Positions 1-64,000 of a DNA stretch of 64,000 nt are shown in pieces (position 1 is the stretch's first letter; each line of letters starts with the position of its first letter). A program made the translations under genes and the position numbers. The notes beneath the pieces were generated by a model that had not been told where the DNA came from, ran no database searches, and worked only from the letters and a program-made list of their open reading frames with translations. Origin of the DNA: Dehalococcoidia bacterium (GTDB taxonomy: Bacteria; Chloroflexota; Dehalococcoidia; Lucifugimonadales; Lucifugimonadaceae); NCBI GenBank assembly GCA_022824185.1, contig JAJEAU010000004.1:1-64000 (forward strand). Reading direction: 5' to 3'.

Positions 1-260
1 GTCTATGGACGTGTCCCCTCTCCCGCTGGGCGGGAGAGGGCTAGGGTGAGGGTCGGGGCCGGGCGGTGCCAGATGGACGTTCTATACTTCCAACGCCATC
101 CCCAACCACATCTCCTCCCACCGATTCCTACGTGCCATGCATCGTCTACCGTCTAAGGACAAGTCCCCTCTCCCCCAAAACACCCGACAACCGCGGGAAA
201 GGGTTAGGGTGAGGGTCGGGGCCGGGCGGTGCCAGATGGACGTTCTCTACTCCCAACGCT
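1..260. repeat. Two tandem copies of a palindromic extragenic element
   Basis: Copy A begins at 1 and copy B at 151. Both start with gtctaNggac and then gtcccctctccc, and both carry an identical 41-nt right arm (43-83 and 206-246). In copy A the centre is a hairpin, ctctcccgc facing gcgggagag. In copy B the centre has been replaced by an unrelated C- and A-rich stretch, so the left stem no longer pairs. The 40-nt core of copy A (15-54) recurs in inverted orientation at 19969-20008. This fits a dispersed REP-like element. No gene is visible between 1 and 574; the remainder (260-375) is C-rich sequence in which I see nothing. Confidence 0.8.
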
Positions 261-375
261 AACCACCCCTCCTTCCCTCCAACCCCTCAACCCAAAACCA
301 ATCCCCCCTCCGACCACCACCCCATCCTTCGCATCTTTTCGGCATCCTTCCCATCCTAGTTCTTAGAATTTCCAT

Positions 376-404
376 TGACACGCCCCACATACTGGCATAT
401 ATTC
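376..404 (+). promoter_or_regulatory. Sigma-70-type promoter of the surface protein gene
   Basis: TTGACA (376-381) and TATATT (399-404) are separated by exactly 17 nt. This is the best consensus promoter in the window. It implies a 5' untranslated leader of about 160 nt before the GTG start at 575, which suits a highly expressed surface protein whose mRNA may be stabilised or regulated in the leader. Confidence 0.75.
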
Positions 405-574
405 GGTATCATATAGTTTTCAGGGCGTGCCTACGGGCCGTGGGTTCGTTGCGCGTCTTGAGAGTGCTATGGAAACATCCGGGCAAGACCACCTAAGTAT
501 CAGCGTGAACAACGCTGGTATCTGTGCGTCACTTATCGAACCGGTAGAGAGATAGATACAGGAGGACTGCAGCT

Positions 575-3500
575 GTGCAGCTTTCATCGAGAATCTTGAC
601 GGCTCTGGCCGTGCTGATCCTTGCCGTTGCGGTGGTGGCGGTGCGAGCCGGCTCGACCGGGACGGTAGATGCAGCTACCGGGACGATAAATGTGCTCAAC
701 GTTGGCACTTGCTACACCACCGATTCCGAAATCTTCACTGCAGGGGATTGTAAGGATGGAAAGGACGACGAGGACATCAATGATGATGGCGTTGACGACG
801 ACGTCTACAACGTAGCAGGCCGCAAGACGATCTCTGAGGTTGATAGCGTCTATGCCACCTACGCCGTAGATCCCAAGACCTCGGGCGACCAGGCACGTGC
901 GATCCTCAAGCACTCAGACCTCATCAAGATCAGCATTGAGGACAAGGGTAGAGACAAGAGGACGGGAGTAATCTACGCCGTTGGCGATACGCTCAACGAT
1001 ACGCAAGACTTGACTCCGGAACAGACCGCAGTGATCGCTGGCGTTGTCGGCGACGATGACGTGCAGGCCATTTACGCTCCGGACGACGCCGATGAAGCGA
1101 CGCCGCGGGTCGTGCGACTGACTAGTACCACCGCTTATTTTGACAGAGTCCAAGGTGGCACCGAAACTCTCGGTAATATCGGTACTTCCGGTGATGCCCA
1201 ATTCCGACTGCGCGCTGAAGGGAGCACTGAGCACCCGATGGCACCCCTCGACGATGGCGACGTGCACTGGTTCGGTACTGTGACGGAGGATGGTGGTTCC
1301 CCCACCGATTTGGTCAACTTGACCTACATCGGTTTGGACGAGGACTTGAGTTCAGGCACGCAGGACAGCGTCGCTCCATGGATGCGGGTTACCGCTTCAC
1401 TGCCATCGAATATCGATATCAATGTCCAGTACATCTACTACGAGACCAGCGAACGAGAAGTACTCATCGGTGGATTGAAGAGCACCGACGAAAGGTTGGA
1501 TGGAACTCGAGATGTAACTCCCGTATTTGCCGAGGACGAAACTTCTTTGGTAGTTCGCGTCAGCTCTGATGGCAACATCCTGAGCCAGAACCTGTGGCTT
1601 AAGGAGCAAGGTCGCTTCTCCGGTTTCTACGAGGGTTACGTCCGATTGACTGACCCGGACGGAAACGGTGCGAAACCGAATGACGACGGTAACCAAACAG
1701 ACGCAGGGATCGATCCGACTAACGAAGAGCATCGCCAAAACTGGGGTTTGCCTGTCGGTGATGCTAGTGGCCCGGGTATGGACGGCTACGCAGTCATCGG
1801 CACCGAGAGCGGCCCGGTCACAATTACGTACAAGAACTCCAACGGTGACAACCGCTCGATCTCGATCACGGTTGACAAGGATGCACCTTCAATTCAGGTC
1901 GACTCACCGGTCGACGATACGGCTAGCACGGACGACTCTCCCGAGTTGATCGGTACTTTCACCGACACTGGCGGGTCTGGTCTGCGTGAAGACTCCTTCA
2001 AGGTTTACGCCGACAACCGACCGTCACCGAAGGACGAGCGCCCGGTATGGAATCTAGGTGTTCTGGACCCAACTGCATCGAACAATGATCGCGGTCGTGT
2101 CTGCGTAGATGCCGTTGGCGGCGGAACTGATGGTGATGAATCTGATGGAATGTGTGACGACGCCAGTGCTTCTGCGGCGTCATTGCGTTCGCAGTACTTC
2201 GGCTACACCGCTGGTCCCGACGGGATGCCGACCTACGGCATCATCGGTAGCGATGAGGTTTACATCCCCACCGACGACATGAATGATGACGGCGAGGAAG
2301 ACTTCAAGGACGCCGATGCTGAGGAGTACGAAGACGGTGACACGATGGGCGAGTTCGACACCATCGTGCGTATCGACTTCCCGCCGGCGGAAGCGAACGA
2401 TGAGCGATACAACGACATCATCGACATCCAAGCCGTGGTGATGGACATCGCGGGTAACATCGGCTTCTCCGACGCCGATCCCAGCTCGCCGACGTTCATC
2501 CACGACTTTGGCACGGTATACAAGGACCGTGACGACAAAGGCACCGACATTGAACACAACGTCTTGGGTGTCTTCTCACGACACACCTACTACCTCGACG
2601 ATGTTGATCCGAAGTACGTAGCGGACATGTCGGCCACCGGCTTCTTCGTTGATGCCGACGGCGACGAGTCGAGGACCTCATCCGGTGTGATGGTCGTCTT
2701 CGATGGTCCGATCGACCCGGCTACGGTTGGTATCGGAACCTTCACCGTCGAACTCGATGGCGGCACCGATGCAACAGTCATCGACGCCGCGGTTGACAAG
2801 GAGAAGGTCTACCTCCTGCTCGAAGAAGAGTTGGCGCCAGACGCCACGCCGAGTGTCGACTTGGCATCCGGTCAGTCGATTGCCGACCTCGCCGGTAACG
2901 AGTCGACGCCTCGACGCCTCGACGGCATTGAGTTGAGTGACGGCATTCTGCCGACCTTCACGGTGACGCTCAGCGGCGGCTCTGGCCTCAACGACGACAT
3001 CGACGGCGAAGGTCCGTCCGAATTGACGAGGTCGCAGATGAAGATCTCGATCTCCGCCAACGAGGCGATACAAGGTGCACCGCAGTTCGTGGTTGTCTGT
3101 GACAACCTCTACTGGGGCAACGACCGTGACGGGACCGGCACTGCTAAGTTCGCGTCCAACCGCACCGGTGCGTTCACCAGCGGCGAGATCAGCGATGCTG
3201 CGCCGAACGCTGGCACGCACAACACGGCACCCAATCCGGGTGATGACGACATCAGGACGATGTGTCCTGACCACACGGATGACCCTGTCACTACCGACGA
3301 TACTGCGAAGTACTTCGACGTGGCTGCAACCAACGCGCACCGGCGCGCTGGCAACAATTGGGAATACGACTGGTCCGCTCTCACAGGCGACCAGGCTGTC
3401 GAAGACGGCACGTTGACCGTAATCGTATGGGGCCGCGACCGCAGCGCCTACAAGCGAGGCGAAGACCGAGTTCTCAACTACTCGGCGTCACACGTCGACT

Positions 3501-4390
3501 TCGACTACGACACCGAAATTGAGGCAGCTTGGGATACCGAAGACGGTCTCGTTCCTGACGAAGGCGAAGACGTATTCGAGGTTCGACCGTTCGTCTTGCT
3601 CGATTTCGAGGATGAGGACACCACGGTTAACGTCACCCTCTTTGAGGTCGATGGCGAAGACCACACGGCTGACCTCCAGATCCTCGAAGGCAACGAGTTC
3701 GTATGGTGGCCCGAGCCTCTGGCATACGGCACCTACACCGTCTACGTCGAAGCTAACGACGCCGCCAACAACAAGGATGACCACGAATACAACTTCACGG
3801 TTAAAGAGCGCGCTCCGTTCGTCCTCGACCTGCTGGCTGGTTGGAACTCGATTTCCTTCCCCGCCAACCCGGTCGACCGAGCACTGCACGCAGTCTTCAC
3901 CGAGTCGGACATCGACCAAGTCATTGGTTGGGACGCGACCGAGACTGTGAGCCCGTGGCGCATGGCCACCCGTGTTGACGGCATATGGACGACCAGCGAT
4001 GACGTGGCAACGCTCAACGACGTTGAGGCACGCTACGGATACTGGGTCCACTCGCAAGGCTTCATCACGCAGGCCGTGGCATTGGCTGGCAAGGGCGACC
4101 GTGCAACTGACGGTCAACCGAACCCGGCTGACATCCCGACCGATGAGGGCTGGAACTTCGTGGGCGTCGTAGACGTTGACGGCGACCAGACCCAGGACGA
4201 CGCTGGCGAGACCCTGCGCAACAGCAACAACGACCCGATCACGGCTGCCGAGTACCTCGGCAACTACACCCGGGCCTACACGTGGGACCACATCAACAAT
4301 ACGTGGGATGTCCTCAAGAAAGACGAAGGCATCGTTATTGGCACCGGCATCTGGGTCTACTACACCTCAGGCCACGACATCGCCCCATAA
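575..4390 (+). CDS. Large acidic secreted surface protein (S-layer-like)
   Basis: The product has 1271 residues and starts at GTG 575, with GGAGG at 561-565. Residues 1-25 form a signal peptide (hydrophobic core LTALAVLILAVAVVAV). The mature protein is very rich in Asp and Glu, with many DxDxD-like stretches typical of calcium-binding extracellular proteins. The segment DAPSIQVDSPVDD resembles bacterial Ig-like repeats, and VVFDGPIDPATVG resembles the Ig-like domain found in S-layer proteins. The last ~185 residues (from LLAGWNSISFP, about 1085) form a Trp-rich module of a kind seen at the C-terminus of other large Chloroflexota surface proteins. There is no sortase motif or C-terminal membrane helix. 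Its own strong promoter and terminator flank it. S-layer or adhesin function is inferred from composition; no enzymatic motif is seen. Confidence 0.7.
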   Translation: MQLSSRILTALAVLILAVAVVAVRAGSTGTVDAATGTINVLNVGTCYTTDSEIFTAGDCKDGKDDEDINDDGVDDDVYNVAGRKTISEVDSVYATYAVDPKTSGDQARAILKHSDLIKISIEDKGRDKRTGVIYAVGDTLNDTQDLTPEQTAVIAGVVGDDDVQAIYAPDDADEATPRVVRLTSTTAYFDRVQGGTETLGNIGTSGDAQFRLRAEGSTEHPMAPLDDGDVHWFGTVTEDGGSPTDLVNLTYIGLDEDLSSGTQDSVAPWMRVTASLPSNIDINVQYIYYETSEREVLIGGLKSTDERLDGTRDVTPVFAEDETSLVVRVSSDGNILSQNLWLKEQGRFSGFYEGYVRLTDPDGNGAKPNDDGNQTDAGIDPTNEEHRQNWGLPVGDASGPGMDGYAVIGTESGPVTITYKNSNGDNRSISITVDKDAPSIQVDSPVDDTASTDDSPELIGTFTDTGGSGLREDSFKVYADNRPSPKDERPVWNLGVLDPTASNNDRGRVCVDAVGGGTDGDESDGMCDDASASAASLRSQYFGYTAGPDGMPTYGIIGSDEVYIPTDDMNDDGEEDFKDADAEEYEDGDTMGEFDTIVRIDFPPAEANDERYNDIIDIQAVVMDIAGNIGFSDADPSSPTFIHDFGTVYKDRDDKGTDIEHNVLGVFSRHTYYLDDVDPKYVADMSATGFFVDADGDESRTSSGVMVVFDGPIDPATVGIGTFTVELDGGTDATVIDAAVDKEKVYLLLEEELAPDATPSVDLASGQSIADLAGNESTPRRLDGIELSDGILPTFTVTLSGGSGLNDDIDGEGPSELTRSQMKISISANEAIQGAPQFVVVCDNLYWGNDRDGTGTAKFASNRTGAFTSGEISDAAPNAGTHNTAPNPGDDDIRTMCPDHTDDPVTTDDTAKYFDVAATNAHRRAGNNWEYDWSALTGDQAVEDGTLTVIVWGRDRSAYKRGEDRVLNYSASHVDFDYDTEIEAAWDTEDGLVPDEGEDVFEVRPFVLLDFEDEDTTVNVTLFEVDGEDHTADLQILEGNEFVWWPEPLAYGTYTVYVEANDAANNKDDHEYNFTVKERAPFVLDLLAGWNSISFPANPVDRALHAVFTESDIDQVIGWDATETVSPWRMATRVDGIWTTSDDVATLNDVEARYGYWVHSQGFITQAVALAGKGDRATDGQPNPADIPTDEGWNFVGVVDVDGDQTQDDAGETLRNSNNDPITAAEYLGNYTRAYTWDHINNTWDVLKKDEGIVIGTGIWVYYTSGHDIAP

Positions 4391-4440
4391 GGGTTTTGTC
4401 CAAAGCCTTCGGGTGTAAGACAGCTAAGAGCTGAATGAGA

Positions 4441-4474
4441 CGCCCCTCGGAGAAATCCGAGGGGCGCTTTGATT
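4441..4474 (+). terminator. Rho-independent terminator after the surface protein gene
   Basis: A perfect 10-bp stem (CGCCCCTCGG 4441-4450 with CCGAGGGGCG 4457-4466) has the 6-nt loop agaaat and is followed by ctttgatt. It lies 50 nt after the stop at 4390 and isolates the surface protein gene from prfB. Confidence 0.85.
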
Positions 4475-4493
4475 CATATACTTGAATCCTGTT

Positions 4494-5595
4494 ATGGATC
4501 CCCAACTCCGAACGAATGCCTCAAGTCTTCGCGACCGCATTTCGCAGATCGTGAGGCATCTTTGACCTTCCCGAAAAACGCACCCAAATAATCAAGTTGG
4601 AAACGCAAGCTTCCGACCCGGGGTTCTGGTCCGATCACAAAAAAGCCCAAACCCACATGCAGTTCCTGACGTCGCTCAAATACGACGTGACCACTTGGGA
4701 AGCCCTCGAGCAGCGGTCTGAAGACCTCATCGATCTGATCGAACTGGCCGACGCCGAAAAAGACGAAGGGATGTTGACGCAGCTATCCATCGATGCCGAC
4801 GCTCTTCACAATGATCTGGCTGCCCAAGAGTTCCGCTTGCAGCTCAATGGTGAACATGACAACCGCTCAGCAATTGTCTCGGTGAAACAAGGTGCCGGCG
4901 GAGTTGATGCGCAGGACTGGTCTGAGATGCTACTGCGGATGTATCTTCGCTGGGGCGAGCAATCTGGATACGACGCTGAACTCCTCGACTTTACGCCAGG
5001 GGAGGAGGCCGGTATCAAGTCGGCGGCATTACGAGTAGCGGGAGATCATCCTTACGGATACCTCAAGTCCGAACGTGGCGTGCATCGCCTCGTGCGTCTA
5101 TCTCCCTTTGATTCTGGGCATCGCCGTCATACGAGCTTTGCTTTGGTCGAGGTGTACCCAGAACCCGATGACGCTGATGACGTAGAGATTGATCCGTCGG
5201 AGGTTCGGATGGAGGCGTTCCGTGCGAGCGGACATGGCGGTCAGAGCGTCCAAAAAAACTCCACCGCTGTGCGTTTGACCCATGAGCCCACTGGGATCGT
5301 AGTCTCGGTGCAGAATGAACGCTCGCAGGCGCAGAACCGGCAAGTGGCGATGAAGATACTCCACGCTCGGATCACTGATCTGGAAAACCAAAAACGGGCT
5401 GCTGAACAGGCCAAACTCAAAGGTGATCATGTATCGGCGGAGTTCGGGCGTCAGGTGAGGAGCTACGTCCTTCACCCGTATCAGATGGTGAAGGATCACC
5501 GCACCGATTACGAGGTTTCGGATGCGCGCGGAGTGCTGGAAGGGGACTTGGATGGGTTCTTGAAGGCGTATCTTCAATCCTCGATGGCGAATTGA
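4494..5595 (+). CDS. prfB: Peptide chain release factor 2, expressed by programmed +1 frameshift
   Basis: RF2 releases the finished peptide at UGA and UAA stops. The gene is in two frames. A 23-codon leader starts at ATG 4494 (MDPQLRTNAS...IVRHL) and meets TGA at 4563-4565. After a +1 slip on CTT the reading resumes as GAC at 4564 and runs to 5595. The fused protein is about 366 residues, the normal RF2 length. The junction RHL-D matches the RGYL-D junction of E. coli RF2. The main frame carries the SPF stop-recognition motif (LSPFDSGHRR) and the GGQ catalytic motif (SGHGGQSVQKN). Taken alone, the downstream frame would give a 332-residue protein with its N-terminus missing. Confidence 0.93.
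4553..4566 (+). promoter_or_regulatory. prfB frameshift site: SD-like GAGG, CTT slip codon, UGA
   Basis: The sequence GAGG-CAT-CTT-TGA-C reproduces the known prfB recoding signal. The purine-rich GAGG sits 3 nt before the CTT slip codon, as AGGGGG does in E. coli, and the poorly terminated UGAC follows. When RF2 is scarce the ribosome pauses at UGA and slips +1, making more RF2. Confidence 0.9.
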
Positions 5596-5735
5596 TGATT
5601 GGTAAATCCGAGAATCAAAAGACAATTGAATTGAGGCCTTGGTGCGCCGTGATTGGTACGCAATCCAAACGCAGGGGATAATTCGTAATAAATATCAGGC
5701 GCGCCAAAAAACGCAGTGATAGCTGGAGATTGCAG

Positions 5736-7484
5736 ATGAAGACAGGACGTTACATAGGGATTTCGCTGTTCGCCGCGTTTTCCCTTTTTGTAGTGGCGTG
5801 TACGAGCGAAGAGCCGCCTACGCCTATACCCACACCTGAGCCGACGGCGACACAGGTTCCCACGGTGGTTTCGACGCCTCCGCCTTCGCGGGCAGAGCGG
5901 CCGACGCCGACGACGAGTCAAGCACAGGTGGCACCTGAATTGCTTCAGACTCCCGAACGGGTCGGCGATGAAAGGCCGACCGGCGGTGTGTTCCGAAGGC
6001 TCTGGGCCGATCCTCCGACGCTCGATCCGGCGCTTGTGACCGATGGGACTTCGTATGACATCGTGATTGAGCTGTTCAGCGGTTTGGTCAAGTTGACCGG
6101 CGATGCCAACGAGCCGATTGTCAGCGATTTGGCGGAAAGTTACACCGTCAGCAACGAAGGAAAGACTTACACGTTCAAACTTCGTGATGACCTCAAGTTC
6201 AACGACGGGTCGCCGGTAACAGCCACCGATTTCAAGTGGTCTTGGGAGAGGGCTGCTACGCCCGCGACAGAATCGCCGATCGTGGATGAGTTCCTGGGCG
6301 ACATCGTGGGTATGCAAGCGATCATCGACGGCGAAGCGGCGACGGCTGATGGTATCGAGGTGATCGATGACTTCACGTTACGTGTGACGATCGATGCTCC
6401 GAAGCCTTATTTCATCGCTAAGTTGACGTATCCAATAGCGTTCGTCGTGAACCGAGAGAATGTGATCTCGGGAGGTGAAAACTGGACCGACGAACCCGTC
6501 GGGACGGGTCCATTCATTCTGAAGAGCTACAGTATCGGCGAGCGAATGGTGTTGTCGAAGAACCCGCACTATTGGGGCGACCCCGCCTATCTTGACGAGG
6601 TCCAACTCCTTCTTGCGGGAGGTTCAGCGATGGCGATGTATGAGAATGACGAGATCGACATCACCGGAATCGGTCTCGCCGACTTGGAACGCGTCACGGA
6701 TCCGAATGAAGAGATATCGAAAGATGTCGTTGAGGTTCCGCCGTCGTTCAGAACGAGTTACATCGGCTTCAACGTTGAGGAACCGCCATTCGATGACGTG
6801 CATTTCCGCCGTGCGCTCAACTTCGCGGTAGACAAAACGCTTGTCGCGAATGCCGTCTTCTCCGACCTCGTAAAACCTGCGACTGGTCCCATCCCGCCTG
6901 GTTTCGTTGGCTACAACCCTGATCTCGAGGGGCTGGTGTTCGACGAGGAAAAGGCGAGGGAAGAGCTGGCGATGTCTAGGTATGCCGATGAAGACGCTCG
7001 TCCTCGCATCGTGATCACACTGCCCGGGACGGGTGGATCGCCGAGTTTGACGACCGAGGTTGTTGCGGACATGTGGCGTCGGACGTTGGGCGTGGATGTA
7101 GAAATCCAACAAGTCGAGTGGGCGACGTTCCTGCAAGACTTGCACCGCAATCGTTTGCAGGCGTTCTCGTTGGCGTGGCAGGCAGACTACCCGGACCCCC
7201 ACACCTTCGTCGACGTGCTGTTCCGGACCGGAAGTTCGATCAACAACACGAACTACTCGAATCCTGAGGTTGACGCCTTGCTGGAGCAGGCCAACGTCGA
7301 GGCGGACCCTGTGCGACGCATCGAGCTGTATCAAGAAGCCGAGGCGATGATCGTGGAGGACGCCGCTTGGTTGCCGCTGTGGTGGGGTGTAGAGGGCAAG
7401 GTGTTAGTGAAACAGCGAGTCGAGGGAATGACCTTCCCGCCATTGTCTGTGCCGATCTATCAACACGTCTGGATAGACGGTTGA
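5736..7484 (+). CDS. Peptide/nickel ABC transporter substrate-binding lipoprotein (family 5), copy 1
   Basis: This is an extracytoplasmic solute-binding protein of the DppA/OppA type, about 582 residues. I chose ATG 5736 over the in-frame TTG at 5730 because GGAG lies 7 nt upstream. The lipobox FVVAC is near residue 23 and is followed by a ~55-residue Pro/Thr linker (TPIPTPEPTATQVPT). The binding domain starts at about residue 85 (GGVFRRLWADPPTLDPAL) and includes family-5 signatures such as DLAESYTVSNEGKTYTF and the C-terminal WLPLWWG. It is followed by a close paralogue and by two permease genes. No transport ATPase gene is adjacent, so a shared ATPase from elsewhere is assumed. Confidence 0.88.
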   Translation: MKTGRYIGISLFAAFSLFVVACTSEEPPTPIPTPEPTATQVPTVVSTPPPSRAERPTPTTSQAQVAPELLQTPERVGDERPTGGVFRRLWADPPTLDPALVTDGTSYDIVIELFSGLVKLTGDANEPIVSDLAESYTVSNEGKTYTFKLRDDLKFNDGSPVTATDFKWSWERAATPATESPIVDEFLGDIVGMQAIIDGEAATADGIEVIDDFTLRVTIDAPKPYFIAKLTYPIAFVVNRENVISGGENWTDEPVGTGPFILKSYSIGERMVLSKNPHYWGDPAYLDEVQLLLAGGSAMAMYENDEIDITGIGLADLERVTDPNEEISKDVVEVPPSFRTSYIGFNVEEPPFDDVHFRRALNFAVDKTLVANAVFSDLVKPATGPIPPGFVGYNPDLEGLVFDEEKAREELAMSRYADEDARPRIVITLPGTGGSPSLTTEVVADMWRRTLGVDVEIQQVEWATFLQDLHRNRLQAFSLAWQADYPDPHTFVDVLFRTGSSINNTNYSNPEVDALLEQANVEADPVRRIELYQEAEAMIVEDAAWLPLWWGVEGKVLVKQRVEGMTFPPLSVPIYQHVWIDG

Positions 7485-7510
7485 ACCCCGCGGGCTTGAG
7501 TCCGCGAAGA

Positions 7511-7547
7511 GTTGGCTAGGTGGGCGCGCTGGTAACGCCTAGCCAAC
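7511..7547. repeat. 10-bp inverted repeat between the two binding-protein genes
   Basis: GTTGGCTAGG (7511-7520) faces CCTAGCCAAC (7538-7547) across a 17-nt loop. No T-run follows, so it is not a standard terminator. It could attenuate transcription or protect the upstream mRNA end, letting the first binding protein be made in excess; that role is inference. Confidence 0.5.
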
Positions 7548-7645
7548 ATTGATATCGATCCGTATTTCCCATTTTGGTGCACGGTTTTGATGCCGTGTGT
7601 CTCGTGGGGATACACAAAACCGAAAAAGAGAGAGTGAACAGAGCG

Positions 7646-9475
7646 ATGAAATTCGTCCCCAAGTTGTTGATTGCCGGAGCAGTTCTCGCCACGATGTTGG
7701 TTTTCGCGTGCGCTTCAGAAGAACCGACAGCAACTCCGGTGCCACCTACAGCGACGACGGTTCCCCAACCGCCAACGGCGACGCCGGTACCGCCCGAACC
7801 GACACCGGCGCCGAATTTGAGCGTTGCTCCTACCGCGACGGCGATAGCCGAAGCTACCGCGGAAGCTGTAGCTGCCGAAGAGACTGCGACTGCGGTAATG
7901 GAAGAGGCCGAGGTTGTAACTGAGAGAGTTGTCGACGACCCAGAATTTGACGCGCGGCGTGGTGGCGTATTCAGGATGTTGGGCTCAGATCCAACGACGC
8001 TGGATCCTGCGTTGACAACAGACAGCACGTCGTACGACTATGTGCTCAAGATTTTCGGCGGGTTGATGCGATTGACCGATGATCCGAGCAATCCGATCGT
8101 GCCCGATTTGGCGGAGAGTTTCACCGTTAGCCAGGAAGGCACCGTTTACCGTTTCAAGCTCCGAGACGATCTCGTTTTCAGCGATGGCTCCCCAGTCACG
8201 GCGTTTGACTTCAAATGGTCATGGGAACGGGCGGCAGCGCCGGATACCGGTTCGACAGTGGTGAAGGAGTTTCTGGGCGACATCGTTGGGATCAATGACG
8301 TGATTGAAGGCAACGCGACTTCAGCAGAAGGAATCACCGTAATCGATGAGACTACGCTCGAGGTGCAGATCGATGGTCCGAAGCCCTATTTCATCGCCAA
8401 ACTGACGTACCCAGTCACGTTCGTCGTTAACCAAGACAACATCGAAGCCGGTGGTGAGACTTGGACGGATGACCCTGTTGGCACTGGACCATTCATCTTG
8501 AAGGACTACGAGATCGGTGTCAGCCTGGTGCTGGCGCGCAACGACAACTTCTGGGACAGGCCACCGTTCCTTGACGAGGTGCATTTCAATCTAGCCGGTG
8601 GTTCGTCGATGGCGATGTACGAGAACGATGAGATCCACGTATCAGGGATCCCGTTTGCGGCGTACGAACGAGTCACCGACCCGAACGAACCGCTTTACCA
8701 AGACGTGGTCGACGTCCCGGCGGAGTTCTTTACGTCGTACATCGGATTTAACGTCAAAATGGCGCCGTTCGACGACGCGCATTTCCGGCGCGCCCTCAAC
8801 TACGCAGTCGACAAGGAGTTGATTGCCGAAGCGGTCTTGAATAACCGGGCCAGGCCTGCATACGGTCCAATTCCACCCGGTTTCATCGGGTTCAATCCCG
8901 ATCTCGAAGGACTGCGATTCGACTTGGAGAAAGCTGAGGAAGAACTCGCAATGTCTGAATACGCCGATCCCGATTCTCGACCGAGGATTGTGTTGACCAC
9001 ATCGGGCACCGGCGGGTCTCCGCCGGTTTGGCTCCAAGCCATCGCAGACATGTGGGATCGATACCTCGGGGTGACGATCGAGTTCCAAGAAGTTGAGTGG
9101 GCAACGTTCCTGCAGGAAGTTGACAACTATCGGTTGCAGGTGTTCTCGTTGGCATGGAGTCCTGACTACCCTGACCCGCACACTTTCGTCGATGTGCTTT
9201 TCAGGAGTGATAGTCAGATCAACTCGACACAATACTCGAACGCTGAGGTTGACGCCCTGCTGGATTCAGCGACCACGGAACCCGATCCAGCGCGACGGGT
9301 TCAGCTTTACCAAGAAGCGGAGCAGATCATCGTCAATGAGGCTGCTTGGTTGCCGTTATGGTGGGGATCGGAAGGTAAGATCCTGGTGAAACAGAGCGTG
9401 AACGGATTCGCGTTATCGCCGCTGGGAAGCTTTACCCTTAGGGACGTTTGGTTGGAAAAAGAGATCGATTTCTAA
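7646..9475 (+). CDS. Peptide/nickel ABC transporter substrate-binding lipoprotein (family 5), copy 2
   Basis: The product has about 609 residues from ATG 7646. The reading frame extends upstream to 7574, but the signal sequence (KLLIAGAVLATMLVFACAS, lipobox VFAC) begins at 7646. A long Pro/Thr/Ala linker (PTATPVPPTATTVPQPP) is followed by a binding domain nearly parallel to copy 1: GGVFRMLGSDPTTLDPAL, SFTVSQEGTVYRF, EVEWATFLQ, WLPLWWG. The two copies must stem from a fairly recent tandem duplication, with the signal and linker regions now divergent. Retention of both suggests different peptide specificities feeding the same DppB/DppC channel. Confidence 0.88.
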   Translation: MKFVPKLLIAGAVLATMLVFACASEEPTATPVPPTATTVPQPPTATPVPPEPTPAPNLSVAPTATAIAEATAEAVAAEETATAVMEEAEVVTERVVDDPEFDARRGGVFRMLGSDPTTLDPALTTDSTSYDYVLKIFGGLMRLTDDPSNPIVPDLAESFTVSQEGTVYRFKLRDDLVFSDGSPVTAFDFKWSWERAAAPDTGSTVVKEFLGDIVGINDVIEGNATSAEGITVIDETTLEVQIDGPKPYFIAKLTYPVTFVVNQDNIEAGGETWTDDPVGTGPFILKDYEIGVSLVLARNDNFWDRPPFLDEVHFNLAGGSSMAMYENDEIHVSGIPFAAYERVTDPNEPLYQDVVDVPAEFFTSYIGFNVKMAPFDDAHFRRALNYAVDKELIAEAVLNNRARPAYGPIPPGFIGFNPDLEGLRFDLEKAEEELAMSEYADPDSRPRIVLTTSGTGGSPPVWLQAIADMWDRYLGVTIEFQEVEWATFLQEVDNYRLQVFSLAWSPDYPDPHTFVDVLFRSDSQINSTQYSNAEVDALLDSATTEPDPARRVQLYQEAEQIIVNEAAWLPLWWGSEGKILVKQSVNGFALSPLGSFTLRDVWLEKEIDF

Positions 9476-9555
9476 CCGAAATCTAAACCAACGCGAACGG
9501 GCGTCCAAAGCCCTTGTTGAGAGAACCAAGGCTCGATGCTAGCATTTGAAGCGCG

Positions 9556-10488
9556 ATGCTGATCTACACCTCTCGACGATTGCTTTGGACGCCCGTCTTG
9601 CTGTTCGTCGCTGGGTTGTTCATCTTCTCACTCGGGTCTGTCGCGCCGGGCGATCCAGCGGAGTTGATGGCGGGGCAGCGTGCGGATCCTGAGGCGATTG
9701 AGCGCATCCGGGAAAGGCTTGGTCTTGACGATCCGTTCTTGATGCAATACATGCGGTATATCGCCGATGCATTGAAGGGCGATTTCGGCGAAAGTTATCG
9801 GTATCGTGGTCGAGATGTCTTTGAGTTGCTGGGACCGAAGTTGCGGGTGTCATTGGAGCTCAACCTGGTTTCCTACGTCGTGACGCTGGTCATCGGTTTG
9901 CCGCTCGGGTTTTGGGCGGCGATGCGTCAGGGGACGTGGAAAGACCCGACGATGACGACGATCATGTTGTTGATCTATGCATTGCCGGTGTTCTTTACAG
10001 CACCGTTTTTGATCTTGGTCTTCGCATTGTGGTTGGATTGGATACCCGTTTCAGGGTGGTCAGGAATGTTCTCGACGCATGCGGTACTGCCTGCGGTCAC
10101 GATAGGCTTGCCGGGTGCCTTCGTGTTTATGAGATTCATGAGGGCATCAACGTTGGATGTTCTGGGCCAGGAATACGTGAGAACGGCTCACGGCAAGGGG
10201 ATGGGTCACATGACGGTCAATCGGCGACACATCGCCCGTAATGCGCTATTGCCGATCATCACAATCCTGGGGTTTTCGCTTGCCGGGTTGTTTGGCGGTT
10301 CGCTGATCGTGGAGTTGATATACGGGATCCCCGGGGTGTCGAGGTTGGCGCTGGAGGCGGTCTTTCAGCGGGACTATCCGGTTTTGACGGCCTTGACATT
10401 GCTCGGGGCAGGGATGCTCGCCCTCGCCAACTTGGTGGCGGACATCATGTATTCGGTGATCGATCCTCGAATTCGGTTGAGATCTTGA
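9556..10488 (+). CDS. ABC transporter permease, DppB/OppB family
   Basis: An inner-membrane channel subunit of 310 residues, normal for the family. It starts MLIYTSRRLLWTPVLLFVAGLFIF, with the first membrane helix at about 8-30. The family signature APGDPAE, and the cytoplasmic EAA-like loop near EYVRTAHGKGM that docks the ATPase, are both present, with five further membrane helices. It lies 80 nt after the second binding protein and 1 nt before the partner permease. The pair forms the translocation path for peptides caught by the two lipoproteins. Confidence 0.92.
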   Translation: MLIYTSRRLLWTPVLLFVAGLFIFSLGSVAPGDPAELMAGQRADPEAIERIRERLGLDDPFLMQYMRYIADALKGDFGESYRYRGRDVFELLGPKLRVSLELNLVSYVVTLVIGLPLGFWAAMRQGTWKDPTMTTIMLLIYALPVFFTAPFLILVFALWLDWIPVSGWSGMFSTHAVLPAVTIGLPGAFVFMRFMRASTLDVLGQEYVRTAHGKGMGHMTVNRRHIARNALLPIITILGFSLAGLFGGSLIVELIYGIPGVSRLALEAVFQRDYPVLTALTLLGAGMLALANLVADIMYSVIDPRIRLRS

Positions 10489-10489
10489 A

Positions 10490-11494
10490 ATGAACCGAGC
10501 CGGATCGTCTGAAACCGCCAGAATCGATTCTCCCGTCCTGGCTGAGATGGAAGCGCCCGATAGCTTTCTCCGTCACGCATGGAACCAATTGCGGAAACGC
10601 AAATTGGCTTTGTTCGCTGTGTGCGTGTTGGCGGTTCTCTACACGCTGGGGATTTTCGCGCCTTTGGTTGCGACGCATGACTATTCCGAGACGAATCTGG
10701 CGAAAACTGAAGCAGCACCAGACACAGAAAACTGGTTGGGAACCGACAGACTCGGGCGCGATATTTTTTCGCGCGTGGTTTGGGGAATACAGACGACGAT
10801 CATCCTCACGGTAATCACGATTCTTACAGCCAGTGTTTTCCTGGGTTTGGCGTTGGGGATGGCGGCGGGATATCTGCGCGGTGCCGTAGACATCATCACG
10901 ATGCGAACAGGGGAAGTCGTGGCTGTCGTGCCAGATTTCTTGCTGGTTCTGATAATCGCGGCCACGGTCCGTCCGCGGATCAAAGAGTTCGGATACTGGA
11001 TTGAAGACAACACGCCGATCTCGGGGGTGATATCGAGTGGTGCGGTCGATTACATCGTGCTGGGATTGGCGTTCCTACCGTTGTCATGGTTCGGCGCCAT
11101 GCGGTTGATCCGTGGGCAGACGCTGGCGATACGAGACGCACCGTACGTTGACGCTGCTCGGTCCATGGGCGTGGGCACTCCTACGATACTGATAAGGCAC
11201 ATTTTGCCGAATGTGATCACACCTTTGGTGGTGAGCGTCAGTTTCGGTATGGGAGCGGTCGCCCTTGGTGAAGTGATCGCGAGTTTCTTCGGGATCGGGG
11301 TACAACCGCCTCGGCCGAGTTTGGGTGTGATGATTGGGGATGTGACCGCAAGGACAGGCAGTGCCGCCGTGGAAACGTTGCGGAGCCATCCTGAACAGTT
11401 GCTTTCACCGATTATCGTGGTTTGGCTGATGATATTCTGCTGGAACATACTCGGTGATGCGCTGAACGACATCCTCAACCCGCGCGCACGTTGA
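10490..11494 (+). CDS. ABC transporter permease, DppC/OppC family
   Basis: Second channel subunit, 334 residues. It has a ~35-residue cytoplasmic N-terminus, a first helix at about 43-63 (LALFAVCVLAVLYTLGIFAPL), then the DppC signature WLGTDRLGRDIFSRV and the EAA-like loop APYVDAARSMGVG. One nucleotide separates it from the dppB-like stop. An insertion between the mid helices (RPRIKEFGYWIEDNTPISG) is longer than in E. coli DppC. The downstream dehydrogenase frame overlaps its stop codon, but the likely start of that gene is 15 nt further on. Confidence 0.92.
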   Translation: MNRAGSSETARIDSPVLAEMEAPDSFLRHAWNQLRKRKLALFAVCVLAVLYTLGIFAPLVATHDYSETNLAKTEAAPDTENWLGTDRLGRDIFSRVVWGIQTTIILTVITILTASVFLGLALGMAAGYLRGAVDIITMRTGEVVAVVPDFLLVLIIAATVRPRIKEFGYWIEDNTPISGVISSGAVDYIVLGLAFLPLSWFGAMRLIRGQTLAIRDAPYVDAARSMGVGTPTILIRHILPNVITPLVVSVSFGMGAVALGEVIASFFGIGVQPPRPSLGVMIGDVTARTGSAAVETLRSHPEQLLSPIIVVWLMIFCWNILGDALNDILNPRAR

Positions 11495-11508
11495 TCGGAG
11501 GTAGTCCC

Positions 11509-12609
11509 ATGGGCGACAAATTGAAGGTCGGACTCGCGTGCAACGCGCACTACTTTGAGCGCGGCGTCAAGGATCACGAGGTGGAACGGCTCAAGGAGTT
11601 TGCGGAGTTTGAATGGCAGGAGTTCGACGAGATGTCGGACTGGTATTCCCCGCCTGTGTCGTCACCAGATGTGATTGCGAGGTTCATTGATTTCGCATCG
11701 AAGTTAGATGCCATGATCGTGTGCCATGGATCGCCAAGGGTAACCGGAGAGATACTCGATGGTGCGCCTTCACTGAAGTTAGTGGGTGAGTTGGAAGGTG
11801 ACAGATTTGCACAGCGTATCGACGTGGGGGCTTGTGTTGAACGGGGTGTGAAAGCTGTGGACACGACCCATGCGTCGAGCCTGCCCGTTTCGGAGTGGGC
11901 GCTGGCGATGATGATGATGGGATTGAAGAAGGTTGGGATCCATTACCGCCGGTTGATCAACAATGAGGAATGGGGCACGGGATACCAAAGGGTGCACGAA
12001 CCTGATTTTCAGATGATGGGCGATTTGACGGGTCGGACTGTCGGATTGATCGGTGGTGGGAACATTGCTCGTAGGTTGATCGAGTTGCTGGTCCCGTTTC
12101 GGGTGGAGGTTTTGGTGCATGATCCTTATCTGCCGCGTGAAGTCGCATCGGCAATGGATTTCACGATGACAACTTTGAAAAACGTGATGAGTATCCCGGA
12201 TGTCGTGGTGTGTCTGGTTCCGCACACGCCGGCAACCGAGGGAATGTTGGGCGCCGAGGAGTTGGGATGGATCAGGCAGGGCGCGGTGTTCGTGAATGTG
12301 TCGCGTGGGCAGGTGGTACAGTCCGATGCTCTGATTGAGCGGTTGAGGCAAAACGATATCTACGCTTGTCTCGATGTATTCGATCCTGAGCCAGTGCCAG
12401 TCGATTCTCCGATCAGGGATTTTTGGAACGTGTTCTTGACGCCGCACATCGCTAGCACCACGGACGGTACGGGGATTTCGTTCTTCGGCGAGATGATCGA
12501 CGAGTTTCGGAGGTTCCATCTGGGCCATGACACGAAGCACGATTTGATGGTGAGGACTTTGGCCAATCGGCGTGGCGAGGATCCGGGGGATTTGGACGCC
12601 GTTCGCTGA
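11509..12609 (+). CDS. D-isomer-specific 2-hydroxyacid dehydrogenase family protein
   Basis: An NAD(P)-dependent oxidoreductase of about 366 residues. Start ATG 11509 is preceded by GGAGG 7 nt upstream. The nucleotide-binding motif is GLIGGGNIARR, near residue 180, with the third Gly of the usual GxGxxG replaced by Ala. The catalytic set is present: Arg in VNVSRGQ, Glu in DVFDPEPVP, His in TPHIAS. It lies in one operon with the peptide transporter and just ahead of gamma-glutamyltransferase. The substrate cannot be told from sequence; a 2-keto acid made during peptide or amino-acid breakdown is plausible. Confidence 0.85.
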   Translation: MGDKLKVGLACNAHYFERGVKDHEVERLKEFAEFEWQEFDEMSDWYSPPVSSPDVIARFIDFASKLDAMIVCHGSPRVTGEILDGAPSLKLVGELEGDRFAQRIDVGACVERGVKAVDTTHASSLPVSEWALAMMMMGLKKVGIHYRRLINNEEWGTGYQRVHEPDFQMMGDLTGRTVGLIGGGNIARRLIELLVPFRVEVLVHDPYLPREVASAMDFTMTTLKNVMSIPDVVVCLVPHTPATEGMLGAEELGWIRQGAVFVNVSRGQVVQSDALIERLRQNDIYACLDVFDPEPVPVDSPIRDFWNVFLTPHIASTTDGTGISFFGEMIDEFRRFHLGHDTKHDLMVRTLANRRGEDPGDLDAVR

Positions 12610-12674
12610 ATAAAGTTCCGTAGCATTCGCTTGTATGATTTAAGGCGAACTCGAAACCGCCGAATGGTTAGCAG

Positions 12675-14324
12675 GTGAATGTTGTGGCAAAGATCGATCC
12701 TTACGCTTCAAGTTACTTCCAGTCGCGCCGATCAGCCGTGATGGCGCGGAATGGGGCGGTGGCTACCAGTCAACCACTGGCTGCGCAGGCAGGGCTTCGG
12801 ATATTGCTGGATGGCGGGAATGCAGTGGATGCAGCCGTGGCGATGGCAGCGGCGTTGAATGTGGTTGAGCCGGGATCGACGGGTATCGGTGGGGATATGT
12901 TCGCGTTGATTTGGAACAAGGACGAGCGGAAGGTTGTGGCGTTGAACGGGAGCGGTCGATCTGGTTCGGCTGCGAACGCCGATGATGTGCGGAAAGCTGG
13001 TTTTGATGCGATACCGAATGAGCTGGACGGTTGTGCGTTTTCGGTGAGTGTTCCAGGGACGGTGCATGGTTGGGAGACGGCGTTGGCGCACTATGGTCGG
13101 ATGACGTTGTCCGAGGTGCTGCGTCCGGCGATTGACTACGCGATGAACGGGTACCCTGTGTCGGAGGTGATTGCTCGTGGGTGGCAAGGATGCGAGACGA
13201 AGTTGAGGCACCGACCATCAGGAGTCGAGATGCTTCCGGTGGGTGGAAGAGCACCGAAGTGTGGCGAGGTGGTGTCGTTACCGGAGTTGGGTAGTTCGTT
13301 GCAAGTGATCGCGGAAGGTGGTAGCGAGGCGTATTACAAGGGCGATATCGGGAAGAAGATTGCGACTTACGTGCAGCAGGAGGGCGGATGGTTGACCGAG
13401 GAAGATGTAGCTTCGCATCACTCGGATTGGGATGAGGCGATTCACACCAGCTACCGTGATGTGGAGGTTTGGGAGTGCCCGCCGAACGGACAGGGAATAG
13501 CCGCGTTGATGGCGTTGAATATCGCTGAAGGGTTTGACATCGCAGGAATGGGGTGCCAGTCGGCGGACGCGTATCACCACCTGATCGAGTCGATGCGTCT
13601 CGGGTACGAAGACGCGTTGCAGTATGTCGCAGATCCGAGAGTCGCCGAGGTGCCGATCGGTCCGTTGTTGACCAAGGAGTATGGCGATCGCCGTCGGTCG
13701 AGTATCGATCCGATGGTGGCGCACCCCAATGTCTCGTATGGCGATCCGATGGGTGGTGGCGACACTATCTACTGCACGGCGGTAGATGGTGATGGAAACG
13801 CGTGCTCGTTGATCAACAGTCTGTTTGCCGGGTTTGGATCAGGACTGGTGGTTCCGGGGACGGGGATTGCGCTGCAAAACCGTGGCTCGTTGTTCTCGTT
13901 TGATCCTGATCATCCGAACTATCTGGAGGGTCGGAAGCGACCGTATCAAACGATCATCCCGGCAATGGCGACGCGCGGGGATGAGATGTGGTTGTCGTTC
14001 GGTGTGATGGGTGGTTTCCAACAGCCTCAGGGTCATCTGCAAGTTGTATCGAACATGGTCGACTACGGGATGGATTCGCAGAAGGCGTTGGATGCGTTGC
14101 GTTTCAGCATCGACGTGTTGGGAGACAAGAGCGTCAGTGTTGAGGAAGACCTCGACGGTTCAGTGGTCGACGCGTTGAGGAAACGCGGGCACAAAGTTGT
14201 TGTCCAGAAGGCCTACGAACGCACCGGGTTTGGCGGCGGCCAAGTTGTGTCGCGTGATGCAGAGACCGGTGTGCTCTGCGCTGGAACGGAGCCTCGCAAG
14301 GATGGCTCGGCGTTGGGTTGGTAG
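12675..14324 (+). CDS. Gamma-glutamyltransferase family protein (Ntn hydrolase)
   Basis: It cleaves or transfers gamma-glutamyl groups, for example from glutathione or gamma-glutamyl peptides. The product has 549 residues from GTG 12675 (ATG in this stretch is out of frame). The family opening GGNAVDAAVAMAAAL and PGSTGIGGDMF are near residues 47-85. The auto-cleavage site is GGGDT at about residue 356, whose Thr becomes the N-terminal nucleophile; VDGDGNACSLINS follows as in the family. There is no signal peptide, so it is probably cytoplasmic, unlike the periplasmic E. coli enzyme. Its place at the end of a peptide-uptake operon suggests that imported gamma-glutamyl peptides are the substrate. 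Confidence 0.88.
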   Translation: MNVVAKIDPYASSYFQSRRSAVMARNGAVATSQPLAAQAGLRILLDGGNAVDAAVAMAAALNVVEPGSTGIGGDMFALIWNKDERKVVALNGSGRSGSAANADDVRKAGFDAIPNELDGCAFSVSVPGTVHGWETALAHYGRMTLSEVLRPAIDYAMNGYPVSEVIARGWQGCETKLRHRPSGVEMLPVGGRAPKCGEVVSLPELGSSLQVIAEGGSEAYYKGDIGKKIATYVQQEGGWLTEEDVASHHSDWDEAIHTSYRDVEVWECPPNGQGIAALMALNIAEGFDIAGMGCQSADAYHHLIESMRLGYEDALQYVADPRVAEVPIGPLLTKEYGDRRRSSIDPMVAHPNVSYGDPMGGGDTIYCTAVDGDGNACSLINSLFAGFGSGLVVPGTGIALQNRGSLFSFDPDHPNYLEGRKRPYQTIIPAMATRGDEMWLSFGVMGGFQQPQGHLQVVSNMVDYGMDSQKALDALRFSIDVLGDKSVSVEEDLDGSVVDALRKRGHKVVVQKAYERTGFGGGQVVSRDAETGVLCAGTEPRKDGSALGW

Positions 14325-14330
14325 AAGAAC

Positions 14331-15845
14331 CTAGCGCCTTACTCTTCGTCCCACGAAGTAGAAACCTCCGAGAAGGGCTGCGATCAGAAGCGCAGAGGCT
14401 TCAAGCGGTCCGTTGCCGTTCGCGCTGCATAGGCCGCCCGATGAGGACGTCGATTCCTCTGATGCGCCTTCTTCCGGCGCGGTTTCTGGCTCAGGAGGTT
14501 CGGTTGGCGAGGTCTTGATCTGAACTTCTGGTTCAGGTTCTTCAGTCGGCACTACTGTGGGTGTCGGTGGGACCGGGGTATTCGTCGGCTCGGCTGTCGG
14601 CGATGCTCCTGCTTCGCCGACAGTGATGCCGCCAGTAACGGGTGTCAGAGTTAGGAGTTTGTACTCGGACGTTGAGTCTTCTTCGGAGGTCTCGGGCGTG
14701 GCAGTTGGTGTCGGTGGGACGAATGGATCGGCTCCGATGGAGTCTCGCCATTCGTTGTCGAGTTGCTGCACGGTTTTACCGTAGACGTTTCGGATGGCGA
14801 GGTCGCCGCTGCGGCCTTCCCGTATCGACGCAAAAGTCTCGGCGATCTTCTCAGGACCGTATGTCTCAATCAAGTATTCGATGAAGTCACGGCTTTGTCC
14901 GTAGGAAACTATCACTAAGTTGGGATCGCCAGGGAACGTCTGGAGGCGAGTGAAGGGGGTTAGGCGTCCGGTGTCGACGGCCCAGTCCAAGAAGTAGTCG
15001 TATGAAAGACCTTTGTCGAGGTTCCCGTATTCCGCGAGACCTTCGTTGAACCATAGCGGCACGAGAGCGGAGTTTCCGCCGGCGGCTCGACCCACTAAGA
15101 TGTGCGTAAGTTCGTGTGTCAGAGTCCCGATGTCACGGTTACCCGAAAGGACGAGGACTACGGAGTGATCATAGAAGGCTTGCCCCTCGGTGATGAGTTC
15201 GCGGGAGATCGTGGCAGATCTGGCACTGACGGCTCCGATCATTTCGGCGTTGTTGTTGTAGAGGGTGACGACTATGGGAGTTTCGGTTTCGCTGCCGATG
15301 ATTGGGCCCATCAGCTCCATGGAATCCTTGGCTGCTTCGGCTAGACGCTCGGCGCGGACTTGGACGGGACCGTGGTACCAGACATGGATCGGTCCTCGGC
15401 TGACGACGTCCCATTCGTATCGAGCATCAAACATCATCTGGGTGTAGGGATCGGAGACGTATTCATTGCCGTCTTCGGCGATGGCCTCAAACACGAAATC
15501 GACGGTCGTTCCGGGGGGCATATAGCGAGCTGAGGTATTTACTCGCCACTCAAGCTCCCCGTTGATGAGAGAGGCGGATTTGTCGTCGAGGTCTAGATAG
15601 TCGTATTGACCGGTAGTGGCGGGGCCAGTTGAGAAACGGACGCGGACATCTTCGATCTCAACGTCAGTCTCAAACGAAGTGAAGAAGCGGATCGACTCCG
15701 GGAAGTTGCTTTCCATGCCGCCGTCGAGAAATCTGACTGGTGTTGATTGAGCGGCAACGGGTTGGTCAATGGGATGCGTCGCGGCGGTAAAGAACAGCGC
15801 GACAGCGAATAGTGCGACGACGATGGGGTATGTTATCGGTTTCAT
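14331..15845 (-). CDS. Secreted, membrane-anchored MA-type metallopeptidase (HExxH)
   Basis: A 504-residue protein with an N-terminal signal sequence (PIVVALFAVALFFTAAT). The zinc motif HELTH is near residue 242 (LTHELTHILVG), and the third ligand Glu follows in WFNEGLAEY, the gluzincin arrangement of the peptidase MA group. After about residue 385 a Pro/Thr/Glu-rich linker runs for ~90 residues. It ends in GGLCSANGNGPLEASALLIAALLGG and FVGRRVRR, that is a Cys, a Pro, one membrane helix and an Arg cluster. This looks like a C-terminal cell-surface anchor. The gene is convergent with the gamma-glutamyltransferase gene (6-nt gap). Confidence 0.82.
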   Translation of the reverse strand: MKPITYPIVVALFAVALFFTAATHPIDQPVAAQSTPVRFLDGGMESNFPESIRFFTSFETDVEIEDVRVRFSTGPATTGQYDYLDLDDKSASLINGELEWRVNTSARYMPPGTTVDFVFEAIAEDGNEYVSDPYTQMMFDARYEWDVVSRGPIHVWYHGPVQVRAERLAEAAKDSMELMGPIIGSETETPIVVTLYNNNAEMIGAVSARSATISRELITEGQAFYDHSVVLVLSGNRDIGTLTHELTHILVGRAAGGNSALVPLWFNEGLAEYGNLDKGLSYDYFLDWAVDTGRLTPFTRLQTFPGDPNLVIVSYGQSRDFIEYLIETYGPEKIAETFASIREGRSGDLAIRNVYGKTVQQLDNEWRDSIGADPFVPPTPTATPETSEEDSTSEYKLLTLTPVTGGITVGEAGASPTAEPTNTPVPPTPTVVPTEEPEPEVQIKTSPTEPPEPETAPEEGASEESTSSSGGLCSANGNGPLEASALLIAALLGGFYFVGRRVRR

Positions 15846-15944
15846 TGCCGGACGTGTCGATCTGCGGTCGGGTTTCGGCGTTCTATAGGAGTTACGGGAT
15901 TGCGGGTTGATTGGACGTATCGGTCACGTAACAATAAGGTTATT

Positions 15945-16556
15945 TCAGTCGGCGTTGCGCCATTCTGCCCAGAAACGGTAAAAGGCGCTCAACGGGGTGC
16001 CTACGGCGAGGATCCATAACCCCCAGATTGGCTGACCGACGATCAATGCGACGGTCATAATAACGACGCGTTCCGGGCGAGTCAAGAAACCGGAGGTGCC
16101 TTTGTATCCAAGGCCTTCGGCTCGAGCCCTGATGTAGCTGACCATAATTGAACCGACGAAGGCGACGAAGGCGAGGATGATGGCATCTCTACGGAAGGTG
16201 TCGGTAGCAGAGTAGTAGTAGAGGAGGCCGAGGAGAAGAGCGGCTTCGGAGAGGCGATCGAAGGTCGAGTCCATCAATGCGCCGCGGTCGGAGACTTTCC
16301 CCGTGCGTCGTGCGACGGCGCCGTCGATCATGTCAAATAGAGCCGCGGGAATGCTGACGAGACCGGCGATGAGGAACTGGCCGGTGGCAGCGAACGCGGC
16401 GGCAACTACTGCGAGTAGGAAGCCTGCGAGGGTCGCAGCGTTAGCGTTGAAGCCGATGGCTACAAGAGCGCCGGAGATGGGATCCTCGAACCATCGAGCG
16501 ACGGCCGCTCGGCCCGATTTGCGAAGTCTTTGGAGGCCGCTCTCGGGTTCAGCCAC
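15945..16556 (-). CDS. pgsA: CDP-alcohol phosphatidyltransferase, likely phosphatidylinositol-phosphate synthase
   Basis: A membrane enzyme that joins a CDP-activated lipid to an alcohol head group. The full family motif is present: DMIDGAVAR, then G eight residues later, then two Asp (LMDSTFDR). I start it at GTG 16556, which overlaps the glycosyltransferase stop by 8 nt, giving 203 residues. The frame is open to 16760, but the extra part is low-complexity Ser/Thr/Lys read through the neighbouring gene. The adjacent PimA-like gene copies the actinobacterial pairing and suggests inositol-phosphate rather than glycerol-phosphate as acceptor; that is inference. Confidence 0.82.
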   Translation of the reverse strand: MAEPESGLQRLRKSGRAAVARWFEDPISGALVAIGFNANAATLAGFLLAVVAAAFAATGQFLIAGLVSIPAALFDMIDGAVARRTGKVSDRGALMDSTFDRLSEAALLLGLLYYYSATDTFRRDAIILAFVAFVGSIMVSYIRARAEGLGYKGTSGFLTRPERVVIMTVALIVGQPIWGLWILAVGTPLSAFYRFWAEWRNAD

Positions 16557-17718
16557 TGCTGGCTCGCCGTTCGTAGGTCGGGAATGGGTATCGGGCTTTG
16601 GCGATGATTTCGTTGTAGAACTCGATGACGTCGCCAGCGACGCGGGCCCAACCGAACCGTTGGACCTTTTGGTGTCCGTTGCTGATGAGGTGTTCTTTGA
16701 GACTGGGTTCTTCGATGATGCGCTGGATCGCTTTCGCGATGGCGTATTCGTCGCCGACATTTACGAGCAAGGCATCTTGCTCATGGTCTGCCACTCCTTG
16801 GAAGCCGAGGATGCGAGAAGCGACGATAGGCGCGCCCGAGGCCATGGCCTCCACGAGCACAAGCCCGAAGCTCTCCTGGCCGGTGTTGGGGGCGCAGAAG
16901 ATGTCGGCGTGTTGGTAGTAGGCGGGCAGTTCCTCATCGGTTACAGGTCCAGCAAAGATGACGTCGTCGATGCCCCGTTCACCCATCATGCGCCAAGACT
17001 CACGGTCAGGAACGCCCGCGCCGACGACGATCAGGCGAAGGTTGGGGTAGCGCCACCTAAGCGTGCTGTACGCACCCAATAGGAACCTGAGGCCTTTGCG
17101 CTTTTCGCCCACTCTGCCGACGAAAACGAGGTTGATGGCGTCATCTCGGAATTCGCTTGGTTTAGGTCTGGGCGCTTCGAATCGTGGGACGTTAATGCCG
17201 TTAGGGATGATCTCGTAGGGGTATGGAAAGTAGCGATTAGCGTACGCCTTTGCGGCTTCTGAGACGGCGATGCGACCATCGAGCTTGTCTGCGACGGTGC
17301 TGAAAATGGGTTTGAACGATAGGTAGCCGGGGTGAATCTTCTCGCTGTACGCGTGGAATGTTCCGACTGTTGGCCAAGGGGAGTACACACTGGCGGTAGT
17401 GCCGAGGAAGGGCATGAGGGGTTCGTGGATGTGGACGACGTCGAAGCGTTCAGATTTGAGGTATCGACGCATCTGACGGGCAGCTTTGAGGCTCATGGAG
17501 ATGCGGGACACAGATCCGCCAGCGTTGAAGGGGACGCTCCCGCCTAGGGGAACGACTTCGAGCCCAGCGACGTCGGGGGCGGTCTGCGGGCGAGAACGCG
17601 GGGCGAAGACGACGACTTCGTGGCCGCGGTTGGCGAGATCTTGCGAGAGGCTCGCCATGTGAGCTACGACGCCGCCGTGGTAGGAGAGGTCGTATGGTGA
17701 GATTTGAGCGATTCGCAT
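16549..17718 (-). CDS. GT4 glycosyltransferase, PimA-like (lipid mannosyltransferase)
   Basis: A GT-B fold retaining glycosyltransferase of 389 residues. The N-terminal acceptor domain opens RIAQISPYDLSYHGGVVAHM, with the Gly-Gly loop typical of PimA, and has VVHIHEPLMPF near 95. The C-terminal donor domain has the VFVGRVGEKRKG loop near 205 and the E-x7-E motif in GQESFGLVLVEAMASG near 300. PimA adds the first mannose to phosphatidylinositol in Actinobacteria. The neighbouring CDP-alcohol transferase would supply the lipid, so a glycosylated inositol lipid of the cell envelope is likely. The sugar is not proven by sequence. Confidence 0.85.
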   Translation of the reverse strand: MRIAQISPYDLSYHGGVVAHMASLSQDLANRGHEVVVFAPRSRPQTAPDVAGLEVVPLGGSVPFNAGGSVSRISMSLKAARQMRRYLKSERFDVVHIHEPLMPFLGTTASVYSPWPTVGTFHAYSEKIHPGYLSFKPIFSTVADKLDGRIAVSEAAKAYANRYFPYPYEIIPNGINVPRFEAPRPKPSEFRDDAINLVFVGRVGEKRKGLRFLLGAYSTLRWRYPNLRLIVVGAGVPDRESWRMMGERGIDDVIFAGPVTDEELPAYYQHADIFCAPNTGQESFGLVLVEAMASGAPIVASRILGFQGVADHEQDALLVNVGDEYAIAKAIQRIIEEPSLKEHLISNGHQKVQRFGWARVAGDVIEFYNEIIAKARYPFPTYERRASSG

Positions 17719-17959
17719 GGTGGTGGCTAGCCAAGAATGTCAAGGGATTTCTGCAAAGGCCCGCCGCTCGGTTTCATGATACCAAGGTTCGCGCAGCGGT
17801 GTGACCTCGGTAAAAGGTTCGGGTGGCGTGTGACAGGGGCGATCACCTACCATCCGTCGACCCTAAGTCGGTCGCGAGACTCCCCAACCGAACAAGTGAA
17901 TCACCACTCGCTGCCTTTGTGGTTACTCGCCCAATCATTTCAGAGCGACCGCGATTTGG

Positions 17960-18952
17960 CTAAGCGGAGAAGTTGAAGTCCTGTCCGATGTTGTGGGCCA
18001 CGGCTTCGGTGTAGACGAGCGTGGCGCACGAGATGTCTTGGATGGCCAATCCAACGGATTTGAAGAGGGTGATTTCGCCCTCGGACGTGCGACCCTGAGT
18101 GGTCCCGTTTACGACATCGCCTAGATTTCCGGCGATGTCGGACCAGGAGTAGTCGCCGTCTTCTACGGGTATTTGGAGGTCTCCGGCTTCGGCTTTGCAG
18201 GCCTCGAGCTGGTCGCAGATGGTCCGAGATCGCTGGATGGTGGCGGTGTCGAGTTCTCGGACGCCGGGTGCATGTGATCCGATGGCGTTGATGTGAGCGC
18301 CGGGTTTCCACCAGTCTGCGCTGACGATGGGGTTCGAAGCGGTGGTGGCGAGCGCAACGATGTCGGATTCGCGACACAGGGCTTCCCCGCTCTCGGCCAA
18401 TTGGGTATCGAGACCGGTCTCGTCCGCAACCCACGAGGCAAACTCTCGGCGAGACGCTTCATCGTCGAGTGAGAATGTGAGAATCGTCTCGATGTTCGAT
18501 GCTTCGGCGATAGCGATGGCTTGCTGCCGGGCTTGGACGCCTGCACCTAGGACGCCGCCGACTTTGGCGTCGGGTCGGGCCATGTGCCGAGTAGCGACGC
18601 CGGATACGGCGCCGGTGCGGACTGCGGTGAGGTATCCGCCGTCCATTACGGCGACGACTTCGCCGGTCTTGTTGTCTTGGACGAGGATGGTACCGATGGT
18701 TGTCGGGAGGTCGAACTTTGCGGGGTTGTCTTTGTATACGGTCACGGCTTTGATGCCCAGGGATCCGCTGGTCTTGATGTACGCAGGCATGTACGCGATC
18801 CAACCGCCAACTGCGGGATCGATCATGACGGTTCGGGGAGGCATTTCGGCGGTTTCGTTTGCGAGTTCGCCGAAAGCTGCTTCGACAGCGTCGATGGCTT
18901 TGCCCATCGTGAGGACCTGTTGGACGTCGGAACGGTTTAGGAGGAGTGCCAT
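17960..18952 (-). CDS. Ornithine cyclodeaminase / mu-crystallin family protein
   Basis: An NAD(P)-binding enzyme family that includes ornithine cyclodeaminase, alanine dehydrogenase and ketimine reductases. About 330 residues from ATG 18952 (MALLLNRSDVQQV), which has AAGGA about 10 nt upstream; the open frame reaches 19024. The dinucleotide-binding motif GGVLGAGVQARQQ is near residue 130, preceded by GYLTAVRTGAVSGVATR, the family signature with its substrate-binding Arg and Thr. C-terminal GSHAPGVRELD is also typical. It overlaps no neighbour; the amidohydrolase gene lies directly upstream on the same strand, 37 nt away. Confidence 0.85.
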   Translation of the reverse strand: MALLLNRSDVQQVLTMGKAIDAVEAAFGELANETAEMPPRTVMIDPAVGGWIAYMPAYIKTSGSLGIKAVTVYKDNPAKFDLPTTIGTILVQDNKTGEVVAVMDGGYLTAVRTGAVSGVATRHMARPDAKVGGVLGAGVQARQQAIAIAEASNIETILTFSLDDEASRREFASWVADETGLDTQLAESGEALCRESDIVALATTASNPIVSADWWKPGAHINAIGSHAPGVRELDTATIQRSRTICDQLEACKAEAGDLQIPVEDGDYSWSDIAGNLGDVVNGTTQGRTSEGEITLFKSVGLAIQDISCATLVYTEAVAHNIGQDFNFSA

Positions 18953-18989
18953 TGGTGTGGAGAGTCCTTGGGTTGTGGTCGGTTCTGGA

Positions 18990-19871
18990 TTAAGTCTGGT
19001 TTTTGGCGGAACGAGAGAAATCATACAACTGACCCGCGACCTCCAAGATCATCTTCTGCCTGTACAGGGTCAGTTCAGAGTTCCGGAGGTGTTCGAGGGC
19101 GCGGCGTTGGGTAATCAGGGGAAAGTCGCTGGCGAAGAAGATGCGGGTTCCGCCGACTAGGCTTTCGATCGTGGCGTAGATGTCGGAGTTGTATAGAAAT
19201 GGAGCGGCGGCGGTGTCGAATGCGACGTTTGCGAGAGCTGGTTTGACTTCGGGCATGTGTTCATAGATGGGTAGTCCGCCGCCGAAGTGGGAGAAGATGA
19301 AGGAGTTTTCGGGGAATCTGGCGGCGAGTTGGAGGAGACGGTCGGGCGTCATTGTGCCTTTGCCGGGGTACGTGTGTCCGAGGGGTTCGGAGCTATGAAC
19401 GACGACGAAAGCGATTTTGTTGCGGTTCTCAACATATTGTCGTGCGACGGACATTATGTCGTCCAGGCAGTTGTAGGGAAGATCGACCCACCCTTGCGTG
19501 TCGGCGTGTAGTTCGCCGATTCCGCGGGCACCGAAGTTCAGGCAGCGTTCGGCCTCTCTGGGTGCGGCGTCATTGGGCCACAGGGGATTGACGCTGCAGA
19601 GAGGAATGAGTACGTCAGGATGTTTGGAGGCACATTCCAAGAGATAGTCGTTGGAGCGTTTAGCTAAATCGAGATCGGTCCAACCAAAACCGGCGATGAC
19701 GGACCGGTCGACCTCCGAACGTTCCATCTCAATGAGGAGGTGTTCGGCTTGGACGATTCGGGCTTTGGGGTTGGCGAAGAGTTCGGCGAAGGTGCGGTCG
19801 CGGGCGAGTGCTTCGTCACGGTGTTCGTTGAAGTAAGGGGGGAGGATATGGGTTAATGCGTCGATGATCAT
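18990..19871 (-). CDS. Amidohydrolase family 2 protein (decarboxylase/hydrolase fold)
   Basis: A metal-dependent TIM-barrel enzyme of the ACMSD-like group, 293 residues, starting MIIDALTHILPP. The usual first-strand HxH is reduced to a single His (ALTHI). Other expected positions are present: GELHAD, VVVHSSE, FSHFGGG and the late Asp in FFASDFPL. The group includes decarboxylases and hydrolases of aromatic or lactone substrates; specificity is not readable here. It lies upstream of the ornithine cyclodeaminase-like gene and may form a two-gene operon with it. Confidence 0.82.
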   Translation of the reverse strand: MIIDALTHILPPYFNEHRDEALARDRTFAELFANPKARIVQAEHLLIEMERSEVDRSVIAGFGWTDLDLAKRSNDYLLECASKHPDVLIPLCSVNPLWPNDAAPREAERCLNFGARGIGELHADTQGWVDLPYNCLDDIMSVARQYVENRNKIAFVVVHSSEPLGHTYPGKGTMTPDRLLQLAARFPENSFIFSHFGGGLPIYEHMPEVKPALANVAFDTAAAPFLYNSDIYATIESLVGGTRIFFASDFPLITQRRALEHLRNSELTLYRQKMILEVAGQLYDFSRSAKNQT

Positions 19872-20488
19872 TTCGATTGAACATGGTAAATCGCGGGAGT
19901 TGTTTCTTGACTAATTTTGGTTTGCTTTGGGGTAAGTGTGAGTTGATCGTGTCCCCTCATCCACCCTGGACCCTCACCCTAGCCCTCTCCCGCCCAGCGG
20001 GAGAGGGGATGTGTTCTTATTGGATAGGGGTGGTGATCTGGGGGAGTCCACCTTGCCCCGCCTCGCTACCCGCATGCCCCAGCGAACTTGCTTCACTAGC
20101 TCGCGTCTCCTTTCGCCATCGGAAGGGGACTACATACTGTGATTACCGAGTAAGGAGAAGGTGGCGGAGGCATCACCCTGGAAAGCGATGGTACACTGGC
20201 GCAACTCTACCGTGAGACGACTCCCACCGTGCTCTCCGCCACATGGCGTGACGCCAAGGTCAAATCGATCGGGTCAACACCGCGGCTAGACATTACAACA
20301 TCAACCGGATTAGTTAAAGGGAGAGGTTGACGAAGCAATGATTGGTTGCGGAGATAACCGGATGCATGTGTCGCAGACATATAACATCGCGGCCGCAATC
20401 GCGATGCACGCCATCTTTTATTGCTACCACGGCAATAGAAAGTGGAAGGTGGAATAGATCGACGGCCAGGAGACGATAACAGAATCGC
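19872..20488. other. 617-bp stretch without a clear gene
   Basis: It contains one inverted copy of the dispersed repeat (19969-20008). Between 20160 and 20335 a plus-strand frame without a start codon reads GGGGITLESDGTLAQLYRE... and ends at TGA, which could be a decayed gene remnant. I see no tRNA, no convincing promoter and no start-stop frame with a ribosome-binding site. Confidence 0.5.
19969..20008 (-). repeat. Dispersed palindromic repeat, inverted copy
   Basis: These 40 nt are the exact reverse complement of 15-54. The hairpin ctctcccgc/gcgggagag is intact. Perfect identity over 20 kb, in an intergenic region and in opposite orientation, supports a REP-like mobile or recombining element. 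Confidence 0.85.
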
Positions 20489-20767
20489 CTAGGATTTCGC
20501 GTCTTCGGAGTCTGCGAAATAGTCTTGCAGACCATCAAGCAGGCCTAACGCAACATCGTGATCCATCTCAATACAAAGCACAACCGGGACATTCTCTTCA
20601 TTCAAACGATACAGAGGGAACAACGCCTTGAATGTGCGTTTTGGAATGTCGCTAGATACAGGGACAACTGCCTTCGCTACATCGGGTGTGATCTTCCCTG
20701 TGTTGTATCTCTTGATGGCATCTTGCAACCAAATAGGGACTCCTTGTGCGGTGTTGTCTTCACTCAT
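20489..20767 (-). CDS. Small protein of unknown function
   Basis: A 92-residue soluble acidic protein starting MSEDNTAQGVPIWLQDAIKRY. AAGGAG lies about 11 nt before the ATG, so it is likely translated. The segment VPVVLCIEMDHDVALGLLDGLQDYF looks like a beta strand followed by an amphipathic helix. There is no signal peptide or recognisable motif. It is the last of three small minus-strand genes in an accessory patch. I do not recognise the family. Confidence 0.6.
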   Translation of the reverse strand: MSEDNTAQGVPIWLQDAIKRYNTGKITPDVAKAVVPVSSDIPKRTFKALFPLYRLNEENVPVVLCIEMDHDVALGLLDGLQDYFADSEDAKS

Positions 20768-20841
20768 TGAAGTTGTTTCTCCTTAGCTCAGGTAGTGTTT
20801 GGTGTTTGCAGGGCCTTCAGGTTCTCATTGAATGCTCCCGT

Positions 20842-20882
20842 ATGGACATCGCAGACCAGATGACGATTCCGGGGATGTCCAT
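20842..20882. promoter_or_regulatory. 9-bp inverted repeat upstream of the 92-residue gene
   Basis: ATGGACATC (20842-20850) faces GATGTCCAT (20874-20882) with 23 nt between. It sits 75-115 nt upstream of the minus-strand start at 20767, in the right place for an operator or leader hairpin. No regulator gene is nearby. Confidence 0.35.
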
Positions 20883-20924
20883 GCAGGGTAAATTATTCAA
20901 GCATCAAGACTTGATAGCCTGATG

Positions 20925-21221
20925 CTATGAGTCAGAAAGACCAACCTCTACCAGATAATCAGGGGGGAGAGGGGCAAGAAAGATCTCTAGCACATGAAGC
21001 ATCCTCTGTGCGGAGACTGACTCCTCGTGGTCTAGCCGCCACTCTTCAGGAAGCTCAAGACCTTCTTGTTGCCAATGGGCTAGCTGAACCTTCAGACTTC
21101 CGTAGAACTTATCGTGTTCCTTCAGATCGAGATGTTGCGTAGCAGACGCGATTGACATTCGCAACAGCGAAGCAACGATTGAGAACGTGCGGGGATCAAT
21201 TCGCGTGTCAGAGTGAGCCAT
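20925..21221 (-). CDS. Small protein of unknown function
   Basis: About 98 residues from ATG 21221 (MAHSDTRIDPRTFSIVAS). The frame is open further up to 21338, but that extension reads through a strong hairpin and is Pro/Arg-rich, so the internal start is preferred. The protein looks helical (ASLLRMSIASATQHLDLKEHD) and soluble. A plus-strand frame at 20927-21142 overlaps it and is probably its shadow. No family is recognised. Confidence 0.5.
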   Translation of the reverse strand: MAHSDTRIDPRTFSIVASLLRMSIASATQHLDLKEHDKFYGSLKVQLAHWQQEGLELPEEWRLDHEESVSAQRMLHVLEIFLAPLPPDYLVEVGLSDS

Positions 21222-21246
21222 TGAGTTTGGTCGCCCTTCTTGCTTG

Positions 21247-21284
21247 CTCCCTCGGTGTTGGCACACCGGGGGAGTTGCTTTTTT
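21247..21284 (+). terminator. Strong plus-strand terminator with no assigned gene
   Basis: A 12-bp stem (21247-21258 with 21263-21274, one U-G pair, loop TGGC) is followed by TTGCTTTTTT. The T-run is on the plus strand only, so it terminates plus-strand transcription. The genes on both sides run minus-strand. It may end an antisense or small RNA transcribed across the 98-residue gene. Confidence 0.7.
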
Positions 21285-21301
21285 GTACGCGATTCTAGTC
21301 G

Positions 21302-21709
21302 TTATGGCGCGGGGGTAGGGCGTGCCAGATCGCGGCAATAGACACTTGGGTGTTGCCGATCAAGCACTCCCCTCCTTGCATCGCTCTGTATAAGTCTGTT
21401 GATGCGAGACAACCTGCTTTCCCAAGCATGTCTCTTATTGAGATGTATGCGGTGCAGGCGCAAAAAGTCGTGATCTGCGAGCCACGCCACGCTACGCCTC
21501 ACTGTTCTATTCGTCTGACTGTGATCGGCGTAGATCGATTCGGTCATAGCAACAGTACACACATCAACAAGCGCGAAGTATGAATCGATGAAGTTGTTCG
21601 ACTCTCGTTCCCAGTTCGCTTGTGTCGCAGCGGTTGCTGTCGCGTTCGTGTCGGGCCCACAACCAGCAAGCAGAAGCAATGCTAACAGCGCAATGACACA
21701 CCTACCCAC
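21302..21709 (-). CDS. Putative small lipoprotein of unknown function
   Basis: A 135-residue product from GTG 21709, with AAAGGAGGGG just upstream. The N-terminus is a lipoprotein signal with lipobox LLAGC (RCVIALLALLLLAGCGP). The mature part is Asn/Arg/His-rich, with two further Cys (VDVCTVAM and VYCRDL) that might form a disulfide. No domain is recognised. It heads the three small minus-strand genes; whether they form one transcript is unclear. Confidence 0.6.
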   Translation of the reverse strand: MGRCVIALLALLLLAGCGPDTNATATAATQANWERESNNFIDSYFALVDVCTVAMTESIYADHSQTNRTVRRSVAWLADHDFLRLHRIHLNKRHAWESRLSRINRLIQSDARRGVLDRQHPSVYCRDLARPTPAP

Positions 21710-21743
21710 CAGACCCCTCCTTTCGAGACGAATAAGGATATGT

Positions 21744-21828
21744 CACTAATCTCGGTTCAACGCTCAGAGGGCACGAATGCCCCGCGTTGGCCGCTGCGGT
21801 ATGTGTTGACCGTGACAAGAGATTAGTG
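21744..21828. other. 85-nt nested inverted repeat, possible structured RNA
   Basis: Outer arms CACTAATCTC (21744-21753) and GAGATTAGTG (21819-21828) pair perfectly over 10 bp. Inside, CAACGC (21758-21763) pairs with GCGTTG (21784-21789) around a GGGCA-cgaa-TGCCC hairpin (21769-21782). A further ~29 nt remain free on the 3' side. It is not a tRNA: there is no anticodon arm in the right place. It lies upstream of the lipoprotein gene and downstream of an amidohydrolase gene. Confidence 0.5.
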
Positions 21829-21945
21829 GCAAACGAAAGAGTATAGCACTATGCGCTACGAACGTGAGGATGATGAGCGCAAGGGCTGTATAGAGGGAAT
21901 ATCTGACACGCCAAAGACGGGACTACGTGAGAATAATGTGGGGCA

Positions 21946-23217
21946 TTAGACCATTGCGTCGTCGTTGAGTTTGATGATGTTTCCGTTTTGGATTACGGTG
22001 GATGCGCGGTCCATGTCGCGGATGTTTTCGGCTGGATCGCCGTTGAAAGCGGCTAGGTCGGCAGTTTTGCCGGGGGTTATTGAGCCGATTTCGTGGTCTA
22101 AGCCTAGGGCTTCGGCGGTGTCGATGGTGGCCATTCTGAGGGCGTCCCAATTGTCCCAACCGAGCAGTTCGACGGCGGCCCATGCGTTTGCGGCTGAGCG
22201 GTCGTGTGTGCCGTGCGCCATGCCCATGTCGAGGCCGTTGGTGAACCGGATGCCAAGGTCGTGCTTCTTGTTGAGGGTTTCGTAATGTTCTTCGTTGTCG
22301 ACATCGGATGCTGCTACGGACCAGTGGATGGCTCGAGGAGGGGCTTCGCCTCTGTCGGTGGCCTCGGCTCCTAACATGCCGTGCCCGATCGTCGGGTCTA
22401 CCCACTGTCCTTGGTCTGCCATGCGTTTGGCGGTGTCGAGATCGAACTCAAGGCCTTTTGTCGGATCTTGGGCGTACCAACGTGCATGGATGAGGTTATG
22501 GACATTTGCTTCTACACAGTTTTTGACCCCTTCTGCGGATAGGCAGTGCGCAGCGACCGTAATCCCCGACCGTGCAGCTTCTCGGACGGCGACGGCTAGT
22601 GTTTCGGCGGGATATTGCGGTAGGCGCGGATTGGCTGTAGGAGTGAACATTCCGCCGGTCGACATGACTTTGATGGCGTCAGCACCTTGCCGAACTTGAT
22701 TGCGGACGGCTTTGGCAACTTCGTCGGCGGTGTCGGCTTGCGTTCCGAAGAACCAACAGTGCCCTGCTGTGATCGTGATAGGGGTTCCGGTCACAAGTAG
22801 GCGAGGACCGGGGATGGCGCCGTCTTTAGTGGCTTGTTTGATGGCGAAAGCCACTTCGTTTCGTGAGCCGATGTCGCGGATGGTGGTGGTACCCGCAAGA
22901 ACCGCCTTTCGCATGGCGGAGACTGCACGCATGGTCAGGCGCTGGATGTCGTCTTTTTCTGCGAGTGCGAGTGCTTGGGCGTCGGCTGTGGCGCTGCAGT
23001 GCATGTGGCAATGAGCATCCACGAGGCCGGCCATTAGGGACGCGTCGCCTAGATTTATGATCTCGGCGGTTTCGGCGGCGTCTGATGGAAGTTCGTCGAT
23101 TGGGAAGATGGCGTCGATTTGGCTGCCGACGATACGGACGACAGTGTTGGTGAGCCAACCTTTCATTTCAGGGTTGGCTACGCGGTCGGCGGTGACGTAT
23201 TTCGTTTGGTTGGTCAC
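21946..23217 (-). CDS. Amidohydrolase (imidazolonepropionase/prolidase-like)
   Basis: A metal-dependent hydrolase with 423 residues from GTG 23217. Key sites: the metal-binding HxH in GLVDAHCHMHC near residue 68, GTTTIRDIGS near 116, the His motifs VAAHC near 222 and NLIHAR near 238, and the late Asp in NGLDMGMAHG. The C-terminal segment GSITPGKTADLAAFNGDP closes the beta-sandwich domain. Related enzymes are the imidazolonepropionase-like and Xaa-Pro dipeptidase-like amidohydrolases; the substrate here is unknown. Confidence 0.88.
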   Translation of the reverse strand: MTNQTKYVTADRVANPEMKGWLTNTVVRIVGSQIDAIFPIDELPSDAAETAEIINLGDASLMAGLVDAHCHMHCSATADAQALALAEKDDIQRLTMRAVSAMRKAVLAGTTTIRDIGSRNEVAFAIKQATKDGAIPGPRLLVTGTPITITAGHCWFFGTQADTADEVAKAVRNQVRQGADAIKVMSTGGMFTPTANPRLPQYPAETLAVAVREAARSGITVAAHCLSAEGVKNCVEANVHNLIHARWYAQDPTKGLEFDLDTAKRMADQGQWVDPTIGHGMLGAEATDRGEAPPRAIHWSVAASDVDNEEHYETLNKKHDLGIRFTNGLDMGMAHGTHDRSAANAWAAVELLGWDNWDALRMATIDTAEALGLDHEIGSITPGKTADLAAFNGDPAENIRDMDRASTVIQNGNIIKLNDDAMV

Positions 23218-23311
23218 GGATAGAAGCAGTCGGTTAGGTCAAAGGAATCGCTGAAAGCAGTTTAAATGGTTCAGGCGGTCGGTACCAATCACGCCGCGCC
23301 ATGAATCGCAT

Positions 23312-24526
23312 TTATCCTGCAGTGACGATGCCACGCACTACTCGGAAATTCTGAGCATTGCGAAGTCTTTGGCGGCCCACTAAGGCGTCGTCGGTGACTG
23401 TTAGGAGGGTTTGTTCGTATTGGGCGGCTCGGTCGAGGATGGTGGATCGGCGCCGGGCGTCCATTTCGGATAAGACGTCGTCGAAGGCGATGATGGGGTC
23501 GCGCTTGGTGAATTCTGAGACAAGAGACGCTTCCGCGAGGCGTAGCGAAAGGGCTGCGGTTCTTGCTTGACCTCGAGATGCGTACCGACGGGAGGGGGCG
23601 TTGGCGATGTCGATGCGGAAATCGTCGAGATGGGGTCCTATGACCATGTGATTGGATGCCTGTTCCTTGCGTTTCGAAGCCATCAGGGATTCGTAGATGT
23701 GATTGCGGAGGTCTGAATCGGAGAGTGAGCTGGCTTCGGCGGATCGAGCGGCAGAACCAAGGTTTGGCGAGTACGTGAGGGATAGAGTTTCCCCCTCGCT
23801 GAGTTCGGAATGGACCGGAGAGGCTCTCGATTGGAGGAGTTGCATGACCTCGCGGCGAGTTTGGATGATCTTGACGCTTTCTTCGCAAAAGCGAGAGTCC
23901 CAGAAGGCGATCTCCTCCTCGAAGTCTTGGACTTCGAAGCTGCCACGCAGCAATGCGTTGCGGCTGGATCGAACTCTGTTGAGGCGGAGAAGCGTTTGAA
24001 CGTATTCGTGATCGAACTGTCCGATGAGGATGTCGAGGTAGCGGCGTCTGACGTTTGCGGCGCCTAGAGCCAGTTGCAGGTCAGCCGCTTCGAATACGAC
24101 GACGTTCGCGCGGCCGACGAACTGTATCGGACGGACTTTGACGCCATTGATCCGCCATTCTTTAGATTGGACCTGCAAACGACTGAAGTTGTCCGTCGTG
24201 CTAGGCGAAATGTTGAGATCGAATTGAGCGCGTACCGATTCGGGCCCGTTGTTGAACACGCCGAGAGCCTGTACGTGCCCGCCGTCTCGGGCGATGGTGT
24301 GATTGACGATCTCGCGGTCGTTGCTAGCTCGAAGGGATTTTCCTACCGAGAGCATGTGTATAGCTTCGAGGAGTCCACTCTTGCCGTGTCCGTTCGCGCC
24401 GGTAAAGACGACTAGGCCCGGCGATAAATTGATGTCGGTGTCGACGTGATTGCGGAAACCGCTGAGTTTTATGCGTGTCAGGTGTATGTTGGGCCTCGGA
24501 AAAACCTGGAATGTGTGTATGTGCAA
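23312..24526 (-). CDS. recF: DNA replication and repair protein RecF
   Basis: An SMC-like ATPase that helps load RecA at single-strand gaps. 404 residues, slightly long for the family because of an N-terminal extension before the usual start (LTRIKLSGFRNH at about 16). Walker A is TGANGHGKSGLLEAI near 41, the ABC-type signature region is in RYASRGQARTAALSLRLAE, and Walker B is IIAFDDVLSEMD near 355. recF usually sits with dnaA and dnaN at the origin; here neither is present. It is divergent from the DUF3179 gene. Confidence 0.92.
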   Translation of the reverse strand: MHIHTFQVFPRPNIHLTRIKLSGFRNHVDTDINLSPGLVVFTGANGHGKSGLLEAIHMLSVGKSLRASNDREIVNHTIARDGGHVQALGVFNNGPESVRAQFDLNISPSTTDNFSRLQVQSKEWRINGVKVRPIQFVGRANVVVFEAADLQLALGAANVRRRYLDILIGQFDHEYVQTLLRLNRVRSSRNALLRGSFEVQDFEEEIAFWDSRFCEESVKIIQTRREVMQLLQSRASPVHSELSEGETLSLTYSPNLGSAARSAEASSLSDSDLRNHIYESLMASKRKEQASNHMVIGPHLDDFRIDIANAPSRRYASRGQARTAALSLRLAEASLVSEFTKRDPIIAFDDVLSEMDARRRSTILDRAAQYEQTLLTVTDDALVGRQRLRNAQNFRVVRGIVTAG

Positions 24527-24529
24527 ACC

Positions 24530-24557
24530 TTGGTAAGGGTGTAATGCGTATCATAAT
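24530..24557 (+). promoter_or_regulatory. Candidate promoter for the DUF3179 selenoprotein gene
   Basis: TTGGTA (24530-24535), a 16-nt spacer, then CATAAT (24552-24557). It lies in the divergent gap between recF and the DUF3179 gene, about 85 nt before ATG 24644. Match to consensus is moderate. Confidence 0.4.
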
Positions 24558-24643
24558 CACAGCGGCGACAAAGAGTTGTCGATCTGTGAGGAGATGGCGA
24601 GACGCGCCGGGCGCGGCTGCCGGAAACACCAAGAATTCACGCC

Positions 24644-25831
24644 ATGCGCATAGGTTTGACAATCGCCGTTGTTGGGATGACGATATTACTTGCCGTTGCT
24701 TGTGGAAGTGATGAAGATGCGGTTCCGACGGCGGAAATGGCGGTTGAGCCGACGGCGACTAGTGCGCCTCCCCCACAGGAGACTCCCACGATTGCGGAGG
24801 CGACTGAGGCTCCCGCGCCTACCGAAGCTCCGCCTCCAACCGAGGAGCCGGCCGCGGAGATGGCGCCTGAGCGTGACTTGGATATCGTGACGCTCTTGCC
24901 GTTTGATGGAATTCAGTCGATCAACCGCCCCAACTTCTTCCCTGACCTCGAGAAAGCCAATATGTTTTACAAGGACCACGAGTTGGTCCTTGGCGTCGAG
25001 ATCGATGGCGATGCTAGAGCGTATTCGGTTCCATTGCTTAGCAGCCATGAGATTGTCAATGACGTCGTGGGAGGAAAACCGATCGCGGTCACGTGGTGAC
25101 CGCTTTGCTTCACTGGGATCGGGTATTCCAGAGTTGTCAATGGGGAAGAGCTAACGTTCGGTGTCTCTGGAAAGCTGACGATGAACGCGTTGATCATGTA
25201 CGACCACCAGACGCGGTCGTTGTGGAGCCATTTTCTTTCGGAAGGTATCGAAGGTGAGTTCAAGGGCGTGAAGTTGGAGAATGTGCCTCTGGTGTTGACG
25301 AACTGGGGCGATTGGAAGACGAGGTTCCCCGAAACTAAGGCGCTGTTGAAGGGAGAGTCGAGCGTCGATCCATACACGACGTATTACATGCGCGGGGATG
25401 CCGGCGTGATCGGGGAGACTAACCGCGATGATCGGTTGTATGGCAAGGAGCTGGTGTTGGGCGTCGGTTTCGATGATGGTGCCGTGGCGTATCCGCATGT
25501 TGCGTTGCAAGAGGAAGAGGTGGTGAATGCGGAGGTCAATGGTGAGCCCGTGGTGATCTACTACGATTCGCAGACGACGACTGCGTTGGCGTTTTCGAGG
25601 GTAGTCGATGGGGAGGTCCTGGAATTTTCGTTGTCGGTTGAGGACGAGGTGGACGGCGTAGCCAAGCGATGGTTGGTGGACGATGCAACGGGAAGTGAAT
25701 GGCTGCCGTTGAATGGACAGGCGTGGAGCGGGGAGTACCAGGGGACGCGACTCGAGCCGGAGCACGCGGTGAATGTGTTCTGGTTTGCTTGGAGCGACTT
25801 TTATCCAGATACAGAGATTTACGGGCAGTAG
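24644..25831 (+). CDS. DUF3179 lipoprotein with in-frame UGA read as selenocysteine
   Basis: One continuous frame of 395 codons is interrupted only by TGA at 25097-25099 (codon 152). Before it: a lipoprotein signal (lipobox AVAC), a Pro/Ala/Thr linker to about residue 85, then the start of the DUF3179 domain (ELVLGVEIDGDARAYSVPLL, HEIVNDVVGGKPIAVTW). After it, in the same frame: PLCFTGIGYSRVVNGEELTF, FGVSGKLTMNALIMYDHQT and SLWSH, all DUF3179 hallmarks. Family members have Cys-Pro-Leu-Cys where this protein has U-P-L-C. The UxxC pair suggests a redox site on the outside of the membrane. A SECIS-like hairpin follows and selD is nearby. A nonsense mutation or sequencing error is the alternative. 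The domain function is not known. Confidence 0.82.
25097..25131 (+). promoter_or_regulatory. UGA (Sec) codon and SECIS-like hairpin in the DUF3179 gene
   Basis: After UGA 25097-25099, CTGGGAT (25113-25119) pairs with ATTCCAG (25125-25131), 7 bp including one G-U, around the loop CGGGU (25120-25124). The apical loop begins 20 nt after the UGA and has G at its second position. This meets the published rules for bacterial SECIS elements: 16-37 nt spacing, a short loop, and G among its first two bases. SelB would bind this loop. Confidence 0.7.
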
Positions 25832-25833
25832 CG

Positions 25834-26364
25834 ATGGATCTGAAGGCTTGGGTGCGGGAGGTGCCGGACCATCCGATATCCGGAATCTTGTTCAAGGACG
25901 TGACGTCGGTGATCGGTCATCCTCCTGCTTTTCGGGCTGCGGTGGATTGGTACACAAACCAAGTCGAGAGGGTGAACCCGGAGATTTTGGCTGCGATAGA
26001 TGCTAGGGGATTCGTTTTTGCGGCTCCTGTTGCGGATCGATTGGGCATACCGATGGTGCTTTTGCGTAAGACGGGGAAATTGCCGCCCCCGGTGGTGCAG
26101 GTGGAGTACTCACTGGAGTATGCCGACGCCTCGAATTTGGAGGCTCGAATCGGTGCAGTCGATGCCGGACAACGGGTGGCGGTTATCGATGATCTGCTTG
26201 CTACCGGTGGCACAGCGGTCGCCGCGTCAAAGTTGGTTGAGGAACTAGGCGGAACCGTGGTGGCACATGTTTTTCTGATCGAGTTGGCGTATCTGAACGG
26301 GCGCGCGCGAGTTTTGGATCATGATGCCAAATGCGAGGTTTTGGCGAATGTCGTCTACGACTGA
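25834..26364 (+). CDS. apt: Adenine phosphoribosyltransferase
   Basis: It salvages adenine: adenine plus PRPP gives AMP. 176 residues from ATG 25834, normal for Apt. The frame is open upstream but that part overlaps the DUF3179 gene. Family signs: HPISGILFKDVT near residue 13, the AIDARGFVFAAPVA loop, the LLRKTGKLPPP segment that contacts the base, and the PRPP motif VAVIDDLLATGGTA near 115. Only 2 nt separate it from the DUF3179 stop, so the two genes are probably co-transcribed and apt translation may depend on full read-through of the UGA upstream. Confidence 0.93.
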   Translation: MDLKAWVREVPDHPISGILFKDVTSVIGHPPAFRAAVDWYTNQVERVNPEILAAIDARGFVFAAPVADRLGIPMVLLRKTGKLPPPVVQVEYSLEYADASNLEARIGAVDAGQRVAVIDDLLATGGTAVAASKLVEELGGTVVAHVFLIELAYLNGRARVLDHDAKCEVLANVVYD

Positions 26365-27086
26365 GGGTTTGAGAATCGGATCTCCATCAATCGGGTGCCT
26401 ACGTACAGGCCGATGAACTCGATGATGGTCAGGAGGGCGATGAACACGGTGGCTTCTAAGAAGAAGCGTTCGGGGAAGAGGAGCAGGAGGTAGTGTCGGT
26501 AAGGGTCAAGTTGCCAAAGGTCGTTGGCGAAGCTGAGGAGGTGGAACTGGGTGAAGAGCCATGTGAAGTCGATTATGGCGATGATCAGGATTGCTACTAT
26601 CGCTATACCCCATGTGAGAGCGCCCCAGCGAAGCCATCGAGAGAGTCCAGCCCAGAACTGTTGACGTCGAATGGCTAGTCCGATTGCAGCGGCGAGAACC
26701 AGGATGACGCCAGTCCAGATGGATGTCGCATCGACAATCTGAAACAGGTCCTTCACGTCGATCATGTGGAGGATTTCGCGTTCGTCGAACAGGCTGACGG
26801 TTCCACTCAATGTGTTTACTCGGACGTCCAGCCGTTCGGCGTCGTTTTCGAAATAGTCTTTGATCTGGTCTGCGGCGGAGTCGAGTTCGTGGACAGGTAG
26901 TCCAGTACGATCGGGGATGCCGTTTCGCCACCAGTTATAGGTGTACAGCCAGTCGGAGTGGGTTACGTATCCGACATTGATGGCGATGATGAATATCGGT
27001 AGGCAACTGGCAAAGACGAAGCCCAGAACCAGCATCGCCCAACGTGACGCCCCGGGATGTTGAGGCTCAGATTCGTGATTCACCAC
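26355..27086 (-). CDS. DUF1461 (TIGR01906-type) integral membrane protein
   Basis: 243 residues with about four membrane helices: 17-38, 123-140, 153-175 and 207-232. Between the first and second helices is a ~80-residue external loop with FDEREILHMIDVKDLFQ, the hallmark of DUF1461 proteins. The biochemical role of the family is unknown. It overlaps the end of apt (convergent, 10 nt) and is the third of three small membrane-protein genes on this strand. Confidence 0.75.
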   Translation of the reverse strand: MVNHESEPQHPGASRWAMLVLGFVFASCLPIFIIAINVGYVTHSDWLYTYNWWRNGIPDRTGLPVHELDSAADQIKDYFENDAERLDVRVNTLSGTVSLFDEREILHMIDVKDLFQIVDATSIWTGVILVLAAAIGLAIRRQQFWAGLSRWLRWGALTWGIAIVAILIIAIIDFTWLFTQFHLLSFANDLWQLDPYRHYLLLLFPERFFLEATVFIALLTIIEFIGLYVGTRLMEIRFSNPQS

Positions 27087-27113
27087 AATCTGGCCTGCCG
27101 AGAAAAGCGCCCA

Positions 27114-27482
27114 TCACTGGATCGTTGTTGTGGATCCCATTCCAAGGTTGACTGCAATCTGATGGGCGATCTTGACGTTGTATTCGCTTGCGAGTTTCTT
27201 GTGATTGACCGCGTCTACGATGGTGCCGATCAAGCACAATCCGGCGGTTAACAGGTACAGGATACCCAATCCGATGTGCCCCAACACGAACCGTTGTATG
27301 CCAGCGATGAGGACCAAACCGATTAACGTGAGGATCAGTATCGTGGTTTCGTCTTTTCGTTGGCTACGATACGCCATCGCGAACATCTGAGCGTTTTCGT
27401 CAGAGACGTTCTGGACGATCCCGGAGATAGCGGCTTGTTCGCCAGGGGGTAACTCAGGAAGGAGTTGCATTACGTTTGCCAT
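27114..27482 (-). CDS. TM2-domain membrane protein
   Basis: 122 residues. A soluble N-terminal part of about 45 residues (LPPGEQAAISGIVQNVSDENAQ) is followed by two membrane helices (TILILTLIGLVLIAGIQRFVLG and LGILYLLTAGLCLIGTIVDAV) separated by the short GHIGLG turn. This is the TM2 hairpin, and IVDAVNHKKLASEYN closes it as usual. Its first codons overlap the end of the upstream DUF2752-like gene by 13 nt, so the two are translationally linked. In bacteria DUF2752 and TM2 genes are often neighbours. Confidence 0.8.
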   Translation of the reverse strand: MANVMQLLPELPPGEQAAISGIVQNVSDENAQMFAMAYRSQRKDETTILILTLIGLVLIAGIQRFVLGHIGLGILYLLTAGLCLIGTIVDAVNHKKLASEYNVKIAHQIAVNLGMGSTTTIQ

Positions 27483-27802
27483 GATTGTTTGCTCCTATGC
27501 AGCATAAGCTGTTTGATCTGAAGAGTCGTGATGCGCCAAAGAATGATGCCGACCGCGGGAATGCCCAGGACGTGCGTGTGGAAGGAAGAGATTACGTCGC
27601 CCCGGAAAAGATAGGATATTGAATGGCCGAGACCGTGGCCGGGGCTTTGAATCCCCCAGACGTAATACGGCCAAAATATCGTGAAGTGGAATTCGGATTC
27701 GGGGTTGCCTAGCGCCAGGACGATCAGTGCGACGGCCCAAATCGCAGCCTCGCGGTCTACATATCGCAAGAAAGATCGCACACCCTCAAAATCTGATTTC
27801 AT
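27470..27802 (-). CDS. DUF2752-like small membrane protein lacking the Cys motif
   Basis: 110 residues from ATG 27802 (MKSDFEGVRSF); the frame also allows a start 5 codons earlier. Two or three membrane helices. The pattern SPGHGLGHSISYLFRGDV followed by HVLGIPAVGIILWR lines up with the DUF2752 consensus CPxCGxTR...rGd...NPlg, but both Cys are gone (S-P-G-H-G). The pairing with a TM2 protein supports the assignment. Function unknown. Confidence 0.55.
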   Translation of the reverse strand: MKSDFEGVRSFLRYVDREAAIWAVALIVLALGNPESEFHFTIFWPYYVWGIQSPGHGLGHSISYLFRGDVISSFHTHVLGIPAVGIILWRITTLQIKQLMLHRSKQSWQT

Positions 27803-27851
27803 GACTTGAGAATACACCGATTCAGCGACGCAAAACGAGGACGCTACGAGG

Positions 27852-28619
27852 TTGAAAGATCAGATTCAAGACGAAAGTGGCGCGTGTTGTGCGTACCAGT
27901 ATTTCGTCGATACTGTGAGAACGCTTCGGGATCCGGGCGGGTGCCCGTGGGATGCGGAGCAGACGCATCAATCTTTGCGCATCAACTTGTTGGAGGAGGC
28001 GTACGAATCCCTTGAGGCGTTGGATAGCGGAGACTCAGGCGCGTTGGAGGAGGAACTGGGTGATCTATTGATCCAGATTGTTTTTCACGCTGACATCGCG
28101 CGACGGGAAGGGAACTTCGATGCGGATACGCTGTGCATGAAGGTCGCCGAGAAACTGATTAGACGCCACCCGCATGTTTACGGTGATGCAGAGGCGTTGG
28201 CGTCAGGAGAGGAGGTCGTTGATCGTTGGGAGCAGATCAAACGAGAGGAGGCTGGTGGGGTCAGATCGTTAGTCGAATCGATTCCAAAGGCGATGCCGGC
28301 GTTGGCACAATCTGCGATATTGCAACGGCGGGCGATCAGGGCAGGATTAGATGTTGGCCCACCTACTGACGAAACTGGCGGTTTTCAGCGCCGCGGTGAA
28401 CAGGAGACCGACGACGATGTCGAACGACGGGCAGGGGAATATTTGGCAGCAGTTGTGAGATCGGTTCAAGAGCAGGGCGTCGACCCGGAGACAGCTCTGT
28501 TGAAGGTCAGTTCAGAACTGCGGGAGCGCGTGTTGAGGGCAGAGGGATTGGCCGACGGAACAGCGCTGGCGGAAATGAATGCTGATGAAAGAACTCGGAT
28601 CTGGGAACAAGCGCGCTAG
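27852..28619 (+). CDS. mazG: Nucleoside triphosphate pyrophosphohydrolase MazG
   Basis: It hydrolyses (d)NTPs to NMP and pyrophosphate, cleaning the nucleotide pool. 255 residues from TTG 27852. The all-alpha MazG core is clear: CPWDAEQTHQSLRINLLEEAYE near 30, with ExxE, then EELGDLLIQIVFHADIA (E-x3-D metal site) near 70, and KLIRRHPHVYGD near 105. A second, weaker MazG half follows. The stop overlaps the selD stop by 4 nt on the opposite strand. Start position uncertain: GAGG lies only 1 nt before the TTG. Confidence 0.88.
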   Translation: MKDQIQDESGACCAYQYFVDTVRTLRDPGGCPWDAEQTHQSLRINLLEEAYESLEALDSGDSGALEEELGDLLIQIVFHADIARREGNFDADTLCMKVAEKLIRRHPHVYGDAEALASGEEVVDRWEQIKREEAGGVRSLVESIPKAMPALAQSAILQRRAIRAGLDVGPPTDETGGFQRRGEQETDDDVERRAGEYLAAVVRSVQEQGVDPETALLKVSSELRERVLRAEGLADGTALAEMNADERTRIWEQAR

Positions 28620-29665
28620 GGGTCGATTTGGACTGCATAGTCGTCGCGTCCCGTTACCTCGCCGATGATCGTGCCAGTTATGCCTCGACGTTCGAGATCT
28701 GAGATTAGCGCGTCGGTCTTGTCTTCAGGCAATGAAATCAGCAGGCCGCCTGAAGTTTGAGGGTCGCACATCAATAGCCGATCGATTTCGGTGATGGAGT
28801 TGTGCCATGCAACGCTGTCCGCACATGATTCGATGTTGCGGGTAGTGCCCCCGGGTGCAATGCCGTCGTTGAGGAGGTGTAAAACGCCCGGGAGCACAGA
28901 GAGCGCGGAACGTCGGATCTTAGCAGTAGTTCCGCTACCCTTCATCATCGTCATGAGGTGGCCGACAAGGCCGAATCCCGTGACATCTGTTGCGGCGTTT
29001 GCGCCTACTGAGATCATTGCTTCCGCCGCGTCTCGGTTCAGCTTGAGCATCGAGTTGACGGCAACTTCCAAAACGTCGTCTACGGCTTTTCCGTTTTTGA
29101 GGGCAGTGGTGACGACTCCGGTGCCTAGTGGTTTGGTGAGAACCAAGACATCACCCGGGTTGGCGGTTGAGTTCTGGATCTGTTTGCCTGGCTCGACGGT
29201 TCCGACAACCGAAAGACCGTACTTCGGTTCGGTGTCGTCGACGGTGTGGCCACCGACGATGATGGCCCCCGCTTCGGCGACCTTGGATGCGCCGCCCTTC
29301 AGAATCTCCGCGAGGATTTCGGGTGGCAAAGAACGCGGAAAGGCGACGATGTTGAGAGCCGTGATTGGTTGACCGCCAACAGCGTACACATCGGACATAG
29401 CGTTCGCCGCCGCGATGGCTCCGTAAGTGAATGGGTCGTCAACGATGGGAGCAAAGAAGTCGACGGTGAGGACCAAGGCGGCGCGTTCGTTTAACCGGTA
29501 AACAGCGGCGTCGTCACCGGTTTCGAAGCCGACCAGAAGGTTGGGGTTTGGCGCGGCTCCATCAATCAGCCCGCCCAAGACCTGGGCGAGTTCGCCTTGG
29601 CTCAGCTTACCTGCTCAACCAGCGCAGCTGGCGAGTTCGGTTAGCCGTGGAACTTTTTCGCTCAT
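28616..29665 (-). CDS. selD: Selenophosphate synthetase containing selenocysteine (Sec17)
   Basis: It makes selenophosphate, the selenium donor for Sec-tRNA, from selenide and ATP. The frame runs from ATG 29665 through TGA 29617-29615 to 28616, 349 residues. Translation at the start is MSEKVPRLTELASCAG-U-AGK. U is residue 17, the exact place of catalytic Cys17 in E. coli SelD, and Lys20 is kept. Downstream family motifs: NPNLLVGFETGDDAAVY, ITALNIVAFP, GGHTVDDTEPKYGLSV, DVTGFGLVGHL and CDPQTSGGLL. If the UGA were a stop, the gene would appear to start at TTG 29578, missing the catalytic residues. Sec in SelD is known from other bacteria. No selA, selB or selC is in the window. Confidence 0.93.
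29582..29617 (-). promoter_or_regulatory. UGA (Sec) codon and candidate SECIS hairpin in selD
   Basis: On the mRNA strand, UGA at 29617-29615 is followed by CTG...CAG outer arms (29605-29603 with 29584-29582) and a GGCG-AACT-CGCC inner hairpin (29596-29585). If the last pair opens, the loop GAACUC starts with G, 21 nt after UGA, within the bacterial SECIS spacing. The stem is short, so this is weaker than the element in the DUF3179 gene. Confidence 0.5.
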
Positions 29666-29749
29666 ATTGAAGATGTCGTCGCGTGGGTCGCAGCGCGTTT
29701 GTCGCTTTCTGAACACGCTCCTAAATCAATGGTAAGTTTCAGGCTTTCC

Positions 29750-29778
29750 TTGACGTTGCACGTAAGCGAACTCAAAAT
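29750..29778 (+). promoter_or_regulatory. Candidate lysA promoter
   Basis: TTGACG (29750-29755), a 17-nt spacer, then CAAAAT (29773-29778), about 50 nt before the lysA ATG at 29831. The -35 box is good and the -10 box is weak. Confidence 0.4.
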
Positions 29779-29830
29779 GGATTACAAGTGCCGAACTGGT
29801 GCTTCGTTGTAATTGAAACGCTCGGATGCC

Positions 29831-31156
29831 ATGAGAAAACTACCCATTGCCGATGTGCTGCCCATTTCCGCGTCTATCAACGGCGCAGGTCGACTTGCGA
29901 TTCAAGGACGAGATGTTCGCGAGATCGTGGAGGAGTTCGGCAGCCCGCTTTACATCTATGACGAGGCAACGATCCGAGCGATGTGCCGCGACTTCGTGAC
30001 GAGTTTCCGGGAGGTTTACCCGCAGACTGAAATCGAGTACTCGACGAAGGCGTTTTCCAACCCGGCGGTGCTAAAGATCATCGAGGACGAAGGGTTGCAC
30101 ATTGATGTCGTTACCGGTGGTGAGTTGGCATTTGCGTTGGCGGCGGATTTCCCCGTAGAGAAGATCAACTTCCACGGCAACAACAAGACACGGCAGGAGT
30201 TGATGGAGGCGGTCGAGGCAGGTATCGGCCGGATAACGATTGATTCGTTCCATGAGATCGAGTTGCTTAACGAAGTGGCTGGCGAATTGGGCAAGACACA
30301 GGTCGTAAATCTACGGTTGTCGCCGAGCGTTGACCCGCACACGCATCGGTTGACAAGCACTGGAGTATTGGATTCGAAGTTCGGTTTCTCGATCGAGACG
30401 GGAGATGCAGAAAAGGCGGTGGATTCGGCACTGTCGCAGTCGAACTTGGACGTAAAAGGGCTGCACTTCCACCTTGGTTCGCCGTTGTTTGAATTGGAAC
30501 CCTACGACGAAGCGGTCGAGTATGTGTGTGCGTTTGCGGCGCGGATGAAGTACGTCCACGGACTTGAGATGGAAGAATTTAGCCCAGGTGGCGGGATGGC
30601 GATCGGGTATCTAGGGTCGAAGTTGCCACCGTCGATAGCGGAGTACGCGACGACGATTGCGGATTCTCTGACTGCTGCGTGCACGAAGTACGGACTGACC
30701 GAACCACGGATGATCATCGAGCCGGGACGTTCGATAGTTGGAAGGGCCGGAGTGGCTGTTTATACCGTTGGCGGGATCAAGCGCATTCCAGGGGTCCGTA
30801 CCTACATCAGCGTTGATGGAGGGATGGGCGACAACATTCGGCCGGCGTTGTATGAAGCGGAATACGAGGTGATGTCGGTCGATGATCCGACCGGGGAGTT
30901 CTTCGGGACGGCTACCATCGCTGGCAAGTTCTGTGAATCTGGCGACGTGTTGGCTAGGGATGTAAAACTCCCGGAGGTAGGCCCTGGCGATCTGTTGGCA
31001 CTGCCTGCATCCGGGGCGTACTGTGTTCCGATGGCGAGCAACTATAACGTCCAGCCCCGTCCGGCTATTGTGTTGGTCACAGAGCAGTCAGAGACTCGGC
31101 TGATCCGGCGTCGAGAGACGTATGCGGATCTTCTCGCGACGTCTGTCTACGAGTGA
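29831..31156 (+). CDS. lysA: Diaminopimelate decarboxylase
   Basis: The last step of lysine biosynthesis: meso-diaminopimelate to L-lysine, PLP-dependent. About 441 residues from ATG 29831; an in-frame TTG 18 nt upstream is less likely. PLP Lys lies in EYSTKAFSNPAV near residue 65. HFHLGSPLFE, the Gly-rich phosphate loop FSPGGGMAIGY, EPGRSIVGRAG and the catalytic Cys region GKFCESGDVLA are all present, as is YCVPMASNYN near the C-terminus. The enzyme is the fold-III type with its own upstream promoter. The stop overlaps the holB start. Confidence 0.93.
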   Translation: MRKLPIADVLPISASINGAGRLAIQGRDVREIVEEFGSPLYIYDEATIRAMCRDFVTSFREVYPQTEIEYSTKAFSNPAVLKIIEDEGLHIDVVTGGELAFALAADFPVEKINFHGNNKTRQELMEAVEAGIGRITIDSFHEIELLNEVAGELGKTQVVNLRLSPSVDPHTHRLTSTGVLDSKFGFSIETGDAEKAVDSALSQSNLDVKGLHFHLGSPLFELEPYDEAVEYVCAFAARMKYVHGLEMEEFSPGGGMAIGYLGSKLPPSIAEYATTIADSLTAACTKYGLTEPRMIIEPGRSIVGRAGVAVYTVGGIKRIPGVRTYISVDGGMGDNIRPALYEAEYEVMSVDDPTGEFFGTATIAGKFCESGDVLARDVKLPEVGPGDLLALPASGAYCVPMASNYNVQPRPAIVLVTEQSETRLIRRRETYADLLATSVYE

Positions 31157-32250
31157 TGCTCGACACGCCACCGAAAGTTGGATCCTCGGAGAAGTGGGTC
31201 ACCGTCGGCAATCCCTCGGCGATCAAACTGCTGGCGGGCGCAATCAGCCAAAGTCGAGTTTCGCATGCGTACCTCTTCGTGGGGCCAAACCGTGTGGGCA
31301 AGCGGACTTTGGCGACTGACTTTGCTCGTGCGTTGAACTGCAACGCGACGGATCTCGCAGCTTCGGGTTCGGCAGGACTGAACCCCGATGTACCTTGTGG
31401 ACAGTGTTTGCCGTGCGGCCGGATATCGAGTTCGAACTTCGCCGACGTGCAGGTCATCAACTCGGCGACCCAAACTTCAAAAGACGGCGATGCCGAAGCG
31501 GCGAAACGGCGCGTGATGATTGGGATTGAGTTGATCAAGGATTTGCAGTCGGACGCCATAGTCAAACCATACGAGGGCCGGGTTAAGGTCTTCATCATCG
31601 ACGAGGCCCATCGGATGTCGACGGATGCGGCGAATGCGCTGTTGAAGACGTTGGAGGAACCGCCTGATAATGTTCATATCGTCCTGACGTCGCCAGCGGT
31701 CGAGTTGTTGCCCGAGACGATTGTTTCGCGATGTCACGTCGTGCGGTTGCGATCAGTCCCGCAAGATGTGATTGCTGAGGCGTTGGCGAAGCGTTTTGGA
31801 GTCGATAGTGATGAGGCGCAGTTGTTGGCGAAGATGTCGATGGGCGCGCCCGGTTGGGCAATCGCTGCGTTGGACGATCCGTCGTTGATAGACGCTAGAA
31901 AACAGTCTGCGGCGCGGATATTGGGAGTGTTTGAAGCAGACCTTGCCGATCGATTCGATTACGCGGCGTTAATGGCCAGGGAGTTCCGGAGCGATCGAAG
32001 TTTGGCTCTCGACGAGTTGGAGCGGTGGTTAGAGTTGATTCGCGACATTGCCATGATCCAGAACGGGATGAGACGGCACGTGGTGTTTGATGATCGATTC
32101 CAGGAGTTGGACCGGATAGCGGAGGGTTTGACGCTGGATGATGTAGCGAAAACAGCGTCCGCAGTTGAAAAGGCGAGACTGGCCCTATTGGCGAACGCGT
32201 ACCCACAGCTAGCGTTCGATGGAATGATGTTGGGGTTGCCGAGCGCGTGA
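31156..32250 (+). CDS. holB: DNA polymerase III subunit delta prime
   Basis: A clamp-loader subunit that positions the sliding clamp on primed DNA. 364 residues from ATG 31156, which shares its A with the lysA stop; GTG 31153 is also possible. P-loop-like GPNRVGKRT near 43, a zinc module with CNATDL and CGQCLPCG near 60-90, the DEAH-like box FIIDEAHRM near 140, and LLKTLEEPPDNVHIVLTS (sensor 1 region) follow in family order. The SRC motif (IVSRCHVVRL) is intact. The last third is the helical collar domain. Confidence 0.9.
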   Translation: MLDTPPKVGSSEKWVTVGNPSAIKLLAGAISQSRVSHAYLFVGPNRVGKRTLATDFARALNCNATDLAASGSAGLNPDVPCGQCLPCGRISSSNFADVQVINSATQTSKDGDAEAAKRRVMIGIELIKDLQSDAIVKPYEGRVKVFIIDEAHRMSTDAANALLKTLEEPPDNVHIVLTSPAVELLPETIVSRCHVVRLRSVPQDVIAEALAKRFGVDSDEAQLLAKMSMGAPGWAIAALDDPSLIDARKQSAARILGVFEADLADRFDYAALMAREFRSDRSLALDELERWLELIRDIAMIQNGMRRHVVFDDRFQELDRIAEGLTLDDVAKTASAVEKARLALLANAYPQLAFDGMMLGLPSA

Positions 32251-32265
32251 AGCGCCGTACTCGAT

Positions 32266-32829
32266 TTAACCTGCGGCAGCTAACAGTGGTTGCTTGGCCA
32301 ACCATGGCATGAATGGGAGCCACGCGGGATCGACGCGGTCCGCGCTGAAACCAGAGTAGGGATTCGGCCGGGGTTCCATCGGTTCCCTACGTAGCTTCAT
32401 CCCAGCTTCCCGAGGGGTTGAACCCGCTTTGCGGTGATTGCATCGTTGGCAGGCAGTGACGACGTTCTCCCAAGTATGCTGGCCGCCTTTGCATCGGGGG
32501 ATGACGTGGTCGAGGGTCAGGTTGGTCCCTCGGGAGCCACAGTACTGGCATGAGTTCCCGTCACGTTGGAATACCTCTCGACGAGAGAGCTTGCGACGAT
32601 GGAGTGGTTTGCGGACCATGTAGACGAGGCGGATTACCTCAGGCCGTTCAAACATCGTCGATACGGAGTGGATGTAATCGACACCGTATTGAACCGTTTC
32701 GGCTTTACCTTTGCCGAGAAGCGAAACGGCGCGGCGCACGTCGCAAATGTTAAGCGGCTGATAGTTCTGGTTGAGCACCAAAACCCGCGAACGTATCAGC
32801 GTTAACGCGTAATCACTCACAGTACCCAT
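32266..32829 (-). CDS. HNH endonuclease family protein
   Basis: 187 residues. The N-terminal half (SRVLVLNQNYQPLNICDVRRAV) is the extension usual in the stand-alone bacterial HNH proteins found next to housekeeping genes. The nuclease core holds a zinc Cys pair in CQYCGSRG, the HNH box DHVIPRCKGG, WENVVTACQRCNHRKAG with the second Cys pair, and the closing HRK. It is a single gene, not part of a toxin, intron or intein. The cellular role of this group is not established; DNA nicking or repair is likely. Convergent with holB. Confidence 0.85.
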   Translation of the reverse strand: MGTVSDYALTLIRSRVLVLNQNYQPLNICDVRRAVSLLGKGKAETVQYGVDYIHSVSTMFERPEVIRLVYMVRKPLHRRKLSRREVFQRDGNSCQYCGSRGTNLTLDHVIPRCKGGQHTWENVVTACQRCNHRKAGSTPREAGMKLRREPMEPRPNPYSGFSADRVDPAWLPFMPWLAKQPLLAAAG

Positions 32830-32898
32830 ATTTTACAGCGGGGAGCGTAAGGTTCAGGCAACATCGTTGAAATCGGTTCGGAAGGGAATCATGGATCG

Positions 32899-33492
32899 TC
32901 ACCTGAGGTTGTCGAACATCACTTCCACTGCCAGGCCGATTTCCCTCGGAGCGAAGGGAATGATGAGCACGGGAAGAACGGAAAAGGTCTCGGCGAACAA
33001 TGAGCCGGTCAGTTGGTGATCCAACCAGGATCGAGGGGCGCTGTCGACATAAATTTGCGCGAACGATGATGCGTAAGCCACTCCGCCAAAGTCGAGAGCA
33101 CCGTCGGGGATGACGTAGGTGAGTACGGCGATTGCGGTGATCAATGCTGCGACGGCGAACACCCCGAGCAATGCCCCTAAAGCAGCACCACCTAGTTGGT
33201 TGAGGCATCCCAAAGGTGGGACGCTGAAGACGACGTCCATCGATTTGGATGCCCACCGTGCGAGGGTGAACACGGCTACAGCAAACACGACGTAACCCGC
33301 GAAGGTTGCGATGGACAGGTAGCTCTCTGGAATGTCTAGGGGCGGGATTGTTCTCCCCACGATCTGACCGTTGATCACGAAGATCGCATGACTCGCGATG
33401 AGCCAGATTGCCATGGCTGCTGCCCCGGTTTTGAAGCCCCAATAGGTCAACAACCCGATCACAAGGATGAATATGAGGTCGATTGCGCTCAC
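32899..33492 (-). CDS. CvpA-family membrane protein
   Basis: 197 residues with four membrane helices: 4-22, 26-46, 62-82 and 104-126. It opens AIDLIFILVIGLLTYWGFKTG, the CvpA pattern of an Asp in the first helix followed by a Gly-containing turn. The middle holds GGAALGALLGVFAVAAL. CvpA proteins are linked to colicin V production and envelope tolerance; the molecular role is unknown. The C-terminal ~70 residues are soluble and not conserved. Confidence 0.7.
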   Translation of the reverse strand: MSAIDLIFILVIGLLTYWGFKTGAAAMAIWLIASHAIFVINGQIVGRTIPPLDIPESYLSIATFAGYVVFAVAVFTLARWASKSMDVVFSVPPLGCLNQLGGAALGALLGVFAVAALITAIAVLTYVIPDGALDFGGVAYASSFAQIYVDSAPRSWLDHQLTGSLFAETFSVLPVLIIPFAPREIGLAVEVMFDNLR

Positions 33493-33608
33493 AGAAGAAT
33501 CTTGACGGCGTTGATGCGGTCGACGGATTGGAATCGCCAGAATGCCCGCAGATTCGCGATGCGAATGAGCCTAGCCGGAAGATCCGCACGCACTCAATCG
33601 TCACTGTC

Positions 33609-33614
33609 TATAAT
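33609..33614 (+). promoter_or_regulatory. Perfect -10 box ahead of the cmk operon
   Basis: TATAAT occurs 91 nt before the cmk ATG at 33705. No good -35 box lies 16-18 nt upstream, so an activator may be needed, or the box may be chance. Confidence 0.35.
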
Positions 33615-33704
33615 CGAATGATAAGTTTGTCGCTCGGTCCGAATCACGCTGTTGTGGGAGCTTAGGGAAGGAAACAGAAGGACTGGGAACTCGTCCGCCG
33701 TCAG

Positions 33705-34409
33705 ATGAAATCATCGACAAAACACGCATTGAACCAGATCGCGCTGGATGGTCCTTCGGCATCGGGTAAGACCACAATCGGCAAGATGCTGGCGGAGCGA
33801 TTGGGGTTCGGATTTCTGGACACCGGATTGATGTACAGGGCTGTGACGTTGGTTGCATCGAAGAGATCAATCGCGATCCATGACGTGGATGGATTGACAG
33901 CTATAGCTGAGGGCGCGAGATTTGAAGTGCGACATCAAGGAGAGCGGGACTGGCGATTGGTGGTTGACGGTGCGGATTTGACTGAATGCCTACACACGGA
34001 TTCGATTGATCAGAACGTTTCGCATGTTTCTGCTTTACCCGGTGTACGACGGGCGTTGGTACGCCATCAACGTGCGATGGCTGAACGTCAACCGATTGTG
34101 ATGGCAGGGCGTGACATCGGTACGGTCGTGCTGACCAACGCGCCGCTCAAAATCTTCTTGGTGGCGTCGGCGGAGACGAGGGCACGGCGAAGGGCGGAAG
34201 ATGATGATGGGAACGTCGATCATCTTAGCTACGAAGAAACCCTGAAGTCTCTCCGAAGACGGGACGAGATCGACTCCACGAGGGAGGACTCTCCCTTGAA
34301 ACCCGCCGATGACGCGAAGATCATCGACAATGGAAAGTCGACGTCGGCAGAAGTAGTCGAGGAGATTTTGTCAATGATTGGCGAAACGACGACGGAGCAT
34401 GCAGCGTGA
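33705..34409 (+). CDS. cmk: Cytidylate kinase
   Basis: It phosphorylates CMP and dCMP with ATP. 234 residues from ATG 33705. Walker A is ALDGPSASGKTTIGK near 13, the CMP-binding region DTGLMYRAVTL near 42, and AGRDIGTVVLTNAPLKIFL near 130, with RAEDD in the lid and SLRRRDEIDSTREDSPL near 185. It heads a tight operon, cmk-plsC-glmS-dgt, in which stops and starts overlap or nearly touch. cmk next to plsC is a common bacterial arrangement. Confidence 0.93.
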   Translation: MKSSTKHALNQIALDGPSASGKTTIGKMLAERLGFGFLDTGLMYRAVTLVASKRSIAIHDVDGLTAIAEGARFEVRHQGERDWRLVVDGADLTECLHTDSIDQNVSHVSALPGVRRALVRHQRAMAERQPIVMAGRDIGTVVLTNAPLKIFLVASAETRARRRAEDDDGNVDHLSYEETLKSLRRRDEIDSTREDSPLKPADDAKIIDNGKSTSAEVVEEILSMIGETTTEHAA

Positions 34410-35164
34410 AGGCGAATAGACAGTGGTTCTTCCCGTTCTGCAACACGGCGTTTCGCGGGACTTTGGCGTTGTTTGCCGATATTGAGATCGAGCATCGAGA
34501 ACGATTAGCCGTAGACGGGCCGGTCATCTACATCTGCAATCATCTGTCGAATCTCGACCCGCCGATCGTAGCGTCGGTGCTTCCGCGTCGGGCGCTGTTC
34601 CTGGCCAAACGCGAGCTTTTCAACAACCCTCTGGGCACTTTTTTACTAAAGGGTTGGGGTGCGTATCCAGTAAGCCGATATTCTGCGGATCTGCGTGCGC
34701 TTAGATGGGTACGTGCGATGTTGGAAGACGGCAGGGCAGTCGTGATGTTTCCTGAAGGCACGCGAAGTCGGAATATGGAAGGTCTGAAAAAGGGCCACGT
34801 TGGAGCGGCTCTGGTCGCATCGCAATCTGAGGCGACGATAGTGCCGATCGGATTTTACGGAACCGACAAACTGCAGAACATCCTCAAGGTTTTCGTGCCG
34901 ATCGCAAAGATCAGGATGTCAGTCGGTAGACCCTTCAAGATCGCCGCGGGCGTGTCGGGCCGAGCCGAGTTAGAAGCAGCGACACAGGAGTTGATGGCGA
35001 GGTTGGCGATGGAGTTACCCGAGGAACGGCGGGGGAAATTCGCAGGTATGTTTCCTCTGGACTTTCGCTTGACAAACGAGGTCGAATCTGTGTCATTGGT
35101 TGGTCCGGAAGTTTCGGGCTCCGAGAGCGCGATCCAAACGGAGATCAGAAGGAAATCGGTGTAG
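34406..35164 (+). CDS. plsC: 1-acyl-glycerol-3-phosphate acyltransferase
   Basis: It adds the second acyl chain in phospholipid synthesis. 252 residues from GTG 34406, which overlaps the cmk stop (GTGA). The catalytic NHLSNLD (H-x4-D) is near residue 48 and the glycerol-phosphate site FPEGTRSRN near 115; VPIGFYGTD follows. The C-terminal ~45 residues (after RRGKFAGMFPLDF) extend beyond the usual end and look disordered. Confidence 0.9.
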   Translation: MKANRQWFFPFCNTAFRGTLALFADIEIEHRERLAVDGPVIYICNHLSNLDPPIVASVLPRRALFLAKRELFNNPLGTFLLKGWGAYPVSRYSADLRALRWVRAMLEDGRAVVMFPEGTRSRNMEGLKKGHVGAALVASQSEATIVPIGFYGTDKLQNILKVFVPIAKIRMSVGRPFKIAAGVSGRAELEAATQELMARLAMELPEERRGKFAGMFPLDFRLTNEVESVSLVGPEVSGSESAIQTEIRRKSV

Positions 35165-35172
35165 CTGAAGAT

Positions 35173-37011
35173 ATGTGTGGGATAGTCGGTTACGCTGGTT
35201 TCGGCGACGCGAAAGAGTTTTTGTTGTCCGCGCTCCACAATCTGGAGTATCGCGGGTACGACAGCGCCGGTATTGCGGCGACAAATGGCGACGAGATTCG
35301 GACGATAAAACGGGCAGGCCGGGTGAAAGGTCTCGAGGAGACGATAAACGGGGAGTTTGCGAACGCCACCTCCGGGATCGGTCACACTCGCTGGGCGACC
35401 CATGGAGCCCCGACGGATAAGAATGCTCACCCACATTTCAGTTACGACGGCAAGGTGGCGATCGCCCACAACGGGATCATCGAAAACCATTCCGAGCTGA
35501 AGCGAAGACTGGAGGCGGACGGGATCGCTTTCGAATCCGAAACCGATTCAGAGGTGGTTGCGCATCTGATCGCGCGTCACATGGAAGCAGGAGACACGCT
35601 GCTCTCAGCTACGAAAAAAGCGAGTAGGCGATTGAAGGGTTTGTCAGTGATACTCGCGATTTCTTCAAATGAGCCGGACACGGTCGTCGGTATAAGGATT
35701 GGTTACGCAGGGAGTCTGTTGTTGGGGGAATCTGCAGATGGGTGGATGCTCGCAAGCAATGCGGCCGCCATGCCGACAGATGTGAACGAGGTCACCCCGA
35801 TCGATCATTGCGAAGCAGTCAGCATCAATCGCAACCGCTCGATGATCGTGGACGTCGCCGGGAATGTCGTCGATAAGGCACCTGTGACAATCCGCGCCGA
35901 AAATCGGATTTCTGAAATCAACGAGTACGCGCGTTTTATGCACAAAGAGATCTCCGAGCAAGCGGCAACCATCCAAGGGGCCTTCCGCGGTCGAGTCGAT
36001 TTCAGCGAACGGCGTATCGAAATTCCCGAACTCAGAGTATTGCCAAGTGATGTGAATCGAATCGTTTTTGCAGGGATGGGCACCTCCCATTTCGCGGCCA
36101 TGTACGGTGCTCGGCAAACCGAGAGATTGGCCCGAATTCCCACATCGGTCGAATACGCGGGCGAACTCGCGGACCGTGATCCTGTGATGGGCGAACGAGA
36201 TGTCATGGTGGCGGTGACGCAGTCAGGTGAAACGTATGACACGTTGGTAGCGATTGAGAAGGCGAAGGCATCAGGAAGCGCCACCGCCGTCGTTACGGCT
36301 CACATCCATAGCGAAGCAGCGAGAATGGCGGATGTTGCGATCGACATCGGGTCGGGATTGGAAGTCGCGGTTCCAGCCACGAAGACATTCATCAACTCGA
36401 TGCTCGTGCTCTACATGTTTAGCCTTCAACTAGGACACGTCTCAGGCCGATTGACCGACCATGAGTTTGAACGTCACGTCGAATCGATCGTTTCGTTGCC
36501 TGGTGCCATCAACCGCGTCCTAGGACGAGAAGCGCAAATCGCAGAACTAGCGCGGAAACGTTTTGCTGACGTGACGAACATGCTTATCCTTGGGCGCGGC
36601 GACCATTACCCAATCGCTCTTGAAGGTGCATTGAAGATGAAAGAAACGGCATATATCCATGCCGAAGGTTGTTCTGCATCCGAGATGAAACATGGCATCA
36701 ACGCGTTGATCGAACCGTCCACACCGACCATCGCATTGGTGCCGAACGATGGTGAGTTCAGAACGAAAATGTTGACCAGCATCTACGAGGTGCAGAGTCG
36801 CAGAGGAGAGGTGATCGCTTTGGCAAGCGAGGGCGATATCGAGGTGGAAGCGATCGCCGACGATGTGATTCCGATAGCGTTGAACGAAGAAAATCACTCA
36901 CCGTTTCTGATGACCATCCCGTTGCAGCAACTGGCTTATCACGCCGCACTCGCTCGCGGCATTGATCCCGACCGTCCCAGGAACTTGGCCAAAACCGTCA
37001 CGGTTGCATGA
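35173..37011 (+). CDS. glmS: Glutamine-fructose-6-phosphate aminotransferase
   Basis: It makes glucosamine-6-phosphate from fructose-6-phosphate and glutamine, the entry to peptidoglycan sugars. 612 residues. The N-terminal glutaminase has Cys2 as nucleophile (MCGIVGYAG), HNLEYRGYDSAG and GHTRWATHG. Two SIS sugar domains follow (GMGTSHFAAMYGARQ near 300, LGRGDHYPIALEGALKMKE near 475), ending in NLAKTVTVA. Only 8 nt separate it from plsC, so there is no room for a glmS ribozyme; control must lie elsewhere. Confidence 0.95.
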   Translation: MCGIVGYAGFGDAKEFLLSALHNLEYRGYDSAGIAATNGDEIRTIKRAGRVKGLEETINGEFANATSGIGHTRWATHGAPTDKNAHPHFSYDGKVAIAHNGIIENHSELKRRLEADGIAFESETDSEVVAHLIARHMEAGDTLLSATKKASRRLKGLSVILAISSNEPDTVVGIRIGYAGSLLLGESADGWMLASNAAAMPTDVNEVTPIDHCEAVSINRNRSMIVDVAGNVVDKAPVTIRAENRISEINEYARFMHKEISEQAATIQGAFRGRVDFSERRIEIPELRVLPSDVNRIVFAGMGTSHFAAMYGARQTERLARIPTSVEYAGELADRDPVMGERDVMVAVTQSGETYDTLVAIEKAKASGSATAVVTAHIHSEAARMADVAIDIGSGLEVAVPATKTFINSMLVLYMFSLQLGHVSGRLTDHEFERHVESIVSLPGAINRVLGREAQIAELARKRFADVTNMLILGRGDHYPIALEGALKMKETAYIHAEGCSASEMKHGINALIEPSTPTIALVPNDGEFRTKMLTSIYEVQSRRGEVIALASEGDIEVEAIADDVIPIALNEENHSPFLMTIPLQQLAYHAALARGIDPDRPRNLAKTVTVA

Positions 37012-38114
37012 TCTCAGAACCGAAAGCGGTCCACTCAGGCGTCCGGCGAAGCATCGAGCAAAGGGAAGAGTCGCTCTCGCCTTTCGCAACAAAGTCTAGG
37101 GATGCCACACGGCCAGTCGCCGAGGAGCCATCCGAGGTTCGAGCTGCGTTTCAACGTGATCGAGATCGTGTGATTCACTCGAACGCGTTTCGCAGGTTAA
37201 AGCACAAGAGTCAGGTCTTGGTCAATCCACAGGGAGACCACTTCACGACGCGGATGACTCACGTCCTTCAGGTTGCACAGGTTGGAAGGACGATCGCTCG
37301 AGCTCTCAATCTGAACGAAGACCTTGTCGAAGCGGCGGCACTGGCTCACGATGTCGGACACACCCCGTTCGGTCATATCGGCGAACGCGTTCTTGATGAG
37401 CGTTTACCCGACGGTTTCACCCATGCTCGGCAAGGCGTCCGAATCTTGACCTTGCTGGAAAAACGCGGACAGGGGTTGAATTTGACCGATCAGGTCGTGG
37501 ACGCTGTTCGAAGGCACTCGAAACCGGAAGGCAAATTCATCGTTCCCGAAGCAGTAGCAGACATGTCGTTAGAAGCGCAAATCGTTCGGATATCGGATGC
37601 CATTGCGTATCTGGCCCATGATCTCGCCGATGCGGAGCGAGATGGAACCCTCAATACATCCGATGTGCCGGCCGGAATCCGAGACGCATTGGGAGACGCC
37701 CATTCGTCGCGCCTCAATGCAATGGTGTGCAACGTGATCGATACTTCGTGGGACTGCACTGGAGAGGTGACTACTGTCGGGACGCAGCCATGGATTCGGA
37801 TGTCTGATGAGATGCGCGATGTTACGACGAATTTGCGCGATTTCATGTTTGAGCGCGTCTACCACCCGACTTCGGCATCGCCCGAAGGCGTCCGCGCTCG
37901 CGACGCAGTCGCGTTGCTCCACGATTACTACACGCTCTACGTCGACGATATCCCGGAGTGGATGCGGGTCGTATCGATTGAGCCCGAATACGCGGCGGCA
38001 GACTTCGTCAGCGGGATGACGGACTCGTTCGCGGTGATGGCTCTTGAACGGATTTCTCCTGGTTCCGCTGAAGGGCTGTATCAAGGTAAGGTCAGCGTCC
38101 CGCCGCCACACTAA
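37008..38114 (+). CDS. dgt: Deoxyguanosinetriphosphate triphosphohydrolase-like protein
   Basis: An HD-domain dNTP triphosphohydrolase (dNTP to nucleoside and triphosphate). 368 residues; ATG 37008 overlaps the glmS stop (ATGA). The HD site is spread over RDRDRVIHSNAFRRLKHK (first residues), TRMTHVLQVAQVGR (His), and AALAHDVGHTPFGHIGE (HD pair) near 115. IVRISDAIAYLAHDLADAE supplies the last Asp. Most family members of this length act on several dNTPs. The gene often sits just before dnaG, as here. Confidence 0.9.
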   Translation: MISEPKAVHSGVRRSIEQREESLSPFATKSRDATRPVAEEPSEVRAAFQRDRDRVIHSNAFRRLKHKSQVLVNPQGDHFTTRMTHVLQVAQVGRTIARALNLNEDLVEAAALAHDVGHTPFGHIGERVLDERLPDGFTHARQGVRILTLLEKRGQGLNLTDQVVDAVRRHSKPEGKFIVPEAVADMSLEAQIVRISDAIAYLAHDLADAERDGTLNTSDVPAGIRDALGDAHSSRLNAMVCNVIDTSWDCTGEVTTVGTQPWIRMSDEMRDVTTNLRDFMFERVYHPTSASPEGVRARDAVALLHDYYTLYVDDIPEWMRVVSIEPEYAAADFVSGMTDSFAVMALERISPGSAEGLYQGKVSVPPPH

Positions 38115-38166
38115 TCTGCACCAATTCAAGCAAAAAACGCGTTTTTCAGCGAATGTCGTGGCGACG

Positions 38167-38194
38167 TTGAAATCGGCAGATTCTCGTTTATACT
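38167..38194 (+). promoter_or_regulatory. Promoter of the dnaG-rpoD operon
   Basis: TTGAAA (38167-38172), a 16-nt spacer, then TATACT (38189-38194), about 120 nt before the dnaG ATG at 38315. Just upstream, 38131-38144 is a perfect palindrome A5-CGCG-T5 of unknown role. Confidence 0.6.
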
Positions 38195-38314
38195 TCCGTA
38201 CGTCCGAGGCGATCTTAAACGCCTTCTCACGTTGCTCAGACCCGCGGTCGCAGAGTGCCGCGTTAGGGCAATGGGCGACTTCGGGAACCAGTTCCGCGCT
38301 GGAAGGGAGAGCAG

Positions 38315-40228
<1,914 letters not shown>

Positions 40229-40240
40229 GAGGCACTCAGA

Positions 40241-42592
40241 TTGTTCAACGAGAGCGACGAGCTACAGGACGTTACCGGGACAGAATCCGCAACTATCGAG
40301 ATTAACGATGACGAAGATTCCGTTCCCGCAGTTTCCCGGAGACCAGCAAGCACCATGCGCCGAGTCACCTCCAACGGTCGCGGACAGCGGTTGGACGAGG
40401 ATACGGACACAGATGAAGATGGCGCTGTCGCCGTCATGACAGACGACGATGATCTAGATTCCGAGCGCGACGAGGACGATGATGTAGATGACGCGGATGA
40501 AGAAAACGAAGAAGGAACATTGACGTTCGGTATGTTGGGAGGGGACGACGAAAGCGAGAGTGACAGTTTCGGCGGAGGAGATTCCAAAGCGAACGCTTTA
40601 CTAACGACATCGTCGCCATCGAACACGATCTCAGACTTGGATAGCTGGGATGGCTCGTCCGCCGGCGCAAAACAACGCGCCGAGGTCATAAACCTCGAAA
40701 ACGCCGCGGCCGATGCCGACCTGACCGATGACCCGGTCCGGATGTACCTGCGAGAGATCGGTCGGGTCGAGTTGCTGACGGCACAGGAAGAGCGCGAACT
40801 CGCTCGCAATCTTGAGCTGCGACGTATCGTCGGCGAAATCGAGACCGATTTCATCGAGAAACATGAGACGAAGCCGTCGGCGACGGAAATCACCATCGAG
40901 GCCATGCATCGATTGGCCAACTTGCAGCAAGCCGCCGAGGCGATGGTCGTCTACTCAGGTTTCTGCAACGAACCGATGTCCGAGATCTTCAGCGTCGTCA
41001 ACGAGGCGCTCAAGAACCCTTACCGGATCAGAGACGTCAAGTACGTATCGGATGTTTTCAATTGTTCGCAGGACGAAGCGATCGAAATCATCCGCGATTT
41101 AACGCGTTTGCCTGAAGAGACCTTCCGCAAGGTCTCCACAGTCAGGGCACGTCGAGCGTTGAAGAAAGAACCCGGTGTCAATCTCCGGGATGTTGTCCGT
41201 GAAACCCTGAAATGTGACAAAGCGGCCGCGACGATTATTCGCGACCTCATGAAGCGCGTCGAGGATACTTCCATATCCGAAGTGTTAACGCAACCGCGAT
41301 TGCTCGAGATCGTCGCAGACCCTTATCGAAGGACCTCCGCCACGCCAATCCGCAGAATACTCGGCGGATCGAGGGAAGACGCGCTCGAAATCATCGAGGA
41401 TCTCGCGCCGAACTTCGGGCACACTGAATTCTCTTTGGGTGACAAAGAGATGTTGAATGCGTGGCGCGAAGTTTCGCACGAACAACGTGTCAAGACACTG
41501 CAGGACGGCCTGAAATGCTCGGAAAAACTGGCTGAATGGGCGCTCGGGCTGGCTGATCGGTTCACCACAACCTATCTCGCCGACATGCTGATGCACCCGA
41601 TCATCCGCCAGTGTCTAGATGAACCTTATTCCGATGAACGAATCGAGTACCTAGCGAACATTTTGGGGTGCGACGAAGACGAGTCGAAGGCTACGATTCG
41701 TAACCTCTCACTCCTGACCCTGTTGATCGCCGACGAGACTCCGGACGCGATTGAAAGCAATCCGCAAATCTTCGAAATCGAAGAATCGCTAGACAATGAG
41801 GCAATCCTAAAGCTGTTTTACTACGGCCCGTTGCTAGATGCCCACTTGACGACGATCCGGAACCGTGGTACCGCTTCCGACATCCACATCACCAAGGCCA
41901 ATCTGAGATTGGTCGTTTCCGTGGCGAAGAAATACATGGGCCGTGGAATGAACCTTTTGGACCTCGTGCAAGAGGGGAATATCGGATTGATTCGGGCGGT
42001 CGAAAAGTTTGACTACCGTCGAGGTTACAAATTCTCGACCTATGCGACGTGGTGGATTCGACAAGCAATTACTCGATCAATCGCGGACCAGGCGCGAACC
42101 ATCCGAATTCCGGTTCACATGGTAGAGACGATCAACAAGCTGTTGCGCATCAGTCGTCGGTTGGTTCAGGAGTACGGTAGAGAACCGACCCCTGAAGAGA
42201 TCGCCGTCCAAATGGAGACCACACCGCAGAAGGTACGTGAAACGCTGAAGATTTCGCTTCAACCGGTTTCGCTGGAAACGCCTATCGGCGATGAGGAAGA
42301 CTCCACTCTCGGTGATTTCCTCCCTGAAACCAACACTGTAGGCCCGATCGATTTGGCAGCCGCGAACTTGATGAAGGAAGCCCTCCGAGCCGTGCTCAGC
42401 GAGCTCGATGCCCGAGAAAAACAGGTCATCGAACATCGCTTCGGCTTGAAGGACGGCAGATCCAAGACGCTCGAGGAAGTTGGCCGTTACTTCGGCGTGA
42501 CGCGCGAGCGCGTACGGCAGATAGAAGCGAAAGCGCTTCGGAAATTACGACATCCAGCTCGAAGCGAGCGGCTACGCGGATTCGTTGAGTGA
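40241..42592 (+). CDS. rpoD: RNA polymerase primary sigma factor with a repeat-containing insertion
   Basis: 783 residues from TTG 40241, with AGGAGG (40227-40232) 8 nt upstream. Residues 1-160 are acidic and low-complexity. Region 1.2 starts near 163 ([18 protein letters not shown]). Region 2 begins near 548 ([47 protein letters not shown]); regions 3 and 4 follow, ending with the helix-turn-helix [16 protein letters not shown]. Between 1.2 and 2 lie ~345 residues holding five helical repeats with marker residues at 275, 325, 376, 426 and 477, a 50-51 residue period (such as [13 protein letters not shown] and [13 protein letters not shown]). E. coli also has an insertion here but it is shorter and not repeated. 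Confidence 0.95.
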
Positions 42593-42613
42593 GATCGTTT
42601 GCGGCCCCGAAGA

Positions 42614-43441
42614 TCAGCGTTCGGTTACTGACCCACCGTTGATATTGATCGCCTGACCCGTGATGTAAGCAGCGCGCGGGCTGCACAGGAAGCCGATCAG
42701 CTCCGCGACCTCAATATCCTCAGCCGGGCGGCCGAGAGGGACTTGCGCGGCCCGGCTCAGCCAGACATCGCCCCTACCGATTGGATCGAGGCGAGCCGTC
42801 TCCGTCATGCCTGGGCACACGCAATTGGCCGTGATCTGATGCTCCGCAACTTCCTTCGACAACGCCTGCGTGAATCCGTCCACCGCAAAGTTGGCGGCGT
42901 TGTAAGCCGCCATGCGAGCCGTACCGCGTTTGCCGGCGGTCGACGAGACGTTCACGATGCGACCGCCGTCGCCCTGTTTGATCATCTGGATTGCGGCGGC
43001 TTTGGAGCAAAGGTAGGTTCCGACGACCTTCACATCCAAGACTTTTTTGAAAACCTCTTCTGCAACATCGATGACCGGCACGCGGTCTTCGCCGTAAGGT
43101 GCGGCAGCGTTGTTGATGATTATGTCGACACTACCCAACTCCGCGACGGTTGAGTCGATGAGGGATTGGACGTCATCGGCTTTGGTGACGTCCATCACAA
43201 CAGTCTTCGCCTTGACACCGAAAGATCGGACCTCTTCGGCCGTCGACTCGACATCGCGCCACCCAGCTTGGCGTTCGTCGGGCGGGAAGGTTGAGGGATC
43301 GCGACCCGTTCCCGTCACGACAACATCCGCACCCATGCGGGCGAGAACGTTAGCCGTAGCACGTCCTATGCCTCGCAATCTACCCGCGCCAGTAACTATC
43401 GCCACTTTTCCACTCAACTCGCGCTCAGAATCAGTCATCAT
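42614..43441 (-). CDS. Short-chain dehydrogenase/reductase with Asn in place of the catalytic Lys
   Basis: About 275 residues from ATG 43441 or 43438 (MMTDSERELSGKVAIVTGAG), with GGAG just upstream. The nucleotide motif TGAGRLRGIG, the NNAAAPYGED segment and VSSTAGKRG (catalytic Ser) are normal, as is the closing YITGQAININGG. The active-site YxxxK reads YNAAN (from 42893-42907): Lys is replaced by Asn. This residue anchors the nicotinamide ribose and lowers the Tyr pKa, so the protein may be weakly active, use another chemistry, or be a binding protein. The reading frame is intact. Convergent with rpoD. Confidence 0.87.
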   Translation of the reverse strand: MMTDSERELSGKVAIVTGAGRLRGIGRATANVLARMGADVVVTGTGRDPSTFPPDERQAGWRDVESTAEEVRSFGVKAKTVVMDVTKADDVQSLIDSTVAELGSVDIIINNAAAPYGEDRVPVIDVAEEVFKKVLDVKVVGTYLCSKAAAIQMIKQGDGGRIVNVSSTAGKRGTARMAAYNAANFAVDGFTQALSKEVAEHQITANCVCPGMTETARLDPIGRGDVWLSRAAQVPLGRPAEDIEVAELIGFLCSPRAAYITGQAININGGSVTER

Positions 43442-43523
43442 CGTCGCTCCGTAAGGATTCCATTTGGATTCACGATCAATCGCTGGTGAGCAATTGTACG
43501 GAGTGCGAACCGGTGACGATTGG

Positions 43524-44600
43524 TTACGCGTCTGGAGTCGGCGAACCGAGTGTGACTGGTATCTCCATGACGACGGCCGAATCACCCACACCGCGGATGG
43601 CAGTCACTACGACATCGGTTCCGTGAGGGTGGAGGCGCAGGAACTCGGTGACGTCGGTGACGCCTCGGATCCTAGTGCTGTCGATATTGACGATGATGTC
43701 ATCAATTCGAAGTTCTGCGGCCGCAGGAGACTGTGGATCGACGTATCGGACGCCGAAACCCTCGCTTACGGGCAATGCTCCTTGGAACGCCATATACGCC
43801 GTTACGTCTACTCCGCCAACGCCCAGATATCCAGGCTGCTCCCTCGCACCGAGAGACACAAGCCGATTGGTGCCGTCCAATACCGTGTTGATGTCAAGGG
43901 CGAAGTTCGCACCTTGGCCAACACTGAGACTGCCTACGTTGATGCCGATAACTTCTCCCGATGAATTGATTAACGCTCCGCCGCTGCTCCCAAGATTGAT
44001 GGCAGCGTCAGTCTGGATCAGGTCATCGAATACGACACCATCTGAACCGACCACCGTGCGATCGAGCGCGCTCACCACGCCCCGGCTTACGCTTGGACCA
44101 CCGCTAAGACCGAAAGCATGGCCAATTGAAACTACATCCTCGCCTACTCGAAGGTCACCCGAGTCACCGAACTCCGCCGCAACCAACCCCTCGGCGTTTA
44201 CCGTCAACAATGCGAGATCCAGATCGCTGTCCTCCCGCATCAACGTCGCCGGCAACCTCACCCCCGACGGCAGAACAACCTCGATTTCCCTTGCGTTTTG
44301 GACGATATGCCAGTTAGTGATTATCGTGCCGTCGGCGTCGAAGACGATGCCCGTCCCACTGCCCGAACCGTCAGTATCGCGTACGGCGATCTGCACGATG
44401 GAAGGTGTGAGTCGTTCAACTACATCTGGGATCCATGGGCCGGTTTCCGGTCTTTCGAATAGCGATCCTTCGACACCCACCGAAACGGATTCATCGGTTA
44501 CGGACGAACCGAAACTGCACGCCATGGCAAACACTGCGAGCGAAGAAACACCCAATAGAACCGCCACCACCCATGACTTGATTAGCTGTTGAAGTCTCAC
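43524..44600 (-). CDS. HtrA/DegP-type serine protease with PDZ domain (lipoprotein)
   Basis: A cell-surface quality-control protease of 358 residues from GTG 44600. It has a lipoprotein-like signal (VSSLAVFAMAC). The trypsin-like catalytic triad is His in IITNWHIV, Asp in DSDLDLALL and Ser in LGSSGGALI. The region AYMAFQGALPVSEGFGVRYV to the end is one PDZ domain (about 255-345). It lies divergently from the two giant permeases, which also act at the membrane; a joint role in envelope homeostasis is possible but not shown. Confidence 0.9.
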   Translation of the reverse strand: MRLQQLIKSWVVAVLLGVSSLAVFAMACSFGSSVTDESVSVGVEGSLFERPETGPWIPDVVERLTPSIVQIAVRDTDGSGSGTGIVFDADGTIITNWHIVQNAREIEVVLPSGVRLPATLMREDSDLDLALLTVNAEGLVAAEFGDSGDLRVGEDVVSIGHAFGLSGGPSVSRGVVSALDRTVVGSDGVVFDDLIQTDAAINLGSSGGALINSSGEVIGINVGSLSVGQGANFALDINTVLDGTNRLVSLGAREQPGYLGVGGVDVTAYMAFQGALPVSEGFGVRYVDPQSPAAAELRIDDIIVNIDSTRIRGVTDVTEFLRLHPHGTDVVVTAIRGVGDSAVVMEIPVTLGSPTPDA

Positions 44601-44915
44601 GCCCTTCCCTCAGATCACTCGCTTCACGGAAGAGGATGCATATAAATCGATTATAATCTCGCGCATTATTAAATGTCTTACAGGGGCAACCCGGCGCAAG
44701 ATGAAACCGAAAGTCGGTGGGATGCGTAACTCTTCCAGTCGTTCGCGACGAAAGCAGATCCATTTCGCGTAGGCGTTAGAATGGAGCGTTGCGTTAGGCG
44801 CATCTTAGCGCGCATCGAAATTGTCTCACTTGGGTATCGGCCTCCTGCATATCACGCTTAGGGTCCCCACATCAGGGATCGAAGGATTGTTGCGCTGAAT
44901 TTCATCAGATTCACA
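44601..44915. promoter_or_regulatory. 315-bp divergent promoter region between htrA and the export operon
   Basis: On the minus strand, AAGACA (44679-44674), an 18-nt spacer, then TATAAT (44655-44650), 50 nt before the protease start, form its likely promoter. For the plus-strand permease gene I see no consensus promoter; the 150 nt before it are GC-rich with short palindromic pieces such as TTAGGCGCAT. A 90-residue minus frame crosses this region but looks spurious. Confidence 0.55.
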
Positions 44916-47900
44916 TTGCGTAGGGTTGGCGGCGAGGCTACCCTCCTTATCGGCGCTTTCATCGGATCCCTGATCACAGCTACGGTCATCGCGGGTGCTC
45001 CTGTCTATCTACGAACATTGGAACGTGCCGGAGTCGAGAACACAGTCGACTCGGTGATCCCTATCTATCAACACCTGCAGGTCTACACATCTTGGCTGCC
45101 GCTAGAAAAAGGCAAGTTTGACGACGCAAATCTAGCGTTAGCAGCAACGCAGAGAGAATTCCTCGACGGAGCGATTACCGACAGCACCGCTCTGATCAAG
45201 ACCCGTCGCGCAAACTGGGGATACGAAGGTGAAGGCCTCAGACGCCATAACGAAGCGTCCAGAGCGATGTACCTGTCCGGCCCCGAAATCAACGATCACA
45301 TCGTTTATATCGTCGGCAACGCCCCGTCCAACTTCCTTTCCATCGAGGATGGTGTACCAACTGTCGAAGCCGCTCTCGTGTGGGATCGTGCCTCACAGTT
45401 CGATATCCGTGTCGGCGACATCATCGATACAGTTTCCGAAGTGCGTGGAATAGGTCTGGTCCGAGCTCGCATCACCGGAATCTTCTCCGTCTCGGATCGG
45501 ACTGACGACTTCTGGGTAGGACTATCGGACCCCATCATTCGACCCCAAGCGATCGTCGACGGACGCGAAAACCCGATCGTTCTGCTAGTCGAAGAGTCGG
45601 TGATGCTAGACACCATCGCCGAGGCTAACGCCGGATTGCCCGCAGATTTTCGTTGGCACCTTTTCGTCGACAGCGAGTATTTCAAGGATTTGGCTCTCAA
45701 CGATTCGATTGGCCGACTGGCCGATTTCGAGGACCGGATCAGCCTTGAGGTCACCAGAGCCGACACGCTGACCGTCCTCGAATCGCGCCTCAATTCGCTG
45801 CAACGTCGAATGTTGTTTGCTCGCATCCCGATGTTGTTGCTGGCCGCGCTCGCGATCACATCCATCGCCTACTACCTATTCATGGTCGCCGGCATCATAG
45901 CGCGACGCCGCGCCACCGAGACCTCGATGCTCCGGAGCCGCGGCATCGCTGTCGTTCAGATCTTCCGGTCGTATGCCATTGAAAGCGTCATCATCGCAGG
46001 CGTTCCAGCGATCATCGCACCTTTGGTCGGGATGGGATTGGTGGCTTCGCTCGGACTTTTGCCAGCATATCGGAGTGTCACCGAATCGCTATTCTTGAAC
46101 GTTGAATTCGCCTGGCAATCTTGGATTTGGTCTATTGGCGCGGCGTTCTTTGTATTCGGCATCCTGTTGCTACCGGCGATTTTGAGCACTAGGCGCGGCA
46201 TCATCGACCAGTACCAATCTGAGGCCAGACCCGAGCAACCACCATTCTTCCTCAGGTACTACTTAGACCTGATATTCCTCGCAATCGGATCGCTAGTCTG
46301 GTGGGAACTGACCACTCGGGGCACCGTGATCGCATCGACGCGCGAAGGCGAAAATTCTGCTGACATCACTCTCCTCTTTTCGCCGGCTCTGTTTCTGCTG
46401 GTCGTCTCCTTGCTGTTCATGAGACTCTTCCCGATACTGGCGCAGATCATCGCCGCGATCGGATCACGCTTCACATCCGCTGAGGTAACTCTGGGGCTTT
46501 GGCGATTGCGGAGGAGCCCGTACTGGTATATCTGGCCAGTTCTGCTCTTGGTTCTGGTGTCGGGACTGGGTGTCGTTTCCGGAACTCTCGCGTCGACATT
46601 GGCTCGTAGCACCGAAGAGCAAATCCTCTACGAGTCTGGTGCCGATTTCCGATTCGTGCCCTCCGTGCCGCCATCCAACGAGGCGATCGAACAATCTCGG
46701 CAAGTCGATGGCGTTGTGAACGCCACAGAGGCATTTCGGGCAAACGGACGATTCGGGACAACGTCCTTGGGTTTCGGGTTCAACCTGCTTGCCGTAGATT
46801 CTCATCGCTTCGCCGAAACAGCTTGGTTCCGAGAAGATTTCGCCGAGACCGAATTCCAAGAGTTGACATCGAAAATCGCCGTCGATGTCAAACCCGAACC
46901 GATCTACCTGCCCAGCGACACTGTGCGTCTCGGTGCTTGGGCCAAATCCGAGCCACGGGTCGAAAATCTCTTCCTTTGGTTGGTGATCAAAGACGCCAAA
47001 GGTCGCTCAAGAACTATCACCCTCGGACAAATCGAAAGCGAATGGCAACACCAGATTGCCGAAATCACCAGCCCATTCCAAGAACCCGCTCAACTCGTCT
47101 CGGTGCAGACCTTCATGCAGGCCGGGCCCGACGGCGCGGTACCAACGGTCGCTTTCTTCGACGACGTGTACGCCGAAAACAGTATAGGCGAACGAACAGT
47201 TATCGTCAGCTTTGACGAGTTTGGCGAGTGGACTGGTATGCCAACCTCCAATGGTCTCGACGTAATTTTCGGCGTCGACGACGAACCGCCCGGCCTTACA
47301 GTCGATGTCCCAGGTGACCGCGGCCCATCGGTCGCACGCATCGAGATGGATCGGGGCAACGATCAAGGCGTCCGAGGCATCTATCGCACCGCCACCGGCG
47401 AACCGCTTCCCGTCATCGCCAGCGACGCCTTCCTGTTCGAGACGAACACCAACGTCGGATCGCAATTCATCGTGCAGATCAGCGGCGGATATGTCCCCGT
47501 CGAAATCAAAGACACCGTCACATACTTCCCAACGCTCGACCCCGATCGTGCGCCGTTCCTAGTCGCGAATGTCGACTCGACGATAGACTTCCTCGAACTG
47601 CGAGGACTAACCGCACAGCGTCCAAACGAACTGTTCGTCGCCGTCGAACCGGATATGCATGGTCACGTCTTGGTCGAGGTACGCAAGCTGTTGGGTTTCA
47701 CGACTTACACTGACCGAGCGACATTGTTGGAGGATTCAACCGTCGATCCGTTGGTCGTCGCAGGGTGGCGTGGGATTAGCCTCGTTTCAATCCTGATGGC
47801 CGGGGTCGCGGCCGCATTCGGCTACTTTACCTATCTGGCCGCTCACGCTTTCCGTACGCGCCGAGAATCTGCACTGCTGTCGAGCATGGGGATGAGAGCG

Positions 47901-48185
47901 CGTGCCTTCGGGACGCTGATTCTGATCGAACACCTGATCGTAGCGGCTCTCGGCATCGGCATCGGCGTCGCCAGCGGATGGTACGTCAGCCGCCTCGCCG
48001 TGAGCAGCCTGACCTTCACTCAGACCGGCGGCGACCTCCTGCCCCCCTTCGTGATGCAGACCAACTGGGTTCCCGTCGGCATCCTAGCAGCCGTCATCAT
48101 CGGGTCCACGTTCATCGCCGTCTTCCGCATCATGCGCCAATATCGCACTTTGCCGATCCACGAACTAACCCGCGACGCGAGCTGA
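44916..48185 (+). CDS. Giant FtsX-domain ABC transporter permease 1
   Basis: 1089 residues as called from TTG 44916. By comparison with the next gene (MRSTIQLMLKR) the true start may be a few codons earlier (LNFIRFTLRR). One helix at 8-30 and a large external domain to about 300. Then a first FtsX helix set (MLLLAALAITSIAYYLFMV; ESVIIAGVPAIIAPLVGMGL; IGAAFFVFGILLLPAIL), further helices near 445-560, a second external domain of ~350 residues, and a final FtsX set (VSILMAGVAAAFGYFTYLA; IGIGVASGWYVS; VGILAAVIIGSTFIAVFRI). This is the layout of lipoprotein- or substrate-extruding permeases. Its partners are the next three genes. Confidence 0.85.
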   Translation: MRRVGGEATLLIGAFIGSLITATVIAGAPVYLRTLERAGVENTVDSVIPIYQHLQVYTSWLPLEKGKFDDANLALAATQREFLDGAITDSTALIKTRRANWGYEGEGLRRHNEASRAMYLSGPEINDHIVYIVGNAPSNFLSIEDGVPTVEAALVWDRASQFDIRVGDIIDTVSEVRGIGLVRARITGIFSVSDRTDDFWVGLSDPIIRPQAIVDGRENPIVLLVEESVMLDTIAEANAGLPADFRWHLFVDSEYFKDLALNDSIGRLADFEDRISLEVTRADTLTVLESRLNSLQRRMLFARIPMLLLAALAITSIAYYLFMVAGIIARRRATETSMLRSRGIAVVQIFRSYAIESVIIAGVPAIIAPLVGMGLVASLGLLPAYRSVTESLFLNVEFAWQSWIWSIGAAFFVFGILLLPAILSTRRGIIDQYQSEARPEQPPFFLRYYLDLIFLAIGSLVWWELTTRGTVIASTREGENSADITLLFSPALFLLVVSLLFMRLFPILAQIIAAIGSRFTSAEVTLGLWRLRRSPYWYIWPVLLLVLVSGLGVVSGTLASTLARSTEEQILYESGADFRFVPSVPPSNEAIEQSRQVDGVVNATEAFRANGRFGTTSLGFGFNLLAVDSHRFAETAWFREDFAETEFQELTSKIAVDVKPEPIYLPSDTVRLGAWAKSEPRVENLFLWLVIKDAKGRSRTITLGQIESEWQHQIAEITSPFQEPAQLVSVQTFMQAGPDGAVPTVAFFDDVYAENSIGERTVIVSFDEFGEWTGMPTSNGLDVIFGVDDEPPGLTVDVPGDRGPSVARIEMDRGNDQGVRGIYRTATGEPLPVIASDAFLFETNTNVGSQFIVQISGGYVPVEIKDTVTYFPTLDPDRAPFLVANVDSTIDFLELRGLTAQRPNELFVAVEPDMHGHVLVEVRKLLGFTTYTDRATLLEDSTVDPLVVAGWRGISLVSILMAGVAAAFGYFTYLAAHAFRTRRESALLSSMGMRARAFGTLILIEHLIVAALGIGIGVASGWYVSRLAVSSLTFTQTGGDLLPPFVMQTNWVPVGILAAVIIGSTFIAVFRIMRQYRTLPIHELTRDAS

Positions 48186-48195
48186 ACATCCAAAG

Positions 48196-51100
48196 ATGCG
48201 TAGCACGATACAGCTGATGCTCAAGCGAACAGTCGCCAACTGGCGATTGCTGTCCGCTGTCATCATCGGATCGATCCTTGCGGGAACCATCATGTCGGCG
48301 ACCGTCGTCTACTTCGAATCGCTTCGAGACATCGCGCTCCAGAAGGAACTCGCCGACCAAAATCCGGCGGACCTCGACATGCTCATCGAGGCAGACCAAA
48401 CACCAATCAACAACGAAACCCACCAAGAGTTGACTTCGTCGATGGAGTCGCTCTTACTGAGCCGCGTCGGGCAGTTCACCACCGAGTACCAACGCGCCAT
48501 GCGGAGCTGGACATTCTTCGTGGATGAACCACCCGAACTCGTCCCACTCGGTGAGTGCCCGTGCCGTCCGACAGTTGCAGAACCAGACTCGTTCAACGAT
48601 CAGGATGAACCTCTGATCGAGTGCGATTGCCGCCGGATCCAGTGCATGACCGTCCCGGACGAGGACCACAGCATCCACCTCGTTGAAGGGCGATATCCCG
48701 AAATAAACGCTGAGCCGTCGGTCGGTTCAGATCAGACGGTCGAGGCATTGCTAGATGCCGAAGCCGCCGAAGTCTTCGAACTCGAACTCGGGGACGTAAT
48801 CCCGGCACGGCCCCACTGGGACGAAGACAACATCAACATCAACGTCAGACTCACGGGCATCTACGAACGCGCACACCCAGAGGCAGCCGAGTGGCGGATT
48901 TTCGATCAGGCATTCGGCTCGCGCAGCAACACGCTGGACTTCGCTCAGTTCGTGATCCCTCAACAGGCGATGTTGGAGGTCGTCGGCGTCTACTTCCCCA
49001 ACATGGGAGCCGAATACGCCTGGTTCCTAGATGTCGACCCGACCACCATCCACGCAACCGACACTCAACTCATCCGACAGACGCTCGAGATCACAGAAAA
49101 CGAACTACGTTCGCAGGTGGACGGCTTCGTTCTCGATACAGAACTCGACAAAACGCTCCTGCGCTACGAGGTCGAACTCTTCTTCAATCGCCTGCCGATG
49201 TTCATCGTACTCATCCTCATCGTGCTCGTGGTCGTCTACTACACCGCAACGCTCGCGGGTCTCCTCATCGAAGCTCAGTCAACAGACGTCGCCCTGTTGA
49301 GAGGGCGAGGCACAACCTCTCGGCAACTGATCGTGATGTTCGCCGTCGAGACGCTAATCATCGCCTCTTTCGCAATCGTCGTCGGTCCGTTCTTCGCGAC
49401 CTGGGGAGTCTCGTTCCTCGGCACATTGCCGTTCTTCGGCGAACTCAATGCGGGTGAAGCGTTGCCCACCAACCTGACAAGCAACGTTTACGTGATGGCT
49501 GGGATCGGTTCGATCCTCACGATCATCGCGTTGATGATCCCTGCTCTCCGAGTTACTCAGCAAGGGGTGTTGGCGGAGAGAGCGGGACGCGGCCGACCGG
49601 AAAGATTGGCATTCATCCAGCGTTACTACCTCGACCTCGGATTCCTCGCCGTCGTCCTCTTCCTCTTCTGGCAACTCCAACGCCAAGGATCGTTCGTGGC
49701 CACCGACTTATTCGGCGAAAACACCGTCAATCAGGCAGTCTTGGCCGTCCCGGCGCTGTTCCTCGTCGCCGCCGGAATCGTACTGCTTCGGGTTTTTCCT
49801 CTGATGATGGACCTGCTAGGCCGATTGTTGACGACTGGTTTGGCTTCACGCGTCATCTCGCCAGCCGTCGTTCTCGGCATCTGGCAGATGGCTCGCAACC
49901 CCGCACACTACTCCAGGGTTTCGTTGCTCCTCATCCTCACTGCTGGCCTAGGAGTGTTCGCAGCAAGCTTCGCCGCAACGCTTGAGCGAAGCGCACACGA
50001 TCAGATCCTCTATTCGACAGGAGGCGAGATCCGCGTCCCAGGCATCTCGAGTCAACCCGGCGGAAGATCATTCAACCTCGAAGAAGACCTGAACGAGATC
50101 AGAGGAGTCGAACAAGCCACGGTGATGTACCGTCTGCGTGGATCAATAACAGCCGGTTTCAACTTCGACCAGTTCTCTGTCTTGGCCATCGACCCCGACG
50201 AGATCGGCGAGATTGCTTGGCATCGACGCGATTTCTCGCGAAACGGATACGACGACACATTCCAAGCCATCGCCTTCCATTCTGACGAAGGAATACCCCT
50301 GCCCGAAGACGCCAGATTCATCACTGCGCGTGTCAAACCGCTGTTCCCGATGCCCGAGGCGCGGTTCGTCGCCCGGCTCAGCGATTCCAACAATCGCTTT
50401 TACAGCATCGACCTCGGAATGCTGCTCCCAGAATCCCGTTCGCGCCAGCGCTTTCCTTGCGCACTCGAATACGCCGACCCTGAAAACGACGAACTGCCTC
50501 TCCCATCATGGTGCAGGATCGGATCATCTCTCCAACCCGCACCGTTCGGTCGAGAACGAGTGCTCATGCCGATCGGTCCGTTGAAGCTCCACTCAATCGG
50601 CGTTTCGACTTTCGACGGCTCCCTCCGCAGCGGCGCGGTCGACATAGACGACATCGCCGTCATCAGTAACGATGGCACAAAGATGTACCCGATTGAGACG
50701 TTCGATGGTCAATCCGATTTCAACTGGAACTTGATGCGACCCACTCAAGAGTCGTTCGCCGACACGTTCGACCCTTCACCTCTGCCCGCCGAAGAGGCCG
50801 AAAACCCCGGCATCATGCGCATGCGCTGGGCTTCAGGACAACTCAACGAGTTCCGCGGAATCACGTCAGGCAACACAATCGATAACATCCCAGTCCTCGC
50901 CAGCGAAACCTTCCTCGACAGGATCGGTGCAAGGGTTGGCGAGACGATAGGCGTCGCCATCGACAACGAACGCACCACCATCAACATCGCAGGTGTCATC
51001 GACTACTTCCCGACGCTCAATCCCGAGGAAAGCAGCTTCGTCATCATGGACTACGATGCTGCTCATAACCTCGTCAACGTGCGACGACACAGCGGCGAAC

Positions 51101-51741
51101 GGATCCCCAACGAAGCATGGATTAAAACGGAGGCCGGCACACCATCGATCGAAGAGCTCGAGATGCTCAAAGATGAAGCCGGCGATTCTCGATTGCGTTA
51201 CACCGCAACTTCATCAGTCGAACGCAACATCGAGCTCCTACGCATGCGATCAGGCCCTGTCAATGATCGCCTCAGCCTATTGGCCAACGTTAGCGTCGAC
51301 CCTCTGGTGTCAGAGGGCTGGCGAGCGCTCCTTGGCGTCGCATTCGTCACGGTCCTAATCGTCAGCGCCATAGGATTCGTAGTTCACACCCGAGTGGCCT
51401 TCCGACGCCGATTGGCGGAGTTCGGCCTGCTTCGTACCATCGGACTGTCGATGCGTCAACTCCTCTTGCTCATCCTCCTCGAACAGCTGATCGTCGTTGG
51501 CGTCGCAGTCGCCATCGGCATCTTTATGGGGACTCGTCTAGGCGACACAATCATCCCTTACCTTGCACGCTCTGGACAAGACGCCAACGTGGTGCCCCCG
51601 ATGACGCTTGAAATATACTGGACTGGGTTCGCGACAACCTTCGGCCTGCTCGCAATCGTCTTCGCAGTCGTCATCGCAATCAGCCTCGTTTCCGTCTACA
51701 ACATGGCCATCCACCGCGTCATGCGCATGGGAGAAGCATAA
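48196..51741 (+). CDS. Giant FtsX-domain ABC transporter permease 2
   Basis: 1181 residues from ATG 48196, a paralogue of the preceding gene with the same order of helices and external domains. The first external domain contains a Cys cluster (LGECPCRP and ECDCRRIQCMT) not present in the paralogue; it could form disulfides or bind metal. The second FtsX set ends at VYNMAIHRVMRMGEA. Ten nucleotides separate the two permeases, so they are made together, most likely as a heterodimer energised by the two downstream ATPases. Confidence 0.87.
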   Translation: MRSTIQLMLKRTVANWRLLSAVIIGSILAGTIMSATVVYFESLRDIALQKELADQNPADLDMLIEADQTPINNETHQELTSSMESLLLSRVGQFTTEYQRAMRSWTFFVDEPPELVPLGECPCRPTVAEPDSFNDQDEPLIECDCRRIQCMTVPDEDHSIHLVEGRYPEINAEPSVGSDQTVEALLDAEAAEVFELELGDVIPARPHWDEDNININVRLTGIYERAHPEAAEWRIFDQAFGSRSNTLDFAQFVIPQQAMLEVVGVYFPNMGAEYAWFLDVDPTTIHATDTQLIRQTLEITENELRSQVDGFVLDTELDKTLLRYEVELFFNRLPMFIVLILIVLVVVYYTATLAGLLIEAQSTDVALLRGRGTTSRQLIVMFAVETLIIASFAIVVGPFFATWGVSFLGTLPFFGELNAGEALPTNLTSNVYVMAGIGSILTIIALMIPALRVTQQGVLAERAGRGRPERLAFIQRYYLDLGFLAVVLFLFWQLQRQGSFVATDLFGENTVNQAVLAVPALFLVAAGIVLLRVFPLMMDLLGRLLTTGLASRVISPAVVLGIWQMARNPAHYSRVSLLLILTAGLGVFAASFAATLERSAHDQILYSTGGEIRVPGISSQPGGRSFNLEEDLNEIRGVEQATVMYRLRGSITAGFNFDQFSVLAIDPDEIGEIAWHRRDFSRNGYDDTFQAIAFHSDEGIPLPEDARFITARVKPLFPMPEARFVARLSDSNNRFYSIDLGMLLPESRSRQRFPCALEYADPENDELPLPSWCRIGSSLQPAPFGRERVLMPIGPLKLHSIGVSTFDGSLRSGAVDIDDIAVISNDGTKMYPIETFDGQSDFNWNLMRPTQESFADTFDPSPLPAEEAENPGIMRMRWASGQLNEFRGITSGNTIDNIPVLASETFLDRIGARVGETIGVAIDNERTTINIAGVIDYFPTLNPEESSFVIMDYDAAHNLVNVRRHSGERIPNEAWIKTEAGTPSIEELEMLKDEAGDSRLRYTATSSVERNIELLRMRSGPVNDRLSLLANVSVDPLVSEGWRALLGVAFVTVLIVSAIGFVVHTRVAFRRRLAEFGLLRTIGLSMRQLLLLILLEQLIVVGVAVAIGIFMGTRLGDTIIPYLARSGQDANVVPPMTLEIYWTGFATTFGLLAIVFAVVIAISLVSVYNMAIHRVMRMGEA

Positions 51742-51795
51742 ACGGGCATCCTGAGATCGTAAACGCAGGCCGCAAAACCACCGGAGAGACACAAC

Positions 51796-52674
51796 TTGCA
51801 AGAACTAGATCGCGAATACATCACCTGCAGCGGGCTCTACAAGATCTACAAAGCCGCCGGTTTAGAGGTGGTGGCACTGCGTGGACTTGAACTCGTCGTA
51901 TACGAAGGCGAGATCATCGCCATCGTCGGCGCGTCCGGCTCCGGAAAGTCCACTCTCCTCAACATCCTCGCCGGATACGACGCACCCTCCGCCGGCACCG
52001 CCCGGGTCGGTGACTACGACCTCCTAAACATGACCAACCAGGAGATCGTCGATTACAGAAGACACGAAGTTGGTTTCATTTGGCAGGAGACCTCGCGCAA
52101 CCTTTTCCCCTATCTCAGCGCAGCCGAAAACGTGGAGCTCCCCATGGTTCTCACCGGTGTTCCCCAACAGGAACGCACCGACCGGGCGAAAGAACTTCTG
52201 GAAATCGTAGGACTCGGTCACCGGCTCGGTCACAAGCCGGAACAACTCTCAGGCGGCGAACAGCAGCGTGTTGCCATCGCCGTAAGCCTCGCCAATCAAC
52301 CGCCGCTGCTCCTCGCAGACGAACCCACCGGCGAACTCGACGACCTAACTGGTCAAGAGATCCTTGACCTCTTCAACGAAGTCAACCAGCAACTCGGCAC
52401 AACCATCGTCATCGTCACTCACGACGCCGCAGTCGCAACCAGCGTCGGCAGAGCCATCACCATCCGTGACGGCAAGACAAGCACCGAAACCACACGAAAA
52501 ATCTCGTTCCAGCGCCGCGTCGGCGGTTCCGCAACCGATACCGAAGAGTTCCTCATCGTCGACTCCACCGGCGCAGTCCAGATACCACGCGACATGCTCG
52601 ACCAACTCGACATCAACCGCCGCGTCCGAGTTGCCGTAAACCAAGGAAAGGTGACGCTTGAATCAGGTGAATGA
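51796..52674 (+). CDS. ABC transporter ATPase (MacB/LolD family), with C-terminal extension
   Basis: 292 residues from TTG 51796. Walker A GASGSGKSTLLN near 46, Q-loop FIWQETSRNLFPYL near 97, signature LSGGEQQRVAIA near 150 and Walker B LLLADEPTGELDDLTG near 172 are all intact, with His switch IVTHDAAVA. After about 225 an extension of ~65 residues not present in LolD continues (EEFLIVDSTGAVQIPRDMLDQL). That tail resembles an AbrB-like swapped hairpin (VQIPRDMLDQLDINRRVRV), perhaps a dimerisation or regulatory domain. The next gene overlaps its end by 17 nt. Confidence 0.88.
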   Translation: MQELDREYITCSGLYKIYKAAGLEVVALRGLELVVYEGEIIAIVGASGSGKSTLLNILAGYDAPSAGTARVGDYDLLNMTNQEIVDYRRHEVGFIWQETSRNLFPYLSAAENVELPMVLTGVPQQERTDRAKELLEIVGLGHRLGHKPEQLSGGEQQRVAIAVSLANQPPLLLADEPTGELDDLTGQEILDLFNEVNQQLGTTIVIVTHDAAVATSVGRAITIRDGKTSTETTRKISFQRRVGGSATDTEEFLIVDSTGAVQIPRDMLDQLDINRRVRVAVNQGKVTLESGE

Positions 52675-53389
52675 ACAGAGCAACGGCACACCCACTATCG
52701 AAGCCCTCGCAGTTACCCGCACGTTCCAGTTGGCGGGCGAGGACGTCACCGCCGTCAAGCAACTCGACTTCAACGTCTATCACAGCCAGTTCGTGGCCCT
52801 CGTAGGGCGCTCCGGATCCGGCAAGACAACGCTGTTAAACCTCCTCGCCGGTCTCGACCATCCGTCGACCGGTCAGGTGTTGTTCGAAGGTCGCGACATG
52901 GCGCAATTCACCGAACGCGACTTTATCGAACTCCGACGCAACCGCATCGGCGTCGTATTCCAGTCCTTCGCCCTTCTACCCCTGCTATCTGCATACGAAA
53001 ACGTCGAACTCCCCATGCGCATCGCAGGATTGTCCTCTCGGGAACGCTCCGAGCGAACCAACGACGCTCTCGAGATGGTTGGACTCACACGCCGCGCACG
53101 ACACCGCCCATACGAACTCTCCGGCGGAGAACAGCAACGAGTCTCTATCGCCCGCGCCGTCGCCATGCGACCCGATATCGTCCTAGCCGACGAACCCACA
53201 GGCGAACTCGACTCCAACAATGCTCAGTCGATTTTCGGCCTGTTCCGGGAAATGGTCACCGACCAAGGTATGTCAGTGGTCGCTACCACCCACGACCACA
53301 CCCTCCTCGACATGGCCGACCGCATCTACACAATGCAAGACGGCGAGTTGGAATTGACTGAGGATAGGATGAGTAAAGCTAATGATTAG
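52658..53389 (+). CDS. ABC transporter ATPase (MacB/LolD family)
   Basis: 243 residues; TTG 52658 is possible and GTG 52667 is an alternative. Walker A GRSGSGKTTLLN near 50, Q-loop VVFQSFALLPLLS, signature LSGGEQQRVSIA near 150, Walker B IVLADEPTGELD, His in ATTHDHTLLD. It lacks the C-terminal extension of its neighbour. The 17-nt overlap indicates coupled translation, so a heterodimeric ATPase for the two unequal permeases is the simplest reading. Confidence 0.88.
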   Translation: MNQVNEQSNGTPTIEALAVTRTFQLAGEDVTAVKQLDFNVYHSQFVALVGRSGSGKTTLLNLLAGLDHPSTGQVLFEGRDMAQFTERDFIELRRNRIGVVFQSFALLPLLSAYENVELPMRIAGLSSRERSERTNDALEMVGLTRRARHRPYELSGGEQQRVSIARAVAMRPDIVLADEPTGELDSNNAQSIFGLFREMVTDQGMSVVATTHDHTLLDMADRIYTMQDGELELTEDRMSKAND

Positions 53390-53396
53390 CTGGGCT

Positions 53397-55580
53397 TCAT
53401 CCGACCTTCGCCCGTAACAGCGCAAACAACATTTCCCTCAGCGAACGCGGCGAATCCACGGCAACCCTAGCCGCCGAACTCCCAGAACCGATTTTCACTG
53501 TGTGAACCTCAGGGCCGACATGCGAGAATAGATCCTCGTCGGTTCGATCATCTCCCGTCGCCAACGAAAAATCGAACGGCCCAAAACGGTCAATCACTAG
53601 ATCGTACGCACGCGCTTTGGTCAGTCCCTGCTGACGTACCTCCACTACCTTGGCTCCGTGCATCACCTGCACCGGTTGGCCCCGCAACGAGTTCTCCAAC
53701 ACCGAAACCAACTCCAGCGCCTGCCAATTCCCGTGAGTCTCCTCAGTCTGCCGGTAATGCCAGGCCAACGCGGTCTCTTTCTCTTCAATCCTGGATCCCG
53801 GTGTCCGCCCGACGTAGTCATCCAACAACGCCAACACGTTCGATTTCCAACTCGTGTCGAGTGCCCCCAGCAACCGCCATCGGTCTTCCCCCGCGGATTT
53901 CATCCACGCCCCATGCTCCGCAATTAAATCGATCGGACATTCCTGGAACCATTCGCCAAGCGTCTGATGATCACGACCGCTGTTGATAAACACCGTCACA
54001 TCATCACGTTGCCCGTACTCGTGGAGAATTTCCAGAATCTCCTCCGTCGGAACCGCATCCTCATACCGATCAACAAACTCCCTCAGCGAACCGTCGTAAT
54101 CCAGCATCACCAACGACCTGTCCGCGGTACGGAAATCGGATGCCAGTGACTCGGCGAGCACTAATGAGTGCAACATCGGCGGCGACCCTACCTGATCCGT
54201 CTCTGTCTTTTCCAGCGACGACATGAAATTCCTGACCCATTGATGCACATCGTTCTGCACAATTCGCGAGAACATCGGCATCATCCGCTCGTGACGTTCA
54301 CCCAGACTCATATCCAACGCACGCTCTAGCTGATCGGCGGTTCCCTCGATGTCCCAAGGATTGACACGTAACCCCTCACCCAGCTCGCTTGCCGCACCCG
54401 CAAACTCACTGATCACCAGTATGCCGCCGCCATCTTCCCGACAAATAACGTACTCCTTCGCTACAAGGTTGAGCCCATCGCGCACCGGCGATACGAAGCA
54501 CACATCCGCGACCCGGTACAACGCTCCCAACTCCTCTTGCGTCACCGTTTGATACAGATAGTTGATCGGACTCAATAAAGGCGAGCCATGGATTCCATTT
54601 ATCTCGCTGACACGCCGTTCGACTTCCGCCTTCAAATCCTGATAGGTTCCGACCCCCGCCCGCGTCGGAACCGCGAGTTGAATAAACAAAACCCGTTCCG
54701 ACCACCGAGGCGATCGTTCCAACAGCCGCTCGAACGCTCGCAACTTCAACAGCAACCCCTTCGTGTAGTCGAGCCGATCGACACCAAGAATCACCTGCCT
54801 ATCCCCGACCGTCCGCTTCAACTGCGTCAAAAACCGCTCGGCATTCTCCGTATACGCGTTCTCGCGAAACTCATCGGTGTCAATGCCCAGCGGATGCGCC
54901 TCGACGCGAACATCGTGATCCCTCATTCGGATCGTGCCGGCCTGAGACTCGATGCCTAAGATCCGTCGCACGCTCCGCAAATAGTTGTACGCGTAGTCAT
55001 AGGTATGCATCCCGATCAAATCCGCACCCAACAACCCGCGCAATATCTCTACCCGTTGCGGAAGGATGCGGAATGTCTCATCCGCAGGAAACGGTATATG
55101 CAAGAAAAACCCGATCCGAGCGTCCAATCCGCGATTCCGCAACATTCTCGGAAGCAGCATCAAATGATAGTCATGCACCCAAACCGCGTCTCCGGGCTCC
55201 GCGATCTCGCAAATCACATCGGCAAACCGCTCGTTGACTCGCCGATAGGCCTCAAACTGCTCAGGCACAAACGATCCGAACTCCGTGAAGTAATGAAACA
55301 ACGGCCACAGCGCGTCGTTCGCATAGCCGTCGTAGTAATCGTTGTAGTCCTGCGGGTCGAGATCGACCGGCACCAGATTCTGCTCATCCAACTCGCGCCT
55401 GATCTCGTCGCTCGGATCAGCGCCCGGATACCCGACCCACAAACCGCCTGAACTCTCGTGCAAGGGCTTCAAACCCGTCACAAGTCCGCCAACGCTATGC
55501 GCAAGCGTCTGCTCGCCCGTCGAAGAATCAACGCCGATCGTCACCGGCAGGCGATTCGATACCAGAATTGGTCGTCTCAT
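53397..55580 (-). CDS. Fused trehalose-6-phosphate synthase/phosphatase
   Basis: It makes trehalose from UDP-glucose and glucose-6-phosphate in one protein. 727 residues from ATG 55580, with GGAGAG 8 nt upstream; the frame is open a further 9 codons. The N-terminal GT20 synthase (1-465) has [34 protein letters not shown] and [10 protein letters not shown]. The C-terminal HAD phosphatase (about 490-727) has the nucleophile Asp in [12 protein letters not shown], then [11 protein letters not shown] and [12 protein letters not shown]. The fusion order OtsA-OtsB is common in several phyla. Trehalose would serve as osmolyte or stress protectant. The stop lies 7 nt from the ATPase gene stop (convergent). 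Confidence 0.93.
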
Positions 55581-55636
55581 CTGCTTCTCTCCACTATCGG
55601 CCACCACCGTAGAGACATCGTACCACTATTGACCGA

Positions 55637-55900
55637 TCATCCACCTGATATCGCCGGCACGAAGTGCACCTCCGTATCAGGCTCCAATGGCTGCAACAAT
55701 CCCTGACGCGTGGCAGCATGACCAACAACCGCGGCCAACCCCGGCTTCAACCGTCCATCCTGAAGCAGATGCTCCGATATCCCCGGACACATCCCCTCAA
55801 GATTCGTCACCATCTCGCCCAGCGTCGCCCCGCCAACATCCAACTCACCTTTACCGCCCGCGAACCGGCGCAACTCATACGGTAGAAAAACCTTCGCCAT
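55637..55900 (-). CDS. MoaD/ThiS-family small sulfur-carrier protein
   Basis: 87 residues from ATG 55900 (MAKVFLPYELRRFAGGKGEL), a ubiquitin-like fold with PDTEVHFVPAISGG at the end. The C-terminal Gly-Gly is the site of adenylation and thiocarboxylation. In MoaD this sulfur goes to molybdopterin. Lying just downstream of a molybdopterin-binding dehydrogenase gene, it probably serves molybdenum cofactor synthesis rather than thiamine; that is inferred from context. Confidence 0.8.
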   Translation of the reverse strand: MAKVFLPYELRRFAGGKGELDVGGATLGEMVTNLEGMCPGISEHLLQDGRLKPGLAAVVGHAATRQGLLQPLEPDTEVHFVPAISGG

Positions 55901-56057
55901 ACTGCGCAACCCTCCCGGCTCAGACTGATTTCACGCTGAACGGCGGTCCACTTACCGTCGAAGACAACCAAGCCGCTCGCGTTACGAGGATACCATTCGC
56001 AAGTTACGGGACTGTTACATCTGCCCAGCTTGATTGCCCGCGAAACTTGATTGCCCG

Positions 56058-56094
56058 CAAAACGAAACAGGGGCAACCGTTTCGGTTGCCCCTG
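56058..56094 (-). terminator. Rho-independent terminator after the xanthine dehydrogenase-type gene
   Basis: On the minus strand a perfect 12-bp stem (56094-56083 with 56079-56068, triloop) is followed by TTTCGTTTTG (56067-56058). It lies 28 nt after the stop at 56122. It separates the dehydrogenase gene from moaD-like and trehalose genes downstream. Beside it, 56035-56060 holds a 17-nt direct repeat (cttgattgcccgc twice). Confidence 0.8.
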
Positions 56095-56121
56095 CAAACT
56101 CGCCATCAGCGAACCGAGGAA

Positions 56122-58410
56122 CTACCCCCCGTTCTTAGCCGCCAACGCCTCCAGGATTCGACCCGGCTTCATCGGTTGCTCCTGCAACCTGACGCCTATC
56201 GCATCGTTGATCGCGTTAGGGATCGCCCCGAGCGGTGGCGCAATCGGGACTTCACCAACCCCACGCACGCCAAACGGGTGCATCGGGTTCGCAACCTCTA
56301 CGATATGCGTCTCGAGCATCGGCAAGTCCAGCGAAGTCGGCATCCTGTAATCCAAGAAGCTGAAGTTCGCCATCGAGCCGTCGTCGTTCATGAAGTACTC
56401 TTCGTTGAGCGCCCAGCCGATGCCCTGAGCGGCGCCACCCTGCATCTGGTTCTCAACGTAAGCCGGGTGGATCGCCTTGCCAGCATCTTGGAACACGCTG
56501 TAGCGCACCACATCGGTCTTGCCCGTATCGGGATCGATATCGAGGTCGCAAATGTGCAGTCCGAACGCATTCCCCGCGGCCGACAAGTTCGTCGACGACG
56601 TTGTCGAAATCGGACCACCAGTGTCGCCCAACCTCGAAGCCAAGTCCTTGAAACCAAGGTTCAATTCAGGATCAGACTTGCTGCTGAAGACACCGTCCGA
56701 GAACTCAACGTCGTCCTCGTCGATGCCCCAGAGCGTCGCCGCCCGCACCTTCATCTCATCGACCATCTTCGTCGCGGCTTCCCAAGCTGCAAAGCCAGTA
56801 GCGTAGGTCACTCGGCTACCACCAGTCGTCCCGGTGTAACCAATCTCATCCGTGTTCGGAATGCTCGGGTGAACATCGTGAGCATCGAGGCCCAAGACCT
56901 CAGCAGCCTGCATCGCGATCGATGCACGAGACCCGCCGATATCCTGCGAACCCTCGTTCATCGCAACCGTGCCGTCATCTTGCAGCATCAGGTCAACAGT
57001 CGACTTCCCGCCGCCATTCATCCAGAAACCAACGCCGACGCCGCGACCACGTTTCCTGCCCGGCGCAGGTTCGCCCAAGGGAGAGTTCCAGTGGTCAGAA
57101 TCTCGCGCCTGCTCCAGCATCTCGACCAAGCCGATGCGATTGAACATCACACCATTGCCGTTTCGAGAGCCTTCCTTCGACGCGTTGTCGAGCCTGAACT
57201 GCATCTTGTCCCAGCCCATCGTGTCGCAGATCTCGTCCACGACAGTCTCGACCGCGAAACATACCTGCGGAGAACCGGGAGCCCGGTACGCCGCTGACTT
57301 CGGCTTGTTAACCACCACGTCATACGCGTCGATCCGCGAATTCGCAACATCGTACGCCGCGCGCATGCAGTTGATGCCCGCGGTAAACGACGAACCTGGG
57401 TAACCGCCAGCCTCGTAACGAAGCTTGCCGTCGAAAGCGTGGATCTTCCCGTCTTTCGTCACACCCATCTTCACACGAACCTTGCCGCCGGGTGCGGGGC
57501 CGCTCGCCATGAAAATCGCCGGTCGATCCATAACCATCTTCACAGGCCGGTGGTTCGACTTCTTCGACAAGATCGCCGCGACCGGTGACAAGTAAGTCTT
57601 GGTCTTGCCGCCAAATCCGCCACCGATCTCCACCGATTCTGCAACGACATTCCCTTCTGGCAACCCGATGAGTGCCGCAGTCTGCTCTTTGACCGCGAAC
57701 ATCCCTTGGGTGCTCTCCCACACTCGGACATGGTCGTTCTCGTCCCATACCGCCACCGCGTTGTGCGGCTCGATGTAGCCCTGGTGAACCGTCTCTAACG
57801 AAACTTCGCGTTCCACCACGAGGTCGCAATCGTCGAACGCACCGTCGGGATCCCCGAACTCATGCCTCACGGCGACCGCCACATTCGTGTTCGGCACTTG
57901 CTCCCCGAAATGATTACCGACTAGGTCTTCAAGAAGGATCGGCGCATCCTCCGCCATCGCCTCATCCACGTTACGCACCGGACGAAGCGCTTCATACTCA
58001 ACCTTGATCCGTCGCACTGCCTCCGTCGCCGTGTTCCTATCGACCGCCGCCACCGCCGCCACGACGTGACCTCGGTAAAGCACCTTGTCAGAAGCCATCA
58101 CATTGTCTTGTGTGCGCTTCATGTTGAGCACTTCTTCGCCGGTCTCAACCTCAACATCAGCCGCAATCGGGAAATCCTTGTGCGTCGCAACCGCGAACAC
58201 TCCCGGCAACGCCTCAGCCTCCGACGTGTCGATGCTCAAAATCCGGGCATGAACCTGATCCGTTCGCAACACATCGCCCCAGATCAATCCCGGTAACTTC
58301 ACGTCCGCACCATATACGGCGCGACCCGTCACTTTATCCAGCCCATCGTGCCGGATCGGGCGAGTCCCGACTACCTTATAATCCGTCTTCTCTTCAAAAG
58401 TGGCTACCAT
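56122..58410 (-). CDS. Xanthine dehydrogenase-type molybdopterin-binding large subunit
   Basis: A molybdenum hydroxylase large subunit, 762 residues, with GGAGG 9 nt before the ATG. The N-terminal a/b-hammerhead domain (KVTGRAVYGADVKLPG) is followed by the molybdopterin domains: IEPHNAVAVW, EIGGGFGGKTKTYLSP, KSAAYRAPGSPQ, GSQDIGGSRAS, and the catalytic Glu in GVRGVGEVPIAPPLGA near the end. The FAD and 2Fe-2S subunits that normally accompany it are not adjacent on either side. It may share them with another operon or use its own partners. Substrate (purine, aldehyde, CO or N-heterocycle) cannot be assigned; the CO dehydrogenase AYxCSFR loop is absent. Confidence 0.9.
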   Translation of the reverse strand: MVATFEEKTDYKVVGTRPIRHDGLDKVTGRAVYGADVKLPGLIWGDVLRTDQVHARILSIDTSEAEALPGVFAVATHKDFPIAADVEVETGEEVLNMKRTQDNVMASDKVLYRGHVVAAVAAVDRNTATEAVRRIKVEYEALRPVRNVDEAMAEDAPILLEDLVGNHFGEQVPNTNVAVAVRHEFGDPDGAFDDCDLVVEREVSLETVHQGYIEPHNAVAVWDENDHVRVWESTQGMFAVKEQTAALIGLPEGNVVAESVEIGGGFGGKTKTYLSPVAAILSKKSNHRPVKMVMDRPAIFMASGPAPGGKVRVKMGVTKDGKIHAFDGKLRYEAGGYPGSSFTAGINCMRAAYDVANSRIDAYDVVVNKPKSAAYRAPGSPQVCFAVETVVDEICDTMGWDKMQFRLDNASKEGSRNGNGVMFNRIGLVEMLEQARDSDHWNSPLGEPAPGRKRGRGVGVGFWMNGGGKSTVDLMLQDDGTVAMNEGSQDIGGSRASIAMQAAEVLGLDAHDVHPSIPNTDEIGYTGTTGGSRVTYATGFAAWEAATKMVDEMKVRAATLWGIDEDDVEFSDGVFSSKSDPELNLGFKDLASRLGDTGGPISTTSSTNLSAAGNAFGLHICDLDIDPDTGKTDVVRYSVFQDAGKAIHPAYVENQMQGGAAQGIGWALNEEYFMNDDGSMANFSFLDYRMPTSLDLPMLETHIVEVANPMHPFGVRGVGEVPIAPPLGAIPNAINDAIGVRLQEQPMKPGRILEALAAKNGG

Positions 58411-58593
58411 GCAGTTGATCCTCCTGCTTTCCGATTTACGCCGATCACGTCTTCCAAACGCGCCGACCCGTTAGCCATGTTTACGGCTCGCTGAGCCAAC
58501 GCGCACAGATAACCCGCGATCGTCAGGCCAACGAACAATTGAATGTTACTGTAAATCCTCCCAACTCAAACCCAATCCTCCGTTAAACATCCT

Positions 58594-59571
58594 TTACGTC
58601 CGCGTCCGCGTCTCCGGTATGATCCCCGCCGGCCTGATCAGCAACACGACCACGATGATCAACCCGATCACCGCCAACCTCAAGTTCGGATCCCCCAAGA
58701 AACCCGGCAGGAACTGCGAACTCGATATCACCGCCCACAACACGAACGCTCCCAAGATCGCTCCCCGATGGTTCCCGCTACCGCCTAGTATCAGCATCGC
58801 CCAAATGATGAACGTCGCAAAAAACGGCTCGAACGCCGCCGGTGTGATCGAATGTTTCGCAAACGCATACAACGCACCCCCGATGCCCATCAACGCCGCA
58901 CCATACGCAAACGCCTGCAACTTGAACTGAAACGCATTCTTCCCGACCATCTCCACCGTGTCCTCATTCTCCCGGATCGCAAGTATCACCCTTCCCCAAG
59001 GCGATCCCGCCAACCTTTGCGACACGAAGTAGACGATCAACAACACGATCAGCACCAAGGGCAAAAACACGAAGTCATACCACTGCGGATCAACGACGCC
59101 GTCCAAAACTCTCGGTATCCCATTCAACCCACGCGTCCCATCCGCCAACCAACCCTCATTCGTGAAGAGCAGACGCACCGCCTCGCCGAGGCCCAACGTC
59201 GTGATCGCAAGATAGTCGCCCCTCAACCGAATCGTGATGCTCCCCACCAGATACGCCACCGCCGCACAAACCGCCGCCGCCGCAATCAGAACCAGCGGGA
59301 ACCAAAGATCAAACCCAATCCGCTCAGAACCCAACGTGAACGCCAAGTTCCCTCCCCACTCGTACCGCTGATAAAGATTCGGGTCAGGCGGTGGCATCAC
59401 CAAGATCGACGCCGTATACGCCCCGAGTGCAAAGAACGCCGCAATCCCGATGTTGAACAGCCCCGTGTGCCCGTAGTGCACATTCAGCCCGACGTTGATA
59501 ATCGCGTAGATCCCTGCGATCACCAGGAAACTACCGATGTGCAGTATCAGCCCTTCGAACTCGCCGAACAT
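58594..59571 (-). CDS. livM: Branched-chain amino-acid ABC transporter permease, LivM family
   Basis: 325 residues, about nine membrane helices. The family opening is AIINVGLNVHYGHTGLFNIGIAAFFALGAY. GDYLAITTLGLGEAVRLLF and the EAA-like loop GKNAFQFKLQAFAYGAA follow, with LGGSGNHRGAILGAFVL near the end. Fourth gene of a livG-F-H-M operon, 5 nt after livH. The cluster contains no substrate-binding protein. Confidence 0.9.
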   Translation of the reverse strand: MFGEFEGLILHIGSFLVIAGIYAIINVGLNVHYGHTGLFNIGIAAFFALGAYTASILVMPPPDPNLYQRYEWGGNLAFTLGSERIGFDLWFPLVLIAAAAVCAAVAYLVGSITIRLRGDYLAITTLGLGEAVRLLFTNEGWLADGTRGLNGIPRVLDGVVDPQWYDFVFLPLVLIVLLIVYFVSQRLAGSPWGRVILAIRENEDTVEMVGKNAFQFKLQAFAYGAALMGIGGALYAFAKHSITPAAFEPFFATFIIWAMLILGGSGNHRGAILGAFVLWAVISSSQFLPGFLGDPNLRLAVIGLIIVVVLLIRPAGIIPETRTRT

Positions 59572-59576
59572 CGCCC

Positions 59577-60665
59577 TTAACTCCGACTCTGCCCGAACAG
59601 ACCGTTAGGCCGCACCAACAGCAGCACGATGATCGCCGCAAAGAAAACCGCAGGCTTATACGAAGGATCCAACCAAGCCGTCGACACCTCACCAATTACT
59701 CCCACAAAGATCGCCCCCGCAAACGCACCATACGGATTTCCGATCCCACCAGCCACAACCGCCGCGAACAGCGGAATCAAGATTTTCCAACCCGATATCG
59801 TCAACAACTGCCCCTGACCCGCCGCAAACAGTATCCCCGCCGCCGCCGCCATCCCGCCGCCGATGACCCACGTCAACAGATTCGTCCGCTCGACATCAAT
59901 CCCGGTCACCCGCGCCAAGTCCTCATTGTCCGCCGCCGCACGCATCGCCTTCCCCCACTTCGTCATGTTCAAAAACAGATACGTCGCGAACGTCAACACG
60001 ATTGCCGCCACCGCCACGAAGATCATGTCCGGCGGAACACGCACAATCACATCCTGCAAGTGGAGCAGGTCCACCGTCCAGATGAAAAACTGCTTCGACT
60101 CCCGCGGAAAATGCTCTACCTCGGTCCCCCAGATGTATTGAATGAACCCCCGCAATGCGATCGCAACACCCAGCGAAGCCAGCGCCATCACACCCGGCAG
60201 CGCACCCCGCCGGCGCATCGTCCGATATACCAACTGGTCCACGATCACAGCAAATACCGCGACAAACAATACCCCGATCGGCAAGGCGATGAACAATGTG
60301 TAGCTAAATGTGAAAGGTCCCACGGAATTGTCGTTCCAGGCTTCTGGCACCAGGCTGCCAAACACAAACAGCGCAATAAACGCGCCCAATGTCATATAGT
60401 CCCCATGCGCAATATTCGGCAAATGCAAATTGCCATATACCAATGACAATCCGACCGCACCCAATGCATACACCGATCCCACCAACAATCCATTCACCGT
60501 CAAATCCAACTGCGTGACCAACGCCCAAATCGCAAAACCACCCACCGCTATCAACGTCGACCTCTCAATAGCCATCAACCCACGCTCACCCACAACCGAA
60601 ATCACCGCGTCACGGATCGCGTTCCGGTTGAAGATCGTCGACAACCGATCTCCGACATTAAACAT
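59577..60665 (-). CDS. livH: Branched-chain amino-acid ABC transporter permease, LivH family
   Basis: About 362 residues from ATG 60665, with GGAGGAA 5 nt upstream; this start overlaps the livF stop by 8 nt. The frame stays open another 14 codons upstream. A ~50-residue cytoplasmic N-terminus is unusual for LivH. The rest has the LivH helices and motifs: GSVYALGAVGLSLVYGN, HGDYMTLGAFIALF, KAMRAAADNEDLARVTGID (EAA-like) and GGIGNPYGAFAGAIFVG. Together with LivM it forms the amino-acid channel. Confidence 0.88.
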   Translation of the reverse strand: MFNVGDRLSTIFNRNAIRDAVISVVGERGLMAIERSTLIAVGGFAIWALVTQLDLTVNGLLVGSVYALGAVGLSLVYGNLHLPNIAHGDYMTLGAFIALFVFGSLVPEAWNDNSVGPFTFSYTLFIALPIGVLFVAVFAVIVDQLVYRTMRRRGALPGVMALASLGVAIALRGFIQYIWGTEVEHFPRESKQFFIWTVDLLHLQDVIVRVPPDMIFVAVAAIVLTFATYLFLNMTKWGKAMRAAADNEDLARVTGIDVERTNLLTWVIGGGMAAAAGILFAAGQGQLLTISGWKILIPLFAAVVAGGIGNPYGAFAGAIFVGVIGEVSTAWLDPSYKPAVFFAAIIVLLLVRPNGLFGQSRS

Positions 60666-61437
60666 CCGATTCCTCCTCATCCGCTCCACTAAGTCCCAAG
60701 AAGACACGACCGATGTCAGGATTGCTCAACAACCCATCCGCTGTATCCTCCACGAAATTCCTACCCCGAGCCAGCACATATGCCCGATCGCTGTGTCGCA
60801 ACGCCTTGATCGCGTTCTGCTCAACCAGCAATATCGAAACCCCGCTCCGATTGATCTCCCTGATCTGCGCCAAAACCTGATCCACAATCTGCGGCGCCAA
60901 CCCCGCAGTCGGCTCATCCAGCAGCAACACGCTCGGCTCCGCAACCAAAGCCCGAGCCAGCGCCAACATCTGCCTCTGCCCACCCGACAGATTTCCCGCA
61001 TTTCCCTTCCAACGCTCCCTCAACAGCGGAAACAAATCCTGCACCTTTTCTATCCGTGCGTCCAGATCCCCATGCAACGTAAACGCACCCATCTCCACAT
61101 TCTCCCGAACCGACAAAGTAGGGAAAATATTACCCGCCTGAGGCACGTACCCGATCCCCATCGCAATCAACCTGTCCGCACGCTCACCCGTTATGTCCTC
61201 ACCGTGCAACCGTATCGACCCGCCCGTAACATCCGCCAACCCAAATATCGCCTTAATCGTCGTCGACTTCCCAGACCCGTTGGGTCCGATTATCGTGACC
61301 ATCTCACCCTTGCCGACAACCATCGAAATCCCACGAGCAATCAACGTCGGCCCGTATCCCGCTTCCAGATCGGCGATCTCAAGCGCAGGCGCAACCTCAT
61401 TCTCACCAACCTCATTCTCACCAACAGCGACTCTCAT
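60658..61437 (-). CDS. livF: Branched-chain amino-acid ABC transporter ATPase, LivF family
   Basis: 259 residues. Walker A IIGPNGSGKSTTIKAIFG near 53, signature LSGGQRQMLALARAL near 150, Walker B SVLLLDEPTAGLAP near 172, switch LLVEQN. The N-terminus carries a short in-frame duplication, GENEV-GENEV, from a 15-nt direct repeat, which is absent from typical LivF. The start ATG overlaps the livG stop by 4 nt. Confidence 0.92.
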   Translation of the reverse strand: MRVAVGENEVGENEVAPALEIADLEAGYGPTLIARGISMVVGKGEMVTIIGPNGSGKSTTIKAIFGLADVTGGSIRLHGEDITGERADRLIAMGIGYVPQAGNIFPTLSVRENVEMGAFTLHGDLDARIEKVQDLFPLLRERWKGNAGNLSGGQRQMLALARALVAEPSVLLLDEPTAGLAPQIVDQVLAQIREINRSGVSILLVEQNAIKALRHSDRAYVLARGRNFVEDTADGLLSNPDIGRVFLGLSGADEEESDV

Positions 61438-62207
61438 GCCTCAATCCCCCCAAGATACGCCTCCAGCACCCGTGCATCGCCTCGAACCTCCTCCGGCGTC
61501 CCATGCGCTATCACCTTCCCCTCTGCCATCACGATCACAGAATCGCACATCTCCATGATCAACGGAACATCATGCTCGACGATCACCCACGTGATCCCTC
61601 GTTCATCCCGCAAATCCCTAATCGTCTGAGCGATCGTCCGCATCAAAGTCGGATTCACTCCCGCCGCCGGTTCGTCCAACAGCACCAGCTTCGGCGACGC
61701 CATCAACGACCGACCAATCTCCAGCAACTTCTTCTGGCCAGTAGACAAATTCGCCGCCAACTCCTCCTCAAGATGATCCAGCAGCAGCAACTTCAACACC
61801 TCCCGAGCCTGTGCCCGGATCTCCTCCTCCTGACGCCTTACGACCATCGGCGCAAACAGCGACGTAAACATCGCCTCACCCAGTTGACCTTCAGGCACCA
61901 GCGCCAGATTCTCTAAAGCCGTCATCCTGCCCAACTCGCCCGGTATCTGAAATGTCCTAGCCACGCCCCGTCGCGCCACAGAATGTGGCGGTATCCCGTC
62001 CAACCGTCGCCCATCAAAAAAGATCCGACCACTCTGCAACGGCACCATATCCGTAATCAGATTGAACATCGTCGATTTCCCCGCACCATTGGGCCCGATC
62101 AATCCCGTGATCGTCCCCGCCTCGACCTCAAACGAACAGTTGTCGACCGCGCGCAAACCCCCGAACGCGCAGACCGCGTCCTCAACCTTCAAAATCGGCT
62201 CTGTCAA
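61434..62207 (-). CDS. livG: Branched-chain amino-acid ABC transporter ATPase, LivG family
   Basis: 257 residues from TTG 62207. Walker [15 protein letters not shown] near 37, the LivG-specific [20 protein letters not shown], signature [19 protein letters not shown], Walker [14 protein letters not shown], His switch [11 protein letters not shown]. It is the first gene of the operon, preceded by 240 nt containing a palindromic repeat. Confidence 0.92.
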
Positions 62208-62286
62208 TACACCTTCGCGCCTTCACCAGATACTTGAATCCGCTCCATCTCCCAGAGGATCAGCGTCATTCCGACGAGGCTCCGTC

Positions 62287-62306
62287 ATTCCGGCGAAGAC
62301 CGGAAT
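62287..62306. repeat. Palindromic REP-like sequence upstream of livG
   Basis: ATTCCGG (62287-62293) faces CCGGAAT (62300-62306) around the loop cgaaga. The flanking gtcattcc occurs twice (62264-62271 and 62284-62291). It sits in the divergent gap between livG and the dehydratase gene. Only one copy is seen in this window. Confidence 0.5.
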
Positions 62307-62448
62307 CCACAGGGGCGGAGCAGCGGGGCATGTGACCAAACCCCTACACGACACCATCCTCTATACTTTCGCCAACCGATTATATAGCCGCAAACCTAAC
62401 CTGATACGGCATCCCAAAACCCAACTCAACCACATCGAGAACACCGAT

Positions 62449-64000
62449 ATGACCACCCGAAAACACACGAAAAACGGCAGCAACGAGACCATCGAACTCA
62501 CCCCCGAAGACGTCCTCGGAACCGAACAATCGCCGGAACTCCGCGAGATCCGCACCCAAGCCGACGGTCCAACCGGCGTCCTACCATTCACCGCCGATTT
62601 CCTCACAAACAGCCCCAGCGGCGACCACTTCGGCATGACCCAAAACGCCGGTATGGGCTGGAACCCAGCGGAGTTGATGCGCAAGCAGTTCATCATCCTC
62701 GCCACCGCCGGCGGCCTCCGAGAAGAAGACGGCACTCCCGTCGCCCTCGGACTGCACACCGGACACTTCGAACTCGCATCCATGGTCAAAGCCGCCTCGG
62801 GAGAGTTCGACCGCCTGAACGGCCTACCATTCGCCACCTTTTGCTCCGACCCCTGCGACGGCCGCACCCAGGGCACAACCGGCATGATGGACTCCCTCCC
62901 GTACCGGAACGACGCCGCCCAAGTCTTCCGTCGCCAAGCACGATCTCTCCCCACAGCCCGTGGCGTCCTCGGTATCGCATCCTGCGACAAAGGCCTTCCC
63001 GCCATGATGATGGCTGTCGCCGGTCTACGCGACAAACCCGTCGTTGTCGTCCCCGGTGGCGTCACTCTCGCACCCAAAACGGGCGAAGACGCCGGAATGA
63101 TCCAGTCCATCGGAGCCCGATTCGCCCAAGGCGAAGTCACCCTCGAATACGCCCAAGACGTCGGATGCCGCGCCTGCGCCTCCCCCGGAGGCGGATGTCA
63201 GTTCCTAGGAACCGCCGGCACCTCCCAAGTCGTCTCAGAGGCCCTCGGACTCGCCATCACCCACGGCGCACTCTCACCATCTGGCACCCCCGCATGGTTC
63301 GACGTCGCCGTCCGATCCGCCCGGGCCTTGGTCATGGCCGAGAGACGCAACATCCTCTCCAACGACATCCTCACCGACGCCGCATTCGAAAACGCTATGG
63401 TCGTCCACGCCGCATGTGGCGGATCCACAAACCTCCTGCTCCACACCCCCGCTATCGCCCACGCCGCAGGACGACGCCGAATGGACGTCGACGACTGGCG
63501 ACGCGTCAACGACGAGGTCCCCCGCATCGTAGACGTTCTCCCCAACGGCCCCATCGGACACCCCACCGCACAGCTCTACGCCGCCGGAGGCGTCCCCGAG
63601 GTCATGCTCCACCTCCGAAACCTCGGTCTCCTCGACACCTCAGTCCTAACCGCCACCGGCCAATCACTGGACGAAAACCTCAACTGGTGGGAAGATTCCG
63701 AACGCCGACAAGACATGCGCAACTACCTCCGAAACGTCGACGGCGTCGATCCCGACAACATCATCATGTCCGCCGACCGCGCCAAATCAAAAGGCCTCAC
63801 CAGCACCGTCACCTTCCCCGGCGGGAACCTAGCACCACAAGGCTCCGTAATCAAATCCACAGCCATCGATCCCACAGTTGTCGACGACGACGGCGTCTAC
63901 CGAAACACCGGCAAAGCCCGCGTCTTCACCTCCGAGCGCGAAGCCATCCGGGCCATCAAAACCCGCGACGAAGACTACAAGATCAAAGCCGGCGACATCA
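62449..64000 (+). CDS. Sugar-acid dehydratase, YjhG/YagF family (IlvD/Edd superfamily), 3' end cut
   Basis: It removes water from sugar acids such as D-xylonate to give the 2-keto-3-deoxy acid. The frame from ATG 62449 stays open to the last base (at least 517 codons; the family has ~655). Motifs: [87 protein letters not shown] and [18 protein letters not shown]. The Cys residues in SDPCDG, SCDKG and GCRACAS fit the iron-sulfur site of the superfamily. The long minus-strand frames opposite are GC-driven shadows. Confidence 0.9.

Follow-up and report, generated by a model that had tools for sequence, protein, structure and literature searches.

The DUF3179 (PF11376) gene at positions 24644-25831 is almost certainly a working selenoprotein gene whose single internal UGA is read as selenocysteine. 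We favor this reading because the genome encodes the selenocysteine (Sec) machinery, the UGA occupies a column in which homologues carry either Sec or cysteine, the SECIS hairpin that follows it covaries, the protein part downstream is under purifying selection, and the UGA is kept across species. The gene was found in a 64,000-nt stretch of contig JAJEAU010000004.1 from a Dehalococcoidia bacterium (GCA_022824185.1), referred to here as the window.

An open frame interrupted by one UGA

The main features of the gene and its predicted product are as follows.

24644-25831, forward strand: putative selenoprotein gene of the DUF3179 family (PF11376); 395 codons and a TAG stop, interrupted by one UGA
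24644-24703, forward strand: predicted signal peptide with a lipobox-like LLAVAC and a lipid-anchor Cys at codon 20, recognized by eye in the translation
25097-25099, forward strand: UGA, candidate Sec152 codon of a U-P-L-C motif
25106-25108, forward strand: partner Cys155 of UPLC, Cys in 38 of 40 aligned members

The coding part (24644-25828) is closed by a TAG at 25829-25831, and its translation of 395 residues agrees with a preliminary description of the region in that the frame is broken solely by the UGA at codon 152 (context TWUPLCFTGIGY). DUF3179 sequence had also been described on both sides of the UGA, and a single PF11376 match of 270 bits (gathering cut-off 27) indeed runs through it, covering positions 2-292 of the 292-position model. 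Taken separately, the fragments 5' and 3' of the UGA match model positions 2-64 and 66-292; since these parts of the model adjoin, only the UGA separates the two sides. No NCBIfam model matched the protein, and nothing was found with Rfam within the 64-kb window. A linker rich in Pro, Glu and Thr, also read from the translation by eye, follows the signal peptide, and the N-terminus suggests that the product is exported and lipid-anchored. Sec152 and Cys155 form the sole Sec/Cys pair of the mature domain, which contains no further cysteine.

Selenocysteine machinery and the genetic code

Profile searches of the same genome located selA on contig C3 (520 bits) and selB on contig C4 (319 bits), and a tRNA-Sec gene was found on contig C21 (69 bits, called SeC, anticodon tca (UCA)). 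Together with the selD gene in the window, selA, selB, selC and selD are thus all present, including the three for which the preliminary description had proposed a search.

28616-29665, reverse strand: selD (TIGR00476, 386 bits), with its own UGA at codon 17 (29615-29617, CAGU)

That selD itself carries a UGA had been noted correctly; the accompanying distance of 4.5 kb is that from UGA to UGA, and the two genes are 2.8 kb apart. UGA is the most frequent true stop in the window, ending 18 of 39 long open reading frames. As had been argued, a changed genetic code is therefore excluded. Across the class, selA scored above the cut-off in 18 of 21 genomes with UGA-containing family members; one of the others has a selA fragment and two have none, one of which (G137) has selB. 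This co-occurrence is only mildly informative for the Sec reading, since most genomes of the class (125 of 197) carry selA above the cut-off. When the window was scanned for more frames of this type, no further UxxC or CxxU candidate emerged under an overlap filter so strict that even the two known cases were hidden.

The UGA column in homologues and paralogues

Alignment of homologues places the UGA at the first Cys of the family's CPLC motif, as first proposed. Among the collected loci, 63 distinct homologues have UGA at the codon-152 column and 42 have TGC or TGT, although the UGA members were fetched on purpose and these proportions are no survey. Orthologues with the identical UGA position share 67-84% identity with the protein, and UGA is also found in this column in relatives down to 30-40% identity. 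Because independent orthologues carry the same UGA, a read error at this TGA is very unlikely. In every UGA form except one, which reads UPLR (L085), a Cys completes the pair; the two middle residues vary (PL, TL, IL, IR, IK, PI, PV, VA or IV). A class-wide search found the family in 76 genomes, with an internal TGA in 33 of the matches listed, from 21 genomes.

Two other DUF3179 genes of the source genome each have one UGA, again at the codon-152 column (WUTLC on contig C6 and WUPLC on contig C2), and the genome's three Sec-encoding paralogues fall in three clades. In a fourth DUF3179 gene of the genome, Ser stands at the Sec column and Thr at the second Cys. On a tree of 105 proteins six Sec/Cys changes were counted, at least four of which are forced by starred branches. 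A natural Sec/Cys pair within one genome was also seen: at L063:1-2070 two adjacent DUF3179 genes that lie close together on the tree encode CPLC and UPLC.

A covarying hairpin follows the UGA

25113-25131, forward strand: candidate bSECIS hairpin, supported by covariation, with a 7-bp stem CUGGGAU/AUUCCAG and loop CGGGU

Bacterial SECIS elements are expected to have a loop of 3-9 nt with a G in its first two positions, a stem of 4-16 bp, a distance of 16-37 nt from UGA to loop, and a folding energy of -7.5 kcal/mol or lower (PMC13188914). The hairpin, with stem arms at 25113-25119 and 25125-25131 and its loop at 25120-25124, fits these rules at 7 bp, CGGGU and 20 nt; whether it passes the energy limit depends on the stretch folded. 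The preliminary description had the stem length, the loop and the agreement with SECIS limits right, but what begins 20 nt after the UGA is the loop, the stem beginning at 13 nt. RNA folding, which had been put forward as a check, gave a divided answer: the limit is passed on longer stretches (-7.9 kcal/mol on +6 to +40 and -13.2 on 49 nt) and missed on +10 to +36 (-6.8), and the energy of the single sequence is unremarkable against shuffled controls (z -0.68, with 50 of 200 shuffles equally good).

It is comparison between genomes, rather than the energy of a single sequence, that marks the hairpin as more than a chance structure. Among 29 UGA orthologues, 99% of cells are paired and 25 cells are changed on both sides, giving a covariation score of 0.322 as compared with 0.072 for shuffled and at most 0.063 for slid controls; counts from related sequences overstate independence, although the slid controls and the Cys set are equally related. 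The orthologues interchange stems such as CUGGAAU/AUUCCAG, CGGGCAU/AUGCCCG and CGGCCAU/AUGGCCG. UGA members form 5.7 of the 7 pairs, whereas Cys members form 2.7; median hairpin energies are -11.3 and -5.4, respectively, and the median fraction of synonymous recodings that fold equally well is 0.015 in UGA members and 0.29 in Cys members. In more distant UGA clades the hairpin is shifted and equally strong. From these comparisons we conclude that the hairpin is selected as RNA. Located directly after the UGA, it would recruit SelB with Sec-tRNA(UCA), and selenocysteine would be inserted at codon 152.

The Cys found in this column in homologues could alternatively suggest that the UGA is recoded or suppressed to give Cys, or Trp, instead of Sec. 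We regard such decoding as extremely improbable given the tRNA-Sec, selA, selB and selD genes, the normal use of UGA as a stop elsewhere, and a bSECIS-type hairpin that is kept in UGA members and not conserved in Cys members.

Purifying selection downstream of the UGA

Comparison with the closest orthologue (L054, 84% identity) gave dN 0.062 and dS 0.883 for the part downstream of the UGA, and dN 0.070 and dS 0.968 for the upstream part. Within the 11 codons after the UGA only one or two differ in any of eight orthologues, and synonymous sites elsewhere are near saturation. These measures show purifying selection on the protein part downstream of the UGA, with dN/dS about 0.07. Such constraint bears directly on the alternative that translation ends at the UGA, as a normal stop or through a pseudogene mutation, and leaves the downstream part unmade. 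No other stop codon is as frequent as UGA in this genome region, and the hairpin taken alone is not extreme, but the UGA is common to orthologues, to relatives down to 30-40% identity and to two paralogues, the hairpin covaries, and the low dN/dS extends beyond the UGA; termination at this codon therefore has a negligible probability, and translation through it as Sec remains our reading.

The order recF (reverse), DUF3179 (forward), apt (forward), spanning 23312-26364 in the window, is kept in four relatives (L054-L057), down to 67% identity.

25834-26364, forward strand: apt (adenine phosphoribosyltransferase), conserved beside the gene

The apt gene is probably only a neighbor, and the gene neighborhood (recF, apt and RidA-like genes) gave no functional clue.

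A tandem repeat with a predicted Rieske-like fold

24917-25363, forward strand: N-terminal repeat containing UPLC, predicted Rieske-like fold (AlphaFold2 pLDDT 95.7, best Z 8.2)
25439-25828, forward strand: C-terminal repeat lacking Cys and Sec, predicted Rieske-like fold (best Z 9.1)

The N and C halves of the protein form an internal tandem repeat (hhalign E 1.5e-37), and an AlphaFold2 model built on a 40-sequence alignment reached a pLDDT of 94.2. Compared with the PDB, the C half matched Rieske ferredoxins at Z 9.1, with all or nearly all of the top 50 rows being Rieske proteins; for the N half modeled alone, all 50 listed rows were Rieske domains, with about 92 of 103 residues covered. 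Foldseek E-values of the Rieske matches are weak (0.03-0.2). The C half scored 24.0 against a Rieske profile, above a maximum of 19.0 for permuted controls, and the N half did not exceed its permuted controls. No relative was found in the PDB by sequence, whether the protein or its profile served as the query, and PF00355 gave no Pfam match even at E 10. On balance we consider it quite likely that both repeats adopt a Rieske-like fold.

The Rieske cluster ligands, CxH ... CxxH, are not conserved in the aligned members, and the profile alignment and fold ranges place UPLC in the turn that precedes Rieske motif I, and D-x-x-T-G-S-x-W at motif II. No Rieske cluster is therefore expected. If the protein nevertheless held a true Rieske [2Fe-2S] cluster, with Sec serving as an unusual ligand, the match of the fold to Rieske ferredoxins would be accounted for, as would the spacing of 17 residues between His135 and Sec152, which equals the distance between the CxH histidine and the CPxH cysteine. 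Weighed against the lack of a conserved first Rieske Cys, the frequent Arg in place of His135 and the placement of UPLC and D-x-x-T-G-S-x-W, this assignment is highly unlikely, and a fold without the cluster is preferred.

The position of His135, 17 residues upstream, had also suggested UPLC as the second Rieske motif (CPLH). This candidate was rejected: the profile alignment and fold ranges point to a different register, and His135 is often Arg.

A probable redox pair outside the cell

The lipid-anchored product would expose two Rieske-like domains without cluster ligands, with Sec152 and Cys155 in the first repeat most likely forming a selenenylsulphide/selenol-thiol redox pair that acts on an extracytoplasmic substrate. 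We infer a redox pair from the UxxC arrangement, the repeated Sec/Cys exchange and the joint loss of both residues in Ser/Thr paralogues; in the 40-member alignment, residue 155 is Thr in both members in which Ser replaces the Sec/Cys. Overall, an extracytoplasmic selenol/thiol redox role is probable.

The main rival on function is a metal site, in which the Sec/Cys pair would bind a metal such as copper or mercury together with Met185 and His135, without thiol redox chemistry. Of the 40 aligned members, 37 have Met185 and 31 have His135, and metals are handled by several of the selenoprotein families listed in PMC13188914, but His135 is replaced by Arg in the other 9 of the 40, and frequent Sec/Cys exchange typically marks redox or nucleophilic sites. 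Metal binding accordingly has perhaps one chance in a few, and the redox pair is the preferred function.

In two paralogues, L003 (G000:C21:62908-63861) and L117, which share a long branch, the Sec/Cys pair is replaced by Ser-Pro-x-Thr; these proteins are possibly non-catalytic.

Relation to known selenoproteins

The preliminary description had presented the protein as a likely new selenoprotein, with no Sec-containing DUF3179 protein known to it; as a claim to a new selenoprotein family this has to be withdrawn. A 2022 table already lists DUF3179 (PF11376, UxxC/T, representative MBW1804167.1) as a predicted selenoprotein (PMC9312934); the table cites Zhang and Gladyshev (2007, NAR), a study on the Olavius algarvensis symbiont. 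Table 1 of a 2026 paper again lists DUF3179, PF11376, UxxC/T as a predicted selenoprotein, with representative MDJ0986319.1 (PMC13188914). The gene call was thus right and the novelty claim wrong. Both entries agree with the present gene in PF11376 and UxxC but come without fold, function or further detail, whereas we describe Chloroflexota members (SAR202/Dehalococcoidia-type), several Sec paralogues, SECIS covariation and a predicted fold. No function or fold for DUF3179 was found in the literature within reach of our search and, as far as could be searched, a Rieske-like fold, a tandem repeat, measured SECIS covariation and the presence of several Sec paralogues in one Chloroflexota genome have not been described.

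The predicted fold of each DUF3179 repeat resembles that of Rieske ferredoxins and ISP domains (PF00355; 2qpz, 3gce), from which DUF3179 differs in lacking CxH/CxxH ligands, in being a tandem repeat and in having UxxC in one repeat only. Tentatively, and with the odds slightly against so specific a picture, DUF3179 may be a family of tandem Rieske-fold proteins that lack the cluster and carry a Sec/Cys pair away from its former site. Such proteins would represent a novel kind of extracytoplasmic selenoenzyme, which in SAR202-type Chloroflexota would have expanded to several Sec paralogues in each genome. Several of the thioredoxin-like, DsbA/DsbG-like and CYCXC-family selenoproteins with UxxC are extracytoplasmic; these families have a thioredoxin fold or are small proteins, unlike the Rieske-like tandem repeat. 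The UxxC pair itself is shared between them and DUF3179 (PMC13188914, Table 1).

Within the literature searched, the family was previously only a table entry, and the present gene adds to it a well-supported example whose SECIS covariation has been measured. In uncultured Chloroflexota, Sec copies of DUF3179 number three, four or more per genome, and the Rieske-like fold predicted here, in which UxxC lies away from the cluster site, offers a first concrete handle on the function of an uncharacterized family.

Other family members

One paralogue (L091, G190:C1:2387000-2388900) has two in-frame UGAs, the extra one lying eight codons upstream of the Sec column (VGULPVLVSWUPIC). Bacterium HR10 and Bacterium HR08 (L083 and L084) each have two DUF3179 genes with a UGA (UPLC and UPVC), on contigs unassigned to Chloroflexota. 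A search of the phylum also recovered a short DUF3179 paralogue with a 345-codon frame and one TGA in six genomes of a family outside the class (f84; for example at G205:C10:279281); its match is split like that of the source genome's own copy at C2:5554.
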